Source: an uncultured Anaerolineae bacterium (GTDB lineage: Bacteria > Chloroflexota > Anaerolineae > Promineifilales > Promineifilaceae). From it: 64,000 nucleotides of DNA. The DNA lies in the NCBI GenBank assembly GCA_937943625.1, contig CALEAD010000006.1, positions 1 through 64,000 of the forward strand, written 5' to 3'. The notes beneath the pieces were generated by a model, which was not told where the DNA came from, did no database searches, and saw only the letters and a program-made list of their open reading frames with translations. A program made the translations under genes and the position numbers. Of the stretch, positions 1 through 64,000 are shown piece by piece (positions within the stretch are counted from its first letter, which is position 1; each line of letters opens with the position of its first letter).

Positions 1-83
1 AGAGTAGGTAGAACGAGAGCCGGAGCTAGAGTTATGTTCTTCCTCTAGCTCTCGCTCTGGCTTTCGCTCTCGCTCTGACTTTT

Positions 84-329
84 TTAGTTCATGGCATTGG
101 CCAGCCAGGTCATCACTTCCGATTCCTTAGGGATGCGGCCAGCAGCTACCAGCTTTTCGTTGATGACCAGGCCGGGCGTGGCCAGGATGTTGTAGGCCAT
201 CATTTGCCTATAGTCGGTTATCTTGATGATTTCGGCCTCTACACCCATATTGGCAATGGCGCTCCTGGCAATGGATTCTACTTTGTGGCAGTTGGAACAA
301 CCAGGACCTAAAACTTTGATCGTTAACAT
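84..329 (-). CDS. thioredoxin-like small redox protein
   Basis: 81 aa, N-terminal GPGCSNCHKVE CxxC motif and thioredoxin-like 'ATPGLVINEKLVAAGRIP'. Confidence 0.85.
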   Translation of the reverse strand: MLTIKVLGPGCSNCHKVESIARSAIANMGVEAEIIKITDYRQMMAYNILATPGLVINEKLVAAGRIPKESEVMTWLANAMN

Positions 330-342
330 GTCTCGTTTCCTT

Positions 343-795
343 TTATTCTATGATTTCAATGGTTGGTTCTACAATGATGTCTGATTTCACCGAGTTGGCG
401 ACCAGACTGTACTTTTGCGCCGATTGTAGCCCCTTTTTGATGCGAGCTTCAATCACGGCCGTTTTCTCCCCATTGGCGGCCACGCGAATATGCGGCCAGA
501 GCTTGACCTGGGTGAAAATTTCCGTGCGGTCGAGTTCGATGAGCTTGGTGCCCTCGGCGCGGCATTCGTAGCTTTGCAGGTCCAACTTGTAGCGCTCGGT
601 GGCCCAAATGAACATCATCATCACGCAGGTGTTGACGGCGGCGACGAAGGCATCTTCAGGCGTGAAGACGCCGGGGTGGCCCTGGGCGTCGGGTGGAGCG
701 GAGAAGGGCATTTCTGGCCCGTTGCCCATGATGAGGTGACCCCAGTGTTCCCCTTTCCACTGCACGGTGGTGTGGTAAACGGCCGTTCTGCTCAT
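343..795 (-). CDS. OsmC family protein
   Basis: OsmC-like 'PEDAFVAAVNTCVMMMF'; ATG at 795 overlaps the upstream TGA (ATGA). Confidence 0.8.
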   Translation of the reverse strand: MSRTAVYHTTVQWKGEHWGHLIMGNGPEMPFSAPPDAQGHPGVFTPEDAFVAAVNTCVMMMFIWATERYKLDLQSYECRAEGTKLIELDRTEIFTQVKLWPHIRVAANGEKTAVIEARIKKGLQSAQKYSLVANSVKSDIIVEPTIEIIE

Positions 796-1529
796 GCCGC
801 CACTCCCTCCGCACAAAACAGGGCATATTCCTGTGCCAGCACTTCCTGGTACTGGCTCTCCATGGCGTCGGGCACGTCGTTGTAAATTTTGACTTGCGCC
901 AGCAGCTCAGCGGCTGTTTCCGGCGACGGCCGTTTGCCCATCTGCTTAAACTGCGCCAATAGCGGCGGCAGGGCAATCAGCGTCACCTGCTGGCCGTTGA
1001 CCTGCACCGTCTGGACGGGAATGCCGGAACCGCAGGCGCAAGAGGCGGCTGATTTTGCTACTGCCTCTTCTTGCATAACCGGTTCGCTTTCCAGGAAGCG
1101 TCCTTCGCGGCGACTCCACTTTTTATCCAGCAGGGTATCTACCAGGTCGGCGACGGTAGCGGCCGTTTCCGCCACCGCCTGCTGCCCCGCCTCATTCAAG
1201 CGGCGCAAGCCCGCCACCGGGCCAATGCCGCGTTCGGCGACAATGTCCGTGACCACCACGCTGGCAGCCGGTTTGCCAGAATACTGCTCGGTGGCGCGGG
1301 CAGCGCAGCGCAGCGCGCACCCATCCACGGCAATGGTGGGATAGAAGCGGGCAAACGCGCGGTCCCCTTCGCCACCGGCCAAAAAGAGCGGCAGACAAAT
1401 GGTCACCGTCTCATTGGGGCGCAATTCTTCCAACACTTTCAATGCGGCCAGGCGCGTCACCGTGCCTTCAGCCATTTCTTCACCGGAACAGGCGACAATG
1501 CCGACTTTCTTTTGCGGTAAGTTTGGCAT
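792..1529 (-). CDS. DGC-domain putative zinc-binding protein with extra C-terminal region
   Basis: VACSGEEMAEGTV and VDGCALRCA motifs; Cys-rich SCACGSG followed by a C-terminal extension. Confidence 0.75.
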   Translation of the reverse strand: MPNLPQKKVGIVACSGEEMAEGTVTRLAALKVLEELRPNETVTICLPLFLAGGEGDRAFARFYPTIAVDGCALRCAARATEQYSGKPAASVVVTDIVAERGIGPVAGLRRLNEAGQQAVAETAATVADLVDTLLDKKWSRREGRFLESEPVMQEEAVAKSAASCACGSGIPVQTVQVNGQQVTLIALPPLLAQFKQMGKRPSPETAAELLAQVKIYNDVPDAMESQYQEVLAQEYALFCAEGVAA

Positions 1530-1550
1530 AATTTCATCCTCTGCAAAGAT

Positions 1551-1994
1551 TTAGAAACAGGGCGCGGAGCTTCTTAATTTCTCATCTCCCGTCTCCACTT
1601 TCCCATTCAATTTATCTACCACTGCAGCCACTTCCTCAGCCAGGGCGTGGGCCAACTGCTGCCCGCCTTCATTCAACTCGGCGATACCTTGTGGCTTTAG
1701 CTTGCGGTTGCGGCGGAACACGTCCAACACGGCAAAGTCTTGCGCTATGGTACCGCCGCTTTCCTGCACCATTTTGGTGGCGCAGGCCAGTTTACAGCCA
1801 TCAATGGTAATGGCCGGACTGGCGGCGACGGCGGCACGGGCGTTTTCTTCGCCCAGCACCAGCATGGAGAGGGGCACAAGCTGTGCGGATTCAGGACGCA
1901 GCTCTTCAATGACTTCGTAGGCAGCCTCGCGGCTAACCGTGCCGTAGGTTTTGCCAATACCGCTGCACGGCACAATCACGATTTTTTCATTCAT
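1551..1994 (-). CDS. DGC-domain putative zinc-binding protein
   Basis: VPCSGIGKTYGTV and IDGCKLACA motifs, paralogous to the neighbouring ORF. Confidence 0.8.
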   Translation of the reverse strand: MNEKIVIVPCSGIGKTYGTVSREAAYEVIEELRPESAQLVPLSMLVLGEENARAAVAASPAITIDGCKLACATKMVQESGGTIAQDFAVLDVFRRNRKLKPQGIAELNEGGQQLAHALAEEVAAVVDKLNGKVETGDEKLRSSAPCF

Positions 1995-2440
1995 AGGTTT
2001 TCTGCCTCCTCTTGCGCCTGGACTTTCATGTGCTCAAAGTATACCTCCGGCGTCATCAGATTGGCTTGATCGGCGGCCCAATTGGCTGCGGCGATGACGG
2101 CCAGCCAGCCCTCACCGTATGGGTCCTGGTTGATTACCTCCGCTTCCAGCTCCAGTTTTTCGTTGACCGCAGCAATCGTGCCGCTGACGGGGCAGGGCAA
2201 TTCGACGTCTACTTTGATGGTTTCGATGGTGGCAAATTCGTCGTTGGCAGCAACGGCCGTACCCACATCCTTCACCTCCGCAAAAGCCACATCCCCGTTA
2301 CGCTGCTGGAAAAAGTCTGACACGCCAACGGTCACCTGGTTACCTTCCGCTTTGGCCCAGACCCCTTCGGGGTTATAGAAACGGTCCGTCGCGACTTTGA
2401 AGGTAAATTTATCCAGGGTGTATTCTAAAAATTCGGCCAT
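1991..2440 (-). CDS. gcvH: glycine cleavage system H-like lipoyl protein
   Basis: GcvH-like 'VTVGVSDFFQQRNGDVAFAEV...ETIKVDVELPCPVSG...NQDPYGEGWL'; lipoyl Lys (ETIK) retained; start refined to ATG 2440 with GGAGG upstream. Confidence 0.8.
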   Translation of the reverse strand: MAEFLEYTLDKFTFKVATDRFYNPEGVWAKAEGNQVTVGVSDFFQQRNGDVAFAEVKDVGTAVAANDEFATIETIKVDVELPCPVSGTIAAVNEKLELEAEVINQDPYGEGWLAVIAAANWAADQANLMTPEVYFEHMKVQAQEEAENL

Positions 2441-2478
2441 GTTATGCATCCTCCGGTTTAATCTGTCGGACAAACTAC

Positions 2479-2494
2479 TTCAATGTACATTGAA
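2479..2494. promoter_or_regulatory. TTCAA-N6-TTGAA operator-like palindrome
   Basis: perfect 16-bp palindrome TTCAATGTACATTGAA next to a minus-strand TATAAT (2494-2499). Confidence 0.6.
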
Positions 2495-2524
2495 TTATAG
2501 TTTACTCAATACCTATCCTATTAG

Positions 2525-2536
2525 TGACAAATGTCA
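2525..2536. promoter_or_regulatory. TGAC-N4-GTCA palindrome, possible CRP/FNR-family site
   Basis: TGACAAATGTCA; flanking TAG...TACAA conserved at 32696-32715. Confidence 0.5.
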
Positions 2537-2660
2537 TACAATCCGTGTGATATTTGCCGCGGCCTACCTCTTTCGTGAACCAATAGCGCGGTTGCAAACG
2601 GACTGCATAAATCCATCAGAGTCTTCATGCGTGGGCACATCACTACGCATAAAACCGTAA

Positions 2661-2680
2661 CGCAGGTTGCTAAACCTGCG
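2661..2680. repeat. perfect hairpin, 8-bp stem, 4-nt loop
   Basis: CGCAGGTT-GCTA-AACCTGCG. Confidence 0.6.
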
Positions 2681-2825
2681 CGCATCGGGTTAAGTTTGTC
2701 GTAACCGCTTCAGCGGGTAACTGGATAAAGCCGTTACTACGAACCTCACAAATTTAGTTTGTTGAAGTACCAGGCTTCATTTTCACGGGGGTTAATCATG
2801 CAGCAAAGCTGCGCCATGAGGAATG

Positions 2826-2886
2826 AAAATGGAGTGCAGGCATCCCTGCCTGCCGCGAGCGGACAAGGGTGTCCGCGCTCCATTTT
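2826..2886. other. multi-branched (three-way junction) intergenic structured element
   Basis: outer 9-bp stem AAAATGGAG/CTCCATTTT enclosing GCAGGCA-TCCC-TGCCTGC and GCGGACA-AGGG-TGTCCGC hairpins. Confidence 0.6.
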
Positions 2887-2914
2887 TCGGACAGAATTAA
2901 ATCCAGAAGGTTTG

Positions 2915-3565
2915 TTATCTAGGTTTTGCCGTCATTGAGGGTAGGGTGAAGGAAACGGCCGTTTCCCCCAATGCAAACAGCAGTTCTTCTGGCTCATAAT
3001 AGGTTGGTGCGGCGCAAGCCTGACAAATAAGCTGCCCATTTCGCAACACTTCCCGTTCGTTGATGATCTCCTCGCCACAGATGGCGCAGTTGACCCGCAC
3101 CCCGGCGCGGCTGACAATCTGGCTGACCGGGGTGCTGAGACGCACGGGCTGAATGGTCAGCAGTTCACTGATCGGCATGCGTTGGTACCCAATCAACTGG
3201 GCGTAATAATGCTTTCTCTCTTCCGGGGCGTAGGCGCAGGCTTTTTGGCGGATGTCAAGTTGGAGCGTCAGGCGCACGGCCGTTTCCGTCTTTACATCCA
3301 CAAACGTCGCCCCGGTTTTGCCATAATCCACCACCCGCAGCGTGCGATGGCGCACCGAACAGCCTGTCGCCGCTTCCACACCGCTGGTAAAGCAGCCGTC
3401 CGTTTCCGTAAAAACCAGCAGCCGCTTATCCTTGCGTGGCAGTTCCAGTCCCAATGCGGCCGCGCCGGCCAGACCAATGCGTGCTCCTAACACCTGGCGC
3501 GGGCAGAGATGCTTATGCCAGGAGGAAGAGCGTTCTAAAATCTCTTGTAAATCACTCATTGCCAT
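2915..3565 (-). CDS. FmdE-like family protein with C-terminal zinc ribbon
   Basis: FmdE-like 'WHKHLCPRQVLGARIG...TDGCFTSGVEAATGCSVRHRTL', C-terminal CAICGEE...ICQAC. Confidence 0.8.
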   Translation of the reverse strand: MAMSDLQEILERSSSWHKHLCPRQVLGARIGLAGAAALGLELPRKDKRLLVFTETDGCFTSGVEAATGCSVRHRTLRVVDYGKTGATFVDVKTETAVRLTLQLDIRQKACAYAPEERKHYYAQLIGYQRMPISELLTIQPVRLSTPVSQIVSRAGVRVNCAICGEEIINEREVLRNGQLICQACAAPTYYEPEELLFALGETAVSFTLPSMTAKPR

Positions 3566-3652
3566 AAAAAGATCGGCCGGCTGGCCCTACTTTAAGACCA
3601 GCCGGCGCGAAAATAAGTCACAAATGTTAGCTATGTTACTCCTTCCTGCTGG

Positions 3653-4852
3653 TCACGCTTTTGGTTTTACCGGTAGCCAGCGCAGCCCCAGGCCATATAG
3701 CAGCGCGCCCAGGCCAGCGATGAACGTTACCAATAACCACTCGGCTGTATTGGGCACGTAGTCATAGCGCATCTTGGGATCGACGTAGGACAGCGCCAGC
3801 CCTTCCAGTTCGGGCGTTGCCAGCACAGGAATGACCACATTGAGCGTCACGGCCACAAATGTAATCACGCTCAGGGTGGCGGCCACACCAACCCAGGCAG
3901 GTTTATCGGGCTGATTGAACAAAATCAGAATGGGTACGACGACGCCCAGCAAAATATGAACAATCCAGAAACTCCACCAGAATGGCCCGGTCAGCATCAG
4001 CATCAGCGCCTCGGCGCGGGCCGGGCTGCCCTGATAGAGAAAGGTCAGGCCAATGATGCTGGCAGCGAAGGCGCCGCCCAGCAGCAGCCAGGCTGTCAAC
4101 CGGGCCAGCCGACCTACGACCTGGCGGTATTCGGCCGCTTTCTTGTCTGGCCAAAACAGGACTGCCAGGAGAGCCAGCAAGCCGCTGCCAGCCGCCAGAG
4201 AGGAAATCAGGAACATCAGGGGCAGCGACGAGGTGTTCCACAAAGGCCGGGCGGTAACCACGCCAAAAACAGAACCGCTCACGATAATGAGCGCCAACCC
4301 CATTGGCAGGCTGAGATAGGCCAATCCTTTGAGGATCCGCTCTTTCGGCCCTTCAGCAACTGAGAGCCAGCCCATGACCAGGAGCAATTCAGCCAGCAAC
4401 ACGACCAGGTAAAGGGTGTGCAGCCAGACCATCCAGGTGATCATGGAGCCAAAGTCGGGATAAATGTAGACGTGCCAGAAACGAAGCGGCCGTCCCAGGT
4501 CCAGCAACACGATGAGCAAAGCAGCAAACAAAATCACCAGCCCGGTGAAAAGCACAATGGGCTTCAGCCGGTTCAGAGCTTTAAAACCAACCAGGTAGAC
4601 CAGGGTGGTGAAAACCAGCAAGCTGCCCACTTCCAGCCAGACCAGATAGTCGTAAAAGCCGACCCACAAGCCCCAGGGAACGTAGCTGTTTAACGATGTG
4701 GGGAAAAGCCCGTAGGCCACCCGCTGCCACATGCCCCAGGCGCCTATCAACAGCAGGATGAGACCGGCAATCCACACCAGGTCGGTTGCCTGCCACTTAA
4801 ACGAAGAGCGAGCCGGCGGCGTTTCTTGATTTGATATGGGTAGTTGAGCCAT
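3653..4852 (-). CDS. NrfD/PsrC-family polytopic membrane quinone-interacting subunit
   Basis: 399 aa, many TM segments, 'DLGRPLRFWHVYIYPDFGSMITWMVW'. Confidence 0.8.
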   Translation of the reverse strand: MAQLPISNQETPPARSSFKWQATDLVWIAGLILLLIGAWGMWQRVAYGLFPTSLNSYVPWGLWVGFYDYLVWLEVGSLLVFTTLVYLVGFKALNRLKPIVLFTGLVILFAALLIVLLDLGRPLRFWHVYIYPDFGSMITWMVWLHTLYLVVLLAELLLVMGWLSVAEGPKERILKGLAYLSLPMGLALIIVSGSVFGVVTARPLWNTSSLPLMFLISSLAAGSGLLALLAVLFWPDKKAAEYRQVVGRLARLTAWLLLGGAFAASIIGLTFLYQGSPARAEALMLMLTGPFWWSFWIVHILLGVVVPILILFNQPDKPAWVGVAATLSVITFVAVTLNVVIPVLATPELEGLALSYVDPKMRYDYVPNTAEWLLVTFIAGLGALLYGLGLRWLPVKPKA

Positions 4853-4853
4853 T

Positions 4854-5504
4854 TTAGCCTCCTAAAACACGAGTTTCTAGAATTGTTGCCAACCAGTCCA
4901 GGTCTGCCTGCACGGCCGTTTGCGTAAAACGCGCCAGTCCGGCAAAGAAGGGTTCGTCAGCCGCTTTCGCCATTGCGCCGCAAAACTGTGGCAACCAGGG
5001 CATTACCTGCTGGCGCAAGAAATCATAGCTGGCCGCCAAAGCAGCTGCCCCATTTGCCTCATCGGCCAGAGCCAGTTGGCCCAGGTAGGCTAGAAAACCA
5101 AATTCCAAAGCCAGGTGGTCATCTGGCAGGCGCGTTTCGCCGTCAGGCAACGCTTGCCAGGTCAGGTATTGGCGACGCGCCTCTGTTGCTGATGGTCCCA
5201 TCAACTGCCCACCGTGGAGATAGAACGAGGCGTAAGGAGGCGCCGGCGTACGGCCTGGCCCCTCTAGCAGGCGTGTCATCTCCACGTTGAGCGCTGCCGT
5301 ACGGCCGGTCAGCGACCCGTCTGGGTGACCATTGGCCGGTTTCAGGCCAGCGTGCATCAGCGCCAGGCCGTCGCGCAGCGACGATGTAGGCAGCAGCGTC
5401 AGGGCCATGATCTGCTCCAGCAGGGAATCTGACAACGGGTAGGTATACAGGGCGCGCAGCAGGCTGTAAAGCCCAATGCGTTCAGCCAAATCTTGCTGGT
5501 CCAT
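4854..5504 (-). CDS. TorD/DmsD-family molecular chaperone
   Basis: TorD-like 'PPYASFYLHGGQLMGPSATEARRQY' between Mo subunit and NrfD genes. Confidence 0.75.
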   Translation of the reverse strand: MDQQDLAERIGLYSLLRALYTYPLSDSLLEQIMALTLLPTSSLRDGLALMHAGLKPANGHPDGSLTGRTAALNVEMTRLLEGPGRTPAPPYASFYLHGGQLMGPSATEARRQYLTWQALPDGETRLPDDHLALEFGFLAYLGQLALADEANGAAALAASYDFLRQQVMPWLPQFCGAMAKAADEPFFAGLARFTQTAVQADLDWLATILETRVLGG

Positions 5505-5505
5505 C

Positions 5506-8334
5506 TTACACCTTCTTGACCTTGACGATCATATCGCAATAAACAGGTTGTCCCATGACCGGCGAAAGACCTTCGGGGTCCACAATGGCATTGTGGTTGG
5601 GCGACACGTCGCGGAAATCATACGTCTTGCCCAGACCAGGGCTGAAACGACCGCCGCCGCCCAACGGCACGCGCAATACCCCCGGCATGATCGTTTCCAC
5701 CAGGTTTACCTTGCCGCGCGTGCTGTGACCCAATGGCGTTGACAGTTCCACCAGATCGCCGCTTTGTAACCCCATCCCTTCGCCCTCGCTGCGATTCATC
5801 TGGATGACGCCAATACACCACGTTCCCTTGTCAATACGCACCTGGCGACCAGTCGGCGCCGGTCCATCCGGGCCAATGATAATTTCTTCAACGATCCGCT
5901 CTTCGTTGTATGGCATCCACAGGTCTTCAGTGGGAATACGCCCCAGCCAGTCTACCATTTGTGTGCCGGACATGGCGTGGTGGATACGTCCCGAAACAAC
6001 CAGGAAGGGATACTCATCCTTGTATTGGGCGTAATCAGGATTGGTGTAAGGGTTCCAAATTGTCTCAAACCAATAGAAGCTCTTGGGGAATTTGTCCCAG
6101 CCTAGTTTGCGAATGCTGGGCGGCGCTTCGCCAGCTTCTTCGATAAGCTTGTTGTATTTGGCGTATCGCCCTTTGCGCTGTGTTTCACCGTTGCTTTCCA
6201 TTTCGAAGTCCCAGACGAACTCTACTTTCTTGCTGTCGGTTTGCAGTACGCCGCCATCGTGGAAACGGTACCAGCTCATGGGCCAGACAGCCACGCCGTT
6301 ATGGTCGCGGAACCACTGCGCCGTGACTGGCTCGCCGCGCACCTCTTTCTTTTCGTCATCTACCTCAACCCGGCCAGCCTCCAGGGAATCGGGGGTACCA
6401 ATCAGGCGGTAGTTGACTGGATACTGGGGATAGGGAAGCGGAACGCCGGCGTTGGCCCGCCCTGGAGAAACTTTGAGAGCCTCATTCCAAAAATCTTCTT
6501 CGGTAGGATATTTTTCCCAAAATTCAGCCGGATCAATGTCGGGATCGCCCTTTTCGTGCAGCTTACGCGCCAGAGCTATCATAAAGTCGTACTGGGATTT
6601 AGATTCGTACATCTTATCAATGACGAAGTCGCGCAGGTAAATGAGGGGATGGCTGGGATAGATATCAGCCAGGCTCATCCGTTCCAGATAGCTGCACTCT
6701 GGCAGTACCACATCAGCGTAAAGGCCCGTCTCCAGGAAAGGCGTGTCAATATAGACCACCAGGTCTACAGCGTAATCGTTGCCCTTCTTGGCGGTGAGCG
6801 CATCTACCCAGGTTTGGGTATTAGAGCCGGTAATGACCGGGTTGCCGGTGCGCAGGAAGAAGGCGCGCAGAGGATATTCATGGCCGCGGAACGGTCCATA
6901 GCGGAGCTTAACCCCTTCAATGAAGCGGCGGGGATAATCGCCCACCACGTCATCCCAACCGGCCGGCCAGTCGCCGTACCAGTCCATGTGCAGTTGTTCT
7001 TGCTTGCCGGTTACGTCCACGCCATTGATGCGGCGCGTTACATCACGGCCGTTGAAGAAGCCGCCGCCAGCCCGGCCGCCCTTGCTGCTCTTGACGATCT
7101 CGGTGTCAATTGCGCCGCCGGGCACTTCCATGTTGCCGGTAATAACGTTGAGGGCAGTGCCAATAATGGCCGCCACGTAGCCATTGTAATGGTGGCCGAT
7201 GCCGTTCATGCCCCAAACCCAGGCCGCCGGCTTGGTGATGCCAAAGGTATGGGCCAGTTCGGCGATGGTCTTGGCGTCAATCAAGGTGCGCTGCGCCGCC
7301 CATTCCAGGGTGAAGTAATCCAGGCCGTTGATGGGGTCTTTCTTATTCCACCAGCTTCTAAAGTCCGCCTCAAACTCTTCCCAACCCTGGCTGTACTCCA
7401 GGAACGACCAATCAATGTAGCGGCGGAAGGGATCGTCATCACGGTGGTTTTCCAGGATGTAGCGCAAAACGGCTGCAAACAGATCTGGGTCCGTGCCAGG
7501 ACGAATGGGAATCCATTGGTCGGCTTTCGTGGCCGTGTTGGAGAGGGCGGGGTCAATGACCACAATGCGCGCCCCGGCCAGCTTGGCCTCCACCGTGCCC
7601 CGCGATTCATACACAATGCGGGTGGCGGTAAACGGGTTCCAGCCAGCGTAAACGATGAGCCGGGTGCGATATTTATAACTGTTTTTCAGACTGCCATCTG
7701 GCTGCCGCACCAGCACCGGGCGCATGATGTCCGGCTCGACACGCTTGCCGCCGAACATCAGCTTAGGTCCATGGCGGCGCGGCGTGTCGCATATGGAGCC
7801 ATGTTCCACCGTGTGCGGCGTGCCAAAGGCGCGAAACAGGTAATAGTAGGGGTCGCGGTCGGTCACGTCGCCAGCATCCATGATGACCGACTCTGGTCCA
7901 TGCTCGCGCTTAATTTGTAGCAGTTTATCCGCAATATAGTCCAGGGCTTCGTCCCAGGAGGCGCGGCGGAACTTGCCTTCACCCCGCTCGCCCACGCGAA
8001 TCATGGGGTATTTGATCCGGTTGGCGTTATAGGTCATCTGTAAACCGGACGCCCCTTTGGCGCAGACAACGCCAGAGTTAAGGGGTGCGTGATTATTGCC
8101 ATAAATGGCCGAAGCCACGCCATTTTCCACGCGCACGGCCAGGCCGCACTCGGCCGGGCACATGACGCAGGCAGTGTAAACTGTCTTGCTCTGCAACTGA
8201 TTCCGGGCGTCCTGGGCGCTGATCATCTTGAAGCCGCTGCCCAGCGCACCGTAGGTCGCCAGACCGCCGGCCGTGATGGCCCCCGCCTTGAGGAAATCAC
8301 GCCGCGAGAGGGTAAAATTTGTCTCTTTACTCAT
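5506..8334 (-). CDS. molybdopterin oxidoreductase catalytic subunit (CISM/DMSO reductase superfamily), Tat-exported
   Basis: Tat signal SRRDFLKAGAITAGG; CVMCPAECGLAVRV...CAKG 4Fe-4S motif; GSICDTPRRHG. Confidence 0.9.
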   Translation of the reverse strand: MSKETNFTLSRRDFLKAGAITAGGLATYGALGSGFKMISAQDARNQLQSKTVYTACVMCPAECGLAVRVENGVASAIYGNNHAPLNSGVVCAKGASGLQMTYNANRIKYPMIRVGERGEGKFRRASWDEALDYIADKLLQIKREHGPESVIMDAGDVTDRDPYYYLFRAFGTPHTVEHGSICDTPRRHGPKLMFGGKRVEPDIMRPVLVRQPDGSLKNSYKYRTRLIVYAGWNPFTATRIVYESRGTVEAKLAGARIVVIDPALSNTATKADQWIPIRPGTDPDLFAAVLRYILENHRDDDPFRRYIDWSFLEYSQGWEEFEADFRSWWNKKDPINGLDYFTLEWAAQRTLIDAKTIAELAHTFGITKPAAWVWGMNGIGHHYNGYVAAIIGTALNVITGNMEVPGGAIDTEIVKSSKGGRAGGGFFNGRDVTRRINGVDVTGKQEQLHMDWYGDWPAGWDDVVGDYPRRFIEGVKLRYGPFRGHEYPLRAFFLRTGNPVITGSNTQTWVDALTAKKGNDYAVDLVVYIDTPFLETGLYADVVLPECSYLERMSLADIYPSHPLIYLRDFVIDKMYESKSQYDFMIALARKLHEKGDPDIDPAEFWEKYPTEEDFWNEALKVSPGRANAGVPLPYPQYPVNYRLIGTPDSLEAGRVEVDDEKKEVRGEPVTAQWFRDHNGVAVWPMSWYRFHDGGVLQTDSKKVEFVWDFEMESNGETQRKGRYAKYNKLIEEAGEAPPSIRKLGWDKFPKSFYWFETIWNPYTNPDYAQYKDEYPFLVVSGRIHHAMSGTQMVDWLGRIPTEDLWMPYNEERIVEEIIIGPDGPAPTGRQVRIDKGTWCIGVIQMNRSEGEGMGLQSGDLVELSTPLGHSTRGKVNLVETIMPGVLRVPLGGGGRFSPGLGKTYDFRDVSPNHNAIVDPEGLSPVMGQPVYCDMIVKVKKV

Positions 8335-8345
8335 GGTTATACCTC

Positions 8346-9344
8346 CTAGACGAGATAGAAGACCTTGGGGTCGGTGCCCAACTCTTCTTTAAGCCGCATG
8401 ATGTTTGGCTGGGCGATCAGCTCTGAAACCAGGCTCCTGGGATCATTCATGTCGCCAAAGTACGTGGCCCGCCCCATGCAGCTTAGGACACAGGCCGGCA
8501 GGTCGCCCCGTTCAATGCGGTGGATGCAAAAGTGACATTTGCGCACGTTGCCAATGGGCGATCCACCCCTGTCTCGCAGGTAGTTTTTGCCGTACTCAGG
8601 GGTGGGCAGCAGCTCATAAGGCTGGCGTTCGCCCCCTTCGGAATCGCCATAAAATGTGCCAAAATCGTAATAGCGGGCCGAATAGGGGCAGGCGGTCATG
8701 CAGTAGCGGCAGCCGATGCAGCGATCGTAGTCAATGACGGTGATGCCATCGGCGCGTTTCCAGGTGGCCTTAACCGGGCAAACTGGGGTGCAAGGGGGAT
8801 TGTCACATTGCAGACAGGGGCGGGGTACAAAGCGCCGGGCGACGTTGGGAAACGTGCCCTGGGTTTCGGTCATAACCGGGCGATAGGTGACGCCTGGCGG
8901 CAGTTTGTTTTCGGTGACGCAGGCAATGTTACAGCCACTGCAGCCGGTGCATTTACGCAGGTCAATCACCATACCCCACTTGCGCTGATCCATGGGCTTT
9001 TGTAAGGCTCGCCGCAGGTCATCCATCATGCGCTCTACCGGGTGTTCGCCTTCAATCGCTTCTGGCAGGTTCAGCAGTGGCACCAGGTTACCTGCTTGCG
9101 TCGCTGGCGCGGCGTGAAGCGGTTCGACTTTGCCGGCTACTGCCGGGGCCACCAGCCCAGCAAAAACGGCGCTGGCAAACTTGCCCAGGAAGGAGCGACG
9201 AGAAACCTCATCACCGTGGAGCGCCTCCTTTAATAAATCATCTTCTTGGCTCATAGCAATTTCTCCTCTTAGTCGTTGATCGTGGACAGCCTTGATTTGT
9301 TGCTGCACCTCAACTGGAGTGAAAGGTGTATAGCTTATTGCCAT
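8346..9344 (-). CDS. 4Fe-4S dicluster electron-transfer subunit (PsrB/TtrB-like), Tat-type N-terminus
   Basis: [65 protein letters not shown]. Confidence 0.9.
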
Positions 9345-9501
9345 ACCACAGCCTGGCGTCTTACCTCATGCTTGCATGGCCATTAAAACATGGAGCAAAG
9401 ATCAACCAGTCTGCCTTCCCATTATTTTAGTTTGCAGATATGAGGCGGATAACTGGGTAAGTGCCGGGGGGATACCTGGGGAAATTCCTAGTATGGGAAG
9501 C

Positions 9502-10140
9502 TTAAATCAAGCTGCGCTGCATGGCAAAGCGGGTGAGATCGGCGCGGTTTTCCAGGCTGAGTTTGCGCATGATGTTGGCCCGGTGGAAGTCAACTGTTTT
9601 GACGCTGACAAAAAGGGTTTCGGCCGTTTCCTGATAGGTATACCCTTTGGCCAACAGTACTAGAACTTCGCGCTCTCGCTCTGTCAGGCTGTCGTAAGGG
9701 TCGCGGGGCTGCCCCTGTTCCTGGCGGTGCATATCGTCTAGCAAAACGCTGCTAACGCCTGGGTCCAGATAGGTGCCGCCAGCGTGAACGATGCGAATGG
9801 CGCGAATGAGCGCGTCGTCTGGCGCGCGCTTGAGGACGTAACCAGCCGCCCCCACACGCATGGCCGGCATGACGTACTCACGATTTTCGTGTTGGGTTAG
9901 TATCAGAACGCGTGTATTAGGGCAGGCGTAGACAATTTCGCGCGTGGCGGCCAGACCATCCATGCCTGGAAGACCAATGTCCATCAGGATAACGTCTGGT
10001 TGGTAGGCTTTGGCCTGACGCAGCGCATCCAGGCCATCGGCTGCCTCCGCCACGACCTGCATATCATCTTGAAATTGCAGTAAAGCGCGAATACCGGCGC
10101 GCAATATGGCATGATCGTCAACCAACAAAACGCGAATCAT
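9502..10140 (-). CDS. NarL/LuxR-family response regulator
   Basis: REC domain '[18 protein letters not shown]...[14 protein letters not shown]' plus LuxR HTH '[43 protein letters not shown]'; ATGA overlap with HK. Confidence 0.9.
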
Positions 10141-11981
10141 GATATGTTCCTTAAAGGTAGGACTGCTGTAAGGCAAGCGCCGCCGCCTGGTTTACTCTCC
10201 ACGCGCATCTGGCCGCCTAGCAGAGCAGCTCTTTCTTGCATGCCCAACAAGCCTAATCCTTGCCGCTGGCCATGCCGGTTTAGGGCATCGGGCAGCACAA
10301 AGCCAATGCCATCGTCACATACCATAATCTGTATCTGCTCTGGCGCGAACTGAACGGCAAGGTGCACCTGATGCGCATCGGCGTGGCGGCTGATGTTGGT
10401 GATGGCTTCCTGACCAATACGGAATAAGGCTGTCTCCAGTTCGGCGGGCAGCCGCTGCGCGTCGCCAGATACAGACAGGTTAACCTGGACTCCCTGGGGT
10501 TCAAGGCGCTCCTGCGCGTACCAGCGCAAAGCTGGGATTAAACCCAGATCATCGAGCAAAGACGGCCGTAAATCGTAAATGATCGTTTGCAGCTCTTTAA
10601 CCGTATCGCTGGCCGAGATTTTCAGGCGTTCGATCAGCTCTGGCGCACTCTCCGGCTCCTTTGCTAAAGCAGCGTTCACGGCATTCAGACCAAAAACGAG
10701 GGCGTTCAGGGATTGGCCGGTGGCATCGTGCAGTTCGCGGGCGATGCGCTGCCGTTCATCTTCCTGGGCACGTATTGCCCGCGCCAATAATTCGCCGCGC
10801 AGCTGCTCTTTTTGCTGCAACTCCTGCCAAAGACGGGCATTTTCTGCTTCGCGCACTTTTCGTTCGGTCACATCGCGGGTGAACCAGGCCAGGGCGCGTT
10901 TGCCCTGGTAATCCACCAGGGTGCCAGCCGTCTCCAGGACATATTCCTCGCCGTGCCGGTTAACCAGGACCAGCTCATCGGAAATGGTGGGCATGGTCCT
11001 GGCGCGGATCGTTTGCCAGATGTGACGGGCATTTTCCAGTGAATCGGGATGGAGGATGGTGGCCGCATTAGCGCCGATCAGCTCATCTGGCTGGAAGCCG
11101 GCCAGGCGGGCGAAGGTATCGTTGACAAAGAGAAATTCGCCCTCTTGAGGCCCGTCGTCGCAAATCAAAGCAATACCCTCGCCAACCGCGCTGGCTGCCG
11201 TCAACAAATCCCGGTAACCACTTTCTGAGGTCTGCAATTGTTGAATGGCCTGGGCAATTTCGGCTGCCATCTGGTTGAATGCCAGGGCCAGGTCGCCTAT
11301 TTCGTCGCCGGGTGGCAGGTCAATGCGCTCCTCCAGGCTGCCCTGGCCCAGCCGCTGCACCCGATAAGTCAATTCGGCCAGCGGACGGGTGGCCAGATGA
11401 CTGAAAACGTAGGTGATAACGGCCGCTGCCAGACAGCCAACGGCCGTTAACAAAATAACGATAGTGGTGATCCGCGCCTGTTCCACGGCAATTCTGGCCT
11501 GGCTCACGCCGACGTGAATTTCGGCCGGCAAGCCGTCAAAGGGTTGGTAGACAAAGTGGTGGACCAACCCTTGCTCGGTACGCAACAAAACGCCGGAATC
11601 TGCCAGGGAATTATGCGCTGATAACAGATACGTCAGGTCAGCCGGAAAACCCCCTGGAAAGGTATGTACCACCGGCGTACCTGGCCCAAAGGCAAACGCA
11701 TAAACAATGTCAGGGTTATTGTTTATGGCGCCATCTAGCGTTTCGCGCACCGTGACCAGATTTCCTTCAACCAGAGCGTTGGCCAGGCTCTCGCCCAGGG
11801 CTAAGGTGAGGGCTTCGCCATACCGCACCAGCTCGTTCGTCAGGCTGCGGGACAACACCACGTTCACCGCTACCGTGGTGATCAACCCGGCGGCGATGAC
11901 GATGACCACCATTGCGAGCGTGATTCTACTTGTCAGGCGGCGGGGCAATTTTCGGTCTAGCCAGATCAACCAGGCAGGCAT
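10137..11981 (-). CDS. sensor histidine kinase (TM, HAMP, PAS, HisKA_3, HATPase)
   Basis: HAMP-like '[12 protein letters not shown]', PAS, '[24 protein letters not shown]', 'DDGIGF'; start refined to ATG 11981 (MPAWLIWL). Confidence 0.88.
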
Positions 11982-11982
11982 G

Positions 11983-12924
11983 TTATGGCTCCAGAAGGCC
12001 GACTGTTCGGGCAACGTGGCGCAGCGTTTCGTAATCTTCATCGCTGGCCAGCACAAAGCCCAGGGGCATCTCGGAACGCTCCCATTGGTACAGGGCGGCC
12101 GCATCTCGCCCGGCTGGGTCAAGGGTCAACAAGGCCTGTTGGATGAGCGCTACTGTTTTTTCCGGCACGTCTGGCCCGGCAATGATGCCACTGGCGGGAT
12201 AAAAACCTGAGTAGGCCAACACGCGAACCAGGCCGCGCTGCGCCAACTCCCTGGCCAAGGTATCTTGTAAGGCGCCGGCTTCATAACGGCCGCTGGCCAC
12301 GGCGTTAGCCGCCGCCGTGTGCGAACCGCTAAAGCTGTAGGCGCGCAATTCTTCCAGGGCAACACCTGCCTCCTGCAACATCAAGCGAGGAATCAGGTGA
12401 CCCTGGGTAGAATTGGGCGCGCCGAAAACAAACGTGTGCTGGCGCAAATCGGCGACGTTTTGCAAGGGGCTGTCGGCCGGCACGACAATGGCGGCGCGGT
12501 AAGTGTCGTTGCCGTCGCCGTTACGGCCACGCACCAGAATGCGCGCGCCGCATAAATCATGGGCTTGCAAGTAAGAGACCGTGCCTACAGCGGCCAAGGC
12601 AACGTCGCCGTCGCACAGATCATCCACAATGGTACGGCCGTCGTTGTGCGAAACGTAGACGCTGATCGGCAAGCCAGTTTGGTGCGTCAGCCAATTCGCC
12701 AGAGAAGCGATCTGGCGCACGTCTTCTTTTGGTTCCAGGCGGCGGTCGAAACCAATTTGCCAACCGGCCGCCTGACTTGAGGCAGCTGGATAGAGATCGC
12801 TTTCTATCAGGTTGCCTGCCAGACTGACGCTCAGCGACGGCGCACCAGATTGACAGGCAACCAGCAACAAAAGTAATAGAAACGGCAGCATCAAGCCAGC
12901 CAAACCATTTCTGGGCATTCCCAT
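11983..12924 (-). CDS. PhnD-like phosphate/phosphonate-type periplasmic binding lipoprotein
   Basis: lipobox LLLVACQSG; '[17 protein letters not shown]...[22 protein letters not shown]'; adjacent to HK. Confidence 0.8.
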
Positions 12925-13038
12925 CTTCTGTGGTTTAGCCCTGGGTGATTTACCCAGCACCCCAGGGCGGTAGGAATTACTCACCGATAGACACCAATGC
13001 CCAATTGTATCACGGCCGTACGGGGCGGCAGTTGGCAA

Positions 13039-14523
13039 TTAGGCTATTTCCGGGATCGCCCGGCACAGCACCAGCTTCTTGGCCGCGTACACCTCGTCCA
13101 CCCGCCCCACTGGCGCGTTGTGCGGCGCGCCGCGCAGCAGTTCCGGCTCTTCCCGCGCCTCCTGACGGATGGCAATCATCGCCTCAGCGTATCGGTCCAG
13201 CGTCTGTAAAGATTCTGTTTCCGTTGGTTCCACCATTAGCGCCTCGTGAACCTTGAGGGTGGTGTGCGGCGTGCCCAGCGGAAAGTAGTTGGAAGGTGGG
13301 TGGAAGCCGTAATCAATCAGCCGCTTGGAGATGTCTAAAGCGCGAATTCCTTCCTCGTCCAACTTCCCCTCGGCCACAAACTCGTGCATACAGATGCGGT
13401 CGTAAGGGATTTCATACGCCTGGCCGATTTTGACGCGCAGGTAGTTGGCGTTAAGCACGGCGTTTTCGGAGACGGCGCGTAGTTCGGCCGGACCGTGGGC
13501 GCGCAGGTAAGCGTAGGCGCGCACCAGAATGCCAAAGTTGCCGTGAAAGGCTTTCAAACGGCCGATGCTCTGCGCGGGCATGGCGTAGACGTAAGACGGC
13601 GGGGAGGTTGTCTCGTCCAGGGCGACGATTGGCCCCGGCAGGAAGGGGGCTAATGCTTCACCGGCGGCTACCGGCCCCGCGCCCGGCCCGCCGCCGCCGT
13701 GCGGTGTGGAGAAGGTTTTGTGCAGATTGTAGTGCATGACGTCGAAGCCCAGTTCGGCCAGTTTGACGATACCCATCAGGGCGTTCATGTTGGCGCCGTC
13801 CGCGTACATCAGGCCGCCGCATTCGTGTACCAGCCGCGCTACCTCCAGGATTTGTTCCTCGAACAAGCCCAGCGTGTTGGGGATAGTGATCATCATCGCC
13901 GCCACGTGGGGTCCCAGGTTGGCTTTCAGCGCATCCATCTCCACGTTGCCACGGCCGTCGGTGGGCAGTTCCACCACGCGGAATCCGGCCATACTACTGG
14001 TGGCGGGGTTGGTACCGTGGGCGGAGTCGGGCAGGAGAATTGTGTCGCGTGCCGTGTCGCCCCGGCTGCGATGGTAGGCGCGCACCATGAGAATGCCGGT
14101 GAACTCACCCTGCGCCCCGGCGGCCGGCTGCAAGCTGGTGGCCGTAAAGCCGTTTAGCTCGCTCAGCCAGGTTTGCAAGTTGAACAGCATTTCCAGGCTG
14201 CCCTGCACGGTGGCGGCGTCTTGCAAAGGATGGGGTTCCAGAAATCCGGGCAGGTGAGCCATCGCTTCGTTCAGGCGCGGGTTGTACTTCATGGTGCAGG
14301 AGCCGAGGGGGTACATGGTGGTGTCTACGCCGAAGTTTTGCCGCGAGAGGCGGGTGTAATGGCGCACGACGTCGGCCTCACTGACTTCGGGTAGATTTAG
14401 CTCGTCGCGCAGCAGGCCAGCGGGCAAGGGTGTGGCGGGGAATGGGGCTGTGGGCATGGTTACTCCTGTCCTCCCCGGCGCGCCCAGTTCGTAAATCAGC
14501 GGTTCGTACAGTGGATCGTTCAT
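13039..14523 (-). CDS. gcvPB: glycine dehydrogenase (decarboxylating) subunit 2
   Basis: PLP Lys motif 'NLHKTFSTPHGGGGPGAGP'. Confidence 0.95.
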   Translation of the reverse strand: MNDPLYEPLIYELGAPGRTGVTMPTAPFPATPLPAGLLRDELNLPEVSEADVVRHYTRLSRQNFGVDTTMYPLGSCTMKYNPRLNEAMAHLPGFLEPHPLQDAATVQGSLEMLFNLQTWLSELNGFTATSLQPAAGAQGEFTGILMVRAYHRSRGDTARDTILLPDSAHGTNPATSSMAGFRVVELPTDGRGNVEMDALKANLGPHVAAMMITIPNTLGLFEEQILEVARLVHECGGLMYADGANMNALMGIVKLAELGFDVMHYNLHKTFSTPHGGGGPGAGPVAAGEALAPFLPGPIVALDETTSPPSYVYAMPAQSIGRLKAFHGNFGILVRAYAYLRAHGPAELRAVSENAVLNANYLRVKIGQAYEIPYDRICMHEFVAEGKLDEEGIRALDISKRLIDYGFHPPSNYFPLGTPHTTLKVHEALMVEPTETESLQTLDRYAEAMIAIRQEAREEPELLRGAPHNAPVGRVDEVYAAKKLVLCRAIPEIA

Positions 14524-15863
14524 GATCTAATCTCCTTCAGCGCCGCTACCAGCGCGTCCATTTCCGCAGTGGTGGTCATTTCTGTGGCACAAAGCAGCAG
14601 GTGATGGTCTAAATGGGGATAATCCTGGCCGAGATCGTAGCCGCCGAGGATGTTGTATTGCGCCAACAGGGCTTGTTTCATCTCTGCCGCCGGGCGGGGA
14701 CATTCGACGACGAATTCCTGGAAGAACGGCCGTTCCCGCCAAACGTGGTAGCCAGGCAAGGCGTCAATTTGGTCCGCCAGGTGCTGGGTGTTTTGGTAAC
14801 AGAGTTCGGCCGTTTGCCGCAATCCTTGTTTACCCATCAAGGCCATGTAAATCCCGGCGGCCAAAGCCATCAAGCCCTGGTTAGAGCAGATGTTGGAGGT
14901 GGCTTTGGCGCGGCGGATGTGCTGCTCGCGGGTAGAGAGGGTGAGGGTGTAACTGCGACGGCCGTCGGCGTCAATCGTCTCACCCACCAGCCGGCCAGAC
15001 ATTTTACGCACATGTTTGTCGCGGGTGCAGAAGTAGCCCAGGTACGGGCCGCCGAAGCTCAGCGGCAGCCCCAGCGACTGCCCTTCACCGCAGACAATAT
15101 CCGCGCCGTAGTCGCCGGGCGGCCGGAACAGCGCCAGGTGTAGCGGTTCGGCCACCACGCAGAGCAGCGCCCCGGCGGCGTGGACGCGTTCGGCCAGACC
15201 GTCCAGCGATTCTAGCTGGCCGAAGAAGTTGGGCGTTTGCACGATGACCAGGGCGGTCTCTTCGTTCAGGAAGGCCAGGGCGTCAGCCAGCGAGCCGCCG
15301 GGATCGGCGTCGCCCACGATTTCCAGCCCCATGCCCTGGGTGTAGGTGCGGGTCACTTGCCGGTATTGGGGATGTACGGTGGGGGCAATGACGACGCGCT
15401 TCCGTTTGGGCAGCACGTTGACGGCCATGATCACGGCTTCGGCAACGGCCGTTGCCCCGTCATAGTGGCTGGCGTTAGATACATCCATCCCGGTCAGCGC
15501 CGCCATCATCGTCTGGTACTCAAAGATGGCTTGCAGCGTGCCCTGACTCACTTCCGGCTGGTAGGGAGTGTAGGCGGTGAGGAATTCGCCGCGGCTGATC
15601 AGATAATCCAGGGCTGGCGGCGTATAGCGGCGGTACGCGCCCGCGCCCAAGAAGCTGGTGATGTCGTTACCGGGGACACGGTTTTGCGCCGCCAGGGCAG
15701 CCATCTCCCAGCTGATTTCCATCTGGCTCAGGCCGGGCGGCAGGCTCAACTGCGGAAAGCGGACCTGCGCCGGAACATCGGCGAACAGGTCCGCAATGGT
15801 GGCAACGCCAATCGTTTGCAGCATTTGCTGCCGTTCTGCGTCGGTGTGGGGATAGTAGGTCAT
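14520..15863 (-). CDS. gcvPA: glycine dehydrogenase (decarboxylating) subunit 1
   Basis: 'FLGAGAYRRYTPPALDYLISRGEFLTAYTPYQPEVSQGTLQAIFEYQTMM'; overlaps gcvPB. Confidence 0.95.
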   Translation of the reverse strand: MTYYPHTDAERQQMLQTIGVATIADLFADVPAQVRFPQLSLPPGLSQMEISWEMAALAAQNRVPGNDITSFLGAGAYRRYTPPALDYLISRGEFLTAYTPYQPEVSQGTLQAIFEYQTMMAALTGMDVSNASHYDGATAVAEAVIMAVNVLPKRKRVVIAPTVHPQYRQVTRTYTQGMGLEIVGDADPGGSLADALAFLNEETALVIVQTPNFFGQLESLDGLAERVHAAGALLCVVAEPLHLALFRPPGDYGADIVCGEGQSLGLPLSFGGPYLGYFCTRDKHVRKMSGRLVGETIDADGRRSYTLTLSTREQHIRRAKATSNICSNQGLMALAAGIYMALMGKQGLRQTAELCYQNTQHLADQIDALPGYHVWRERPFFQEFVVECPRPAAEMKQALLAQYNILGGYDLGQDYPHLDHHLLLCATEMTTTAEMDALVAALKEIRS

Positions 15864-15885
15864 GTCAACCTCCTGGTTATAACCT

Positions 15886-16599
15886 TTAAGCAGGCGCTAC
15901 GGCCGTTTCTGCCCCCTGAGAACTCCGAATCCGTTCCCGCAGCCAATCTGTCCACGCCGCGATACCTTCGCCCGTCTCACACGAGATCGGGAAGAAAGTC
16001 ACGCCGGGATTCAGGATTTCAATGCCCCGGCGGAAGTAGTCTATGTCGAAGTGCACGTAGGGCAGCAAGTCCACCTTGTTTAGAATCAGCGCGTCAATGC
16101 CGCGATAGATGCCAGGATATTTGTACGGCTTGTCGTCCCCTTCCGGCACGCTGGCAATAACCACGTTGAAGTGCGTGCCCAGATTAAAAGCAGCCGGACA
16201 GATAAGGTTGCCAACGTTCTCCACGATCATTAAGTCCAAATCCTCCAGCGGTAACTGGTGGATTGCGCTGGACAGCATTACCGCGTCTAAATGGCACTGG
16301 CCGCCGGTATTGATCTGGATGGCCGGCATCCCGGCGGTAATAATTTTGTCAGCGTCCAGGGTGACAGGGGCGGTGTCCCCTTCCACGACGCCCAGCTGCA
16401 ATTCCGGCCGCAGCGCTGCGATGGTATGCAGGATAAGGCTGGTTTTACCCGCGCCTGGCGCAGCCATGATGTTGATACCCAGGACGTGGTTCTGGTCCAA
16501 GTGGCTGAGGTTGTGCGCCGCCACCATATCGTTGGCGCTCATGATTTGCGCGCCGATACTTATATTTTGGGCATGAGAATGAGAAGGGTTTTCACACAT
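15886..16599 (-). CDS. hypB: HypB-like nickel incorporation GTPase
   Basis: 'INIMAAPGAGKTSLI', 'VEGDTAPVTLDADKI', 'QINTGGQCHLDA', 'IVENVGNLICPA', 'LNKVDLLPY'. Confidence 0.88.
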   Translation of the reverse strand: MCENPSHSHAQNISIGAQIMSANDMVAAHNLSHLDQNHVLGINIMAAPGAGKTSLILHTIAALRPELQLGVVEGDTAPVTLDADKIITAGMPAIQINTGGQCHLDAVMLSSAIHQLPLEDLDLMIVENVGNLICPAAFNLGTHFNVVIASVPEGDDKPYKYPGIYRGIDALILNKVDLLPYVHFDIDYFRRGIEILNPGVTFFPISCETGEGIAAWTDWLRERIRSSQGAETAVAPA

Positions 16600-16927
16600 A
16601 TTGTTTCTCCTGTGAGTTGTTTCTGGGGTGAATGTCGCTTTGCTGCACCCGAATAAATCGGCGCGTGATTTCCTGACAGCATTCGGCTACACATTCCTGG
16701 TTAGCCCGGTAAAACACCCATTTGCCCTCCTGTCGCGTCGTCACCAGATTAGCCTGGCACAATACAGCCAGGTGGTGGGAAATGGTGGGCTGCTGCTGGT
16801 CAAAATGATCACAAAGATCGCTGACGCTCATTTTCCCGCTTTGCAGCAGTTGTAAAATCTGCTGCCGCGTTTCGTCGGCCAGCGCCCGCAGAAAATCGTC
16901 AAAGTCGCAACAGCCGGTCTGGCTCAT
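16592..16927 (-). CDS. Cys-rich ArsR-family HTH regulator
   Basis: 'FLRALADETRQQILQLLQSGKMSVSDLCDHFDQQQPTISHHLAVLCQANLV'; start refined to MSQTGCCDF. Confidence 0.85.
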   Translation of the reverse strand: MSQTGCCDFDDFLRALADETRQQILQLLQSGKMSVSDLCDHFDQQQPTISHHLAVLCQANLVTTRQEGKWVFYRANQECVAECCQEITRRFIRVQQSDIHPRNNSQEKQYV

Positions 16928-17163
16928 GCTAATTTGCCAATGGCCGCGTGCATAGATACACTGACCTGCTGGCGACAACGTGGGCACAGAGCTGCCAGCG
17001 AGAAATGCACCAATTGACGTAACTCTGGCAAGCACGCATCTCGCTGCTGTTCATCCAGGCTTTGTGCCGTAGACAGAACCGTGTCTAGACAGTTACCCAG
17101 CAAAGCCAAAATAGCGCGCTCATTGTATTTTTTGGCTTGCCGGAGGGCTTTCAGGGCGTGCAT
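16924..17163 (-). CDS. small hypothetical protein coupled to ArsR gene
   Basis: 79 aa ORF, 4-bp overlap with the ArsR start. Confidence 0.5.
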   Translation of the reverse strand: MHALKALRQAKKYNERAILALLGNCLDTVLSTAQSLDEQQRDACLPELRQLVHFSLAALCPRCRQQVSVSMHAAIGKLA

Positions 17164-17282
17164 CAGGTCCCCGTTTTGGAATAGCGTTTGCGCCTGCTCT
17201 ATCTTTTGTACGGCAACTTCCAGGCTACCGGTAATTTCCTGCTTTTTTTACGTGTTCATGTACTATTATCGCCCTGCTTTTT

Positions 17283-17561
17283 TTACGAGCTATTTTCTGT
17301 GCGGTCTTCTGCTGCGGGCGCTTTGATACCACGCCGCTCACAATCAGCGCACAGGTCTGTGGCGCGATTTGTCCAATAAACCAGGCCACAGCCAGGGCAG
17401 ACTACTTGACGTAAGCCACGCATGGGTGGCGCCACCTGGGGGCGTAGTTCAGGCGGCAGGGCGGCAAAAGGGTCCTGGGAGCAGTCACAGCCGGCTAAAT
17501 TGGGTAACGGCCGTTGCGTCTTTCGACTAGAGCTAGGGTTTGCAGTATTCATCCGTTTCAT
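17283..17561 (-). CDS. small zinc-ribbon-like hypothetical protein
   Basis: CPGCGLVYW...CADCERRG two CxxC pairs. Confidence 0.5.
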   Translation of the reverse strand: MKRMNTANPSSSRKTQRPLPNLAGCDCSQDPFAALPPELRPQVAPPMRGLRQVVCPGCGLVYWTNRATDLCADCERRGIKAPAAEDRTENSS

Positions 17562-17584
17562 CTCCTGTTAGCGAACAAATTGTC

Positions 17585-18022
17585 TTATGGTGCTATCAGT
17601 AGCCCGATTTTTTCCTGCATACGCTCCAGGTTAAAGACCGTCGGGCTACTGGCGACACCCCACTCACGCCAGACAATTTGCCCTTTGGCGTCTAGCAGCA
17701 CGAGCATGGGTGCTCGTTCCACTTTGTAACGGTGCTGTAAATCGGGTCGCTGGTACAGCAGGATGCGCTGCACAGGTACCTGTCTGCGCTGTTCGAGGGG
17801 CCAGGCAGCAATAGCTTTGTCGGCCCTGGCGTACAGGGGCAGCACGCACTCACACCCCTCATCGTTGTTAAAAAAGAGCAGCACAGGCTGGTTGTTGAGT
17901 TCAATGGGCGGACCAGCCAGAATGAACAACGGCCGTCCTAGCTTCAGACCCAGCAACAGCACAACCGCCCCCAGCAGCGCAAACCAGATTCGTGGTTTGT
18001 GAATTTCAACTAAGCCAGCCAT
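17585..18022 (-). CDS. membrane-anchored thioredoxin-like protein
   Basis: N-terminal TM then 'QPVLLFFNNDEGCECV...APMLVLLDAKGQIVWREWG'; start refined to ATG 18022. Confidence 0.65.
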   Translation of the reverse strand: MAGLVEIHKPRIWFALLGAVVLLLGLKLGRPLFILAGPPIELNNQPVLLFFNNDEGCECVLPLYARADKAIAAWPLEQRRQVPVQRILLYQRPDLQHRYKVERAPMLVLLDAKGQIVWREWGVASSPTVFNLERMQEKIGLLIAP

Positions 18023-18687
18023 AGAAAGTATAACCCTACACCTATCAGCACCAGGCCACTGCCCGTCTCCAGTGCGGCTGACCAGCGGCCGGCCTGCCGC
18101 AGCCCTTTTAGCGCCGCTGTAAAGGTGCCAGCCAAAACGATGGGCACCCCCCGACCTAGGGCATAGACAAAGAGTAGCGCCGCACCATAGGCAACGGCCG
18201 TCTGCTGCACCATGACGTAGGTCAAAATCGCCAGCAGCACCGGCGTGGCGCACTGCGAAGCGACTAACCCGGAAAGCAACCCCAGGGCGAGTGCACCGGG
18301 CAGCCCGCGCCAGCCAATGCGCTCGCGCAGCCGGGCGATGCTGCCAGGAATATTGATTTGCAACGCGCCCAGCATATTCAGTGCCAGAGCAAAACAAACG
18401 ATGGACACCAGGTAATACCCCCAGCCGCGCAGGCCGGTGAAGGCGCTGCCCAGCAGCGCGGCGACCACGCCCAGCAGCATGAAGGTGGTGGCCAGCCCGA
18501 CGGCAAAACCCAAGGAAAGGGTAAAAGCGCGCGCGCGGGTGGGCGTCGTCGTGCCGCCGACGTAGCCCACCAGCAGCGGGATCATGGCCACGTTGCAGGG
18601 GCCAATGCTGGTGACAATCCCACCTAAAAAGACGAGGCCAAAGGCAATGAGCGTGCCTTGCGTGAAGATAGTGGTGTCAATTTCCAT
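18010..18687 (-). CDS. CcdA/DsbD-like thiol-disulfide transmembrane protein
   Basis: 'GGIVTSIGPCNVAMIPLLVGYVGG' and 'LLSGLVASQCATPVLLAILTYV'. Confidence 0.85.
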   Translation of the reverse strand: MEIDTTIFTQGTLIAFGLVFLGGIVTSIGPCNVAMIPLLVGYVGGTTTPTRARAFTLSLGFAVGLATTFMLLGVVAALLGSAFTGLRGWGYYLVSIVCFALALNMLGALQINIPGSIARLRERIGWRGLPGALALGLLSGLVASQCATPVLLAILTYVMVQQTAVAYGAALLFVYALGRGVPIVLAGTFTAALKGLRQAGRWSAALETGSGLVLIGVGLYFLWLA

Positions 18688-18712
18688 CAGTCAGTCTGAG
18701 CAACCAGCTCAA

Positions 18713-19849
18713 TCATCTCTTGCGCTTCCCCTTCATCGCTTTCACCGTTATCGCTTCATGGGACACGGCCATTTCCAGACTCAGCAGCATCAGGGCTGTC
18801 ATCACCACGGCCGAGGTCAGACACCAGGCGCAAACTGCACCAATGACAAAGGGTTCCAGGTAAGTCAGATAAATGGAAAAGAATACGCCAAAAGCGGTCA
18901 TGGCCAACAGCGCCAGCGCTGCGCGCCTGTCACCTTGCCATTTGCCCCAACCCCAGGCAGCGAGAATGGCCACATAGCCCAACACGCCCAGCACGCCAAT
19001 GGGAATGCCGAAGAGATAGGCATATTCGCTGGTTTGCACCGTGTTGCAGTCGCCCACGGGGCCGCAGACGGCAGCAACGGCCTGGGTCTCCACATAGGCC
19101 AGGTAGGCAGCAACGCCTAGGCCAATGAGAGCCAATATGGGCAACGCAATTTGCAGCCAGGCCGGCGGCCGTTGTTTGATGCGGCCCTGCTGCGCCTGCC
19201 AGAAGCGCACGGCCGTATAGCCCAGGGCCAACACCATGCCAATTAGAATCACAATGGCCAGCAAGAAGCCATCACGGACGGGGGTCGCAGACGCACTCTC
19301 CGAGAGAGGCACATTTTGCGGCTTCAACAGTGCGGCCGCCAATTCGGGTTCAGGTACAGGTACAGGCGCAGCGTCTGTGGCAGCGGTAATTTCGCCAGAA
19401 ACGGCCGTGCTCACCTCTGGCAAAAACCACTCCAACCCAGGCGCCTGCGGCCACCCTACGCCGCCCGCAGCCAGGTAGGCTTCAATCAGGCCTGGCAGCT
19501 GGTTTGGAATCTGATCCGAACCGATGAGGACGGCATCTCCAATTAATAAAAATGGCACGCCAATGTTTTGCCGCGGCACGCCGATGGCGGCGCCCAGGTC
19601 AAACAGACGGTCAAAATCGGCAGCGCTGCGCAGTTCAATTAAAGCCAACTGCCATTGGTCGCCGTGCTTGGCCTGCAGTGGGGGCAGCACATTGGCTTTC
19701 ACCCAGTCACAATGGCCGCAGCCTTCCATCCAAAACATCACCGCTTTGACAGTGGGTTGATCCTGCGCGTAGGTGTTTGTGGGAGTAACGGCCGTTACGC
19801 CCCACAGGAACCCAATCAACAACAAAAGAATTCGTTTCTGCATTATCAT
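18713..19849 (-). CDS. thioredoxin-like domain fused to vitamin K epoxide reductase (VKOR) domain
   Basis: 'FWMEGCGHCDWVK', 'CGPVGDCNTVQTSEYAYLFGIPIGVLG', 'CAWCLTSAVVM'. Confidence 0.88.
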   Translation of the reverse strand: MIMQKRILLLLIGFLWGVTAVTPTNTYAQDQPTVKAVMFWMEGCGHCDWVKANVLPPLQAKHGDQWQLALIELRSAADFDRLFDLGAAIGVPRQNIGVPFLLIGDAVLIGSDQIPNQLPGLIEAYLAAGGVGWPQAPGLEWFLPEVSTAVSGEITAATDAAPVPVPEPELAAALLKPQNVPLSESASATPVRDGFLLAIVILIGMVLALGYTAVRFWQAQQGRIKQRPPAWLQIALPILALIGLGVAAYLAYVETQAVAAVCGPVGDCNTVQTSEYAYLFGIPIGVLGVLGYVAILAAWGWGKWQGDRRAALALLAMTAFGVFFSIYLTYLEPFVIGAVCAWCLTSAVVMTALMLLSLEMAVSHEAITVKAMKGKRKR

Positions 19850-19953
19850 TTTTCCTTTCGCATCACCAAACCTGCGCTACGCGCACCAGGTTTAGCAACG
19901 TGGGCTACATTTACAGCGGTCTGCGGTCTGCGGTTGGCCGTCGGCGGTCATTG

Positions 19954-20319
19954 TCAAGACAACGCCATCGTCACAAAATCCAGGCTCAAGGTACGGTTTA
20001 ATTCGGCGCCAACGTTGGCTAAGTATCCTTTGGCCATGTTTAGCGCGTTATCCCGGTTTTCAATCAAAGAATTCGCCGTGACGGCGTCCCGCAGGGCGTA
20101 AAAAGCCTGCACTTCATCAGCCGGTAAATCCTCACCAGCACGCTGCCGGGCAATCAGGTTGGCGCGCACGGTCTCAAAATGCTCGTCCAATTCCTGCGCT
20201 TCCACATTGTTCGCCAGTTCCGCAACGGCTTGCAGATATTGCTGCACCGCCTCATGCTGGCGCAGCGCCAGGCCAAAATCCTGGGCAACCTGTTGTAATT
20301 CAGGGGATAAAGATGTCAT
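19954..20319 (-). CDS. YlbF/YmcA-family protein
   Basis: all-helical 121 aa, com_ylbF-like pattern; coupled to a second YlbF-like gene. Confidence 0.65.
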   Translation of the reverse strand: MTSLSPELQQVAQDFGLALRQHEAVQQYLQAVAELANNVEAQELDEHFETVRANLIARQRAGEDLPADEVQAFYALRDAVTANSLIENRDNALNMAKGYLANVGAELNRTLSLDFVTMALS

Positions 20320-20321
20320 GG

Positions 20322-20690
20322 TTAACCTCCACAGCAGCTGCGCCTGGCGTTGGCAGCAAAGGGGATGCCGGCTGCTTCGCTAATGGCTTCATCTATGGCG
20401 ACGATCAGGTCATGCAATTCTTCCTCGGCAATCTGGTAGGCTTTCACCGCTGGCCGGCCGTAGAACTGGGTCAGCAGCCGGTGATAGTCACCCTCGCTCA
20501 TACCCTGGTATTGCCGGGCGCGCAGTTCGGCCAGCAGGTCCTGCGCTTCGGTGTCGGCCTGCATGGCGCGGTAAGCGTCAAAAAACCGGGCGTAGGCTGG
20601 ATGGGCTTTGATTTGGGAAGCCATGCGGTACAGTGGATCGGTCACGTCACTGGCGGCAAATACAGGGATACTTGTTTGTAAGTCAATCAT
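20322..20690 (-). CDS. YlbF-family protein with C-terminal CCGG
   Basis: 'RPAVKAYQIAEEELHDLIVAIDEAISEAAGIPFAANARRSCCGG' resembles the C-terminal half of B. subtilis YlbF. Confidence 0.75.
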   Translation of the reverse strand: MIDLQTSIPVFAASDVTDPLYRMASQIKAHPAYARFFDAYRAMQADTEAQDLLAELRARQYQGMSEGDYHRLLTQFYGRPAVKAYQIAEEELHDLIVAIDEAISEAAGIPFAANARRSCCGG

Positions 20691-20702
20691 CTTTTACTCC
20701 AT

Positions 20703-21779
20703 TTAAACTGCGGCAATTTCTTTGGGCTGTGGTGTAACCCCTTCGGATGCCAACAGCCCCAATGCTTGTACCAGTGCAGTCACTTCTGGTTCGTCAACTG
20801 CTTCCACAGCACCTTCATCACAGAGTGCGGCGATCAGGGGTTTTAGCGGCAGCCGGACCAGCAGTGGGGCATCGGCCGCGTCCGCAATCTCTTGGGCATG
20901 GCTAGGGCCAAATACGTCGTATAGCTGGCCGGTGTCCGGAGCGACAAAACCAGCCATATTTTCTACAATGCCCAGAATCGGCGTGTGGATGGTCTGGGCC
21001 ATTTTTACGGCCTTGCGCACCACCATGGCCGCCAGTGCCTGCGGTGTGGTGACCATGATAATGCCGTTTAGCGGCAGGCTTTGCATTACCGTCAGGGCCG
21101 CGTCGGAGGTGCCTGGCGGCAGGTCTACCAGCAGGTAATCAAGCTGGCCCCAGTTAACGTCATTCCAGAACTGCTCAATGACCTGGGAGATCATAGGACC
21201 GCGCCAGATGACGGCCTGCCCCTCGTCTTCCAGGAGAAAGTTAATGGACATGAGCTTGACACCGGTGCGGCTGGCGACTGGCTGCAGGCGGTTGCCCGGC
21301 GCAATTTGTACCGGGCCACGGGCGCCGAACAGCCGGGGAATGCTGGGTCCGGTGACGTCGGCATCTAGAATGCCCACCCGATAACCGGCCTTTTTCAGTC
21401 CCGCCGCCAACAGGCCGGTGACAAGGGATTTGCCCACGCCGCCCTTGCCGCTCATGACGGCGATTACCTGTTTAACCTGCGTGCTTTCGGGCGATAACTG
21501 GCTGCTAATGCCAAAGGCAGCGCGCCGCTCGGCCATGTTCATGGCGTCCAGGTTGATGTTGACTTCGGTGACGCCAGGTAAATTGGCAACGGCCGTGCGC
21601 GCCTCGGCAACGAGCTGATCACGCAGCGGGCACTCTGGTATGGTCAGAGCCAGCGTGAAATTGACAGTCCCGTTGTTGGTTTGCAAATCGCGTACCATGC
21701 CCAGGTCCACAATATTCCGGCGTAACTCGGGATCGTGGATCTGGCGTAGGGCTTCTAAAATCTCTTTTTCGTTTGACAT
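20703..21779 (-). CDS. Mrp/NBP35-family P-loop ATPase with N-terminal DUF59/MIP18 domain
   Basis: 'ALRQIHDPELRRNIVDLGMV', 'VMSGKGGVGKSLVTGLLAAGLKKAGYRVGILDADVTGPSIPRLFG'; start refined to MSNEKE. Confidence 0.92.
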   Translation of the reverse strand: MSNEKEILEALRQIHDPELRRNIVDLGMVRDLQTNNGTVNFTLALTIPECPLRDQLVAEARTAVANLPGVTEVNINLDAMNMAERRAAFGISSQLSPESTQVKQVIAVMSGKGGVGKSLVTGLLAAGLKKAGYRVGILDADVTGPSIPRLFGARGPVQIAPGNRLQPVASRTGVKLMSINFLLEDEGQAVIWRGPMISQVIEQFWNDVNWGQLDYLLVDLPPGTSDAALTVMQSLPLNGIIMVTTPQALAAMVVRKAVKMAQTIHTPILGIVENMAGFVAPDTGQLYDVFGPSHAQEIADAADAPLLVRLPLKPLIAALCDEGAVEAVDEPEVTALVQALGLLASEGVTPQPKEIAAV

Positions 21780-21836
21780 AATCATTTTCCTGGCGGTGAC
21801 CGGCGCCTGTTTGGCGCTGGTCACCGGATATAAGGC

Positions 21837-22229
21837 TCAATTCATGGAGCGCAAGGCAGAGACCATGCAGATGTCATGAATGACCTCTATGCCTTGCGCT
21901 TCGGCCTGGTCAACCACCTGGTCTGACCAGGAACCAGGCGGCATCCACATGGTTTTGATGCCCAGACGGCCGCTGCTGGCGACAACTTGCTCGGTCACGG
22001 CCGGCGGTACAACGGTCACAACGACTTCCGGTTTTTCTGGCAGGGCTTCTATATCGGGGTAACAGGGACGGCCGTCAATGGTGTCGTATTTGGGGTTCAC
22101 GGCATAAGCCTGGTACCCTTTGGCCAACAGCGTTGCAAAAACCTCGCAACTGTACTTTTCTTTGTCTTGCGAAACGCCGACGACGGCAAAAACGTGATTG
22201 TTGCGTAACACATCGGATACGATACTCAT
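21837..22229 (-). CDS. CoA-binding domain protein
   Basis: 'FAVVGVSQDKEKYSCEVFATLLAKGYQAYAVNPKYDTIDGRPCYP'. Confidence 0.85.
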   Translation of the reverse strand: MSIVSDVLRNNHVFAVVGVSQDKEKYSCEVFATLLAKGYQAYAVNPKYDTIDGRPCYPDIEALPEKPEVVVTVVPPAVTEQVVASSGRLGIKTMWMPPGSWSDQVVDQAEAQGIEVIHDICMVSALRSMN

Positions 22230-22247
22230 CTTTCATCTCCTGGCCAA

Positions 22248-22532
22248 TCAGGCCGCATTTTCCAGCTGCTGCTTTTGTAATTGTTGGATTAAAACAGCAA
22301 TCTCTTTTAATGTAGGGAAGCTAATCGCCTCAGTTGCGCAAATTTTGGCGCAGGCGCTGCAGCCAATGACGCAGTTATAAGGATTGACCACAACGGGATG
22401 CCCGTCGTTGTCGTCCCAATCGTAAACGCCATTGCCGCAAAAATCGAAGCATTCCTGGCAACCGGCACAAACGTCCACGTCAACAGTCGGAAACCAGGGG
22501 ATAACCTCTCTGGGTAGTCCATAATATGACAT
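22248..22532 (-). CDS. 2x[4Fe-4S] ferredoxin-like protein
   Basis: CAGCQECFDFCG, CVIGCSACAKIC; start refined to MSYYGLPREV. Confidence 0.85.
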   Translation of the reverse strand: MSYYGLPREVIPWFPTVDVDVCAGCQECFDFCGNGVYDWDDNDGHPVVVNPYNCVIGCSACAKICATEAISFPTLKEIAVLIQQLQKQQLENAA

Positions 22533-22608
22533 AGTTTCACCTCCAATCCGCAAAAAGAGGGACGCGGTGAAGGGGAACCGTTCCCCTTCACCAACGAGAG
22601 GATTGCGG

Positions 22609-22959
22609 TTACCGAATGACCTCGGCCACTTTAGCAAAGGCTTCCTCGGCCGGCATATTCCGCAGATCCAGCGCTATCACCTGGTCGTCGTAATTGCCAC
22701 CTACGTCGGCAATGGTGTCTTTGAACATTTTGCGCTGCATACGCGGATCGCAGCCGCCGACGATGTAGCGATTGCCGGGTTTCAGGTTGTCGCGCCAGAA
22801 GCGGTCGCCGTCGTCCACGCAGAGCTGGGGATGCACGATGGCATATTCCACATCCAGTTCGTTGCGGACGCGGTTGATCAGTTGCCACAGGTTCATGCCC
22901 TGGAAGCCAGGGCACTCTCCGGTGCAGTAACACATAACGAATCTCGGTTTGTCAGACAT
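22609..22959 (-). CDS. small Cys protein resembling the N-terminal domain of HdrA
   Basis: 'VMCYCTGECPGF...HPQLCVDDGDRFWRDNL...YIVGGCDPRMQRKMFKD' resembles HdrA 'CSDPGQELI...VVAACSPRLHEPTF'. Confidence 0.55.
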   Translation of the reverse strand: MSDKPRFVMCYCTGECPGFQGMNLWQLINRVRNELDVEYAIVHPQLCVDDGDRFWRDNLKPGNRYIVGGCDPRMQRKMFKDTIADVGGNYDDQVIALDLRNMPAEEAFAKVAEVIR

Positions 22960-22992
22960 TTTTCAGCTCCTTTACCAAAAATGGTTTTACGC

Positions 22993-23997
22993 TCAATTGA
23001 ACATGCCTCGAATAATCACGTCTACGGCCTCGTCTTCGTCGAGACCGCGGGACATCAACGTTTCTAACTCTTTTTTGCTGACGCTGCCGATGGCGGCTTC
23101 GTGAGTGACGCGGGCCTCGTCGTTGCGCACCAGGACAATGGGCATGTTTTGCGCCTCGGCCTGGTCACGCACAATTTCGGTGCAGTCCATGTGCCCCACG
23201 GCGCCGGCCGCGTTGCCTTCGGTGACGGTGTGAATGGCGCTGTGGGCGCGGTCGCGCACGGCGACGCGGGTTTTGGTGAGGCCGCGGGCGTCACGGCCGT
23301 TCAAGCGCACCACCTCGCGCACGTGCACGTCGTCATCTGCATGGCCGTATACTTTCGTGGTTAGTTCCGCCACGCCGCCTGCGGCCACGTCAAGCTCGTA
23401 ATCAATGGCCATATAGCCAACGCGGCCGTGGCTGAGGCTGAAGGTAGTGTGGAAACGGCCGTTTTCGCCCACATCCACCCGCGTTTTGGGAATAACCCGA
23501 ATGCCGCCATTCTCCCCATGATAGTGGGATTCGGTGTACTTCATCGTCGCCCCTGCGCCCACGTGAATATCGGCGTCCATCACGTGCTCCACCTGGACAG
23601 CATTGGGGAAGGTGCAGTGGGCCAGGAAGGCCACTTTAGCGCCGGCGCCAATTTCGTAAGAGGCGATGATTTCCTGCCGCCCCTGGGCCGGCAGCAGGCC
23701 GAAGCAGAGATGCACCAGCCGCTCGATGGTCACGCCGGGTGCGACGATGATGCGCGCCTTTACGCCCTGGGGCAGCTCTTCAGCCTCAAAGCGCAACCCT
23801 GCAATGTCGTGGGCCATCAGCACCTGGCTGCCGCTGACCACCAGCGTGGCCACATTGGCCTGGCGAATAGCTTCCGGGTCGCCGCCGGCCTGGCGATAGG
23901 CTTCCATCAGGCTGTCCAGGTCATTGGCCCAAACGGGTGGAGCGGCGCCCCGGCCGTGTAAAACAGATGGGGTGGGTACAGCAGTCACGGCGTTCAT
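22993..23997 (-). CDS. SufB/SufD-family Fe-S assembly scaffold (short form)
   Basis: 'GHMDCTEIVRDQAEAQNMPIVLVRNDEARVTHEAAIGSVSKKELETLMSRGLDEDEA'; start refined to MNAVTAVP, overlaps sufC. Confidence 0.88.
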   Translation of the reverse strand: MNAVTAVPTPSVLHGRGAAPPVWANDLDSLMEAYRQAGGDPEAIRQANVATLVVSGSQVLMAHDIAGLRFEAEELPQGVKARIIVAPGVTIERLVHLCFGLLPAQGRQEIIASYEIGAGAKVAFLAHCTFPNAVQVEHVMDADIHVGAGATMKYTESHYHGENGGIRVIPKTRVDVGENGRFHTTFSLSHGRVGYMAIDYELDVAAGGVAELTTKVYGHADDDVHVREVVRLNGRDARGLTKTRVAVRDRAHSAIHTVTEGNAAGAVGHMDCTEIVRDQAEAQNMPIVLVRNDEARVTHEAAIGSVSKKELETLMSRGLDEDEAVDVIIRGMFN

Positions 23998-24788
23998 CGC
24001 GCTAACTCCTTGATGGGCTGGATAACGCCATTCCAGGGTTGTTCGCCCAGCGCTGCCAGATGCGGCTGGCAGCCGTTCCGGTAGAAGGCCTGCGCGGCGG
24101 TCGTTTCGCCGGTGAAAAGAATCGTGCCCAGGCACATGATGGAAGCCATGTCGGCGGCGGCGGCCATTTCGTCGCGGTGGGTGATGAGCAGCACGGCCGT
24201 GCCGTTTTGGGCCATGCGGCGCAGCAAGGCGCGAATATCGTCCAGGGATAGCGTATCTATACCGGAATCCGGTTCGTCGAGAATGGCCAGGCGGGGCCGC
24301 ATAGCATAGACAGCGGCCAGCTCAATGCGTTTGCGCTCACCGCCGGATAGCGTTGCGTCAACGCTGCGGCGCAGGTAGGTTTTGGCCGGCATGTTAACGG
24401 CCGCCAGCGCAGCTTGTACCCGTTCGCGGTCGGTCTTGCTCAGCGCCGCATCATGGGGCCTGTCCATGCCCAAACTGAGATAGCTGCCTACGGGCAGCCC
24501 CTCGAACCGGGCCGGTTCCTGCCAGGCCAGGGTCAGCCCCAAGCGGGCGCGTTCGTCAATGGGCAGGCCGGTGATTTCCTGGCCGTCAAACCAGATGCGG
24601 CCACTGTCCGGCTGGTAGCCGGCACAGCCCATGAGGGCGTAAGCCAGCGACGATTTGCCGGAGCCGTTGATGCCCAGCAGTGCGTGAACCTGGCCGGGGT
24701 AGACACGCAAGTTCACATTTTGCAAAATGGCCCGGCCGTCCCGGTTTAGCGATAGGTTTTGTACTTCTAGCAAAGGCTGCGTGTTCAT
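23994..24788 (-). CDS. sufC: SufC-like Fe-S assembly ABC ATPase
   Basis: 'LLGINGSGKSSLAYALMG', 'TLSGGERKRIELAAVYAMRPRLAILDEPDSGIDTLSLDDI'. Confidence 0.9.
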   Translation of the reverse strand: MNTQPLLEVQNLSLNRDGRAILQNVNLRVYPGQVHALLGINGSGKSSLAYALMGCAGYQPDSGRIWFDGQEITGLPIDERARLGLTLAWQEPARFEGLPVGSYLSLGMDRPHDAALSKTDRERVQAALAAVNMPAKTYLRRSVDATLSGGERKRIELAAVYAMRPRLAILDEPDSGIDTLSLDDIRALLRRMAQNGTAVLLITHRDEMAAAADMASIMCLGTILFTGETTAAQAFYRNGCQPHLAALGEQPWNGVIQPIKELAR

Positions 24789-25237
24789 TAGATTTTTTCG
24801 GCTTGAACGGTATTAGCCAGGGTAAGATGCCCTTGTGGGGTTAACCCTTGCATCAGCGTGCTGGTGACGGTGCCCCATTTCACGGATAGGCGATACAGTT
24901 CTTCTAGTTTTTCCGGCAGTTCCGGGCTGTCCAAGACTAGCTCGTAGCGGATTTCGGTGAGAATGGGCGGTTCGTCCTGGCGCACGGCCGTAAACCTCAT
25001 TTGCGCGTCGTTTAGCTGCAGCCGCATTTTAGCAGCGATGGTGTTGACGTTGGTTAGCATGCACGCCCCCAGGGCAGCCAGCAGCGTTTCGGCGGCATTG
25101 AACCCGGCCGAGCCGTCCCCCTTTTTGATATTCAGCTTTAGTTCATGGCCGCGCGCGGCGGCGATGGCCTGGCGCTCATCTTGCCGGGTGACGGTAACGG
25201 CGTAGCTCATGCCAGCATTGACAGCTTGTTTATCCAT
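24788..25237 (-). CDS. OsmC family protein
   Basis: 'FNAAETLLAALGACMLTNVNTIAAKM'. Confidence 0.85.
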   Translation of the reverse strand: MDKQAVNAGMSYAVTVTRQDERQAIAAARGHELKLNIKKGDGSAGFNAAETLLAALGACMLTNVNTIAAKMRLQLNDAQMRFTAVRQDEPPILTEIRYELVLDSPELPEKLEELYRLSVKWGTVTSTLMQGLTPQGHLTLANTVQAEKI

Positions 25238-25250
25238 CTAGCACACTCCT

Positions 25251-25706
25251 CTAGCCCCGCACTACGGCGATCTGCGTGTCAGCGCGAATGTTGTCGGTAA
25301 CCGGACAGCGCTCTTCTGTCTCTTGCATCCAATTGGCAATTTCTTCGTCACTGGCGCCTTCCATGTCGGGGGTGATAGTCACCTGGATTTTCTGAAAACC
25401 GGCCCGCTCTGCAAATGAACAGCCGATAAAGGTGCAGGGGTTCATGACGCCCTCGATTTTGACTTTCATGCCGTTCAGTTTTAGCCCTTTTTGCCGGGCT
25501 ACCTCATGCCCGGTTACGTTTAAGCAGCCAGCCAGGGACATGAGCAGTACCTGAACCGGCGAGGGGCCGTCATCGGTACCGCCCATCTGCTGCGGCTCGT
25601 CAATGACGAGGTGGAATTTACCGGCGCGCAGATTCATTTTGGTGGCGTTTTCGCTTTCGCCGCTAACTAAGACTTGTACTTCTCGAATAGGCGTTGTTGT
25701 TGACAT
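25251..25706 (-). CDS. OsmC family protein
   Basis: 'DDGPSPVQVLLMSLAGCLNVTGHEVARQKGLKL', 'RCPVTDNI'. Confidence 0.88.
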   Translation of the reverse strand: MSTTTPIREVQVLVSGESENATKMNLRAGKFHLVIDEPQQMGGTDDGPSPVQVLLMSLAGCLNVTGHEVARQKGLKLNGMKVKIEGVMNPCTFIGCSFAERAGFQKIQVTITPDMEGASDEEIANWMQETEERCPVTDNIRADTQIAVVRG

Positions 25707-25715
25707 TGGTAACTC

Positions 25716-26297
25716 TTATGTGGTTGTGCCTTTATAGGCAGTGATGACGTAGGCGTTGGCGTCGCGCCACGCTTCGGTGACCTGGGTAAAACCGGCCTGC
25801 TGCAAAGCCAGCTTGACTTCATCGGGCCAAACGCGATGGTCGCCGGGCGGGCCGGATTGGTCGGCGGCGTCGGGTCGCCATTCCAGGATGGCGACCTGCC
25901 CGCCGGGGCGGCTGACGCGCAGCATTTCAGCGGGTAAATCACCGTCCACTTCGTGGTAAACAAAAGCGCTCCAGATGAAGTCGGTAACGGCCGTTGCCAA
26001 TCCAATCTCCGGCAGTTCTCCCAAAACGGGGATGACGTGCGCCGGAGGCTGCTGTTCGGCCAGCGTGTCCAGCATCTCCTGGCTCACGTCCAGCGCCCAC
26101 ACTTTGCCGGTGGGGCCAACGATCTCCGCCAGGGGCAGCGCCCAGAAGCCGGGGCCGCAGCCCAGGTCCAGCGCGGCGTGACCGGGCTGGAGGCCGAACT
26201 GCTGCAGAAATTGGGGCGGGTTCCAGCGCGCCTGCCGCTCCTGGCTGAGGAGGCCGTGACGTTTCTCCGGGTTAAAACGTTTGTCGTTATTGCTCAT
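25716..26297 (-). CDS. class I SAM-dependent methyltransferase
   Basis: 'HAALDLGCGPGFWALPLAEIVG', 'FVYHEVD', 'RVSRPGGQVAILEW'. Confidence 0.85.
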   Translation of the reverse strand: MSNNDKRFNPEKRHGLLSQERQARWNPPQFLQQFGLQPGHAALDLGCGPGFWALPLAEIVGPTGKVWALDVSQEMLDTLAEQQPPAHVIPVLGELPEIGLATAVTDFIWSAFVYHEVDGDLPAEMLRVSRPGGQVAILEWRPDAADQSGPPGDHRVWPDEVKLALQQAGFTQVTEAWRDANAYVITAYKGTTT

Positions 26298-26332
26298 GTG
26301 GCTAATTCCTTATAAATATATGACGCCCCGGC

Positions 26333-26737
26333 TTAGTGCAGGCGTTCCGTGTGATCGGCCAGGCTGCCGGTGAGGTAAGCCTGTATGGCTTCATCAATTG
26401 TTACAGCGTCTGTGACCACCGGGCGAATGTTCGCCTGTTCCATGCTGGAATAGACGCCAGCGCCCATGCCTCTGGACACCATCAGGTCGCAGTCGGCAAT
26501 AGCCTGGGCCATGAGTGCATGGCGATCTTGGGACGCCGGGCTGAAACCATGCCCGCGGGGATCTTGTTCATGTTCCTCATCGTGGGATTGGTTCGCAAAG
26601 TGTTGGTGCCCCATTTTGGAGCGCTGTTCGCGGGCTACGATCTGCCCATTTTCCACGGTGAGCACAATGTAATATGGGGCGCGGCCAAAATGTTGGCTGA
26701 TGGTGACACCATCCTCAGATACGAATGCAATTTTCAT
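26333..26737 (-). CDS. NifX/NifB-type dinitrogenase iron-molybdenum cofactor-binding domain protein
   Basis: 'MKIAFVSEDGVTISQHFGRAPYYIVLTVENGQI', 'DCDLMVSRGMGAG'. Confidence 0.85.
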   Translation of the reverse strand: MKIAFVSEDGVTISQHFGRAPYYIVLTVENGQIVAREQRSKMGHQHFANQSHDEEHEQDPRGHGFSPASQDRHALMAQAIADCDLMVSRGMGAGVYSSMEQANIRPVVTDAVTIDEAIQAYLTGSLADHTERLH

Positions 26738-26970
26738 AGTTGCTCCTCTAATAGTTTTTGAATGCTGGCACGCCCACGGTAACGAAACCGCGCCAGTTGG
26801 CCATTGATCATCAACTGTGGCAGGGTGAAGATACCCATCTGGGCGATAGTGAAGGGGTCGTCAATACGGCCAATTTCCGCTTCCAGGCCAAGCTGGGCGA
26901 CCGCGGCCGTTACTTCGGCCGTCATCTGGCGGCACTTGGGGCAGCCGACGCCGACAATGTCAATTTTCAT
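26734..26970 (-). CDS. thioredoxin-like small redox protein
   Basis: 'MKIDIVGVGCPKCRQM', 'GIFTLPQLMINGQLARFRYRG'. Confidence 0.85.
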   Translation of the reverse strand: MKIDIVGVGCPKCRQMTAEVTAAVAQLGLEAEIGRIDDPFTIAQMGIFTLPQLMINGQLARFRYRGRASIQKLLEEQL

Positions 26971-27851
26971 GCCGTCACTTCCTCAAGCTGGCAGCATTCG
27001 TCGCTGAATTCGATTTCCACAGCCGTGTGCGTAAATTCATGCCCGTTCAGCAGCGCCCGCACCTGTCGCTTTAACTCGTTGGCTTCGGCCCGGCTGACGG
27101 CTTCATCTACCACCAGATGGGCGCTGAAAACGTGGTGTTCGCCGTCCAGCGACCAGGTGTGCACGTGGTGGACGGCCTGTACCTGAGGCAGTTCGGCAAT
27201 TTGCCGCTCCAGGGCGCCCGTGTCCAGCCCATCAGGCGAGCCTTGCAGGAAGAGCACGGCCGTTTTCCTTAAATTACGGGCGACGTTTACCAGCACATAC
27301 AGGGTGATGAGAATGGATAGCAGTGGGTCGAGGATGTACGCTTCGGTAAAGAACAACACGATGCTGACCACGAACACTGCCACCCAACCCAGCACGTCTT
27401 CGATCATGTGCCAGGAGACGACACGGGCGTTGAGGCCCGCTTCGCCGCGCAGCCGCCAGGCCGCCGCGCCGTTGACCAGGATGCCGACAATGGCAAAGGC
27501 CAGCATACCAGGGGCGTTGGTCGGTTCCGGGTTGAGCAGGCGAGGCACGGCGCGTGACAGCACCAGCAGGGAGCCGGTGATCAGGACAATGGTATTGAGC
27601 AGAGCAGACAGGAGGGAGAGACGGCCGTAGCCATAAGAAAACGTGGCGTCGCTGCCCTTCTGCGCCCGCCGCTCCAGCAGCCAGGCCATACCCAATGAGA
27701 AGCTGTCGCCCAAATCATGCACGGCGTCTGACAGGATGGCCATGCTGTTGGTCCACAGCCCGCCGATAATTTCCAGCAGGGTAAAGCCCAGGTTCAGCCA
27801 GAAAGCCAGACCGATATTTTCAGTGGTACGGTGATCGTGATCGTGACTCAC
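26967..27851 (-). CDS. cation diffusion facilitator (CzcD-like)
   Basis: 'NSMAILSDAVHDLGDSFSLG', His-rich N-terminus SHDHDH; likely GTG start at 27851. Confidence 0.88.
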   Translation of the reverse strand: MSHDHDHRTTENIGLAFWLNLGFTLLEIIGGLWTNSMAILSDAVHDLGDSFSLGMAWLLERRAQKGSDATFSYGYGRLSLLSALLNTIVLITGSLLVLSRAVPRLLNPEPTNAPGMLAFAIVGILVNGAAAWRLRGEAGLNARVVSWHMIEDVLGWVAVFVVSIVLFFTEAYILDPLLSILITLYVLVNVARNLRKTAVLFLQGSPDGLDTGALERQIAELPQVQAVHHVHTWSLDGEHHVFSAHLVVDEAVSRAEANELKRQVRALLNGHEFTHTAVEIEFSDECCQLEEVTA

Positions 27852-27852
27852 G

Positions 27853-28497
27853 TTACAGTTTCCCTTGCTCGTCCACCCATACCAGGTCATTCGCGGCCAC
27901 CAACGCTTTCAGTTCTTCAACCATCCCGGTCACGTCAGCTTGTTCCGTGGAAGTGAGCCGGAAAGTCATGTAGGCGGGCGCTCCCTGGTAAAGACCCTTC
28001 AGCGTGGGCACGGTGAGCTGTAACTCTTCGACATCGCATGGGCGCTCGGCGATGAATTCTTCCAGCTTGACCAAAAACCGCTTTTCGCCAAACAGACCGG
28101 CAATTTTTACCGGCAGACGGGTAACGGCCGTTGGTTCTGCGGGAGCCGGTTCCGAGGCGTCTTTTCCCCGTTTGGCGGCTGCTTCTTTGCGTACCGTGCC
28201 AAAAATTTTGTACCGTTTTTCGATTTCCCAAACGACATCTCGGCCGGGGAAGGAAATGGCTTGTGTGGGACAAACCATCGAGCAGGTAGAGCAGCCAACC
28301 ATGCAGTTGTACGGCCGTTCTGCCACCGCTTTAACGTGCCTGCCATCCGCCTGCTGCTCAATTTCGTACACTTCTCGGCCACAGGTGACAAAACAGAGTT
28401 CGCAACCGATGCAGGCTTCCGCATTCACTGTGGGAAACCAAGGAATTTCCTGGCGCGGCACGCCGTGCCATTTGCTCTGACTTAAATCTTTAACCAT
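27853..28497 (-). CDS. 4Fe-4S ferredoxin with C-terminal extension
   Basis: CIGCELCFVTCG, CMVGCSTCSMVCP; N-terminal half paralogous to 22248-22532. Confidence 0.85.
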   Translation of the reverse strand: MVKDLSQSKWHGVPRQEIPWFPTVNAEACIGCELCFVTCGREVYEIEQQADGRHVKAVAERPYNCMVGCSTCSMVCPTQAISFPGRDVVWEIEKRYKIFGTVRKEAAAKRGKDASEPAPAEPTAVTRLPVKIAGLFGEKRFLVKLEEFIAERPCDVEELQLTVPTLKGLYQGAPAYMTFRLTSTEQADVTGMVEELKALVAANDLVWVDEQGKL

Positions 28498-28507
28498 GGT
28501 TCATGCT

Positions 28508-28688
28508 CCTTCGTAAATGACCGCCGACTGGCTGACCCGCACTCCGGTTTTTATTGATGGTGTCCGGCGGCCGCCGGTGAACTCTCCTTCGTAAATCGAA
28601 CTTCCAGTTCGATACGCGGTTTGGAAAACCGCGCTACTGGTGTTTGGCGGCCGCCAGTAAACTCTCCTATAAAAATGACTGCCGACTG
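28508..28688. repeat. intergenic mosaic repeat block with hairpins
   Basis: imperfect direct repeats at 28561-28596 and 28641-28676; hairpins CGAACT-TCC-AGTTCG (28597-28611) and CGCGGTTT-GGA-AAACCGCG (28615-28633). Confidence 0.6.
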
Positions 28689-28744
28689 CTGCCGGCCGAT
28701 CTCTGGCGGCTGGCCGGCCGGGCATTCTACTAAGCATTGTCTCG

Positions 28745-29500
28745 TTACTGCGCCGTGTAACCACCGTCAACGAGATAGTAACTACCGGTGACAAAGGAAG
28801 CCTCATCCGAGCAAAGCCAGGCAACCAGGTACGCTACTTCATCTGGTTCACCCAGGCGGCCGATAGGATGAACGCTAACGAGCATCTTCATTGTGTTGGG
28901 GTCTTCTTCTAACGGGGCCAGTAACGGTGTTTTGATAAAGGCCGGCCCTACGGAATTAATACGGATTCCTTGCGCCGCATACTCCAACGCAGCCGCTTTG
29001 GTTAGCCCCAATACGCCATGCTTGGCTGCCACATAAGCTGGCGCAGTGGCAAACCCAACCGATCCAAGAATGGAGGCCATGTTGACAATGGCCCCCCCAC
29101 CAGATTTGAGCATTGCCGGAATCTGATAACGCAACCCGTAGAAAACACCACTCAAATTGATATCAATCACTTTTTGCCAGCTTTCGATTGGATACTCCCC
29201 GGTAGGTGCGGCGTCGCCACCAATACCGGCGTTGTTGACGGCAATGTCTAAGCGGCCATACGTAGCAACGGTAGTGGCGACTAACATTTCCACATCTGCT
29301 GCCCGGCTAACGTCTGTCTTCACAAAAATGGCTTCGCCACCCATTTCTTGAATTAATTTTGCCGTCTCTTTACTTTTGGCGACATCAATATCTGAGACGA
29401 CTACTTTTGCCCCTTTTTGGGCCATAACGATAGCGCAAGAACGGCCAATGCCTGAGCCGGCGCCAGTAATCAAGGCAACTTTTCCTGTCAGGTCTGACAT
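28745..29500 (-). CDS. SDR-family oxidoreductase
   Basis: 'ALITGAGSGIGRSCAIVMAQ', 'AVNNAGIGG', 'YVAAKHGVLGLTKAAALEYA'. Confidence 0.92.
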   Translation of the reverse strand: MSDLTGKVALITGAGSGIGRSCAIVMAQKGAKVVVSDIDVAKSKETAKLIQEMGGEAIFVKTDVSRAADVEMLVATTVATYGRLDIAVNNAGIGGDAAPTGEYPIESWQKVIDINLSGVFYGLRYQIPAMLKSGGGAIVNMASILGSVGFATAPAYVAAKHGVLGLTKAAALEYAAQGIRINSVGPAFIKTPLLAPLEEDPNTMKMLVSVHPIGRLGEPDEVAYLVAWLCSDEASFVTGSYYLVDGGYTAQ

Positions 29501-29539
29501 CTTATTACTCCTTTTGCTTTGTGCAAGCCGTTTTAGGGA

Positions 29540-30295
29540 CTAGCTTGCCAATAAAATCCAGGCTCGTTGAATAGCCAAAAAAACTAAAGCGACGGCAAAC
29601 AGGCGGCTCAGGGTCAGGCTTTTGACACGCTTCGCCATAAACCTGGCGCCTAATTGCGCACCAATGACGGCGGCAATGCTGGTGACAATCAGCATTGTCC
29701 AATCAAACTGGGCAGCGGCCAGGTGGCGGGCAAAGGCGGAAAAAGAGGGCAGGGTGACGATCACGGCCGTTGTCGCCGCGGCAATTCGCGCTGTGTATCC
29801 TAACATGACCAGGGTCGGCAACACGAGAAAGCCCGGCCCCACGCCAAGAAAACCGGCAAAAATGCCAATACCAGTGCTGGCCACGCCAGCCTTCACCCGC
29901 GTCGTGTCAGGAATGACCGGTGGATGGGCGTCGTCCATCTTTGGCGGAAAGGCCATACGGTAGGCCAGAAACAGTAGAACGCCGACGTAAATCCACCAGA
30001 TGATGTGGGTGGGCACAAAATCCAGCAGCCAGACGCCAATAGGAGCGACGATGGTGGTTATAATGAGCAGCGGCCAGGCCGTGCGCCAATCCACCAGATG
30101 CGCCCGCGCCAGAGCGATGGCTGTGGAGATGGCTGTGATGCCATTCAGCCACAGCGACCAGGGCATGATGACATGCTTTAACTCAAAGCCAAACAAGCCG
30201 AGGACGGGCGTGGCGATAAAAGCGACGCCCAGCCCCATCATGCCAGCAACGAAAGAGAGAGTAAATAAGATGACAGTGATAAAAGTGATTAGCAT
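29540..30295 (-). CDS. TauE/SafE-family membrane permease
   Basis: 'SFVAGMMGLGVAFIATPVLGLFG', 'GIFAGFLGVGPGFLVLPTLVMLG'. Confidence 0.85.
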   Translation of the reverse strand: MLITFITVILFTLSFVAGMMGLGVAFIATPVLGLFGFELKHVIMPWSLWLNGITAISTAIALARAHLVDWRTAWPLLIITTIVAPIGVWLLDFVPTHIIWWIYVGVLLFLAYRMAFPPKMDDAHPPVIPDTTRVKAGVASTGIGIFAGFLGVGPGFLVLPTLVMLGYTARIAAATTAVIVTLPSFSAFARHLAAAQFDWTMLIVTSIAAVIGAQLGARFMAKRVKSLTLSRLFAVALVFLAIQRAWILLAS

Positions 30296-30378
30296 ATGAA
30301 CCTCAGTTTTGTATTGTTGACCGCAGACAGCCTTCCACCGTCTCTCTCGTTCTCACTGTCTCCCGGGCATGAACGCTT

Positions 30379-31440
30379 CTAGCGAATCACAAAATTGAAC
30401 AGATAGCCGGTAAGCATGATGGCAAAAGCCACAATGGTGACGAACATCACAATCAGCGGCGTTTTGATCACCCGTTTCAAGATGAGCATCTCTGGCAGGC
30501 TGAGCGCAACCACAGACATCATGAAAGCTAACACCGTGCCCAGCGCTGCGCCTTTGCTCACCAGGGCGTGCACAACGGGAATAACGCCGGCAGCATTGGA
30601 GTAAAGAGGTACGCCCAGGATAACGCCGGCAGGAACGGCCCACCAGGAGCCACGCCCCAGGATATCGGCCAGGAAATCTTCGGGCACGTAGCCATGAATG
30701 CCCGCACCTACGGCAATGCCAATGACAACAAAGAGCCACACCTTGCCCACAATTTCCTTTGCACTGCGGCCAGCGTCGCGAATGCGCTCGTCCCAGGTTG
30801 GCTTATAAGTGACGCCTGCTTGCTGTCCGACCTTAATTTGCCAGACAAAATCTTCCACGTAACGCTCTGGCTTGAGCCGACCAATAACCATGCCACCAAT
30901 GATGGCAATCGTCAGGCCGCTAACCAGATACAGCGCAGCAATTTGCCAGCCGAACATGCCAAAAAGCATGGCCAGGGCGACCTCATTAACCACTGGCGTG
31001 GCAATGAGGAAAGAAAAGGTGACACCCAACGGCACGCCGCTTTCCACAAAGCCGATGAACAAGGGTACGGCCGAACAGGAACAAAAAGGGGTTAGGACAC
31101 CTAACCCGGCGGCCAGCACGTTACCCACGCCTTCCCGCTTACCACCCAACGCTGCCCGCGCCTGCTCTGGACTGAAAAAGGAGCGCGCAATGGTGACAAG
31201 GAAAATCATCCCGGTCAGTAGCATCAAGATTTTGGGCACATCGTAAAAGAAGAAGTTAAGTGACTGGCCAAAATGGGATTCCGGCGATAAGCCAATGAGG
31301 CTGTATGTCAGCCAGTCGGCAAAGTTTTGTAGTTGGCCCCAAACCAGCCACCAGAGAATGGCCAGGGCTATGACCAAAGCGGGCAGCTTCCACCCCTGTT
31401 TGGGTTGTGAGACGGTTATCTGCTCAGTTGTTGTAGACAT
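30379..31440 (-). CDS. YraQ/DUF318-type permease
   Basis: 'GLGVLTPFCSCSAVPLFIGFVESGVPLGVTFSFLIATPVVNEVAL'. Confidence 0.88.
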   Translation of the reverse strand: MSTTTEQITVSQPKQGWKLPALVIALAILWWLVWGQLQNFADWLTYSLIGLSPESHFGQSLNFFFYDVPKILMLLTGMIFLVTIARSFFSPEQARAALGGKREGVGNVLAAGLGVLTPFCSCSAVPLFIGFVESGVPLGVTFSFLIATPVVNEVALAMLFGMFGWQIAALYLVSGLTIAIIGGMVIGRLKPERYVEDFVWQIKVGQQAGVTYKPTWDERIRDAGRSAKEIVGKVWLFVVIGIAVGAGIHGYVPEDFLADILGRGSWWAVPAGVILGVPLYSNAAGVIPVVHALVSKGAALGTVLAFMMSVVALSLPEMLILKRVIKTPLIVMFVTIVAFAIMLTGYLFNFVIR

Positions 31441-32195
31441 TATGGTATGCTCCTCGAATAATTTTTGTCACGTTTGACGTCGCTGAGTGCAGCAAATAAA
31501 TCTGTTTCCCATTCATGCCCGTTTACCGATACTTGTGGCCGGGCCAGGCGAAAGAGTTCATGACAGGCCATCTTTTGCGCTTTGCTTTCCGGGTCGCCCT
31601 GGAAGGGCGGGTTCTGGCTCTGGTGCTGCTGCGCGGCGCGCACTTTTTGCACCAGGTAGTTGCCCACGTCAATGAAGGCGACCGGCCCACCAACTGCCTC
31701 CGCCGGCGGCGGGACGCCACAACCTTGCCAGGTAGCCTCTGAAGGGGCGATGTAGTAGAGGCGCAACGGCCGTTCCACTTCCTGTGCGTATTGGTCAAAG
31801 GCAACCGTCACCCAGCGGTGAATGGCCAGGTGGTCAGGATGGCCAGAAATGCCGTCCGGACCAAAGGTGACAACGACATCAGGCGACGATTTGCGCATCA
31901 AAGCTAGCAGGCGAGCCGCACCAACGTTGTCTGGGATGTCGGCCAATGTGCCATCCACATAGTCCAGAAAGGTGAGATACTGCACGCCCAGTTCAGCACA
32001 AGCGCGACGCAGTTCAGCTTCACGCAGTACGGCCGTTTCTGTTGCGCTCTTGCCGGGAATCCCCCGTTCGCCGCGCGTGGCCGTTACCAGATGAATCAGC
32101 TTGCCTTCAGCGACCGCTTTAGCCAGCGTGCCACCCATAGGGAAAGTTTCATCATCGGGGTGGGCCAGGATGGTCATGAGAGTAGGAGGCGTCAT
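31440..32195 (-). CDS. PIG-L family deacetylase
   Basis: 'ILAHPDDETFPMGGTLA', 'GISGHPDHLAIHRWV'; ATGA overlap with ArsR gene. Confidence 0.88.
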   Translation of the reverse strand: MTPPTLMTILAHPDDETFPMGGTLAKAVAEGKLIHLVTATRGERGIPGKSATETAVLREAELRRACAELGVQYLTFLDYVDGTLADIPDNVGAARLLALMRKSSPDVVVTFGPDGISGHPDHLAIHRWVTVAFDQYAQEVERPLRLYYIAPSEATWQGCGVPPPAEAVGGPVAFIDVGNYLVQKVRAAQQHQSQNPPFQGDPESKAQKMACHELFRLARPQVSVNGHEWETDLFAALSDVKRDKNYSRSIP

Positions 32196-32608
32196 ATGGT
32201 TGTGGTCTCCCACACAAAATTTGCCGCCGGATTATTACTACCCTTGGCGGCTACTTCCGGGCCACACAGGCGCGGCTGTAAAGCGGCGCGGTCTGGGTCC
32301 AGAAACGTACTCAGCCATTGATGGATCAAGGCCAACACGACCACATCCACTTGATAGTAAATCCAACGGCCGTCTACAGAGTCACGTCGGTCTTGCACCA
32401 AACCAACCTCACGCAGCACCCGCAAGTGGTGGGAAAGGAGATTAGCGGGCAACCCCAATTCCTCGGTCAACCAGCCACTGCACGATGTCCCACGCAGCAA
32501 GGCAGCAAAAATGCGCAGGCGATTTGGATCAGCCAGTGCCTTGAGGACAGGCACAATGATCTCCGGTATGTCTACGTTATCTGCCATTTCTTTCTGCATA
32601 TCTGCCAC
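32192..32608 (-). CDS. ArsR-family HTH regulator, two cysteines (C43, C115)
   Basis: 'LKALADPNRLRIFAALLRGTSCSGWLTEELGLPANLLSHHLRVLREVGLV'. Confidence 0.88.
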   Translation of the reverse strand: MADMQKEMADNVDIPEIIVPVLKALADPNRLRIFAALLRGTSCSGWLTEELGLPANLLSHHLRVLREVGLVQDRRDSVDGRWIYYQVDVVVLALIHQWLSTFLDPDRAALQPRLCGPEVAAKGSNNPAANFVWETTTI

Positions 32609-32642
32609 CGAGTCAATTACCTCCGATTTATTTGGATATTAT

Positions 32643-32658
32643 TTCAACGACCATTGAA
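32643..32658. promoter_or_regulatory. TTCAA-N6-TTGAA operator-like element
   Basis: TTCAACGACCATTGAA upstream of the ArsR gene; same arms as 2479-2494. Confidence 0.6.
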
Positions 32659-32698
32659 TCATTGTCTGAATTTTACTCTGTTACGCAGCCTAAAGTAG

Positions 32699-32710
32699 TG
32701 ACGTTCGTCA
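32699..32710. promoter_or_regulatory. TGAC-N4-GTCA palindrome
   Basis: TGACGTTCGTCA within conserved TAGTGAC....GTCATACAA. Confidence 0.5.
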
Positions 32711-32737
32711 TACAAAGAGGTGAAATATGTAATAAAA

Positions 32738-32753
32738 TTCAATGGGGGTTGAA
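32738..32753. promoter_or_regulatory. third TTCAA-N6-TTGAA element
   Basis: TTCAATGGGGGTTGAA. Confidence 0.5.
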
Positions 32754-32806
32754 ATATTTGGGTATAATACGGCGAAGCTACCAACTGGAAATCAGCGTCT
32801 GCCGTG

Positions 32807-32830
32807 AAAAAGGCGCTCGAGCGCCTTTTT
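32807..32830. terminator. bidirectional intrinsic terminator
   Basis: perfect 24-bp palindrome AAAAAGGCGCTCGAGCGCCTTTTT. Confidence 0.8.
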
Positions 32831-32919
32831 GTGCCAGCATGTGAATTTCAGCGGTCGGCGGTCCGCCGTCAACGGCCATTTTTCGAGAAGAGGGAAGCTG
32901 TATGGGGCCAGCGTTTTTC

Positions 32920-33357
32920 TCAGCGCTCCAGCAGCAGCGTCACCGGGCCGTCGTTGTGGATGGTGACGCGCATGGTTGCGCCGAAGACGCCGGTTGCCAC
33001 GTTGACCCCTTGGGCACGTAACTGCTGGCAAAAGTAGTCTACTAGGGGTTCGGCAATTTCTGGGGGCGCGGCATCGGTAAAAGAGGGCCGTTTTCCCTTG
33101 CGCGCGTCTCCATACAGCGTAAACTGCGAGACAACCAATACACTGCCGCCCACATCGAGCAGGGAGCGATTCATTTTGCCTGCCTCGTCGTCAAAGATGC
33201 GCAACCCGGCTACTTTGGCGGCCAGCCAGTCCGCTTCGGCGCTGGTATCTGTGTGGGTAACGCCCAGCAGCAGCACAAAGCCATGACCAATTTCGCTGAC
33301 AAGACGGCCGTTGACCGCCACACTACCATACGTGACCCGCTGCACCAAAGCACGCAT
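32920..33357 (-). CDS. dtd: D-aminoacyl-tRNA deacylase
   Basis: '[18 protein letters not shown]', '[33 protein letters not shown]'. Confidence 0.95.
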
Positions 33358-33483
33358 CATTGCCTCCAACCAGGGCCTGTAACTGCTGGCGAACCATGAG
33401 ACATAAAACGTAAAGCGTGAGGGTGGGGCTCTGACCACATCTCACGCTTCACGCCTTCCGCATCAACGCTTCACAAACCCGTT

Positions 33484-34551
33484 TCACAAAATGCCCACCT
33501 GACTGTTATCTGCCAGCGTCAGCTTGAGCGCCTTGGGGCGGATGGGAGACTTGGTAATAATGACGTCACGGCCGATCAGGCTGTCTTGAATGCGCGCATC
33601 AATGTTGCGTATCTGGCTATTTTCCAACACCATCGAATGCTCGATTTCGCTGTTTTCGATGATGACATTGTGCAAAATGCTGGTAAACGGCCCCACGTAG
33701 CTATTTACAATGCGCGTGTTCTCGCCAATGACCGAGGGGCCACGCACGATGCTGTTGATAATTTCTGCACCACGCTCAATGCGCACACGCCGGTCTACGG
33801 TGCTATCACGGTCTACATACCCATTTACGGCGTATTCAATCTCTTCCAGTACCAAATCGTTTGCTTCTAGCATGTCGCCGGGGCGCCCGGTATCAATCCA
33901 CCAACCGCAATGGATGTAGGGATGCACGGCATACCCCTGCTCTACCAACCATTGGATGGCGTCTGTAATCTCTAGTTCACCACGCCAGGAGGGTTTGATG
34001 GCGTTAACCGCCTCGAAGATGTGGTGGTCGAACATGTAGATACCTACCAGTGCCAGGTCACTGGGCGGATTTTTGGGCTTTTCTATCAGGCGGATGACAC
34101 GGCCGTCGTCGTCCAACTCTGCCACGCCATACTGCTCCGGGTGCTCAATGCGCGTCAGCACAATCTGGCTATTCCATTCGCTGTTGGCAAATTGCGAGAT
34201 AAGGGGACTGATACCGCCCTGGATCACGTTATCGCCCAGGAACATGACAAAGCGCTCGTCGCCCAAAAAATCTTGTGAAATTTTGACGGCGTGCGCCAGA
34301 CCTAACGGCGCTTCCTGGGGAATGTAGGTGATGTTGACACCCCAGCGTCCTCCTCGGCCAACCGCTTCTTTAATCTGGTCACCGGTACTGCCAATGACAA
34401 TACCAATTTCGGTAATGCCCGCGTCGCGGATGGTCTCGATGACGCGGAAGAGGACGGGCTTATTGGCTACAGGGATAAGCTGTTTGGCGCTGGTATAGGT
34501 AAGTGGATACAGGCGAGAGCCTTTGCCCCCGCTGAGAATAAGTCCTTTCAT
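33484..34551 (-). CDS. rmlA: glucose-1-phosphate thymidylyltransferase, long form
   Basis: 'MKGLILSGGKGSRLYPLTYTSAKQLIPVANKPVLF' plus left-handed beta-helix-like C-terminus; start refined to 34551. Confidence 0.92.
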   Translation of the reverse strand: MKGLILSGGKGSRLYPLTYTSAKQLIPVANKPVLFRVIETIRDAGITEIGIVIGSTGDQIKEAVGRGGRWGVNITYIPQEAPLGLAHAVKISQDFLGDERFVMFLGDNVIQGGISPLISQFANSEWNSQIVLTRIEHPEQYGVAELDDDGRVIRLIEKPKNPPSDLALVGIYMFDHHIFEAVNAIKPSWRGELEITDAIQWLVEQGYAVHPYIHCGWWIDTGRPGDMLEANDLVLEEIEYAVNGYVDRDSTVDRRVRIERGAEIINSIVRGPSVIGENTRIVNSYVGPFTSILHNVIIENSEIEHSMVLENSQIRNIDARIQDSLIGRDVIITKSPIRPKALKLTLADNSQVGIL

Positions 34552-34807
34552 GGCTGCTCCTTGGACAACGACCGCAAACCGCAGATCGCCGACGGTTGTA
34601 AAGGTGGCCCAGGTTGGCAAGCCTAGCAGACGCAGGTCCTGGTAACCTGGATTCCATTATCATTCATGGTGGTCGGTATAGCCGATGCAGTCCCCTTCGT
34701 AAATGACCGCCGACCGCGATTTTGCCAGTGATGGGCGGTCGGCCGTCTGTGGTCTGCGGTCAAATTTGCCAGAATGATTGAACTCACCCTGGCCTTGGTG
34801 TACCTGG

Positions 34808-35209
34808 TTACGGATTAGCGCTAAGGGCTGCGGCTACCCGTTGAAAGCGTGCTTTGGCATCGTAGGCCAGCTCGGTGAGGACGGGATGCGAGATAACGCC
34901 CAACATGACCTCAGGGTCAATCAGGCTGACGAGAATACGGCCGTCCTCCTCTTGCGCCACCGTCACATTGCAGGGCAACATCAGCCCTATCTCCGGCGCA
35001 GTTGAGAGCGCCTTGTGCGCCAGCGGCGGATTGCAGGCGCCCAAAATTTTGTAAGGGCGGAACTCTACGTCTAGCTTTTGCTTCATTGTGGCCTTGACGT
35101 CAATTTCGGTGAGCAGGCCAAAGCCCTCTTTTTTTAGCTCGCCAATGACGTTGGCAACCGCCGTATCAAAGTCTGTTTCCAGGAAAACATTAATGCCTAA
35201 CTGAGTCAT
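34808..35209 (-). CDS. DUF302 domain protein
   Basis: 'EGFGLLTEIDVKATMKQKLDVEFRPYKILGACNPPLAHKAL'. Confidence 0.88.
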   Translation of the reverse strand: MTQLGINVFLETDFDTAVANVIGELKKEGFGLLTEIDVKATMKQKLDVEFRPYKILGACNPPLAHKALSTAPEIGLMLPCNVTVAQEEDGRILVSLIDPEVMLGVISHPVLTELAYDAKARFQRVAAALSANP

Positions 35210-35256
35210 TTTTTTACTCCTTTGAGATGAGAGAGTGAAGGCTCCAGTCCTTAGTC

Positions 35257-36408
35257 TTAGTCTCCAGGCTTCACCTCTCCCTCTACTGCCAAAAAGAAAC
35301 GTTCCGGGTACGGCCCCACCGGCGGGTGCTCATCGCGAATTGCCAGGTGCAGCACCGTATCCCCAGGATAGTAATAAATACCAAACCCGCGCCCAAAAAC
35401 AAAGCCATCCTGTTCGGCGCGCAGTGGGCTTTGCGGCAACGGCCGTCCCCACACGTCGCGCAGTTCCGCCACCGCCTCACCTGCCTGCACCAGGTCGCCT
35501 GCCTCTTTCAGGTGCAAGGCAATGCAGGGCACAGGGGCGCGCAAGGTCATGGTGCGCCGCACGGGAAAACCGGGGTCAACCAGCTGAATACCGCTAATCG
35601 GCTCCATTTCGCCGGCCAACATGCCTGCCCAGCGCAGCACGTTGCGCGTGCCCGCCAGCGCCGCCCGCACCATAGCGGGATCGGGCATATGGCCTGTGCC
35701 CAATTCGGCTGTAAACGCGGGAATACGCCCCACCAGCAGCGCCGCACCAGAAGTAGAACGGTGCAGGTCATTTTTAATGTACTGTTCAACGGCAAATTCG
35801 TTGATGATGGTGTGGCCATAAGCGCGCAGCATCTCATCCAGACGCGCGGCCAGCGCCTCTGCTTCTGCTTTGTTTGGCGCCGCGTTTTCGTCGGCACGGT
35901 ACAGCACACGATCGCGAAAGGCAAAGGAGATAGAACCGGTCATGGCGTTGTGGTAATCAATCAGGTAATCGGCCGTTTCCTGAATGAGCGCGAACAGGTG
36001 TTTGTAGGCTACTTCCAGCGAGGAAGGCGGCCGTTTTTCTGGGTCGCGTTGTGCCGCTTCTGGTTTGCCATCTGGCCAGAGGCGATTGGGGTTGGTGTCT
36101 ACGATGTAGGGCACGTACTTATGCACGCGCGCGCCCATCGGGCACAGGGAGGGAATAGCAACAATTGTGCCGCGCAGATTATCTACCAATTCCTGCGTCA
36201 GCAGCTCGTATAGCACCCAGGGGCCGGCATGTTCCGTGCCGTGAATGCCCGCTGTCAGCCAGATGCAGGGGCCGTCTACACGCGCCTGGGCAATGATGAC
36301 GGGCAAGAATTCATCATGCCCCGTGGGGTGCGTCAGGGCGCTCCATTGGCCGTATTGCAATGTACCGGGTTGGGAAACGGCCGTACCGACCCTGATTTCT
36401 TGTGGCAT
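35257..36408 (-). CDS. succinylglutamate desuccinylase/aspartoacylase (M14) family
   Basis: 'LTAGIHGTEHAGPWVLYELL', 'LIDYHNAM', 'FTAELGTG'; start refined to MPQEIRVG. Confidence 0.85.
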   Translation of the reverse strand: MPQEIRVGTAVSQPGTLQYGQWSALTHPTGHDEFLPVIIAQARVDGPCIWLTAGIHGTEHAGPWVLYELLTQELVDNLRGTIVAIPSLCPMGARVHKYVPYIVDTNPNRLWPDGKPEAAQRDPEKRPPSSLEVAYKHLFALIQETADYLIDYHNAMTGSISFAFRDRVLYRADENAAPNKAEAEALAARLDEMLRAYGHTIINEFAVEQYIKNDLHRSTSGAALLVGRIPAFTAELGTGHMPDPAMVRAALAGTRNVLRWAGMLAGEMEPISGIQLVDPGFPVRRTMTLRAPVPCIALHLKEAGDLVQAGEAVAELRDVWGRPLPQSPLRAEQDGFVFGRGFGIYYYPGDTVLHLAIRDEHPPVGPYPERFFLAVEGEVKPGD

Positions 36409-36478
36409 CCTATTTCTCCATAGTTCAAGCTGTGCTGCGAAATGCTTTGCCAACTTGTCAGCCGTCTGCGGCTTGCGG

Positions 36479-37480
36479 TCAAAAACCCTGTTTCGGCTCT
36501 ACCTCATGGCAAGCCACCCAGTGATCGGGCTGCGCCTGCCGCCATTCGGGCACAACTTGGGCACAATGCGGCTGAGCAATAGGGCAGCGCGTGTGAAAGC
36601 GGCAGCCCGGTGGCGGATTAATCGGGCTGGGCACATCCCCTTGCAGCACAATACGCTGCCGTTTGCGCGCCACCTTCGGATCGGCCACAGGCACGGCCGA
36701 AAGCAGTGCCTGCGTGTATGGGTGCAGCGGATGCTCATACAGCACATCACTGGCGGCCAGTTCCACCAATCCGCCCAGGTACATCACCGCCACCCGGTCA
36801 CAAATGTGGCGCACCATGCTCAGATCATGCGCAATAAAGAGGTAGGTAAGGCCAAGTTGCGTTTGCAGGTCTTCTAACAAGTTAACAACTTGCGCCTGAA
36901 TCGAAACATCTAGCGCCGCAATTGGCTCGTCACAAACAATAAAGTCAGGATTAGAGGCCAGGGCGCGGGCAATGCCAATACGCTGCCGCTGCCCGCCAGA
37001 AAATTCGTGCGGGAAGCGGTTGACATGCCGCCCACTCAGCCCCACCAGCTCTAACAACTCCTTCACACGCTCGTCACGCCGCTGCCTATCCGGTTCCAGA
37101 TTGTGAATGCGCAACGGTTCCCCCACAATGGCGGAAACGGTCCAGCGCGGATTGAGCGAGGCAAAGGGGTCCTGGAAGATCATTTGCGCCTTGCGCCGCA
37201 ACAGGCGCATTTGCGCGCCGCGCGCAGTTGTCACCTCAATGCCGGCAATGTTCACGCTGCCGGCGGTGGGCGGATACAGCCCCAGCATGGTACGGCCGAT
37301 TGTACTTTTGCCACAACCGCTTTCGCCAACCAGCCCCAGGGTTTCGCCACGGTAGATGTCGTAGCTGACGCCATCTACGGCTTGCACGATTCCGACGGTA
37401 CGCTCAAAAACAATGCCGCGCCGGATGGGGAAATGTTTTTTCAGATTCCTTACGCGCACCAGAGGTTCGTTTGTTTCCAT
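36479..37480 (-). CDS. oligopeptide/dipeptide ABC transporter ATPase (OppF/DppF)
   Basis: '[19 protein letters not shown]', '[40 protein letters not shown]'. Confidence 0.95.
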
Positions 37481-37500
37481 TCAGGTTCACCTTTTACGGC

Positions 37501-38499
37501 TCAGGCTCTTTCTTCGCCCGTATGCGGGTTGACGAAACAGGCAGTTTTTTGCGTGGGGGAGACGGGTTGCAGCAACGGCCGTTCGCGCCAGCACCGGTCA
37601 CGCACAAATTCGCAGCGCGGCGCAAACGGGCAGCCTGTCAACTCCAAAATCAGGTGCGGCGGCGCGCCGGGGATTGCCTTCAGACGACTCTGGCGCCGCT
37701 GGTGCACGCGCGGCAGCGCCGCCAGCAAGGCCAGCGTATACGGGTGCTGCGGACGCTCATACAGGCTCTCCACATCCGCCTCTTCCACAATCGTGCCGCC
37801 ATACATCACCAGCACGCGGTCAGCCAGCCCGGCCACCACCCCCAGGTCATGCGTAATCCAGATCAGCGACATGCGCAGTTTGGCGCGAATCTCTTGCACC
37901 AGCTCCACAATTTGCGCCTGAATGGTTACATCTAGCGCCGTTGTCGGTTCGTCGGCAATCAGCAGCTTGGGGTTACAGGCCAACATCATGGCAATCATCA
38001 CCCGCTGGCGCATCCCCCCAGAAAATTGGTGTGGGTAGTTGCCCAGGCGACTGGCTGCATCAGGAATCCCGACCAATTGCAGGAGTTCAATGGCGCGGTT
38101 GCGCGCTTCTTCGGCCGTCAGGTTAAAGTGGCGCACAAGCGCTTCGGTCAGTTGCCGTCCCAGGGTCAGCACAGGGTTGAGCGAGGTCATGGGGTCCTGG
38201 AAGATCATGCCAATATCGCGCCCGCGCACCAGCTCCAGCTCTTTCTCCGGCAATTTTAGCAAATCTCGTTCCAGGAAAACGGCCGTACCGCTGACAATCT
38301 CCCCCGGCGGAATGGGAATCAGCCCTAAAAGAGACATCATGCACACAGACTTACCGCTGCCGCTTTCTCCTACCACCGCCACCGCCTCGCCCTCAGCAAT
38401 GTGGAAAGAGATGCCATTAACGGCATAAATGGTACCCTCAGGCGTATGAAAACGCACCTGCAAATCGTGCACGTTCAGCAAAGCAGGGTCTTGTTTCAT
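37501..38499 (-). CDS. oligopeptide/dipeptide ABC transporter ATPase (OppD/DppD)
   Basis: '[19 protein letters not shown]', '[39 protein letters not shown]'. Confidence 0.95.
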
Positions 38500-38506
38500 G
38501 CGTCAC

Positions 38507-39457
38507 CTATTCGGGCCGGCTGCGCGGGTCGAGCGCATCGCGCAGGCCATCCCCCACAAAGTTAATACTCAGCACCGTTAGCAAAATCAACAGGCCGGGA
38601 AAGAACCATAGCCAGGGCGCGCCCTCGATATAATTGGTAGAGCCAGTAATCATATTGCCCCAGGTTGCGGTAGGGGGCTGCACGCCCAGGCCCAAGAAGC
38701 TGATGTATGCTTCAGAAATAATCGCGCCGGCCACCGAAAGCGTCGCCGTTACCACAATGGGCGCCACAGTATTGGGCAAAATGTGCCGGAAGATAATCTG
38801 GCTGTTGGGTGTGCCAGTGGCGCGTGCAGCGGTGATAAAGTCGTTCTCTTTCAGCGCCAGAAATTCAGCGCGCACAATGCGCGCCAGGCGCGGCCAACTG
38901 GTCAGGCCAATGATCAGCACAATCACCACGACACTGCCGCTGTAGGTGCGCCCCAATAAGGTGATATCGGGCACTTTGCCGGTGAAATACTTGGCCATAA
39001 TCAGCAGCAAAAAGAGACCAGGAATCGTCAGCACGGCCTCGGTAAAGCGCATCAGCAGACTGTCTAACAATCCTCCGTAGTAGCCGGCCAATGCGCCAAT
39101 GAGAATGCCGATGACGAGCTGAACGAGAACGGCTGTGATCCCAATCAACAACGAAATCTGCCCACCGTAAATGGTGCGCGCCAAAATATCGCGGCCGATG
39201 GTGTCTGTGCCAAAGGGGTGCTCCCAGGAAGGAGGCTGCAACCGTTTAGTAGTGTCATTGTAGTTGGCATACGCCTCACTATAAACAAAGGCGCCGCCAA
39301 ACGAATAGACAAACAGCAGAATCAGCAGCACCGCATTGGCCATTGCCAGCTTGTGCCGGCGAAAGCGTCGCCAGGCCATTTGCCCTGGTGATAGCGGCGG
39401 CGCTTCGACATCCCCACCTGCAAGGCCAATTCTGGCCGGAGGTTCTATCGTTGTCAT
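38507..39457 (-). CDS. oligopeptide/dipeptide ABC permease (OppC/DppC)
   Basis: 'HPFGTDTIGRDILARTIYGGQISL', EAA-like loop; start refined to MTTIEPP. Confidence 0.93.
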   Translation of the reverse strand: MTTIEPPARIGLAGGDVEAPPLSPGQMAWRRFRRHKLAMANAVLLILLFVYSFGGAFVYSEAYANYNDTTKRLQPPSWEHPFGTDTIGRDILARTIYGGQISLLIGITAVLVQLVIGILIGALAGYYGGLLDSLLMRFTEAVLTIPGLFLLLIMAKYFTGKVPDITLLGRTYSGSVVVIVLIIGLTSWPRLARIVRAEFLALKENDFITAARATGTPNSQIIFRHILPNTVAPIVVTATLSVAGAIISEAYISFLGLGVQPPTATWGNMITGSTNYIEGAPWLWFFPGLLILLTVLSINFVGDGLRDALDPRSRPE

Positions 39458-39557
39458 TGGGCCTCCTGCGAGGAGTTGGTTAAGTTTGCTGGCTGGTTGG
39501 GTTTGTTGGTCAGCTAATAAACCATCCAACTAACCAACCGAACCAACCCAACCAACC

Positions 39558-40592
39558 CTAATCATAGCGAATTCGCGGGTCAAAGACGGCATATACAATG
39601 TCAGTGAGAATTTGCGAGAGAATCACGGCTACCGCCAGAAGAATCACAATGCCCATCACCACCGCCCCATCCGAGCGTTCCAGGTGGTCTAAAAAGAGCC
39701 GTCCCATGCCCGGCCAGGCAAAAATACGCTCTGTAACTACTGCGCCCGCCAGCAAGAAAGGCAAATCCAGCCCTACCAGGGTAATAATCGGCAACGATGC
39801 ATTGCGCAGTGCATGAACCATAATAATGGTCACTCGCCGCAGCCCTTTGGCTTTGGCCGTGCGAATGTAATCCTGGCTCATGACCTCCAACATGGCGCTG
39901 CGCACATAGCGGCTGTAGCGCGCCACATCAATAAAGGCAATGGCAAAGATGGGCAAGATCATATGTTTGGCGATCTGTGCGGCCGTTTTGCCCACCTGTG
40001 GGTCAAACATGCCATTTGCGGGCAGATAGGGCAAGCCCCAACGTTGAAACAGGACAGAAAACAAGTAAATGCTCAGTAACGCGATCAGGAAAATAGGCAT
40101 AGAGAAGCCCACAAACGAAAGCGTTGTGACGGCATTATCTACCCAAGAGTATTGGCGCAGTGCTGAGTATATGCCTACGCCCAGCCCCAGCACCAAGATC
40201 ACAATTTGCGCCGGAATCATTAACAACAGCGTGTTGGGGATACGCTCCCAAATAATATCTAGCGCAGGCTTACCGCGTGTCAAAATCGAAATGCCAAAAT
40301 CACCGCGCAGCACCCCCTTACGCCGACCCGGCGTTTCCGGCTCACCGTCTCCGTCCACGTCAATCATCGTCCAATCATTGCCTACTAGCCAATAGACGTA
40401 TTGCATGAGGATAGGCTGATCTAGCCCAAGCTGGCGCGCTAACCGCTCCCGATCTTCGGGGCGCGTCGGGTTGCGCCCACCCATCATGGTCAGCGGATCG
40501 CCGATATTGTTCAATAGCACAAACAAAATCAGGCTGACAACAAAAAGAAGCGGAATAGATTGTAAAAGCCGCCGGATGACGTAGCGAGTCAT
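39558..40592 (-). CDS. oligopeptide/dipeptide ABC permease (OppB/DppB)
   Basis: 'MTRYVIRRLLQSIPLLFVVSLILFVL', 'YVRSAMLEVMSQDYIRTAKAKGL'; start refined. Confidence 0.93.
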   Translation of the reverse strand: MTRYVIRRLLQSIPLLFVVSLILFVLLNNIGDPLTMMGGRNPTRPEDRERLARQLGLDQPILMQYVYWLVGNDWTMIDVDGDGEPETPGRRKGVLRGDFGISILTRGKPALDIIWERIPNTLLLMIPAQIVILVLGLGVGIYSALRQYSWVDNAVTTLSFVGFSMPIFLIALLSIYLFSVLFQRWGLPYLPANGMFDPQVGKTAAQIAKHMILPIFAIAFIDVARYSRYVRSAMLEVMSQDYIRTAKAKGLRRVTIIMVHALRNASLPIITLVGLDLPFLLAGAVVTERIFAWPGMGRLFLDHLERSDGAVVMGIVILLAVAVILSQILTDIVYAVFDPRIRYD

Positions 40593-40702
40593 GGGCTGCC
40601 TCCTGAGGTGTAAAGCGTGAAGCGCGATCAAATAGCTCCACGTTTCACGCTTTACGCTCAATTCTAGGCCCTAAGGGTTTGGGTAGGCCTCAGCAACTAT
40701 TC

Positions 40703-40745
40703 AGACCTGACAGGTTTTTACCAGAGGCGAAAACCTGTCAGGTCT
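40703..40745. terminator. strong hairpin between SBP and oppB genes (terminator-, attenuator- or stabiliser-like)
   Basis: perfect 16-bp stem AGACCTGACAGGTTTT / AAAACCTGTCAGGTCT, 11-nt loop. Confidence 0.65.
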
Positions 40746-40836
40746 TGAGAAACTGGTTTGTGCTGACCTCTGGCAACATAACGCGATTTTGGCAAATCGC
40801 ACCACACTGGCGGCCAGCAAAAACGCCGGCCCAGCC

Positions 40837-42561
40837 CTATTGCTTAATATCCCACTCTGCAATGCTGTAGAAGGGGGAAGCGCCGGAAATTTTTACATTT
40901 TCCATGCGCGCACTAATAGCCCAGGTATCCAGGTCTTGCCAGACGCCCAGCCAATACACGTTGTCGTACATAATCTCGCCAATTCGCCAAAAAGTTTTCT
41001 GGCGCTCTTCAAAGTCAATCTGCGTAGCCTGCAAGCGGAAAAGGCGATCTAGCTCCTCATCGCAGATTTTTTGGTCATTGACGCCGTCAGGATACTGATC
41101 GGTAGGAATTTCAGAACAGAGCCAGCGGCTGGAATCTGGGTCTGGGAAGGCTTCTGAGGCAGACCACTGGCCAATGTCTAGCTGGCCGGTAGGCATGGGA
41201 CCGCCGCCGCCATAGCTCTGGAAGAAAACGTTGGAGGCAAAGCCAACAGGCTCCAGGCGAATGCCGCAACCGGCCAGGTTTTGCTGCGCCACTGCCTGTG
41301 TATCCTGGCGAATGGCGCGAGTAGTTGTGCCATGTTTCAAAATGAGTTCAACCCCATCTTTGTCACGCACGCCGTCACCGTTGCTATCAATCCAGCCTGC
41401 TTGGTCTAGCAGGGCGTTGGCCGAGGCTGGATCATAGGGCCAGGGAGCCAGATTGGGGTTGGCGTAGGGGGTGTTGTCCCAGAAGGTTACGGCCGGTTGG
41501 GTCAGGCCCAATAGCAGGTCGCGGTTGATCGAGAAGCGATCAAAGCACATGGCAATGGCCTGGCGCACGCGCTTGTCGGCCAGGGCGGGGTGCGCTTCTT
41601 TACCAAAGTAGATGTACCAGCCTTCGTCGTAGCCAGAGACAACGGCAAAAACTTCGATGCCTGCCTGCTCCAGGGTGGGAATGTCGGCCTGGGAGATGAA
41701 GGTACCCAGGTCGCCTGTGCCGGTGCGCAACGCCGCCACCTGGGCAGCGTCATCGGGCACAAAGCGGAAGAAGATTTCGTCAATTTTGGCGGGCGTGCCG
41801 TAGTAGTTTTCGTTGCGCACAAAGCGAGCATAACTGCCAGATTCCCACTCGGCAAAGACATAGGGGCCGGCGCTAACGGTGGGCGCCAGGTTCCAGGGGG
41901 CCGTATCCAGGCTGCCTTCGGCCTCAAAGACAGGCTCCAGGATGTGCTTGGGCAGCACAAAGCCCCACAGGTTTGCCACCCAGGGGATGAAGGGTTCTTC
42001 AAAGGTGGTGACAACGGTGCGCTCATCTGGAGCGCTGATTTCGGTGATCAGGCTGTAGGGGTAGGTGGAGTTGACGGTGTTGGCCGGGTTCATGAGCATC
42101 TCGTAGCTGAAAATGAAATCAGCAGAGGTGATGGGTGTGCCGTCTGACCATTTGATATCGTCACGCAGCTTAATGGTGATGGTACGGCCGTCTGGAGAAA
42201 TGCCCCCGTTCTCCGGGCTGGGAATTTCTGTGACCAACACGGGGTTAGGGTTGTTGTCTACGTCAAAGTTCCAGGCTGAGGCGTTCCAAATTTGCTGGGT
42301 GATAGCAGAAAACCACATGTTGGTGTACATGGGATTCAGGTTATCAAATTCCTGCGTCCAGATAAAGGTGGCAACCTTACGCGCTGTAGGGGCTGTCGGG
42401 GCGGTGGTTGGCGCAGCGGGTTGGGCGGGGGCGTCTGTGGTTGTGCCACCTGTGTTGGCAGCAGGCTCGGTGGTTGTGGTCTGGCCACCACAGGCAGCCA
42501 GGGCAGCCAACAGCAGCACAACCAGAAAGAGAAAGGCTACATTTTTGGTTTTAGTCAACAT
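40837..42561 (-). CDS. peptide ABC transporter substrate-binding lipoprotein
   Basis: lipobox LLAALAACGG; SBP family 5 pattern 'IKLRDDIKWSDGTPITSADFIFSYEML'; start refined. Confidence 0.93.
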   Translation of the reverse strand: MLTKTKNVAFLFLVVLLLAALAACGGQTTTTEPAANTGGTTTDAPAQPAAPTTAPTAPTARKVATFIWTQEFDNLNPMYTNMWFSAITQQIWNASAWNFDVDNNPNPVLVTEIPSPENGGISPDGRTITIKLRDDIKWSDGTPITSADFIFSYEMLMNPANTVNSTYPYSLITEISAPDERTVVTTFEEPFIPWVANLWGFVLPKHILEPVFEAEGSLDTAPWNLAPTVSAGPYVFAEWESGSYARFVRNENYYGTPAKIDEIFFRFVPDDAAQVAALRTGTGDLGTFISQADIPTLEQAGIEVFAVVSGYDEGWYIYFGKEAHPALADKRVRQAIAMCFDRFSINRDLLLGLTQPAVTFWDNTPYANPNLAPWPYDPASANALLDQAGWIDSNGDGVRDKDGVELILKHGTTTRAIRQDTQAVAQQNLAGCGIRLEPVGFASNVFFQSYGGGGPMPTGQLDIGQWSASEAFPDPDSSRWLCSEIPTDQYPDGVNDQKICDEELDRLFRLQATQIDFEERQKTFWRIGEIMYDNVYWLGVWQDLDTWAISARMENVKISGASPFYSIAEWDIKQ

Positions 42562-42653
42562 GATCTCTCCTCCGTAAGAGTGTTGGGTGAAAAACGGCCG
42601 TTTCCGGCCAAAACAATGAGAAACAAGCAGCGTTTCTTTAGGCATCACCTCCC

Positions 42654-43376
42654 TTAAAAATTCTCGTGGCGAATTCCATTCATAGGGGATTCCTGTTGCA
42701 ACATCGCCAAAAGCTCGGCGGCAACGGTTTCAATGTGCTGGCGCATGGCGCGCTCAGCCCCCTGGGCGTCTCTGGCAGCCAGGGCGTGGAGGATAGCGGC
42801 GTGTTCTTGTTGATCGGTGGCATCGCGGGAGGGCAGTGTGGCAACGGCCGTTTGCACAAAATTACCCCACAGCATCGTCGGAAAAGCCGACCAGAGCTGG
42901 CTCAGCGTGCGGATCAGGTACGGCCGGCGGCTGGCACGAAAAATCAGCTCGTGAAATTGGCGATTAAGCTGGCGATACTCACCAACCTGTTCTGGCAAGC
43001 GGCACTGCGCCATCTGTTCATGAATCTGCCAGAGGGCTGCCAGCTCATCTGGGCGAATGCTAAGCGCCGCTCTGGCCGCTGCCTGTCCTTCCAAAAAGCT
43101 GCGGTGCGCGTACAAATCCACCACGTCTTCAGGCGAGATATTGACCACACGCACGCCACGGTAGGGAATGTGCTCCACCAACCCCTCGGCGACTAACCTT
43201 TTCAGCGCCTCACGCACGGGCATCTGGCTTACGCCCAGGTCTTGGGCAATGTGCTGCTGGCGCAACCAGGTGCCAGGGCGATAGTCACCCTGCAAAATAG
43301 CGGCGCGAATTCGTTCCGAAACCCACGCATTTAGCTGACGATGAGAAGAAGGAGGGTCTTCTTTGGCGCGCATCAT
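42654..43376 (-). CDS. GntR-family (FadR-type) transcriptional regulator
   Basis: 'LRQQHIAQDLGVSQMPVREALKRLVAEGLVEHIPYRGVRVVNI'. Confidence 0.92.
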   Translation of the reverse strand: MMRAKEDPPSSHRQLNAWVSERIRAAILQGDYRPGTWLRQQHIAQDLGVSQMPVREALKRLVAEGLVEHIPYRGVRVVNISPEDVVDLYAHRSFLEGQAAARAALSIRPDELAALWQIHEQMAQCRLPEQVGEYRQLNRQFHELIFRASRRPYLIRTLSQLWSAFPTMLWGNFVQTAVATLPSRDATDQQEHAAILHALAARDAQGAERAMRQHIETVAAELLAMLQQESPMNGIRHENF

Positions 43377-43563
43377 GGTTGCAAAGAAAACAAAAGGTCA
43401 ATCGGGAGTGGTGATAATTGTCAGGTGTATCCGCCCTGATGCTTGCTCAGAACCCCAAAACCCGCAAGTGAAAAGTTGGATATTATATCTAATCCCAGGC
43501 GGTTAAGTGCAGCATAACACGAAGTAAGAAGTGCGTCAAGAAATTTGTCGTTCTGGCGCTCTA

Positions 43564-45696
43564 TTATCCATCGGGCCAACCCAGGCCAATGCGGTTGCGT
43601 TCTGGCTCTACGCTAAGAACGGCCACCTCAATCACGTCCCCCACGCCCAGGCGAACGTGGTGCGGGATGTGGCTGCGGTGCAGCAGCCCATCTTGCTTGA
43701 CACCAATGTCTACAAAAGCGCCAAAATCTACAACGTTGCGCACTGTGCCGTTCAGCCTCATACCAGGGCGCAAATCTTCCATAGATAGGACGTCGCTGCG
43801 CAGTAGCGGTGGGGGCAGCTCCGCACGGGGATCACGGCCAGGGCGAATGAGCTGGGCAAAAATATCGGTCAGGGTGGGTAGGCCCACATGCAGCCTGGCA
43901 GCCAGTTCGGGCAGCGGGTGTTTTTGCTGCAAGGCAGTCAGGGCGGCCTGGCGCTGCGGCAATGGGGCAGTGGGCGAGAGTTGGGCAAGCTGTAACACGG
44001 CCGTTGCTACGGCATAGCTCTCCGGGTGAATGGCGCTGGCATCCAGGGGATTGTCGCCATCGCGAATACGCAAAAAGCCGGCGCACTGCTCAAACGCCTT
44101 GCTGCCCAACCCGCTGACGGAAAGCAACGATTGACGATTGGGGAAACGGCCGTGCTGCTCACGCTGCGCCACAATTTTCTCTGCCAGCTTTGGCCCAATA
44201 CCCGACACATACGTCAAAAGTGCCGGTGAGGCCGTGTTCACGTCTACCCCCACATGGTTCACCACGCTCTCCACGACCCCGACCAGCGTTTCTGCTAGCT
44301 GTTTTTGGTTCACATCATGCTGATACAGGCCAACGCCAATCGCCTTCGGCTCAATCTTCACCAATTCTGCCAGCGGGTCTTGCACGCGCCGCGCAATGGA
44401 AACCGCGCCACGCAGCGTTACATCCAGGTGGGGCAACTCCTCTTTGGCCAGCTTACTGGCGCTGTAGACGCTGGCGCCGGCCTCATTCGCCATCAGGTAA
44501 TGCACGCCATCCTGCGTCCGCGTCAGCTCTGCCACGAGCTGCTCCGTCTCGCGGGAGGCTGTGCCGTTGCCAATGGCAATCAGCGTTACCTGGTAGCGGC
44601 TGACCCAGGCAGCCAACTGCATCAATGCCTCTTGCCACCTGTTTTGCGGTGGGTGCGGGTAAATCGTCCCCGTGTCCAGCACCTTACCGGTGGGGTCTAC
44701 AATGGCCACTTTGCAGCCGGTGCGGTAGCCGGGGTCAATGCCCAAAACCGTGTGCCCTGCCAGCGGGGGCTGTATAAGCAGGTTGCGCAAATTTTCGCCA
44801 AAAACGGCAATGGCGTGCGCTTCGGCCTGCTCGGTCAGGGCACGGCGAATGTCGCGCTCGATGGCGGGCAGCAGCAACCGTTGTGCGCTGTCTGCCATCG
44901 CCATCTGCAACTGTTCGGCCAGGGGGCTGCGCGGGTCGGGACGCACCACGCTGCGCATGGCCAGGAGCCAATCTTTTTCGTCTACGTCCAGGTGCACGCG
45001 CAGCACTTTTTCTGCTTCACCACGATTGATGGCAAGGATTTGATGCGGCTTCAGGCGGTCTACGCGAAAATCAGCCTCGTAGTACAGGGCGTAAACCTGC
45101 CGCTCGTCAATAGCGTCGGCAATTTTGCGCGCGCGCAGCGTGCCCTGCTGCCGCGCTTTTTCGCGCACGCGCTGGCGAATGACGGCGTGGTCGCTGAGCA
45201 TTTCGGCCACAATGTCGCGCGCGCCGACCAGGGCAGTGGCAGCATCGGGCAGTTCGGTGGAAAGAAAGGGGGCAGCCAGGTCAATGGCCGTTTCCCGTGT
45301 GCGTATTTGCTGCCAGATGAGCTGTGCCAATGGTTCCAGCCCCTGGGCACGGGCCACACTGGCGCGCGTTTTACGTTTGGGCTTATAGGGCTGGTACAGG
45401 TCTTCCAGTTCTGTCAGGGTGGCGACGGCCTCAATTTGCTGTTGCAGCTCTGGCGTCAGCTTTCCCTGTGCTGCAATAGTGGCGAGAATGGTCTGGCGGC
45501 GTTCATCCAGCGCTTGCAGGCGCGCTGCCATGTCGTTAATCTGGCGGATTTGCTCTTCATCCAGGCTACCAGTTGCCTCTTTGCGGTAACGGGCAATAAA
45601 GGGGATAGTGTTGCCAGCAGCGAGGAGGTCGAGAACGGCCGTTGCCTGCGTGGCGCGAATCTTCAGGGCATCTGCGATGAGCGTGGCGTGATTCAT
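43564..45696 (-). CDS. tex: Tex-family RNA-binding protein with S1 domain
   Basis: 'IPFIARYRKEATGSLDEEQIRQI', 'VLGIDPGYRTGCKVAIVDPTGKVL', C-terminal S1. Confidence 0.95.
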   Translation of the reverse strand: MNHATLIADALKIRATQATAVLDLLAAGNTIPFIARYRKEATGSLDEEQIRQINDMAARLQALDERRQTILATIAAQGKLTPELQQQIEAVATLTELEDLYQPYKPKRKTRASVARAQGLEPLAQLIWQQIRTRETAIDLAAPFLSTELPDAATALVGARDIVAEMLSDHAVIRQRVREKARQQGTLRARKIADAIDERQVYALYYEADFRVDRLKPHQILAINRGEAEKVLRVHLDVDEKDWLLAMRSVVRPDPRSPLAEQLQMAMADSAQRLLLPAIERDIRRALTEQAEAHAIAVFGENLRNLLIQPPLAGHTVLGIDPGYRTGCKVAIVDPTGKVLDTGTIYPHPPQNRWQEALMQLAAWVSRYQVTLIAIGNGTASRETEQLVAELTRTQDGVHYLMANEAGASVYSASKLAKEELPHLDVTLRGAVSIARRVQDPLAELVKIEPKAIGVGLYQHDVNQKQLAETLVGVVESVVNHVGVDVNTASPALLTYVSGIGPKLAEKIVAQREQHGRFPNRQSLLSVSGLGSKAFEQCAGFLRIRDGDNPLDASAIHPESYAVATAVLQLAQLSPTAPLPQRQAALTALQQKHPLPELAARLHVGLPTLTDIFAQLIRPGRDPRAELPPPLLRSDVLSMEDLRPGMRLNGTVRNVVDFGAFVDIGVKQDGLLHRSHIPHHVRLGVGDVIEVAVLSVEPERNRIGLGWPDG

Positions 45697-45832
45697 AGCG
45701 CCGCATTATGGCACAGACCCCATCATAAAACCAGATATGAGTTTGGTGATTTTTATGAAATTCGCTATAACTATCTCGCACACCCCCTTGGGGTTCGCAA
45801 ATACACGCGCAAAACTTGAGAACGGAGAAAGT

Positions 45833-46864
45833 ATGACAATCGCGGAAACAGACGTGCAAACATCCAATGTGGTTGGCGTGCGCTTTCAGAAATTAGGCAA
45901 GCTCTATCACTTTAAGGTACGCGAAGGCGACCAGATAGAGCCAGGCGATCACGTCGTGCTGGAAACCAAGCGTGGCCGCCAGCTAGGGCAGGTGATTGCC
46001 TACATTGACCAGGAAGACGTACACGCGCAAAAAGGGATGAAATACATTGACCGCAAAGCCACCCCGCGCGACCTGGTCATGAAGCAGGTGTGGGAAGCCA
46101 AAGAGCTGGATGCCCTGATCACCTGTCGCGAAAAAGCCAGCCAACTTGGCATCCGTGACGCCAAATTTGTTAAGGCAGAGTATAGCTTCGATGGCTCTTG
46201 GCTAGCCTTCCTCTACACAACGGAAAACAAGAAGCTCAACATCCAGCCGCTGCACAATGCCCTGAGCCAGGCATTTTCCGCCAAGATCGAAATGCGCCTG
46301 ATTGGCCCTCGTGATGTCGCCCGCCTGATGGGTGGCTTTGGCGCCTGCGGCGCGCCGCGCTGCTGCTCCACCTTCCTCACCGAATTTAGCCCCATCTCCA
46401 TTCGCATGGCCAAAGAGCAAGGTATCTCTCTCAGCCCGCAAGAGATCACCGGCATGTGCGGCCGTTTGCGCTGCTGTCTCATTTACGAGTATGAGCAATA
46501 CGTGGCGGCGAAAAAGACCCTGCCACGCCTGAACAAGCGCGTGGGCACGCCCTACGGTGAAGGGCGTGTGAAAGATGTGCGCGTGCTGCGCGAATCGGTC
46601 ATCGTTGAGATAGAGGGTGACCGGTACGAAGTGTTCCGCCATGAGTTAGAGCCTCTGGATGAGCTGGAAGCGCTGCAAAAGAAGGCAGAGCAAGGCTGCG
46701 CCAAACACGAAGGAGGCGGCTGCGACTGTGGCGCGAAAGCAGCAACGTCTGCAGCTAACCTGGTTGACCCCGAAAATGAGCTGATAGACGAGCTGGCAGA
46801 CGAGTTTCCAGATGAGTTGGCGGATGAGCCAGACGACGAGTCTGAAATGGACTTTTTGGCGTAG
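45833..46864 (+). CDS. PSP1-domain protein, YaaT/RicT homolog
   Basis: 'GGFGACGAPRCCSTFLTEFSPISIRMAKEQGISLSPQEITGMCGRLRCCLIYEYEQY'; start refined to MTIAETD. Confidence 0.9.
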   Translation: MTIAETDVQTSNVVGVRFQKLGKLYHFKVREGDQIEPGDHVVLETKRGRQLGQVIAYIDQEDVHAQKGMKYIDRKATPRDLVMKQVWEAKELDALITCREKASQLGIRDAKFVKAEYSFDGSWLAFLYTTENKKLNIQPLHNALSQAFSAKIEMRLIGPRDVARLMGGFGACGAPRCCSTFLTEFSPISIRMAKEQGISLSPQEITGMCGRLRCCLIYEYEQYVAAKKTLPRLNKRVGTPYGEGRVKDVRVLRESVIVEIEGDRYEVFRHELEPLDELEALQKKAEQGCAKHEGGGCDCGAKAATSAANLVDPENELIDELADEFPDELADEPDDESEMDFLA

Positions 46865-46875
46865 CTAAAAGAAGA

Positions 46876-47481
46876 ATGGCAGCAAAGACACCAGAAGAAG
46901 CGTGGCAGCTTGTCACAGAATTTGTGCAAGATGAAGGACTGCGGCGGCACATGCTGGCCGTTTCTGCGGCCATGCAGGGCTATGCGGCGCGCCTGGGTGA
47001 AGATGTCATCTATTGGGGCGTTGTGGGGCTGATCCATGACTTTGATTGGGAAATTCACCCGAACCTGGATGAGCATCCCATCAAAGGGGCGGCCATTTTG
47101 CGCGCGCGTGGCTGGGATGAGGAGACAATTCGCACGATTTTGTCCCATTATACGGCCGGTACGGGCGTGGAGCGCGTCAGGCCGATTGATTTTGCCCTGC
47201 TGGCCTGCGACGAAATTACAGGGCTGATTACTGCTACGACGCTGGTACGGCCGTCTAAAAACATCGCCGACGTCACGATGAAATCTTTACGTGGCAAGTG
47301 GAGAGATGCGCGATTTGCCGCCGGCGTGGACCGCGCGCACATGGCGGAGGTGACGGCCGATTTCAGCCGTGCCTGTTTTGCCGGGCAGCTAGAGCTTTGG
47401 CAACATATCGAGAATGTGTTGACGGCTATGCAGCAACAGGCGGCGCAGTTGGGGCTGGACGGCCGTTTAAGCCAGAGCTAG
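46876..47481 (+). CDS. HD-domain hydrolase
   Basis: 'RRHMLAVSAAM', 'GLIHDFDWE', 'HPIKGAAILRA'. Confidence 0.85.
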   Translation: MAAKTPEEAWQLVTEFVQDEGLRRHMLAVSAAMQGYAARLGEDVIYWGVVGLIHDFDWEIHPNLDEHPIKGAAILRARGWDEETIRTILSHYTAGTGVERVRPIDFALLACDEITGLITATTLVRPSKNIADVTMKSLRGKWRDARFAAGVDRAHMAEVTADFSRACFAGQLELWQHIENVLTAMQQQAAQLGLDGRLSQS

Positions 47482-47554
47482 AACCAGAGCTGGCTACGGT
47501 CATTTGCACAGGAATATAGTCGGCCGTCGGCGATCATTTGCAAAGGAAAAACGC

Positions 47555-48817
47555 ATGGCAGAAAAGGAATACCTGACCGTTGCTGAGGCGCTAGAACTGG
47601 TGCTGGCAGGCATTGAGGTGCTGCCGCCAGAACACGTGGAACTGGCGCAAGCCCTGGGTCGCATTCTGGCGCAGCCCATTGTGGCGCGAGACAGCCTACC
47701 CCCCTTTGCCAATTCCTCTATGGACGGCTATGCGCTGCGCGCTGCCGACCTGGCCGGCGCAACGCCGCAGTCGCCGGTCAGCCTGCGCGTGCTGGGGGAA
47801 ATTGCCGCGGGCGCGGTGGGTGATGTACCTGTCTTGCCCGGAACGGCCGTGCGCATTATGACAGGCGCTCCCCTCCCTCCTGGCGCAGATGCCGTCGTGC
47901 CGGTAGAAGACACCAATGAACCCTGGCGCGATGCCGAACGGCCGTTGGCCAGCCACGTTCTCATTTTCCGCCAGGTAGCTCCTGGCGCCTACGTGCGCCG
48001 CGTGGGCGAAGATATTCAGACAGGACAGGTTGTCCTGGCTGCCGGTCACCTCATTCGCCCCCAAGAGATAGGGGTGCTGGCCTCGCTAGGCGTCAGCAGC
48101 GTGCCTGTTGTGCGCCGCCCGCGCGTGGGCGTATTGGCAACCGGAGACGAGCTAATCGCCGTTGAGGAACCCCTGCGCCCCGGCAAAATTCGCAACAGCA
48201 ACGGCTATACGCAGGCGGCCCAGGTGGCGGCGCTGGGTGCCGTGCCTGTGCCCCTGGGCATTGCGCCCGACAGCGAAACGGCCGTGCGCGCGCGTTTACA
48301 GGCGGGTCTAGCAGCCGGGGTTGACCTGTTCATCAGCTCCGCTGGTGTCTCTGTGGGCGCATACGACGTGGTAAAAACGGTGCTGGAAAAAGAGGGGAAC
48401 GTTGACTTCTGGCGCGTGCGCATGCGCCCCGGCAAGCCACTAGCTTACGGCCGTTACGGGAGCATACCCTACCTGGGATTACCGGGCAACCCGGTTTCCG
48501 CCATGGTCTCCTTTGAGCGCTTTGCCCGCCCCGCCATCCTCAAAATGGCCGGGCACACACGCCTGGAACGGCCGCAAGTACAAGCCATCGTGCAAGAAGA
48601 GATTTATTCAGATGGGCGCGAGAGCTACATTCGCGCAGTTGTGCGGCGAGAGGGGGAGGTGTATACGGCCGTTACCACGGGCGCCCAGGGGTCACACATG
48701 ATGACCTCCCTCATTGCCGCCAATGCGCTCTTGATCGTGCCCGAGGGCGTAACGCACGTGCCTGCCGGGCAATCCTTGTCAGCCATGATGATCAACTGGC
48801 CAGAAACGGTTTTTTAG
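47555..48817 (+). CDS. moeA: molybdopterin molybdotransferase
   Basis: 'PPFANSSMDGYALRAADL', 'IMTGAPLPPGADAVVPVEDT', 'GDELIAVEEPLRPGKIRNSNGY', 'GLPGNPVSAMVSFE'; start refined. Confidence 0.95.
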   Translation: MAEKEYLTVAEALELVLAGIEVLPPEHVELAQALGRILAQPIVARDSLPPFANSSMDGYALRAADLAGATPQSPVSLRVLGEIAAGAVGDVPVLPGTAVRIMTGAPLPPGADAVVPVEDTNEPWRDAERPLASHVLIFRQVAPGAYVRRVGEDIQTGQVVLAAGHLIRPQEIGVLASLGVSSVPVVRRPRVGVLATGDELIAVEEPLRPGKIRNSNGYTQAAQVAALGAVPVPLGIAPDSETAVRARLQAGLAAGVDLFISSAGVSVGAYDVVKTVLEKEGNVDFWRVRMRPGKPLAYGRYGSIPYLGLPGNPVSAMVSFERFARPAILKMAGHTRLERPQVQAIVQEEIYSDGRESYIRAVVRREGEVYTAVTTGAQGSHMMTSLIAANALLIVPEGVTHVPAGQSLSAMMINWPETVF

Positions 48818-48947
48818 CGCCATGCCTAAGGTTTTATGGAAAAGTTTGATGGTTTGCTGATTGGTTTGTTGGTTGGCATTTGATAGTTGGTTTGTTGGTC
48901 GAAAACGAACGTACCACAACAGCCTGGCAGTCACTTTTCAGACAATC

Positions 48948-48975
48948 AAAAAGACCCGCTGTGGCAGGTCTTTTT
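48948..48975. terminator. intrinsic terminator between convergent genes
   Basis: AAAAAGACC ... GGTCTTTTT hairpin. Confidence 0.85.
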
Positions 48976-48986
48976 GCTGATTTTGC

Positions 48987-49808
48987 TCAATCTTGCAGCT
49001 GCAAGGTGCGACGCAGTAACTCTTCTTGCTGTGAGCGACTGCGCTCGCGCTGACGCGCCTTTTTGTTCTTTTTACGGCCGTCCATCATGGCATCCAGGCG
49101 CTCACTGCCCATTGCGCGACGCAATGCCACTTCCATGGCCGTGGGCAGTTCTTCCTCCTCCTCGTCCATTGCGTACTCTTCAACCTCAACCTGCTGAGCG
49201 CCGCGTCCACGCCGGCCACCGCCACGACCTTCGCTTACTGGCTCATGGTGCACAGGTTCCGGTTTTTCCAGCAGTGCTTTCATGCTCAGGTCAATACGCC
49301 GCTTCCGCTTGCTAAAACCAAGCACCTGCACCTGCACCTCATCACCCACCTTCACCACTTCGCCAGGGCTTTTCACGTAATCATGGCTAAGTTCGCTGAT
49401 GTGCACCAACCCTTCCCGCTCGGCGCCAATGTTGACAAAAGCGCCAAAATTCTCCAGACGGGTCACCGTTCCCGTGTAGACGTTTCCCACCTTCAGGTCA
49501 CTCCAATCTACAGCCAGGGGCTGGATCATCGTGACCATAATTTGTTGTGTCTGCCGGTCAACTTTTTCAACCCACACCGTCACTTCGTCACCCACTTTCA
49601 GGGCATCAGAAACGCGGTTAACACGCCCTTCACTGAGCTGGGAAATGTGGATGAGGGCGTTCACACCTACGCCAATGTCAATAAAAGCGCCATAAAGCTC
49701 CAGCCGCTCGACCTTGCCCGTTAGCTTCATTTTTGGCTTCAGGTCATTAATTGTTAAAGGAGCAGCCACTTCAGGCGCTCCTGTTGTTTCGGTCACTTCT
49801 TCACGCAT
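48987..49808 (-). CDS. S1 RNA-binding protein with two S1 domains
   Basis: 'GKVERLELYGAFIDIGVGVNALIHISQLSEGRV' and 'GTVTRLENFGAFVNIGAEREGLVHISELSHDYV'. Confidence 0.9.
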   Translation of the reverse strand: MREEVTETTGAPEVAAPLTINDLKPKMKLTGKVERLELYGAFIDIGVGVNALIHISQLSEGRVNRVSDALKVGDEVTVWVEKVDRQTQQIMVTMIQPLAVDWSDLKVGNVYTGTVTRLENFGAFVNIGAEREGLVHISELSHDYVKSPGEVVKVGDEVQVQVLGFSKRKRRIDLSMKALLEKPEPVHHEPVSEGRGGGRRGRGAQQVEVEEYAMDEEEEELPTAMEVALRRAMGSERLDAMMDGRKKNKKARQRERSRSQQEELLRRTLQLQD

Positions 49809-50188
49809 GTTGAGTTCTCCTACGCAGGGATGTATTGCTCAGCGCTCTGCGCATCCGTCGCAATATGTTGTTCATAATACATGGGGGGGCAGAACGCATA
49901 GTTTTGCTTTTGCTCCAAAATTCAGAAGGCAATTATAGCAATGGCATAGGGTGTGTCAACCTGAAAACGAGATTACAGCGATTGTAAATTTGAAACCATG
50001 CGGGTGGGCGGGACAGCGCGGAAAAGTTTGTAGTGGCCGCTTTAGCGGGCAACTGATTAAAGTCGGCACTACAAACGGGTATATACAGCTTTGTGAAGCA
50101 GGCTTAAATTGAGAATTACTGGTAACTTCCAGCTGAATACCATTGTTGAAACGCAAGCTGTCAGGAGCAAAAGTGCCGCGAAAATAAA

Positions 50189-51214
50189 TCACCCGTCATG
50201 ATTGCCGAAAACGGCCGTTTCTCCCCGGTGTACCCGCTCTAACTGATAAATTGCATACAAAGCCACTAATGCTGTTACCCCCGCCATCAGATATGCCTCC
50301 AGGACCGTGGCTTTGGAGACAAACACCCCTACCATACCAAAGGTTCCCGCTATCAAGTACAAAATCAGCACCGCTTCGCGCTGGCTAAAGCCCATTTTTA
50401 CCAGACGGTGGCTGGTATGATCCTTGCCCGCCGTATTCGGGCTGACGCCACGGCGCAGGCGCGAGAAAACCACCAGGGTCATATCAAAAATGGGCAAGCC
50501 TAACACAAAGACAGGAACCATCCAGGTGACCGTATTGGGGCTGCCAGGAAAGCGTAATTGCAGGCCCAGGACAGCCAGCACAAACCCTAAGAAAAGCGAC
50601 CCTACATCCCCCATGAAAATTTGTGCGGGCTTGAAGTTGTAGCGCAAAAAGCCCAGGCAGGCACCCAATACGCCCGCTGCCAACGCCGAAACCAAAAACT
50701 GCTCATTGAGTGCTCCCAACAGCAACATAAACGCGGCCGCCACGGCGCTGACTCCGGCGCTAAGGCCGTCCATGTTGTCCAGGAAATTGATGGCGTTGCT
50801 GATGCCTGCTAGCCACAGTAGGGTAATGGCATAGTTTGCCAGATCAGGAATAGGGAGCTGCACACGCACCTGGAAGAAAATGAGCACAACCCCAGCCACA
50901 AGCTGCCCTCCCAACTTGGCCCAGGCAGGCATACCGTAGCGGTCGTCCCACAGGCCAACCAGCGTTACCAGCGTCAGCGCCAGCAAAATGCCCAACACCT
51001 GACGCGGGGGCTGTCCGGCGTAGATGATCAGCACGGCCAGAATCGCCCCGCCAAAAATTGCCAGCCCACCCAGCAGCGGCATCGGCGTGCTGTGCAGCTT
51101 GCGCTGCGCCGGCGCATCCACAAAGCCCAGGGCAATGGCCACGCGGCGAATGGGCGGAATGCTGAACGCAGAAACAGCCAGGGCAATGAAGAAAACGGCA
51201 ATTGCAGCACGCAT
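50189..51214 (-). CDS. MraY/WecA-family undecaprenyl-phosphate sugar-1-phosphate transferase
   Basis: 'GLWDDRYGMPAWAKLGGQLVAG', 'NAINFLDNMDGLSAG', 'FMGDVGSLFLGF'. Confidence 0.92.
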   Translation of the reverse strand: MRAAIAVFFIALAVSAFSIPPIRRVAIALGFVDAPAQRKLHSTPMPLLGGLAIFGGAILAVLIIYAGQPPRQVLGILLALTLVTLVGLWDDRYGMPAWAKLGGQLVAGVVLIFFQVRVQLPIPDLANYAITLLWLAGISNAINFLDNMDGLSAGVSAVAAAFMLLLGALNEQFLVSALAAGVLGACLGFLRYNFKPAQIFMGDVGSLFLGFVLAVLGLQLRFPGSPNTVTWMVPVFVLGLPIFDMTLVVFSRLRRGVSPNTAGKDHTSHRLVKMGFSQREAVLILYLIAGTFGMVGVFVSKATVLEAYLMAGVTALVALYAIYQLERVHRGETAVFGNHDG

Positions 51215-51220
51215 AGGGTG

Positions 51221-54200
51221 TTATTGGGTTACTTCTACAATATCTATACGCAAAATCCGGTCGCCCAAATAATCCGGGTTGGCCATCGGGTCGCGCAGAG
51301 TCAGGTTGCTCAGCACCTCATCACCGGCAATTACTTCGCCAAAAATTGTGTGGCGGTTATCTAGCCAGGGCGTGGGGGCAAAGGTAATGAAGAACTGGCT
51401 GCCGTTTGTGCCGGGGCCGGCGTTTGCCATGGCCAGCAGACCGCGCCGGTCAAAGACCAGACCATTGTTCACTTCGTCGGCAAACTGGTAACCAGGGCCA
51501 CCGGCGCCGCTGCCGGTTGGGTCACCAGCCTGCGCCATGAAATCTGGCAGCACGCGGTGGAAGGTTGTGTCATCATAAAAGCCTTGCTCGGCCAGGAAGA
51601 CGAAGTTGTTGACGGTGAGCGGCGCGGCATCGTCAAAGAGGCGCAGGCGAATGTCGCCACGTTCCGTCTGGATGATGGCTTCGTAGCTTTTGTTGACGTC
51701 TATGACGAACGGAGGCGGCGCGTTGTAGTAGTTGTTGCGCTGCGCAGGGGGCAGGCTGGCCAACGGCCGTTCCCCTTGCAGGCCCTCGCCTTGTGGACGC
51801 GCACTTTCTGAGGCTGGCGGTTCAGGCAGGGAGGAAGCGTCCACGCCCAGGGAGAACAAAAGCTGCTGTACCTGGGGCACGGCCTGGGCTGGCGCCTGGC
51901 TCAATGCCAGCCGCGCTTTTTGTTCCGCCTGCGCCGTGTCGCCCAGCGCCTGGTACGCTTCAGCAATCAGGTAGTTCACGTTCCAGGCGGGCAACTGCGC
52001 GCGCGGGTCGTTGGCCAGGGCATTCTCATAAGCCAGGATTGCTTCGGCATACTGCCCCAGTTCTCGCTCCACTTGCGCCAGTTGCAACCAGGCGCGCGCA
52101 TTTTGCGCATCCCGCTCCAGGCCTGCGCGCAGCGCCTCAGCCGCTTCGCGGTAGAAAGCGATGCGACTATCGCCATCGGGGTCGGCGCAGGAGATTAGCC
52201 CATCTGCCAGGGCATAATGGGCTGTGGCAAAGTAGGGATCAATGATAACCGCCTGGCGATATACCGCCAGCGCCTCTTCGCAGCTTCCCTTTAGCTCCAA
52301 CAAAAGCACGCCCAACTCGTTGCGGATAACTGAGTTTTGGGGGCTGAGGGTCAGGGCGGTGCGGTAGTAGGATTCGGCCGTTTGCAGCCGTGCTGCGCGC
52401 TCAACGTCATCAGCAGCAAGCTGCACCAGGCGCGTATTGAGGCGCGCCAGGTTGGCAGTATGATCGGTGTTCAGCGGGTTAATGGCCTGGGCGCGCAGCA
52501 GTCGCTCTTCTGCTTGCTGGAAAAGTTGCTGCCGCTTGATAGGGTCCGGTTCAATGGTGGAACGCTCCAGATAAGCACGTCCCAGGAAGAGGTAGTAAAA
52601 GTCTTCGCGTGGGGCCAGTTCCAGGGCATGTTCATAAATGGCGATGGTGCTGTCCCAGGCGGCAATGGCTTGTTGTGAGCCGCGTGGAGCCTGGGCTGCC
52701 TGGCCTTCAAACGGCTTGCCGCGCTTGAAGACCATATCTGCCTGCACGACGCGCAGGTTTGTTTGCACAACGCCGTAGAGCGCCAGGGCAAAGATGAAGA
52801 CGAGGGCCACAAAGGCTGGGGTGCTGCCATAGGCGCGCACGTGGCTGCTGGCGTGTCGTGCCAGCACAAAAGCGCCGACAATCAGCAGCACAATCACAAA
52901 GGCATAGAAGAGCGTCAGAAAGCCGTTGACCAATCCGGCCTCGAAGACACGCAGTTCTTGTGTGGTCGCAAATTGCCGTGGCGCTGTGGGTGTAATGGAG
53001 CCTTTGAGCTGATTGGCCTGCAAAAAGCCCAATAAAAGCCCAAAGCTGACAGAGGTCACCCCCATCACAAGAGCGGGCATCACGCTTTGCTTCCAGTGAC
53101 GATCCCACAGGGAGTAGAGCAGGGCCAGGGTGAGCGCGGCCAGCAGCAGCGCCTGCCACCAGGCGCCGGCTACAAACAGGGGAATGACAAACAGGAAGCC
53201 GGCAAGAGCAACTAGGGCAGCCAGCAAACGGCCGTTTTGCCATTGCCGATAGAGTGCAGCGGTGCTGACGGCGCTGAGAAGCAGCCAGATGAGCAGCAGG
53301 GCGCGCCCCAGCGTGCCGGATGCGGTTACGGGTGCGGCTGTGTAGCTGTAGATGATGCCTCCCAGGCTGAGCAGGATGGAAACGCCCAGCAAGACGAGGC
53401 TGTTCTGGCGGCGGTTGGCTGGCCAGGTAGACGTGGCAACGGCCGTAAAGGTCAGCTCGCCTCCTTTCACCAGCTCACTCAGCGACACCAGCACGCCCAA
53501 TGTCCAGGTAAGGACGATCATCATAAAAATGAAGGGAGAGTCGGCAAAATCTTGCCTGGCATTGAGGAAGAGGGATTGATAGAAAATCTCTACCGGGGAG
53601 AGATCGGCAGGCGAGGCAATGGTTTTGCCGGGCGGCAAGGAATAGGTGATGTATTGGAAGGAGAGAATGCCCACCATGAGCAGCAAAATGAGGCCATGCA
53701 GCAGCACCGGTCCCCACACATCCTGGCCACTACTTTCCACCGCAACCGGGATGCGCTTGCGCCGCGCTGCTTTGGCAGCACTTTTGCCAGTTGCAGGTGT
53801 GACAACGGCCGTTTCCTTCCCCTCTTTTTGTGCTTCTTTTAGACGTGGCAAGGCGTACCCCAGCACAAACATCAGCCCCACGTAGGCAAAAAAGTGCAGC
53901 CGTGTGGCCGCAATGGCAATGCCAAAGTGAATTTCCACATAGTGGGCCAGCACGGCCGTTACCAGGCCAATGAGCAGGAGCCGCTCCATCTGAAAAGCTT
54001 CTTGCGCCTCCCCCTCTGCGTGGGCAGGCACAAAGATGGCGTAATATGTCAGGTAAAGAACCAGACCAATGATGCTGCCAAAGGGAACCGCCACGCCAAA
54101 GAACGGCAGACCCATCAGGGGCACGATCACGGCCGTTGTCCCCACCGCGCTACCAATCCACAAGCCAATCAGCAAGTTGCGGTCGCGCGGGCGGCGCACA

Positions 54201-55756
54201 ACACCCAACCACTTAAAGCCATAGTAAAACATGCTGAGGTAAAGCGCCTGCCACACCAAAAAGCCGGCCCAACCAGTAATCACCAGCGCATCAAACGTCT
54301 CATTGTGCGAACGATCCGGCGAGGCGTTGCGCGCCTCGACGGTGGCCAGCAGCGGCGGATAGAAGCGGTTATAGGCCACGTACATAGACTCTGGCCCGTA
54401 GCCAAGCAACGGCCGTAAAAAGTTCAGCGCATCCTGACGACCGTCGGGGAACTGCAACGGTTCGTGAATACCAATCAGCTCAAGCGCCCCTTCCCAAATG
54501 AGCACGCGCACCCGCCCCGTCGCCCGATCAGACTCCAACAAGCGGCCCAGGCGCCCTAGGGAAGGTTCCTCTTTCCACGCGACTAACGTTTCCGTCACGC
54601 GGCCAAGCAGGGGTGTCTGGCCAAACTGTGCGTTGAGTGGCTCGGCAAAGTTAAACGCACCCAGGCCGGTTGCGACGAAAAAGGCCAGCAATAGCCAGGA
54701 AAGCCACAGCCAGCGCCACCCGCGGCGCATGGCCATGAGCACCAAAATGAGCAGCGTTACCACGCCAACCGCGGCAGCAAAGGCCAGAAACGAGGCCAGT
54801 GAACGGGAAAGCGAGTCCAGCCGCCCTGAAGCAATAATTTGCCCCAGCAGCAGGTTAATGACCCCAAAAGAGAGCGAGAGTCCGCCCAAGAGCAGCGCCA
54901 GCACCTTGCCGACGTCTGCCAGACCCAATTTCCGCCCAGTGGTTTCGGCGTTGCGCAGCGAGACAAGCAAGATGAGGACAAAGGCAAAGAGAGCGACAGC
55001 CAGACCCATCCAGGGGCCGCGGCTGCTGGTCCAGTAAATGGCCGCCAGCTGTAGCGCCATGGTAAAGATGTAAATGGAGGCACGAATGACGTCAGCAGCA
55101 GATAGTTCTGCATCTTCAAGGATATTCGTGAAGGCGTCTATGATGCGCGCCAGCGTGAGCGGGAGCACCATGATCAGGTACGCGGCAATGAAAATGGCGT
55201 TGCCCATGTGCCCGGCAATGCGGCGCTGGGTGTCGCCTCCCCAGGGTAAGGGGTCTAGCTGAAAACGCTGCAAAATACCGTAGAAGGAAATGGGGATGCT
55301 GGTCAGGATCACGGCCGTTGCCACGCGCTGCACTTGCTTCCTGGTGCGCATGGTAGCAGCCAGTAAGGCAAAGATGACGATGTAAGAGAGGGTCGTGTAG
55401 GTTCCCTGCAACCGCTGGTAGGAGCCGGCCCAACTGACCTGCGGCGTAATGGAGGCAAGCGTGGAGAGCAGATAGACAATGACGAGCAAGAAAACGGGCA
55501 GGACAAACGGCCGTTTCCACACCGAATCTTCATCCCGCCAACGCAGCCAGTTTAACTGCCGCCATCCTTCCTCATTAATAAACTTCACCAGCCAGGCAGC
55601 GCTCATCAGCAGGGCAATCGAGCGCAGCAGCGTTAGCTTGTCCGGCTCAAAAACGCGGTCGGAGTGAATGTTGAAAAAGAGGGGAATAGAAACAATAGCG
55701 GCTAACCAGCCAATTTCGAGAAAACCGTTGCACCAATGGGATAGTTTTGAGTTCAT
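51221..55756 (-). CDS. giant O-antigen ligase-like membrane protein with TPR region and C-terminal cyclophilin-type PPIase
   Basis: single ORF (1521 aa as tracked, 1511 aa after refining the start to MNSKLSHWC): many TMs, TPR-like repeats, then '[65 protein letters not shown]...[25 protein letters not shown]'. Confidence 0.88.
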
Positions 55757-55766
55757 ACGTATTCTT

Positions 55767-56249
55767 TCAAGGCAGGTTGGAATCAAGACCTAATTTTTCT
55801 AGAAACAACGCCACGTCACGCGCCAACAGTGGCCTTAATTGCCAGGCTCGTTCTGTATTTTCGACGACGCGCTGCGGCTGGATTGGAACACCATAAGCAT
55901 GACGAAAGAAGTGGCGAAAAGCGCGCAACTCATTGAGCAAGGCCACCGATTCGGCAGACAACAATGCGGGGCGCGTTTCTCGAATTTCCAGGGCCATGCG
56001 CTGTATCAGGGCCATATGCCAGCGTGATGGATCAGAAACGCGGTTCTCGAATGCTTTTGCCACAATGAGCAACAAATCTTCTATGGCGCTGTAAAGATTG
56101 TGCAATTGATAGGCGGCGCTTTCGACGTAAGCAGGAACCTCGTCTGACATTTCGGCCGTTCGTTGGCGCAGTAACTCGTATACCTGATTGATGTTCGCCA
56201 TCTGTGCTTTTACTTCCGCCTCAAGCGTTCTCAAGCCGACGCTGTCCAT
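55767..56249 (-). CDS. HepT-like ribonuclease toxin
   Basis: RX4HXY motif in 'RHFFRHAYG'; paired with a nucleotidyltransferase gene. Confidence 0.8.
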
Positions 56250-56590
56250 AAGACTCCTTCTCGTTTGATTTTTGCCGCAAAATGGCAGGTATGCAATTCT
56301 AGCAAATCCACTTCCCGTTCCAGCAGCAAGGAAAGGGCAGCAGCGAAAGCAAAAAAACGGCCGTTGGCCACATCCACTACCGCTACATCTACGTCAGAAT
56401 GATCGCTAAAGCGACCGGGCTGGACCAGCGAGCCGAAGATGTACGCCTGTGTTACGCCATAGTTAGTGGCGTTTTCATTCAGCCAGGCCAGCAACTGTGC
56501 CAGCAAGGCTTGCCGCTCCGCTTCCCACTTTTCCTGGCGCGCGGCAAGGGTTTGGTCTAAAACGGCCGTACTGAAAACTGCGGTACTCAC
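56231..56590 (-). CDS. MNT-type nucleotidyltransferase antitoxin
   Basis: 'AYIFGSLVQPGRFSDHSDVDVAVVD' (GS...DxD). Confidence 0.82.
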   Translation of the reverse strand: MSTAVFSTAVLDQTLAARQEKWEAERQALLAQLLAWLNENATNYGVTQAYIFGSLVQPGRFSDHSDVDVAVVDVANGRFFAFAAALSLLLEREVDLLELHTCHFAAKIKREGVLWTASA

Positions 56591-56731
56591 TGATCTTCTT
56601 CCTCAATCAGGTGCTCGAAAAGGCGATAATGCCATGATGGGCTAATGATAACACAAGCAGCAGTGGGAAACAGGGTGTGCGCAAATCAACGCTAACAAAT
56701 TTGACGGCAGACGGCGGTCAGCGGTCGGCGA

Positions 56732-57904
56732 TCACCCATGTAACAAAGATTGATAAAGGGCATCTATCTCCCGCACCATTTTTTCAGCGCCGAACTCAGG
56801 GGCGCGCGCACGGCCGTTTTCGCCCATGCGGCGGCGCAGCTCCCCATCTGCCAGCAATTGCACCACACGGTCGGCAAGCACGGCCGTTTCCCCCTTCCCC
56901 ACCAGGAAGCCATTCACCCCCTCTTCAATGGCCTCCGCCGAGCCATCGGCAGCGGTGCAGACGATGGGCAGACCAGAGGCCATCGCCTGGGGCAAGACGC
57001 GGGGCAGCCCTTCCCATAAACTGCTGAGGACAAACAGGTCAAAGGCGGCCATCAGTTCCGGCACGTCGCGGCGCAGGCCGGTGAGAATGGTTTGCGCCGT
57101 AAGGCCGCCCATCTGCAAGGCGCTTTCTACCTCTGGACGCAGCGCTCCATCGCCGACGATGATGAACCAGGTGTTGGGCATCTTACTGGCTATGCGAACA
57201 AACGCATTTACCAAATCTAGCGGCGCTTTTTGCGGCGAGAGGCGGGTAACGCTGCCGACAACCAGCGCATCGGCCGGGATGCCCAATTGACGGCGCATCT
57301 CCGCCGGGGGGATTTGCGGGTGGCCGAAGCGGTCTAGCTCGATGCCGCTGCGGATAACCACATAATCGGCAGTGCGAATGCCTTGCGCCAACCCCTTTTC
57401 CCGGTCTTTTTCAGCGACCAGAATGGCGGCATGGCCGCACCAGTCCCCTATTTTCTCCAGGGCAACGTAGAAGCGCAGTTTGCGCGGGGACATTTGCTCG
57501 TGGAAGCTCCAGCCGTGTACGGTGTGGACGATGACGGGGACACGGGCAATTTTGGCGGCGATGCGCCCCAGGACGCCGGCTTTGGAGCTGTGGGTGTGGA
57601 CGATCTGGTAACGGCCGTTGCGCATGACCCGCACCATTTTCAGCAGCGCCTTCAGGTCGTTGGCCGGGCTGACTTCGCGCACCAGTTCTGGCAGGATGGT
57701 GAGGGGGATGTTGCGCTGGCGCACTTCTTCGATGAGCGACCCTTCTGGCCCGGTCTGCGGACCGGAAAGGATGGAGACCTGGTAACGGCCGTCGCCCACC
57801 ACACCTTTGTTCATCAGGTCGGCCGTGAGCATGGTATTCTCTTGCGCCCCGCCAATGATGAGGCGAGTGATGGGGTGGAGGACGCGGATGGGTGTTGGCA
57901 TCAT
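56732..57904 (-). CDS. glycosyltransferase family 4
   Basis: 'GGAQENTMLTADLM', 'VHTHSSKAGVLGRIAAKIA', 'SSLWEGLPRVLPQAMASGLPIV'. Confidence 0.9.
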   Translation of the reverse strand: MMPTPIRVLHPITRLIIGGAQENTMLTADLMNKGVVGDGRYQVSILSGPQTGPEGSLIEEVRQRNIPLTILPELVREVSPANDLKALLKMVRVMRNGRYQIVHTHSSKAGVLGRIAAKIARVPVIVHTVHGWSFHEQMSPRKLRFYVALEKIGDWCGHAAILVAEKDREKGLAQGIRTADYVVIRSGIELDRFGHPQIPPAEMRRQLGIPADALVVGSVTRLSPQKAPLDLVNAFVRIASKMPNTWFIIVGDGALRPEVESALQMGGLTAQTILTGLRRDVPELMAAFDLFVLSSLWEGLPRVLPQAMASGLPIVCTAADGSAEAIEEGVNGFLVGKGETAVLADRVVQLLADGELRRRMGENGRARAPEFGAEKMVREIDALYQSLLHG

Positions 57905-57919
57905 TTGTTGATCCGCAGA

Positions 57920-59047
57920 TTACGCCGATTGACGCAGATTTTTTTCGGTTAGTAAGCGATTATATAGGGCTTCTGTCTGCTGTACCATGCGTTCGATGGT
58001 GAATTGCGCGGCGGCGCGTTGACGGCCGTTCTGCCCCATTTGCGCCGCCAGTTTCGGGTGATCGAGCAGTTGGCTGATGGCCTGGGCTAACGCTTCCGGG
58101 CTTTGCGGCGGGACGAGGAGGCCGGTCTGGTTGTGGATGACGAGTTCGGGTGTGCCGCCAACGGCCGTTGCCACTACCGGCAGTCCGGCGGCCATCGCTT
58201 CCAAAACGACGTTGGGCAATCCTTCCCAGAGGGAGGGGAGAACGAGTATGTCCAGCCCGGCCAGCAGGCGCGGGATGTCTGGTTGATCGCTAAGAAAAAG
58301 AACCCGATTGGCATCTGGGAGTTGGGCGGCGGCAGCTTGCAACGGCCGTTTCTCCGGCCCATCTCCCACAAAAATGAGATAGAGGTCGGGGTAGGCAGGG
58401 GCGATTTGCGCAAATGCCTGTAGCAAAAAAGTGTAGCCCTTCACCGGGCGCGGCCGGCCGATGGCGGCGATGAGTTTGCCCTGCGCCGGCAGGTCAAATT
58501 CAGCTCTGGCGGTTTGGGAGTCGGGCAGATTGTCAAATTGCGTCAGGTCAATGCCGTTGCGAATGACGCTTAATTTGGCGGGCGGCAGGCCAATCTCCTG
58601 GGCAGCGAAATTGGCTACCTGCTGCGAGACACAAATGATGCTGTCGGGCAGGCGACCGGTCAGCCGGTTCAGCGCGCGGCGCAGGCGACCCTCCTGCCCC
58701 ATCGTTCGCTCAGCGGAGATAATGACGGGCACGCCCGCCAATCTGCCCAGAACGCGGCCGGGGATGTTGGCGTGGAACATCCAGGTGTGCAGGAGGAACG
58801 GCCGTTCCCGGCGCAATAACCGGTACAACCGCCACAACGCATCCAGCCGCCATTGCGCCGTCATGCCCAAATCGCTAACGGGAGTACCGAGTTGGCGAAT
58901 TTGTTGGGCGCCAACTTTGTCACCGTTGTAGAGGCAAACGACCTGATGAGCGAATTTTTGCCGGTCGGCATGGCGCAACAGCCGGTAAAGCGCCATCTGC
59001 GCCCCACCCCGGTCGAGTTCGGTGATGAAGTGAACGACTTTAATCAT
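57920..59047 (-). CDS. glycosyltransferase family 4
   Basis: 'ELDRGGAQMALYRLL', 'LPSLWEGLPNVVLEAMAAGLPVVATAVGGTPELV'. Confidence 0.92.
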   Translation of the reverse strand: MIKVVHFITELDRGGAQMALYRLLRHADRQKFAHQVVCLYNGDKVGAQQIRQLGTPVSDLGMTAQWRLDALWRLYRLLRRERPFLLHTWMFHANIPGRVLGRLAGVPVIISAERTMGQEGRLRRALNRLTGRLPDSIICVSQQVANFAAQEIGLPPAKLSVIRNGIDLTQFDNLPDSQTARAEFDLPAQGKLIAAIGRPRPVKGYTFLLQAFAQIAPAYPDLYLIFVGDGPEKRPLQAAAAQLPDANRVLFLSDQPDIPRLLAGLDILVLPSLWEGLPNVVLEAMAAGLPVVATAVGGTPELVIHNQTGLLVPPQSPEALAQAISQLLDHPKLAAQMGQNGRQRAAAQFTIERMVQQTEALYNRLLTEKNLRQSA

Positions 59048-60978
59048 CAGAATAAATCGGCCGGGGGCGCAGTCAGCGCCGCACGCGGGCGGTCTATGTA
59101 GGCGCGAAACCAGAGTTCCAGCATCAGCAGTTGCCAGATGGGGTAGCGGTGATTGGCTTTGCCGGCGATATGCTCGTCCAGCAGTTGGGCAACGGCCGTT
59201 TCCCGCAAAATTCCCCGTCCAACCGCCCGCTCATCTAGCAAAACCGCCCGCACCGTTTCGCGCAGTTCGCGGCGAAACCAGCCCGCCAATGGCACAGCAA
59301 AACCCTGCTTCGGGCGGCGCAAAATCGGCGCGGGCAGGTAGGGGGCCAGCGCCTTTTTCAGCAAATACTTACCCTGCCGCCCGCGAATTTTGTATTGGCT
59401 GGGCAACCGCGCCACAAATTCCGCCAGTTCGTGGTCTAAAAAGGGTGAGCGTCCCTCCAGCCCGTGGAGCATGGTGGCGATGTCTACCTTCACCAGCAAA
59501 TCGTCAGGTAGATAGGTGTGTGTATCCAGGCGCAGCAACCGATCCAGCCAGGGAAGAACGGCCGTTTGTCCATACACCTCACCCAATGGCGCAAACGCAT
59601 CATACGGCCGTACCTGCGCGGCAAACTCTGGCGTGTACAGGGCGAACTTTTGGGCGTCGTCCATCAGTGTCAGCCAACGGCCGTAGCGCCGGTCAAGAGG
59701 CTGCTTTTGCGCCAGCAAAAAATGCTTCAGTCGGCGCGTGGGGCTGCTGTAGGCGTCCGATTCCGGCAGGAGGAAGGCAAACGCGGGCAAGGCTTTCTGG
59801 CGCAGCCAGTGGGGCAGGCGCTCATAGGCCAGCGCCAGCCGGTGCGCCTGATAGCGCGCATAACCGCCAAACAGCTCATCGCCGCCGTCCCCGTTCAGGG
59901 CTACGGTAACGTGCTGGCGCGTCATCCTGGCGACATAGTAGGTAGGCAAGGCGGAGGAATCGGCAAAGGGTTCGCCATAGCCCCACACCAGCTCCGGCAA
60001 AATGGTCAGCCCCTCTGGGGCGACGATAAATTCCCGATGTTCGGTCTGGAAATAAGCAGCAACCTGGCGGGCATAGGCGGTTTCGTCGTAAGAATCGGCG
60101 CCAAAACCGATAGAAAAGGTTTTAACCGGTGCGCTCATCGCTTCGGCCATAAAGGCGACGACGGCGCTGGAGTCTATGCCACCGCTGAGGAACGCGCCCA
60201 AGGGCACGTCGCTCATCAGGCGAATTTGCACCGCTGCGCGCAGATGGTGGATGAGTTGTTCCGCCGCCTCCGCTTCGCTCAGGTCCAGTTTGGGCAGGTA
60301 ATTGAGTGACCAGTAGCGCGCAAGGGTGAGACGGCCGTTTTGCCAGCAGAGCGTATGCGCCGGGGGTAATTTACGTATCTGGCGAAAGATGGTGCGCGGC
60401 GCGGGAATAAAGCCATAGGTCAGGTAATGGTGCAGGGCTACCTCGTCTATCTCGCGTGAAACCTGCGCATCTTGCAGCAGCCCCTTGAGTTCAGAAGCAA
60501 AAATCAGGCCGTCGGCCGTTTCGGCGTAAACGAGCGGCTTTTTGCCAAAGCGGTCACGTGCCAGCAGCAGCGTTTGCTGCCGCTCGTCCCACAGGGCAAA
60601 GGCGAACATGCCGCGCAAATGGGTGACACAATCACGGCCGTACTCTTCGTACAGGTGCAAAATCGTTTCTGTGTCAGACGTGCCGCGATAGTGGTGCCCC
60701 CTGGCCTCTAGCTGCGGGCGCAGAGTGGGATGGTTGTAGATTTCGCCGTTGTAGGTGATCCAGACGGAGCCATCCTCGTTGCTCATGGGCTGGTGGCCGG
60801 TGGGAGAAAGGTCTACAATGGCTAAACGGCGCTGGCCCAGAGCAATACGGCCGTTGCCCCCCAGCCATATGCCTTCATCATCCGGCCCGCGATGGCGCAA
60901 GACGCCATTCATCTGGCCAATCAGTGACGACAGCATAGGGTCAGGATGGTGGGTAAGTTTGCCAGAAATCCCGCACAT
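59047..60978 (-). CDS. asnB: asparagine synthase (glutamine-hydrolysing) family
   Basis: 'MCGISGKLTH', 'MRFA'-region 'RGMFAFALWDERQQTLLLARDRFGKKPL', 'FLSGGIDSSAVVAFM'. Confidence 0.93.
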   Translation of the reverse strand: MCGISGKLTHHPDPMLSSLIGQMNGVLRHRGPDDEGIWLGGNGRIALGQRRLAIVDLSPTGHQPMSNEDGSVWITYNGEIYNHPTLRPQLEARGHHYRGTSDTETILHLYEEYGRDCVTHLRGMFAFALWDERQQTLLLARDRFGKKPLVYAETADGLIFASELKGLLQDAQVSREIDEVALHHYLTYGFIPAPRTIFRQIRKLPPAHTLCWQNGRLTLARYWSLNYLPKLDLSEAEAAEQLIHHLRAAVQIRLMSDVPLGAFLSGGIDSSAVVAFMAEAMSAPVKTFSIGFGADSYDETAYARQVAAYFQTEHREFIVAPEGLTILPELVWGYGEPFADSSALPTYYVARMTRQHVTVALNGDGGDELFGGYARYQAHRLALAYERLPHWLRQKALPAFAFLLPESDAYSSPTRRLKHFLLAQKQPLDRRYGRWLTLMDDAQKFALYTPEFAAQVRPYDAFAPLGEVYGQTAVLPWLDRLLRLDTHTYLPDDLLVKVDIATMLHGLEGRSPFLDHELAEFVARLPSQYKIRGRQGKYLLKKALAPYLPAPILRRPKQGFAVPLAGWFRRELRETVRAVLLDERAVGRGILRETAVAQLLDEHIAGKANHRYPIWQLLMLELWFRAYIDRPRAALTAPPADLF

Positions 60979-60984
60979 GAGAAC

Positions 60985-62190
60985 TCAGTTGGGTGGTTGA
61001 TTTGACCGCTGACGGCTGACCGCTGACAATTGCAAACAGTGCAGCATCTCATCCACCCGCCTGCTCCAGGAGTGGTTTTGCGCAAAAGCGCTGCGCGCCT
61101 GCTGCTGTGTGGGAGTATCTTCGGCCAGGGCACGGGCAACGGCCGTTGCCCATCCCGCCCCGTCGTCCGCCAGATAGACCCAGTCTGCCAATTCTAGCAC
61201 CTCTGGGTTGGCGGTGGCGACCACCGGCTTGCCGGCCGCCAGGTATTCGTACAATTTCAGCGGGCTGCGAAAATAGGCGTGTTCGCTGACCGCATAAGGC
61301 AGCAGGCAAACATCCATCCCCTTAACGATGGCGGGCATTTCGGTAAAAGGGAATTTGCCCAAAAAGTGAACGTTGGCTAATGCCTGTAAGCGCCGCAAGG
61401 GTGGCGCGTCCATTGTCCAGGGGTAAGTGTCGCCTACCAAAACCAGCGAAGCCTGGGGATAAGCCTGCGCCAGGTGGGTCAACAGCGCATAATCGAGCCG
61501 CTCGTTGATGTTGCCGATGTAACCCAGGCGGGGCGCAGGCAAAGCAGCAATGGCGGGGTGAACGGCAAAATCGGCGCGTAGCGCCTGAGCAAAATGCGCC
61601 ACGTCTACGCCACTGGGGATGCGGTAGGTGTGCGGATTAAACAGCCGTTTTGCATCATACGTCGGTGGGGAATTGGCAAACACAACGTCCGCGCGCTGCA
61701 AAAGCGTCTGCTCCAGCTGCGCAATTACGGCGCGCTTGCGCCCGCTTGTGCCCACGGTGAATTCATCAATGCAGTGGTAGACAACGGCCGTTTCGCCAAA
61801 GCGACCGATCAATGGTGCATGTTCCGGCTGGTAAAGCCAGAGGATGGGCTTGGTAAAGGCTAGTTCGCGGAGAAATGGCCGTAGCCATTGCGTCACTAGG
61901 ACGGCATTTAACCGGGCAACAATTGGCGCGTAGTAGCGCCCTGGCGGCAGCACTGGCGGTGTCCAGCCCCAGATGTGCGGCTGAATGACACGCGTTTGCG
62001 GCCACAGGCGGCGCGCGGCGCGCAACGCGGGATACTTCCAAACGTGCTCCAGCCCTGCCAGGCGCTCCCCAAAGAGAACGCGATGGCCACGCCGTGCCAA
62101 TTCCCTGGCCACCTGCTGGCGGCTGCCCCAGGGCCAGGCCCAATCGGAGGAAGAAAAGAAGAGGAAATCCGCCATAATGGGTGGTTTCAT
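60985..62190 (-). CDS. glycosyltransferase (GT4-like)
   Basis: 'LGYIGNINERLDYALL', 'SPLKLYEYLAAGKPVVATANPEV'. Confidence 0.85.
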   Translation of the reverse strand: MKPPIMADFLFFSSSDWAWPWGSRQQVARELARRGHRVLFGERLAGLEHVWKYPALRAARRLWPQTRVIQPHIWGWTPPVLPPGRYYAPIVARLNAVLVTQWLRPFLRELAFTKPILWLYQPEHAPLIGRFGETAVVYHCIDEFTVGTSGRKRAVIAQLEQTLLQRADVVFANSPPTYDAKRLFNPHTYRIPSGVDVAHFAQALRADFAVHPAIAALPAPRLGYIGNINERLDYALLTHLAQAYPQASLVLVGDTYPWTMDAPPLRRLQALANVHFLGKFPFTEMPAIVKGMDVCLLPYAVSEHAYFRSPLKLYEYLAAGKPVVATANPEVLELADWVYLADDGAGWATAVARALAEDTPTQQQARSAFAQNHSWSRRVDEMLHCLQLSAVSRQRSNQPPN

Positions 62191-63299
62191 TTGTTCAGCA
62201 GTTGGCGATACAGAGCCAATTCTTGCTGCGCAACCTGGTCAAGGCTGTAATGTGCCACGGCAAATTGACGGCCGTTTTCCCCCAACCGCCGCCGCAGGTT
62301 AGCATCCGCCAGCAACGTCTGGATGGCCTGGCGCAATCCCTCTACTGTGGGCGGGCAGAGCCAGCCCGTCTTGCCGTGGCGGATGACGTCGCGAATCCCT
62401 TCGACATCGGTACCCAAAACGGCCGTACCGCAGGCCATGGCCTCAATCAGCGCCTTAGGATGGCCCTCAAAGCGCGAAGGCAGCACAAACAGCGCGGCGC
62501 GGTTAAGCGCAGCCGGTAGCTGCTCGTGCGGCAGTTGACCGGCAAACGTTACAGCCACGCCCAGCCTTTGCGCCAGTTCAGCCAGGCGGGACTGCTCCTC
62601 ACCCTGGCCGATAAGCAGCAGGTGCGCTTCTGGTATGCCGGTTAGCGCCTTAATGAGCAGATCTAGATTTTTCACCGCATTGAGACGGCCGATAAAAATG
62701 AGACGGCCGTTTTCCTTCTGCACAAATGGGTCGGGGGCAAACTGCTGCGTGTCCACGTAATTGGGAATGACAGTGACTTTGGTCGCCGGAATGCGGTACT
62801 GCGCCACATAATGCGCCTCCATCGCCACCGTCGTCACCACCAGATGCGTGGCCGCGCGCAGCATCCAGGTTTGCAGGGCGGAAATCAACTGCGCTTTCGC
62901 CCCCGAACCCTGCTCACGGACAAAGTGCTCTGCCCACAGGTAGCCCGCGCGCACAATGACTGGTTTATGGTGCAGCTTGGCGGCAAGAACGGCCGTCCAT
63001 GCCCCGTCTAGCTGATTCGTCTTCAACAAGTCTACCTGACGCAGCGCCGCGCGGTGCAGCCAGGGAGCCAGCAGGCTGTAAACGTTGGCCGACAGCCCCC
63101 AGCGATTGGCCAGAATCTGCATCTCGCCCAGGCGCGCGGCGTAAGTCTGCTCCGCTATGCCGCCGCTGGTGACTAATGAATAGGCCACCTGCCCACCCAG
63201 GTGACGATAAAGCGCTGTTTCCCGCGCCAGCACGCCCAGCCGATCCCAGCGCGCCAGGGGTGTGTTGCGCGAAAGGAAAAGTGCCACACGCGGTTTCAT
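62187..63299 (-). CDS. glycosyltransferase family 4
   Basis: 'RLIFIGRLNAVKNLDLLIKAL', 'VLPSRFEGHPKALIEAMACGTAVLGTDVEGIRDVI'. Confidence 0.92.
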   Translation of the reverse strand: MKPRVALFLSRNTPLARWDRLGVLARETALYRHLGGQVAYSLVTSGGIAEQTYAARLGEMQILANRWGLSANVYSLLAPWLHRAALRQVDLLKTNQLDGAWTAVLAAKLHHKPVIVRAGYLWAEHFVREQGSGAKAQLISALQTWMLRAATHLVVTTVAMEAHYVAQYRIPATKVTVIPNYVDTQQFAPDPFVQKENGRLIFIGRLNAVKNLDLLIKALTGIPEAHLLLIGQGEEQSRLAELAQRLGVAVTFAGQLPHEQLPAALNRAALFVLPSRFEGHPKALIEAMACGTAVLGTDVEGIRDVIRHGKTGWLCPPTVEGLRQAIQTLLADANLRRRLGENGRQFAVAHYSLDQVAQQELALYRQLLNK

Positions 63300-63306
63300 G
63301 CGCCAG

Positions 63307-63981
63307 TTACCCCTGCCTTTCTTTCTCCAGCACTGCCCACATCGTGCTGATAAAAAAATTTTCCGCGTTCACCTTGCTGAAGCGCAGAAGCAAGTGGGCG
63401 GCAGCACGAAATGTGCGATTGCGCCACCTTTGCCAGTTGATGGCATAGTAGGGGTCTATCTGTACCACCCGCATCTGATTTTTCTGCGCCCGCGTCGCCA
63501 CAAAGTGAGCGGCCTCCTCATAAGAAAGAAACCACTTGTGCCGGTCTACCGGCTTCTCTGGGGGCAGGCCGTAATACTTCAGGTGATGGCGCAGCGCATA
63601 ATCACCAAACAGGGCGACTTGCAAGATGCCAGCCCAGGCGTTGGGTAACGAGATGATCACGTAACGACTGCTAACACGACACAGCTCGTCAAAAACAGCG
63701 TGCAGATTATCCAGGTGCTCCAAAACGTCCAGGCACAAAACCGTCTCGAAGCTGCCCGCGGCAAACGGAATGACGCCCGCTTCCAAATCCACCTCCTGGT
63801 CAGGGCTGCCCCCCAGGCCAATTCCCCAATAGCGCGTCTCTGGCGGCAAATAGCGGGTCAGATATTTTTCATCCGCGCCCACATCCAGGACGGAGGTACG
63901 CAAAATGGATTGGTACTTGTCCCAGACATAGTGCGCTTTTTCGGCGCGGTTCTCGTAGCGCAGCCTGGTTTGGAATTGCAT
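63307..63981 (-). CDS. class I SAM-dependent methyltransferase
   Basis: 'SVLDVGADEKYLTRYLP', 'FETVLCLDVLEHLDNLHAVFDELCRVSSRYVIISLPN'. Confidence 0.88.
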   Translation of the reverse strand: MQFQTRLRYENRAEKAHYVWDKYQSILRTSVLDVGADEKYLTRYLPPETRYWGIGLGGSPDQEVDLEAGVIPFAAGSFETVLCLDVLEHLDNLHAVFDELCRVSSRYVIISLPNAWAGILQVALFGDYALRHHLKYYGLPPEKPVDRHKWFLSYEEAAHFVATRAQKNQMRVVQIDPYYAINWQRWRNRTFRAAAHLLLRFSKVNAENFFISTMWAVLEKERQG

Positions 63982-64000
63982 AACGCCCTTTTATGCTTCC

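Follow-up and report, generated by a model that had tools for sequence, protein, structure and literature searches.

A predicted ArsR-repressed, activator-dependent promoter type shared by two operons in an Anaerolineae family

Two operons far apart in the 64-kb stretch of DNA analysed here (the window) are preceded by promoters assembled from the same pair of inverted repeats, and this composite promoter recurs with fixed internal distances in relatives of the genome. That the boxes exist, occupy fixed positions, are conserved and are linked to an arsR gene is a result of computation, and from sequence we infer binding, repression and activation as well as the activator's family and the inducer. 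The full model, wherein the promoters of the two operons (P1 and P2) depend on an activator and are under the control of one ArsR/SmtB-type repressor, appears fairly probable to us. What emerges is a predicted new regulon built from known parts in a new arrangement: a repressor–activator switch that belongs to a known general type and had not previously been described here.

Two operons and their promoters

Operon 1 (84-2473, minus strand) starts with a gene for a gcvH-like lipoyl carrier protein (1991-2473), which reaches 106.6 bits with PF01597 (cut-off 22.2) and 91.3 with the GcvH equivalog TIGR00527, below the cut-off of 115.85. Profile matches identify the remaining minus-strand genes as encoding two DGC proteins (1551-1994 and 792-1529), an OsmC protein (343-816) and a small thioredoxin_3 of the ArsE/MTH895 type (84-329). 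Operon 2, likewise on the minus strand, is headed by arsR (32192-32608), encoding an ArsR/SmtB-family regulator that is predicted to be autoregulated and to be the likely repressor of both operons. Next come a PIG-L/BshB-like deacetylase gene (31440-32213, profile match) and that of an ArsP_1-family permease (30379-31440; PF03773), which scored 133.7 bits with the SaoE model NF040736, short of the cut-off of 325; a TauE transporter and other genes follow further on.

At P1, a single operator (TTCAATGTACATTGAA, 2479-2494, minus strand) overlaps the gcvH promoter around its start site and −10 element, a minus-strand TATAAT (2494-2499) at 37 bp from the start of the TGAC box. This putative activator box (TGACATTTGTCA on the minus strand, 2525-2536) is centred at about −42/−43, and a degenerate second box (TGATATTTGCCG on the plus strand, 2548-2559), with 5 of 8 consensus bases, lies ~22–23 bp upstream of it; activator boxes were left without an assigned strand at both promoters. 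P2 has its proximal operator (TTCAATGGTCGTTGAA on the minus strand, 32643-32658) downstream of a −10-like element, TAAAAT (32670-32675, minus strand), which is 35 bp from the start of the putative TGAC box (TGACGAACGTCA on the minus strand, 32699-32710). Above that box, at 22 bp, stands a degenerate second one (TTACATATTTCA on the minus strand, 32721-32732), followed by a distal operator upstream of arsR (TTCAACCCCCATTGAA on the minus strand, 32738-32753), 95 bp from the proximal operator. The two promoters have outer bases in common (TTGTATGAC...GTCACTA). Beside the distal operator, the plus strand (32763-32831) carries a TATAAT and, ~40 bp on, a perfect palindrome, rich in G+C, that ends in TTTTT (AAAAAGGCGCTCGAGCGCCTTTTT), possibly a short transcript or the neighbouring gene's terminator; taking this TATAAT as a divergent promoter was rejected for want of a supported −35. 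Rfam holds no known RNA element for the window.

A sequence-only reading of this DNA had reported four of these boxes upstream of the two operons, the TATAAT at 2494-2499 and box spacings of 44 bp (P1) and 54 bp (P2), all of which we recover. It lacked the distal operator, the TAAAAT of P2 and the degenerate second TGAC boxes. Its reading of the 10-bp difference as about one helical turn is too simple, the operator offsets in relatives being 41–42, 45–46 and 52–58 bp; the two spacings differ because P1 and P2 are different promoter designs.

The boxes are rare, and in the window they are more frequent than in shuffled sequence, a comparison that this reading had proposed. The window contains three exact TTCAAN6TTGAA, with 0.02 expected from base composition, and five sites when one mismatch is allowed (shuffle mean 1.56, maximum 4). 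For the 20-base pattern TAGTGAC-N4-GTCATACAA, a search tolerating up to three mismatches returned only two window sites, neither of them with a mismatch; shuffled sequence gave a mean of 0.18. Genome-wide counts likewise come from pattern searches: across 4.09 Mb in 89 contigs, TTCAAN6TTGAA matches 10 times and its reversed control 0 times, and the form conserved in relatives, TTCAAYN4RTTGAA, occurs three times in the 4.09-Mb genome, always in P1 or P2 (0.35 expected).

A conserved promoter anatomy

The genome's family consists of Anaerolineae-like Chloroflexota, with Ardenticatenaceae and Anaerolineae assemblies among the relatives. Conservation in related genomes had been named beforehand as a test of the motif pair, and the composite promoter indeed stands before orthologous genes there. 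The two-part pattern of TTCAA box and TGAC box was found in 13 of 52 family genomes (one control match altogether). Pairs of TTCAAN6TTGAA, for which a spacing of 82–112 bp was allowed, occur in 10 of the 52, all at 95–98 bp, and the reversed-pattern control gave 0 matches in each of the 52. A class-wide search of 396 genomes brought two more operator pairs with TGAC boxes, from another family (G256 and G317); an 84-bp pair in G245, devoid of TGAC boxes and known genes, was taken as chance. The composite promoter is represented by 32 distinct promoters, which are mostly from one Anaerolineae family and not independent, and the first genes behind them are homologues of arsR, trx3, gcvH, PIG-L, ArsP and TauE. 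In G256, the arsR promoter (L161) contains three TTCAAN6TTGAA boxes, at positions 1501, 1600 and 1661. Long tandem arrays of the 7-base GTGACGA lie directly upstream of gcvH in two relatives (L107 and L108, in G034 and G022, respectively).

For the anatomy, 34 distinct promoters were gathered automatically from all fetched loci after removal of near-identical sequences, with the weaker L098 and L160 added to this set by hand; curation, which took out two that were only the reverse or distal side of a site and re-oriented one, left 32. A −10-like hexamer, defined by at least 4 of 6 matches, starts 35–37 bp from the first base of the TGAC box in 32/32 curated promoters and at exactly 36 bp in 26 of them. 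Before curation, 94% of the 34 had such a hexamer at 35–37 bp, compared to 20% in 500 shuffles (maximum 41%), a result somewhat favoured by the orientation of mirrored sites having been chosen partly by −10 score; the chosen orientation agrees with the known downstream gene in 31 of 32 promoters. No TTGACA was present at 16–18 bp, the place of a −35 hexamer, in the 32 curated promoters. Class II CRP/FNR promoters have their activator box near −42, at a constant distance from the −10 element and without a −35 hexamer. The TGAC box likewise replaces a −35 element, and the constant distance of the −10 element puts it at about −42, where a class II activator would bind, in keeping with the earlier placement near −41 to −44. 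What sets the present promoters apart is an additional putative ArsR operator at or just past the start site, often with a second above the upper activator box.

Half-sites of the TGAC box are ~90% identical between promoters and their spacers 28%; a second TGAC box, often degenerate, lies 22–23 bp upstream of the first. With its flanks, the operator consensus reads TAATTCAAYnnnnRTTGAA(T)TA. P1 and nine other promoters follow a one-operator design, the operator starting 41–42 bp from the TGAC box and covering the −10 element and start. Twenty of the 32 have two operators, the second being 41–45 bp upstream of the TGAC box and 3–6 bp from the upper TGAC box. Their proximal operator, in P2 and most others of this design, begins 45–58 bp from the TGAC box, downstream of the −10 element; L237 is an exception, with two operators and a short proximal offset. 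For L219 and L229, with offsets of 45 and 56 bp, an upper operator was not detected.

Candidate repressor and activator

Which protein would bind the TTCAA boxes? The ArsR protein encoded at 32192-32608 scores above the curated cut-offs of its family (PF01022, 40.8 bits, cut-off 22; NF033788, 72.9, cut-off 55), and its predicted fold matches CzrA, SmtB and ArsR. Inverted-repeat operators lie near the start of its own gene (32643-32658 and 32738-32753) and are conserved upstream of orthologues. Of 35 family genomes searched for the ArsR protein, 15 have a close orthologue, nine of these together with the operator pair, and the pair is absent from all 20 others (Fisher p = 7e-5). TTCAAN6TTGAA is also found directly upstream of more distant arsR genes (L080, L084 and L087, of other families, plus L083), and a few genomes, e.g. 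G022, carry boxes and no close ArsR orthologue. The proposal that ArsR acts on the TTCAA boxes is well supported, since the box precedes arsR and orthologous arsR genes and the pair is confined, among these 35 genomes, to those with an ArsR orthologue; the repressor is likely this ArsR or a close paralogue. A second ArsR-family gene (16592-17035, minus strand), followed by CobW and two GcvP-like genes, might encode a further TTCAA-box binder; no TTCAA box was found at its start.

An alignment of 13 ArsR orthologues shows two invariant cysteines, C43 and C115. The predicted model places C43 at the beginning of helix 3, and C115 is C-terminal, in CGPE. ArsR proteins of the As(III) type have a CxC pair in helix 3; in the present protein and its closest orthologues the second position of this pair is Gly (SCSG), and more distant homologues carry SCNC. 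BigR/SqrR-type proteins have their first cysteine elsewhere, as opposed to the helix 3 start seen here (SC[NS][GC] motif), and the BigR equivalog model gave 36.6 bits against a cut-off of 155. With these cysteines conserved, the inducer may be a thiophilic metalloid or reactive sulfur.

The ArsR/SmtB repressors SmtB, AzuR and ZiaR have operators near the start site, and one or two operators per promoter are known in the family (PMC8790569). The present system resembles them in family, as judged by curated cut-offs and fold, and in inverted-repeat operators that overlap the promoter. It differs in its core, TTCAAYnnnnRTTGAA as compared to their published 12-2-12 TGAACA-type repeats (PMC8790569), in the fixed spacing to an activator site and in the gcvH, DGC, OsmC and thioredoxin genes predicted to be controlled. 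Sulfane-sulfur sensors are also known among ArsR-type repressors: sHdrR and SoxR of Hyphomicrobium denitrificans are examples that have two conserved cysteines and regulate genes of sulfur oxidation; a single intergenic region contains two binding sites of SoxR, and the controlled genes are associated with a lipoate-binding protein and TauE (PMC10451225, PMC12423496). Two conserved cysteines, two operators, a lipoyl protein and TauE are thus shared with our system; sHdr genes were not recognised among the annotated genes between the two operons.

The TGAC box reaches beyond these operons. The genome contains 13 matches to TGACRWWYGTCA (reversed control, 0), and the motif is enriched in 35 of 35 family genomes (561 summed matches versus 71 in controls), unlike in the majority of the class's other families. 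Counting the two window sites, 11 of the 13 are outside annotated-looking genes, disregarding a 90-aa mechanical ORF at C32. Sites occur near genes for PPDK, PEPCK, a NapC-type cytochrome and a nitroreductase, and a related sequence, TGACTTTTGTCA, near that for PFOR. Of 12 other TGAC sites, seven have a −10-like hexamer at 35–37 bp, where ~2 would be expected, and six of these point to the neighbouring gene. Family-wide enrichment and the −10 elements at other sites lead us to predict that the TGAC box serves a global activator. In the window, a minus-strand gene for a GntR-type regulator (42654-43376) is preceded at ~47 bp by a TGAC-like box, TGATAATTGTCA (43412-43423). Elsewhere in the genome (L137; G000 C17, near 44.5 kb), a GntR-type regulator has a large palindrome at its start, TTTGTCATACAACCATACAGTATGACAAA, which is probably that regulator's own operator.

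The activator of this box is probably CRP/FNR-like. HcpR, of the CRP/FNR family, has the predicted motif wyTTGACnnnnGTCAArw, and its E181 has been linked to A6 of the site, the A of TGA (PMC1274295). Compared to these predicted HcpR sites (TTGAC-N4-GTCAA), the TGAC-N4-GTCA core, the dyad geometry and the redox or anaerobic targets are alike; the outer base differs, being A/G here and T in HcpR, no HcpR orthologue is tied to the box, and the candidates lack E181. Specifically, the intact CRP/FNR candidates (L132, L133 and L135) have R-V, L-Y or I-Y at positions 180/181. Looking for the activator through autoregulation was of no avail, with no TGAC box upstream of the CRP/FNR genes here or of most homologues, and neither was looking through presence, as close L133/L135-type proteins exist in most, not all, family genomes whereas the TGAC box is enriched in all. 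In two relatives (L193 and L194; G022/G034), tandem TGAC boxes stand close to a CRP gene with R180/E181, whose counterpart in the present genome, L134 (G000 C4, near 51.9 kb), is apparently truncated; next to L134, a reading of the reverse strand is similar to the Rrf2-like gene of L194. Of the class II CRP/FNR-like activator proposed earlier, the geometry is strongly supported and the family is plausible, with the core equal to that of the HcpR motif, while no gene could be tied to it.

A predicted switch and its meaning

In the model, a dimer of ArsR, or of a close paralogue, would bind TAATTCAAYnnnnRTTGAATTA. At P1, in front of the gcvH operon, a single operator would cover the −10 element and start site; at P2, the promoter of ArsR's own operon, one operator would lie just past the start and the second upstream, adjoining the activator sites. 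RNA polymerase would need an activator, probably CRP/FNR-like, on TGAC-N4-GTCA at about −42 in place of a −35 hexamer, often assisted by a second activator box 22–23 bp further up. ArsR on the proximal operator would block polymerase, and ArsR on the distal operator, 3–6 bp from the upper TGAC box, would probably block or compete with the activator, the role that we infer for this site being activator occlusion. Release of ArsR from DNA through C43 and C115, by a thiophilic metalloid or reactive sulfur, together with an activator in its active state, would allow both operons to be expressed. More tentatively, and with doubts that slightly outweigh our confidence, we entertain a logic specific to Anaerolineae, which would combine a family-wide redox activator of new TGAC-N4-GTCA specificity with an upstream ArsR operator that blocks it. 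If true, a single promoter would have its polymerase as well as its activator stopped by one small repressor.

Operators at a distance of ~nine helical turns could, alternatively, be bridged, with ArsR dimers closing the promoter and the activator sites within a repression loop. Fifteen of the 20 two-operator spacings are 95–100 bp and one is 101 bp, close to nine turns, and a distal operator serving a divergent gene, an explanation that we rejected, fails in 13 of 20 promoters, where upstream ORFs run in the same direction. However, the total spacing ranges from 82 to 101 bp over the 20 promoters, and the distal operator is fixed with respect to the TGAC box (41–45 bp, sd 1.2) while the proximal one varies (41–58 bp, sd 4.6). 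The small spread of the former distance indicates that the activator box, and not the other operator, sets the position of the distal operator. The two distances fail to compensate for each other (r = −0.08; variance of the sum 22.0, summed variances 22.9), which disfavours looping; ArsR dimers are moreover small, and our search of the open full-text literature returned no paper on looping by ArsR/SmtB repressors. We therefore consider a loop improbable. Still harder to credit is that the boxes of P1 and P2 are mere copies of a recently duplicated promoter that share no regulation. Both promoters do lie in one 64-kb window with outer bases in common, yet their spacers are unrelated, the half-sites are kept across many genera and before different first genes, and the −10 distance is fixed; this reading can practically be dismissed.

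A more serious alternative concerns the identity of the activator. Between the two operons, a NarL/LuxR response regulator, a PAS histidine kinase and a PhnD-like binding protein are encoded in a row (9502-13038, minus strand), which we take to resemble three-part tetrathionate/thiosulfate sensing systems; a molybdopterin oxidoreductase/NrfD cluster (2915-9344) adjoins them. A NarL/LuxR response regulator, e.g. that at 9502-10176, might occupy the TGAC box instead of a CRP/FNR protein, and the location of this three-gene sensor system as well as the common occurrence of tandem TGAC boxes at 22–24 bp would fit. Yet the motif is family-wide (PFOR, PEPCK, nitroreductase), wider than the expected reach of one local system, TGAC-N4-GTCA fits the geometry described for CRP/FNR motifs (PMC1274295), and the exact TGAC box was not found upstream of the system's own operon. 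We hence deem a response regulator unlikely, albeit worth keeping in mind, and prefer a CRP/FNR-like activator.

What does the switch mean for these bacteria? No paper on this operator sequence was found in the open literature, and the ArsR-subfamily operator plus the family-wide activator motif provide a testable regulon for almost uncultured organisms. It links an operon for a lipoyl carrier, DGC, OsmC and thioredoxin proteins to one for ArsR, PIG-L and ArsP, and this shared control suggests that these poorly understood proteins jointly deal with reactive sulfur or a thiophilic metalloid. The motif itself can be used to find more members of the regulon and to seek the activator.
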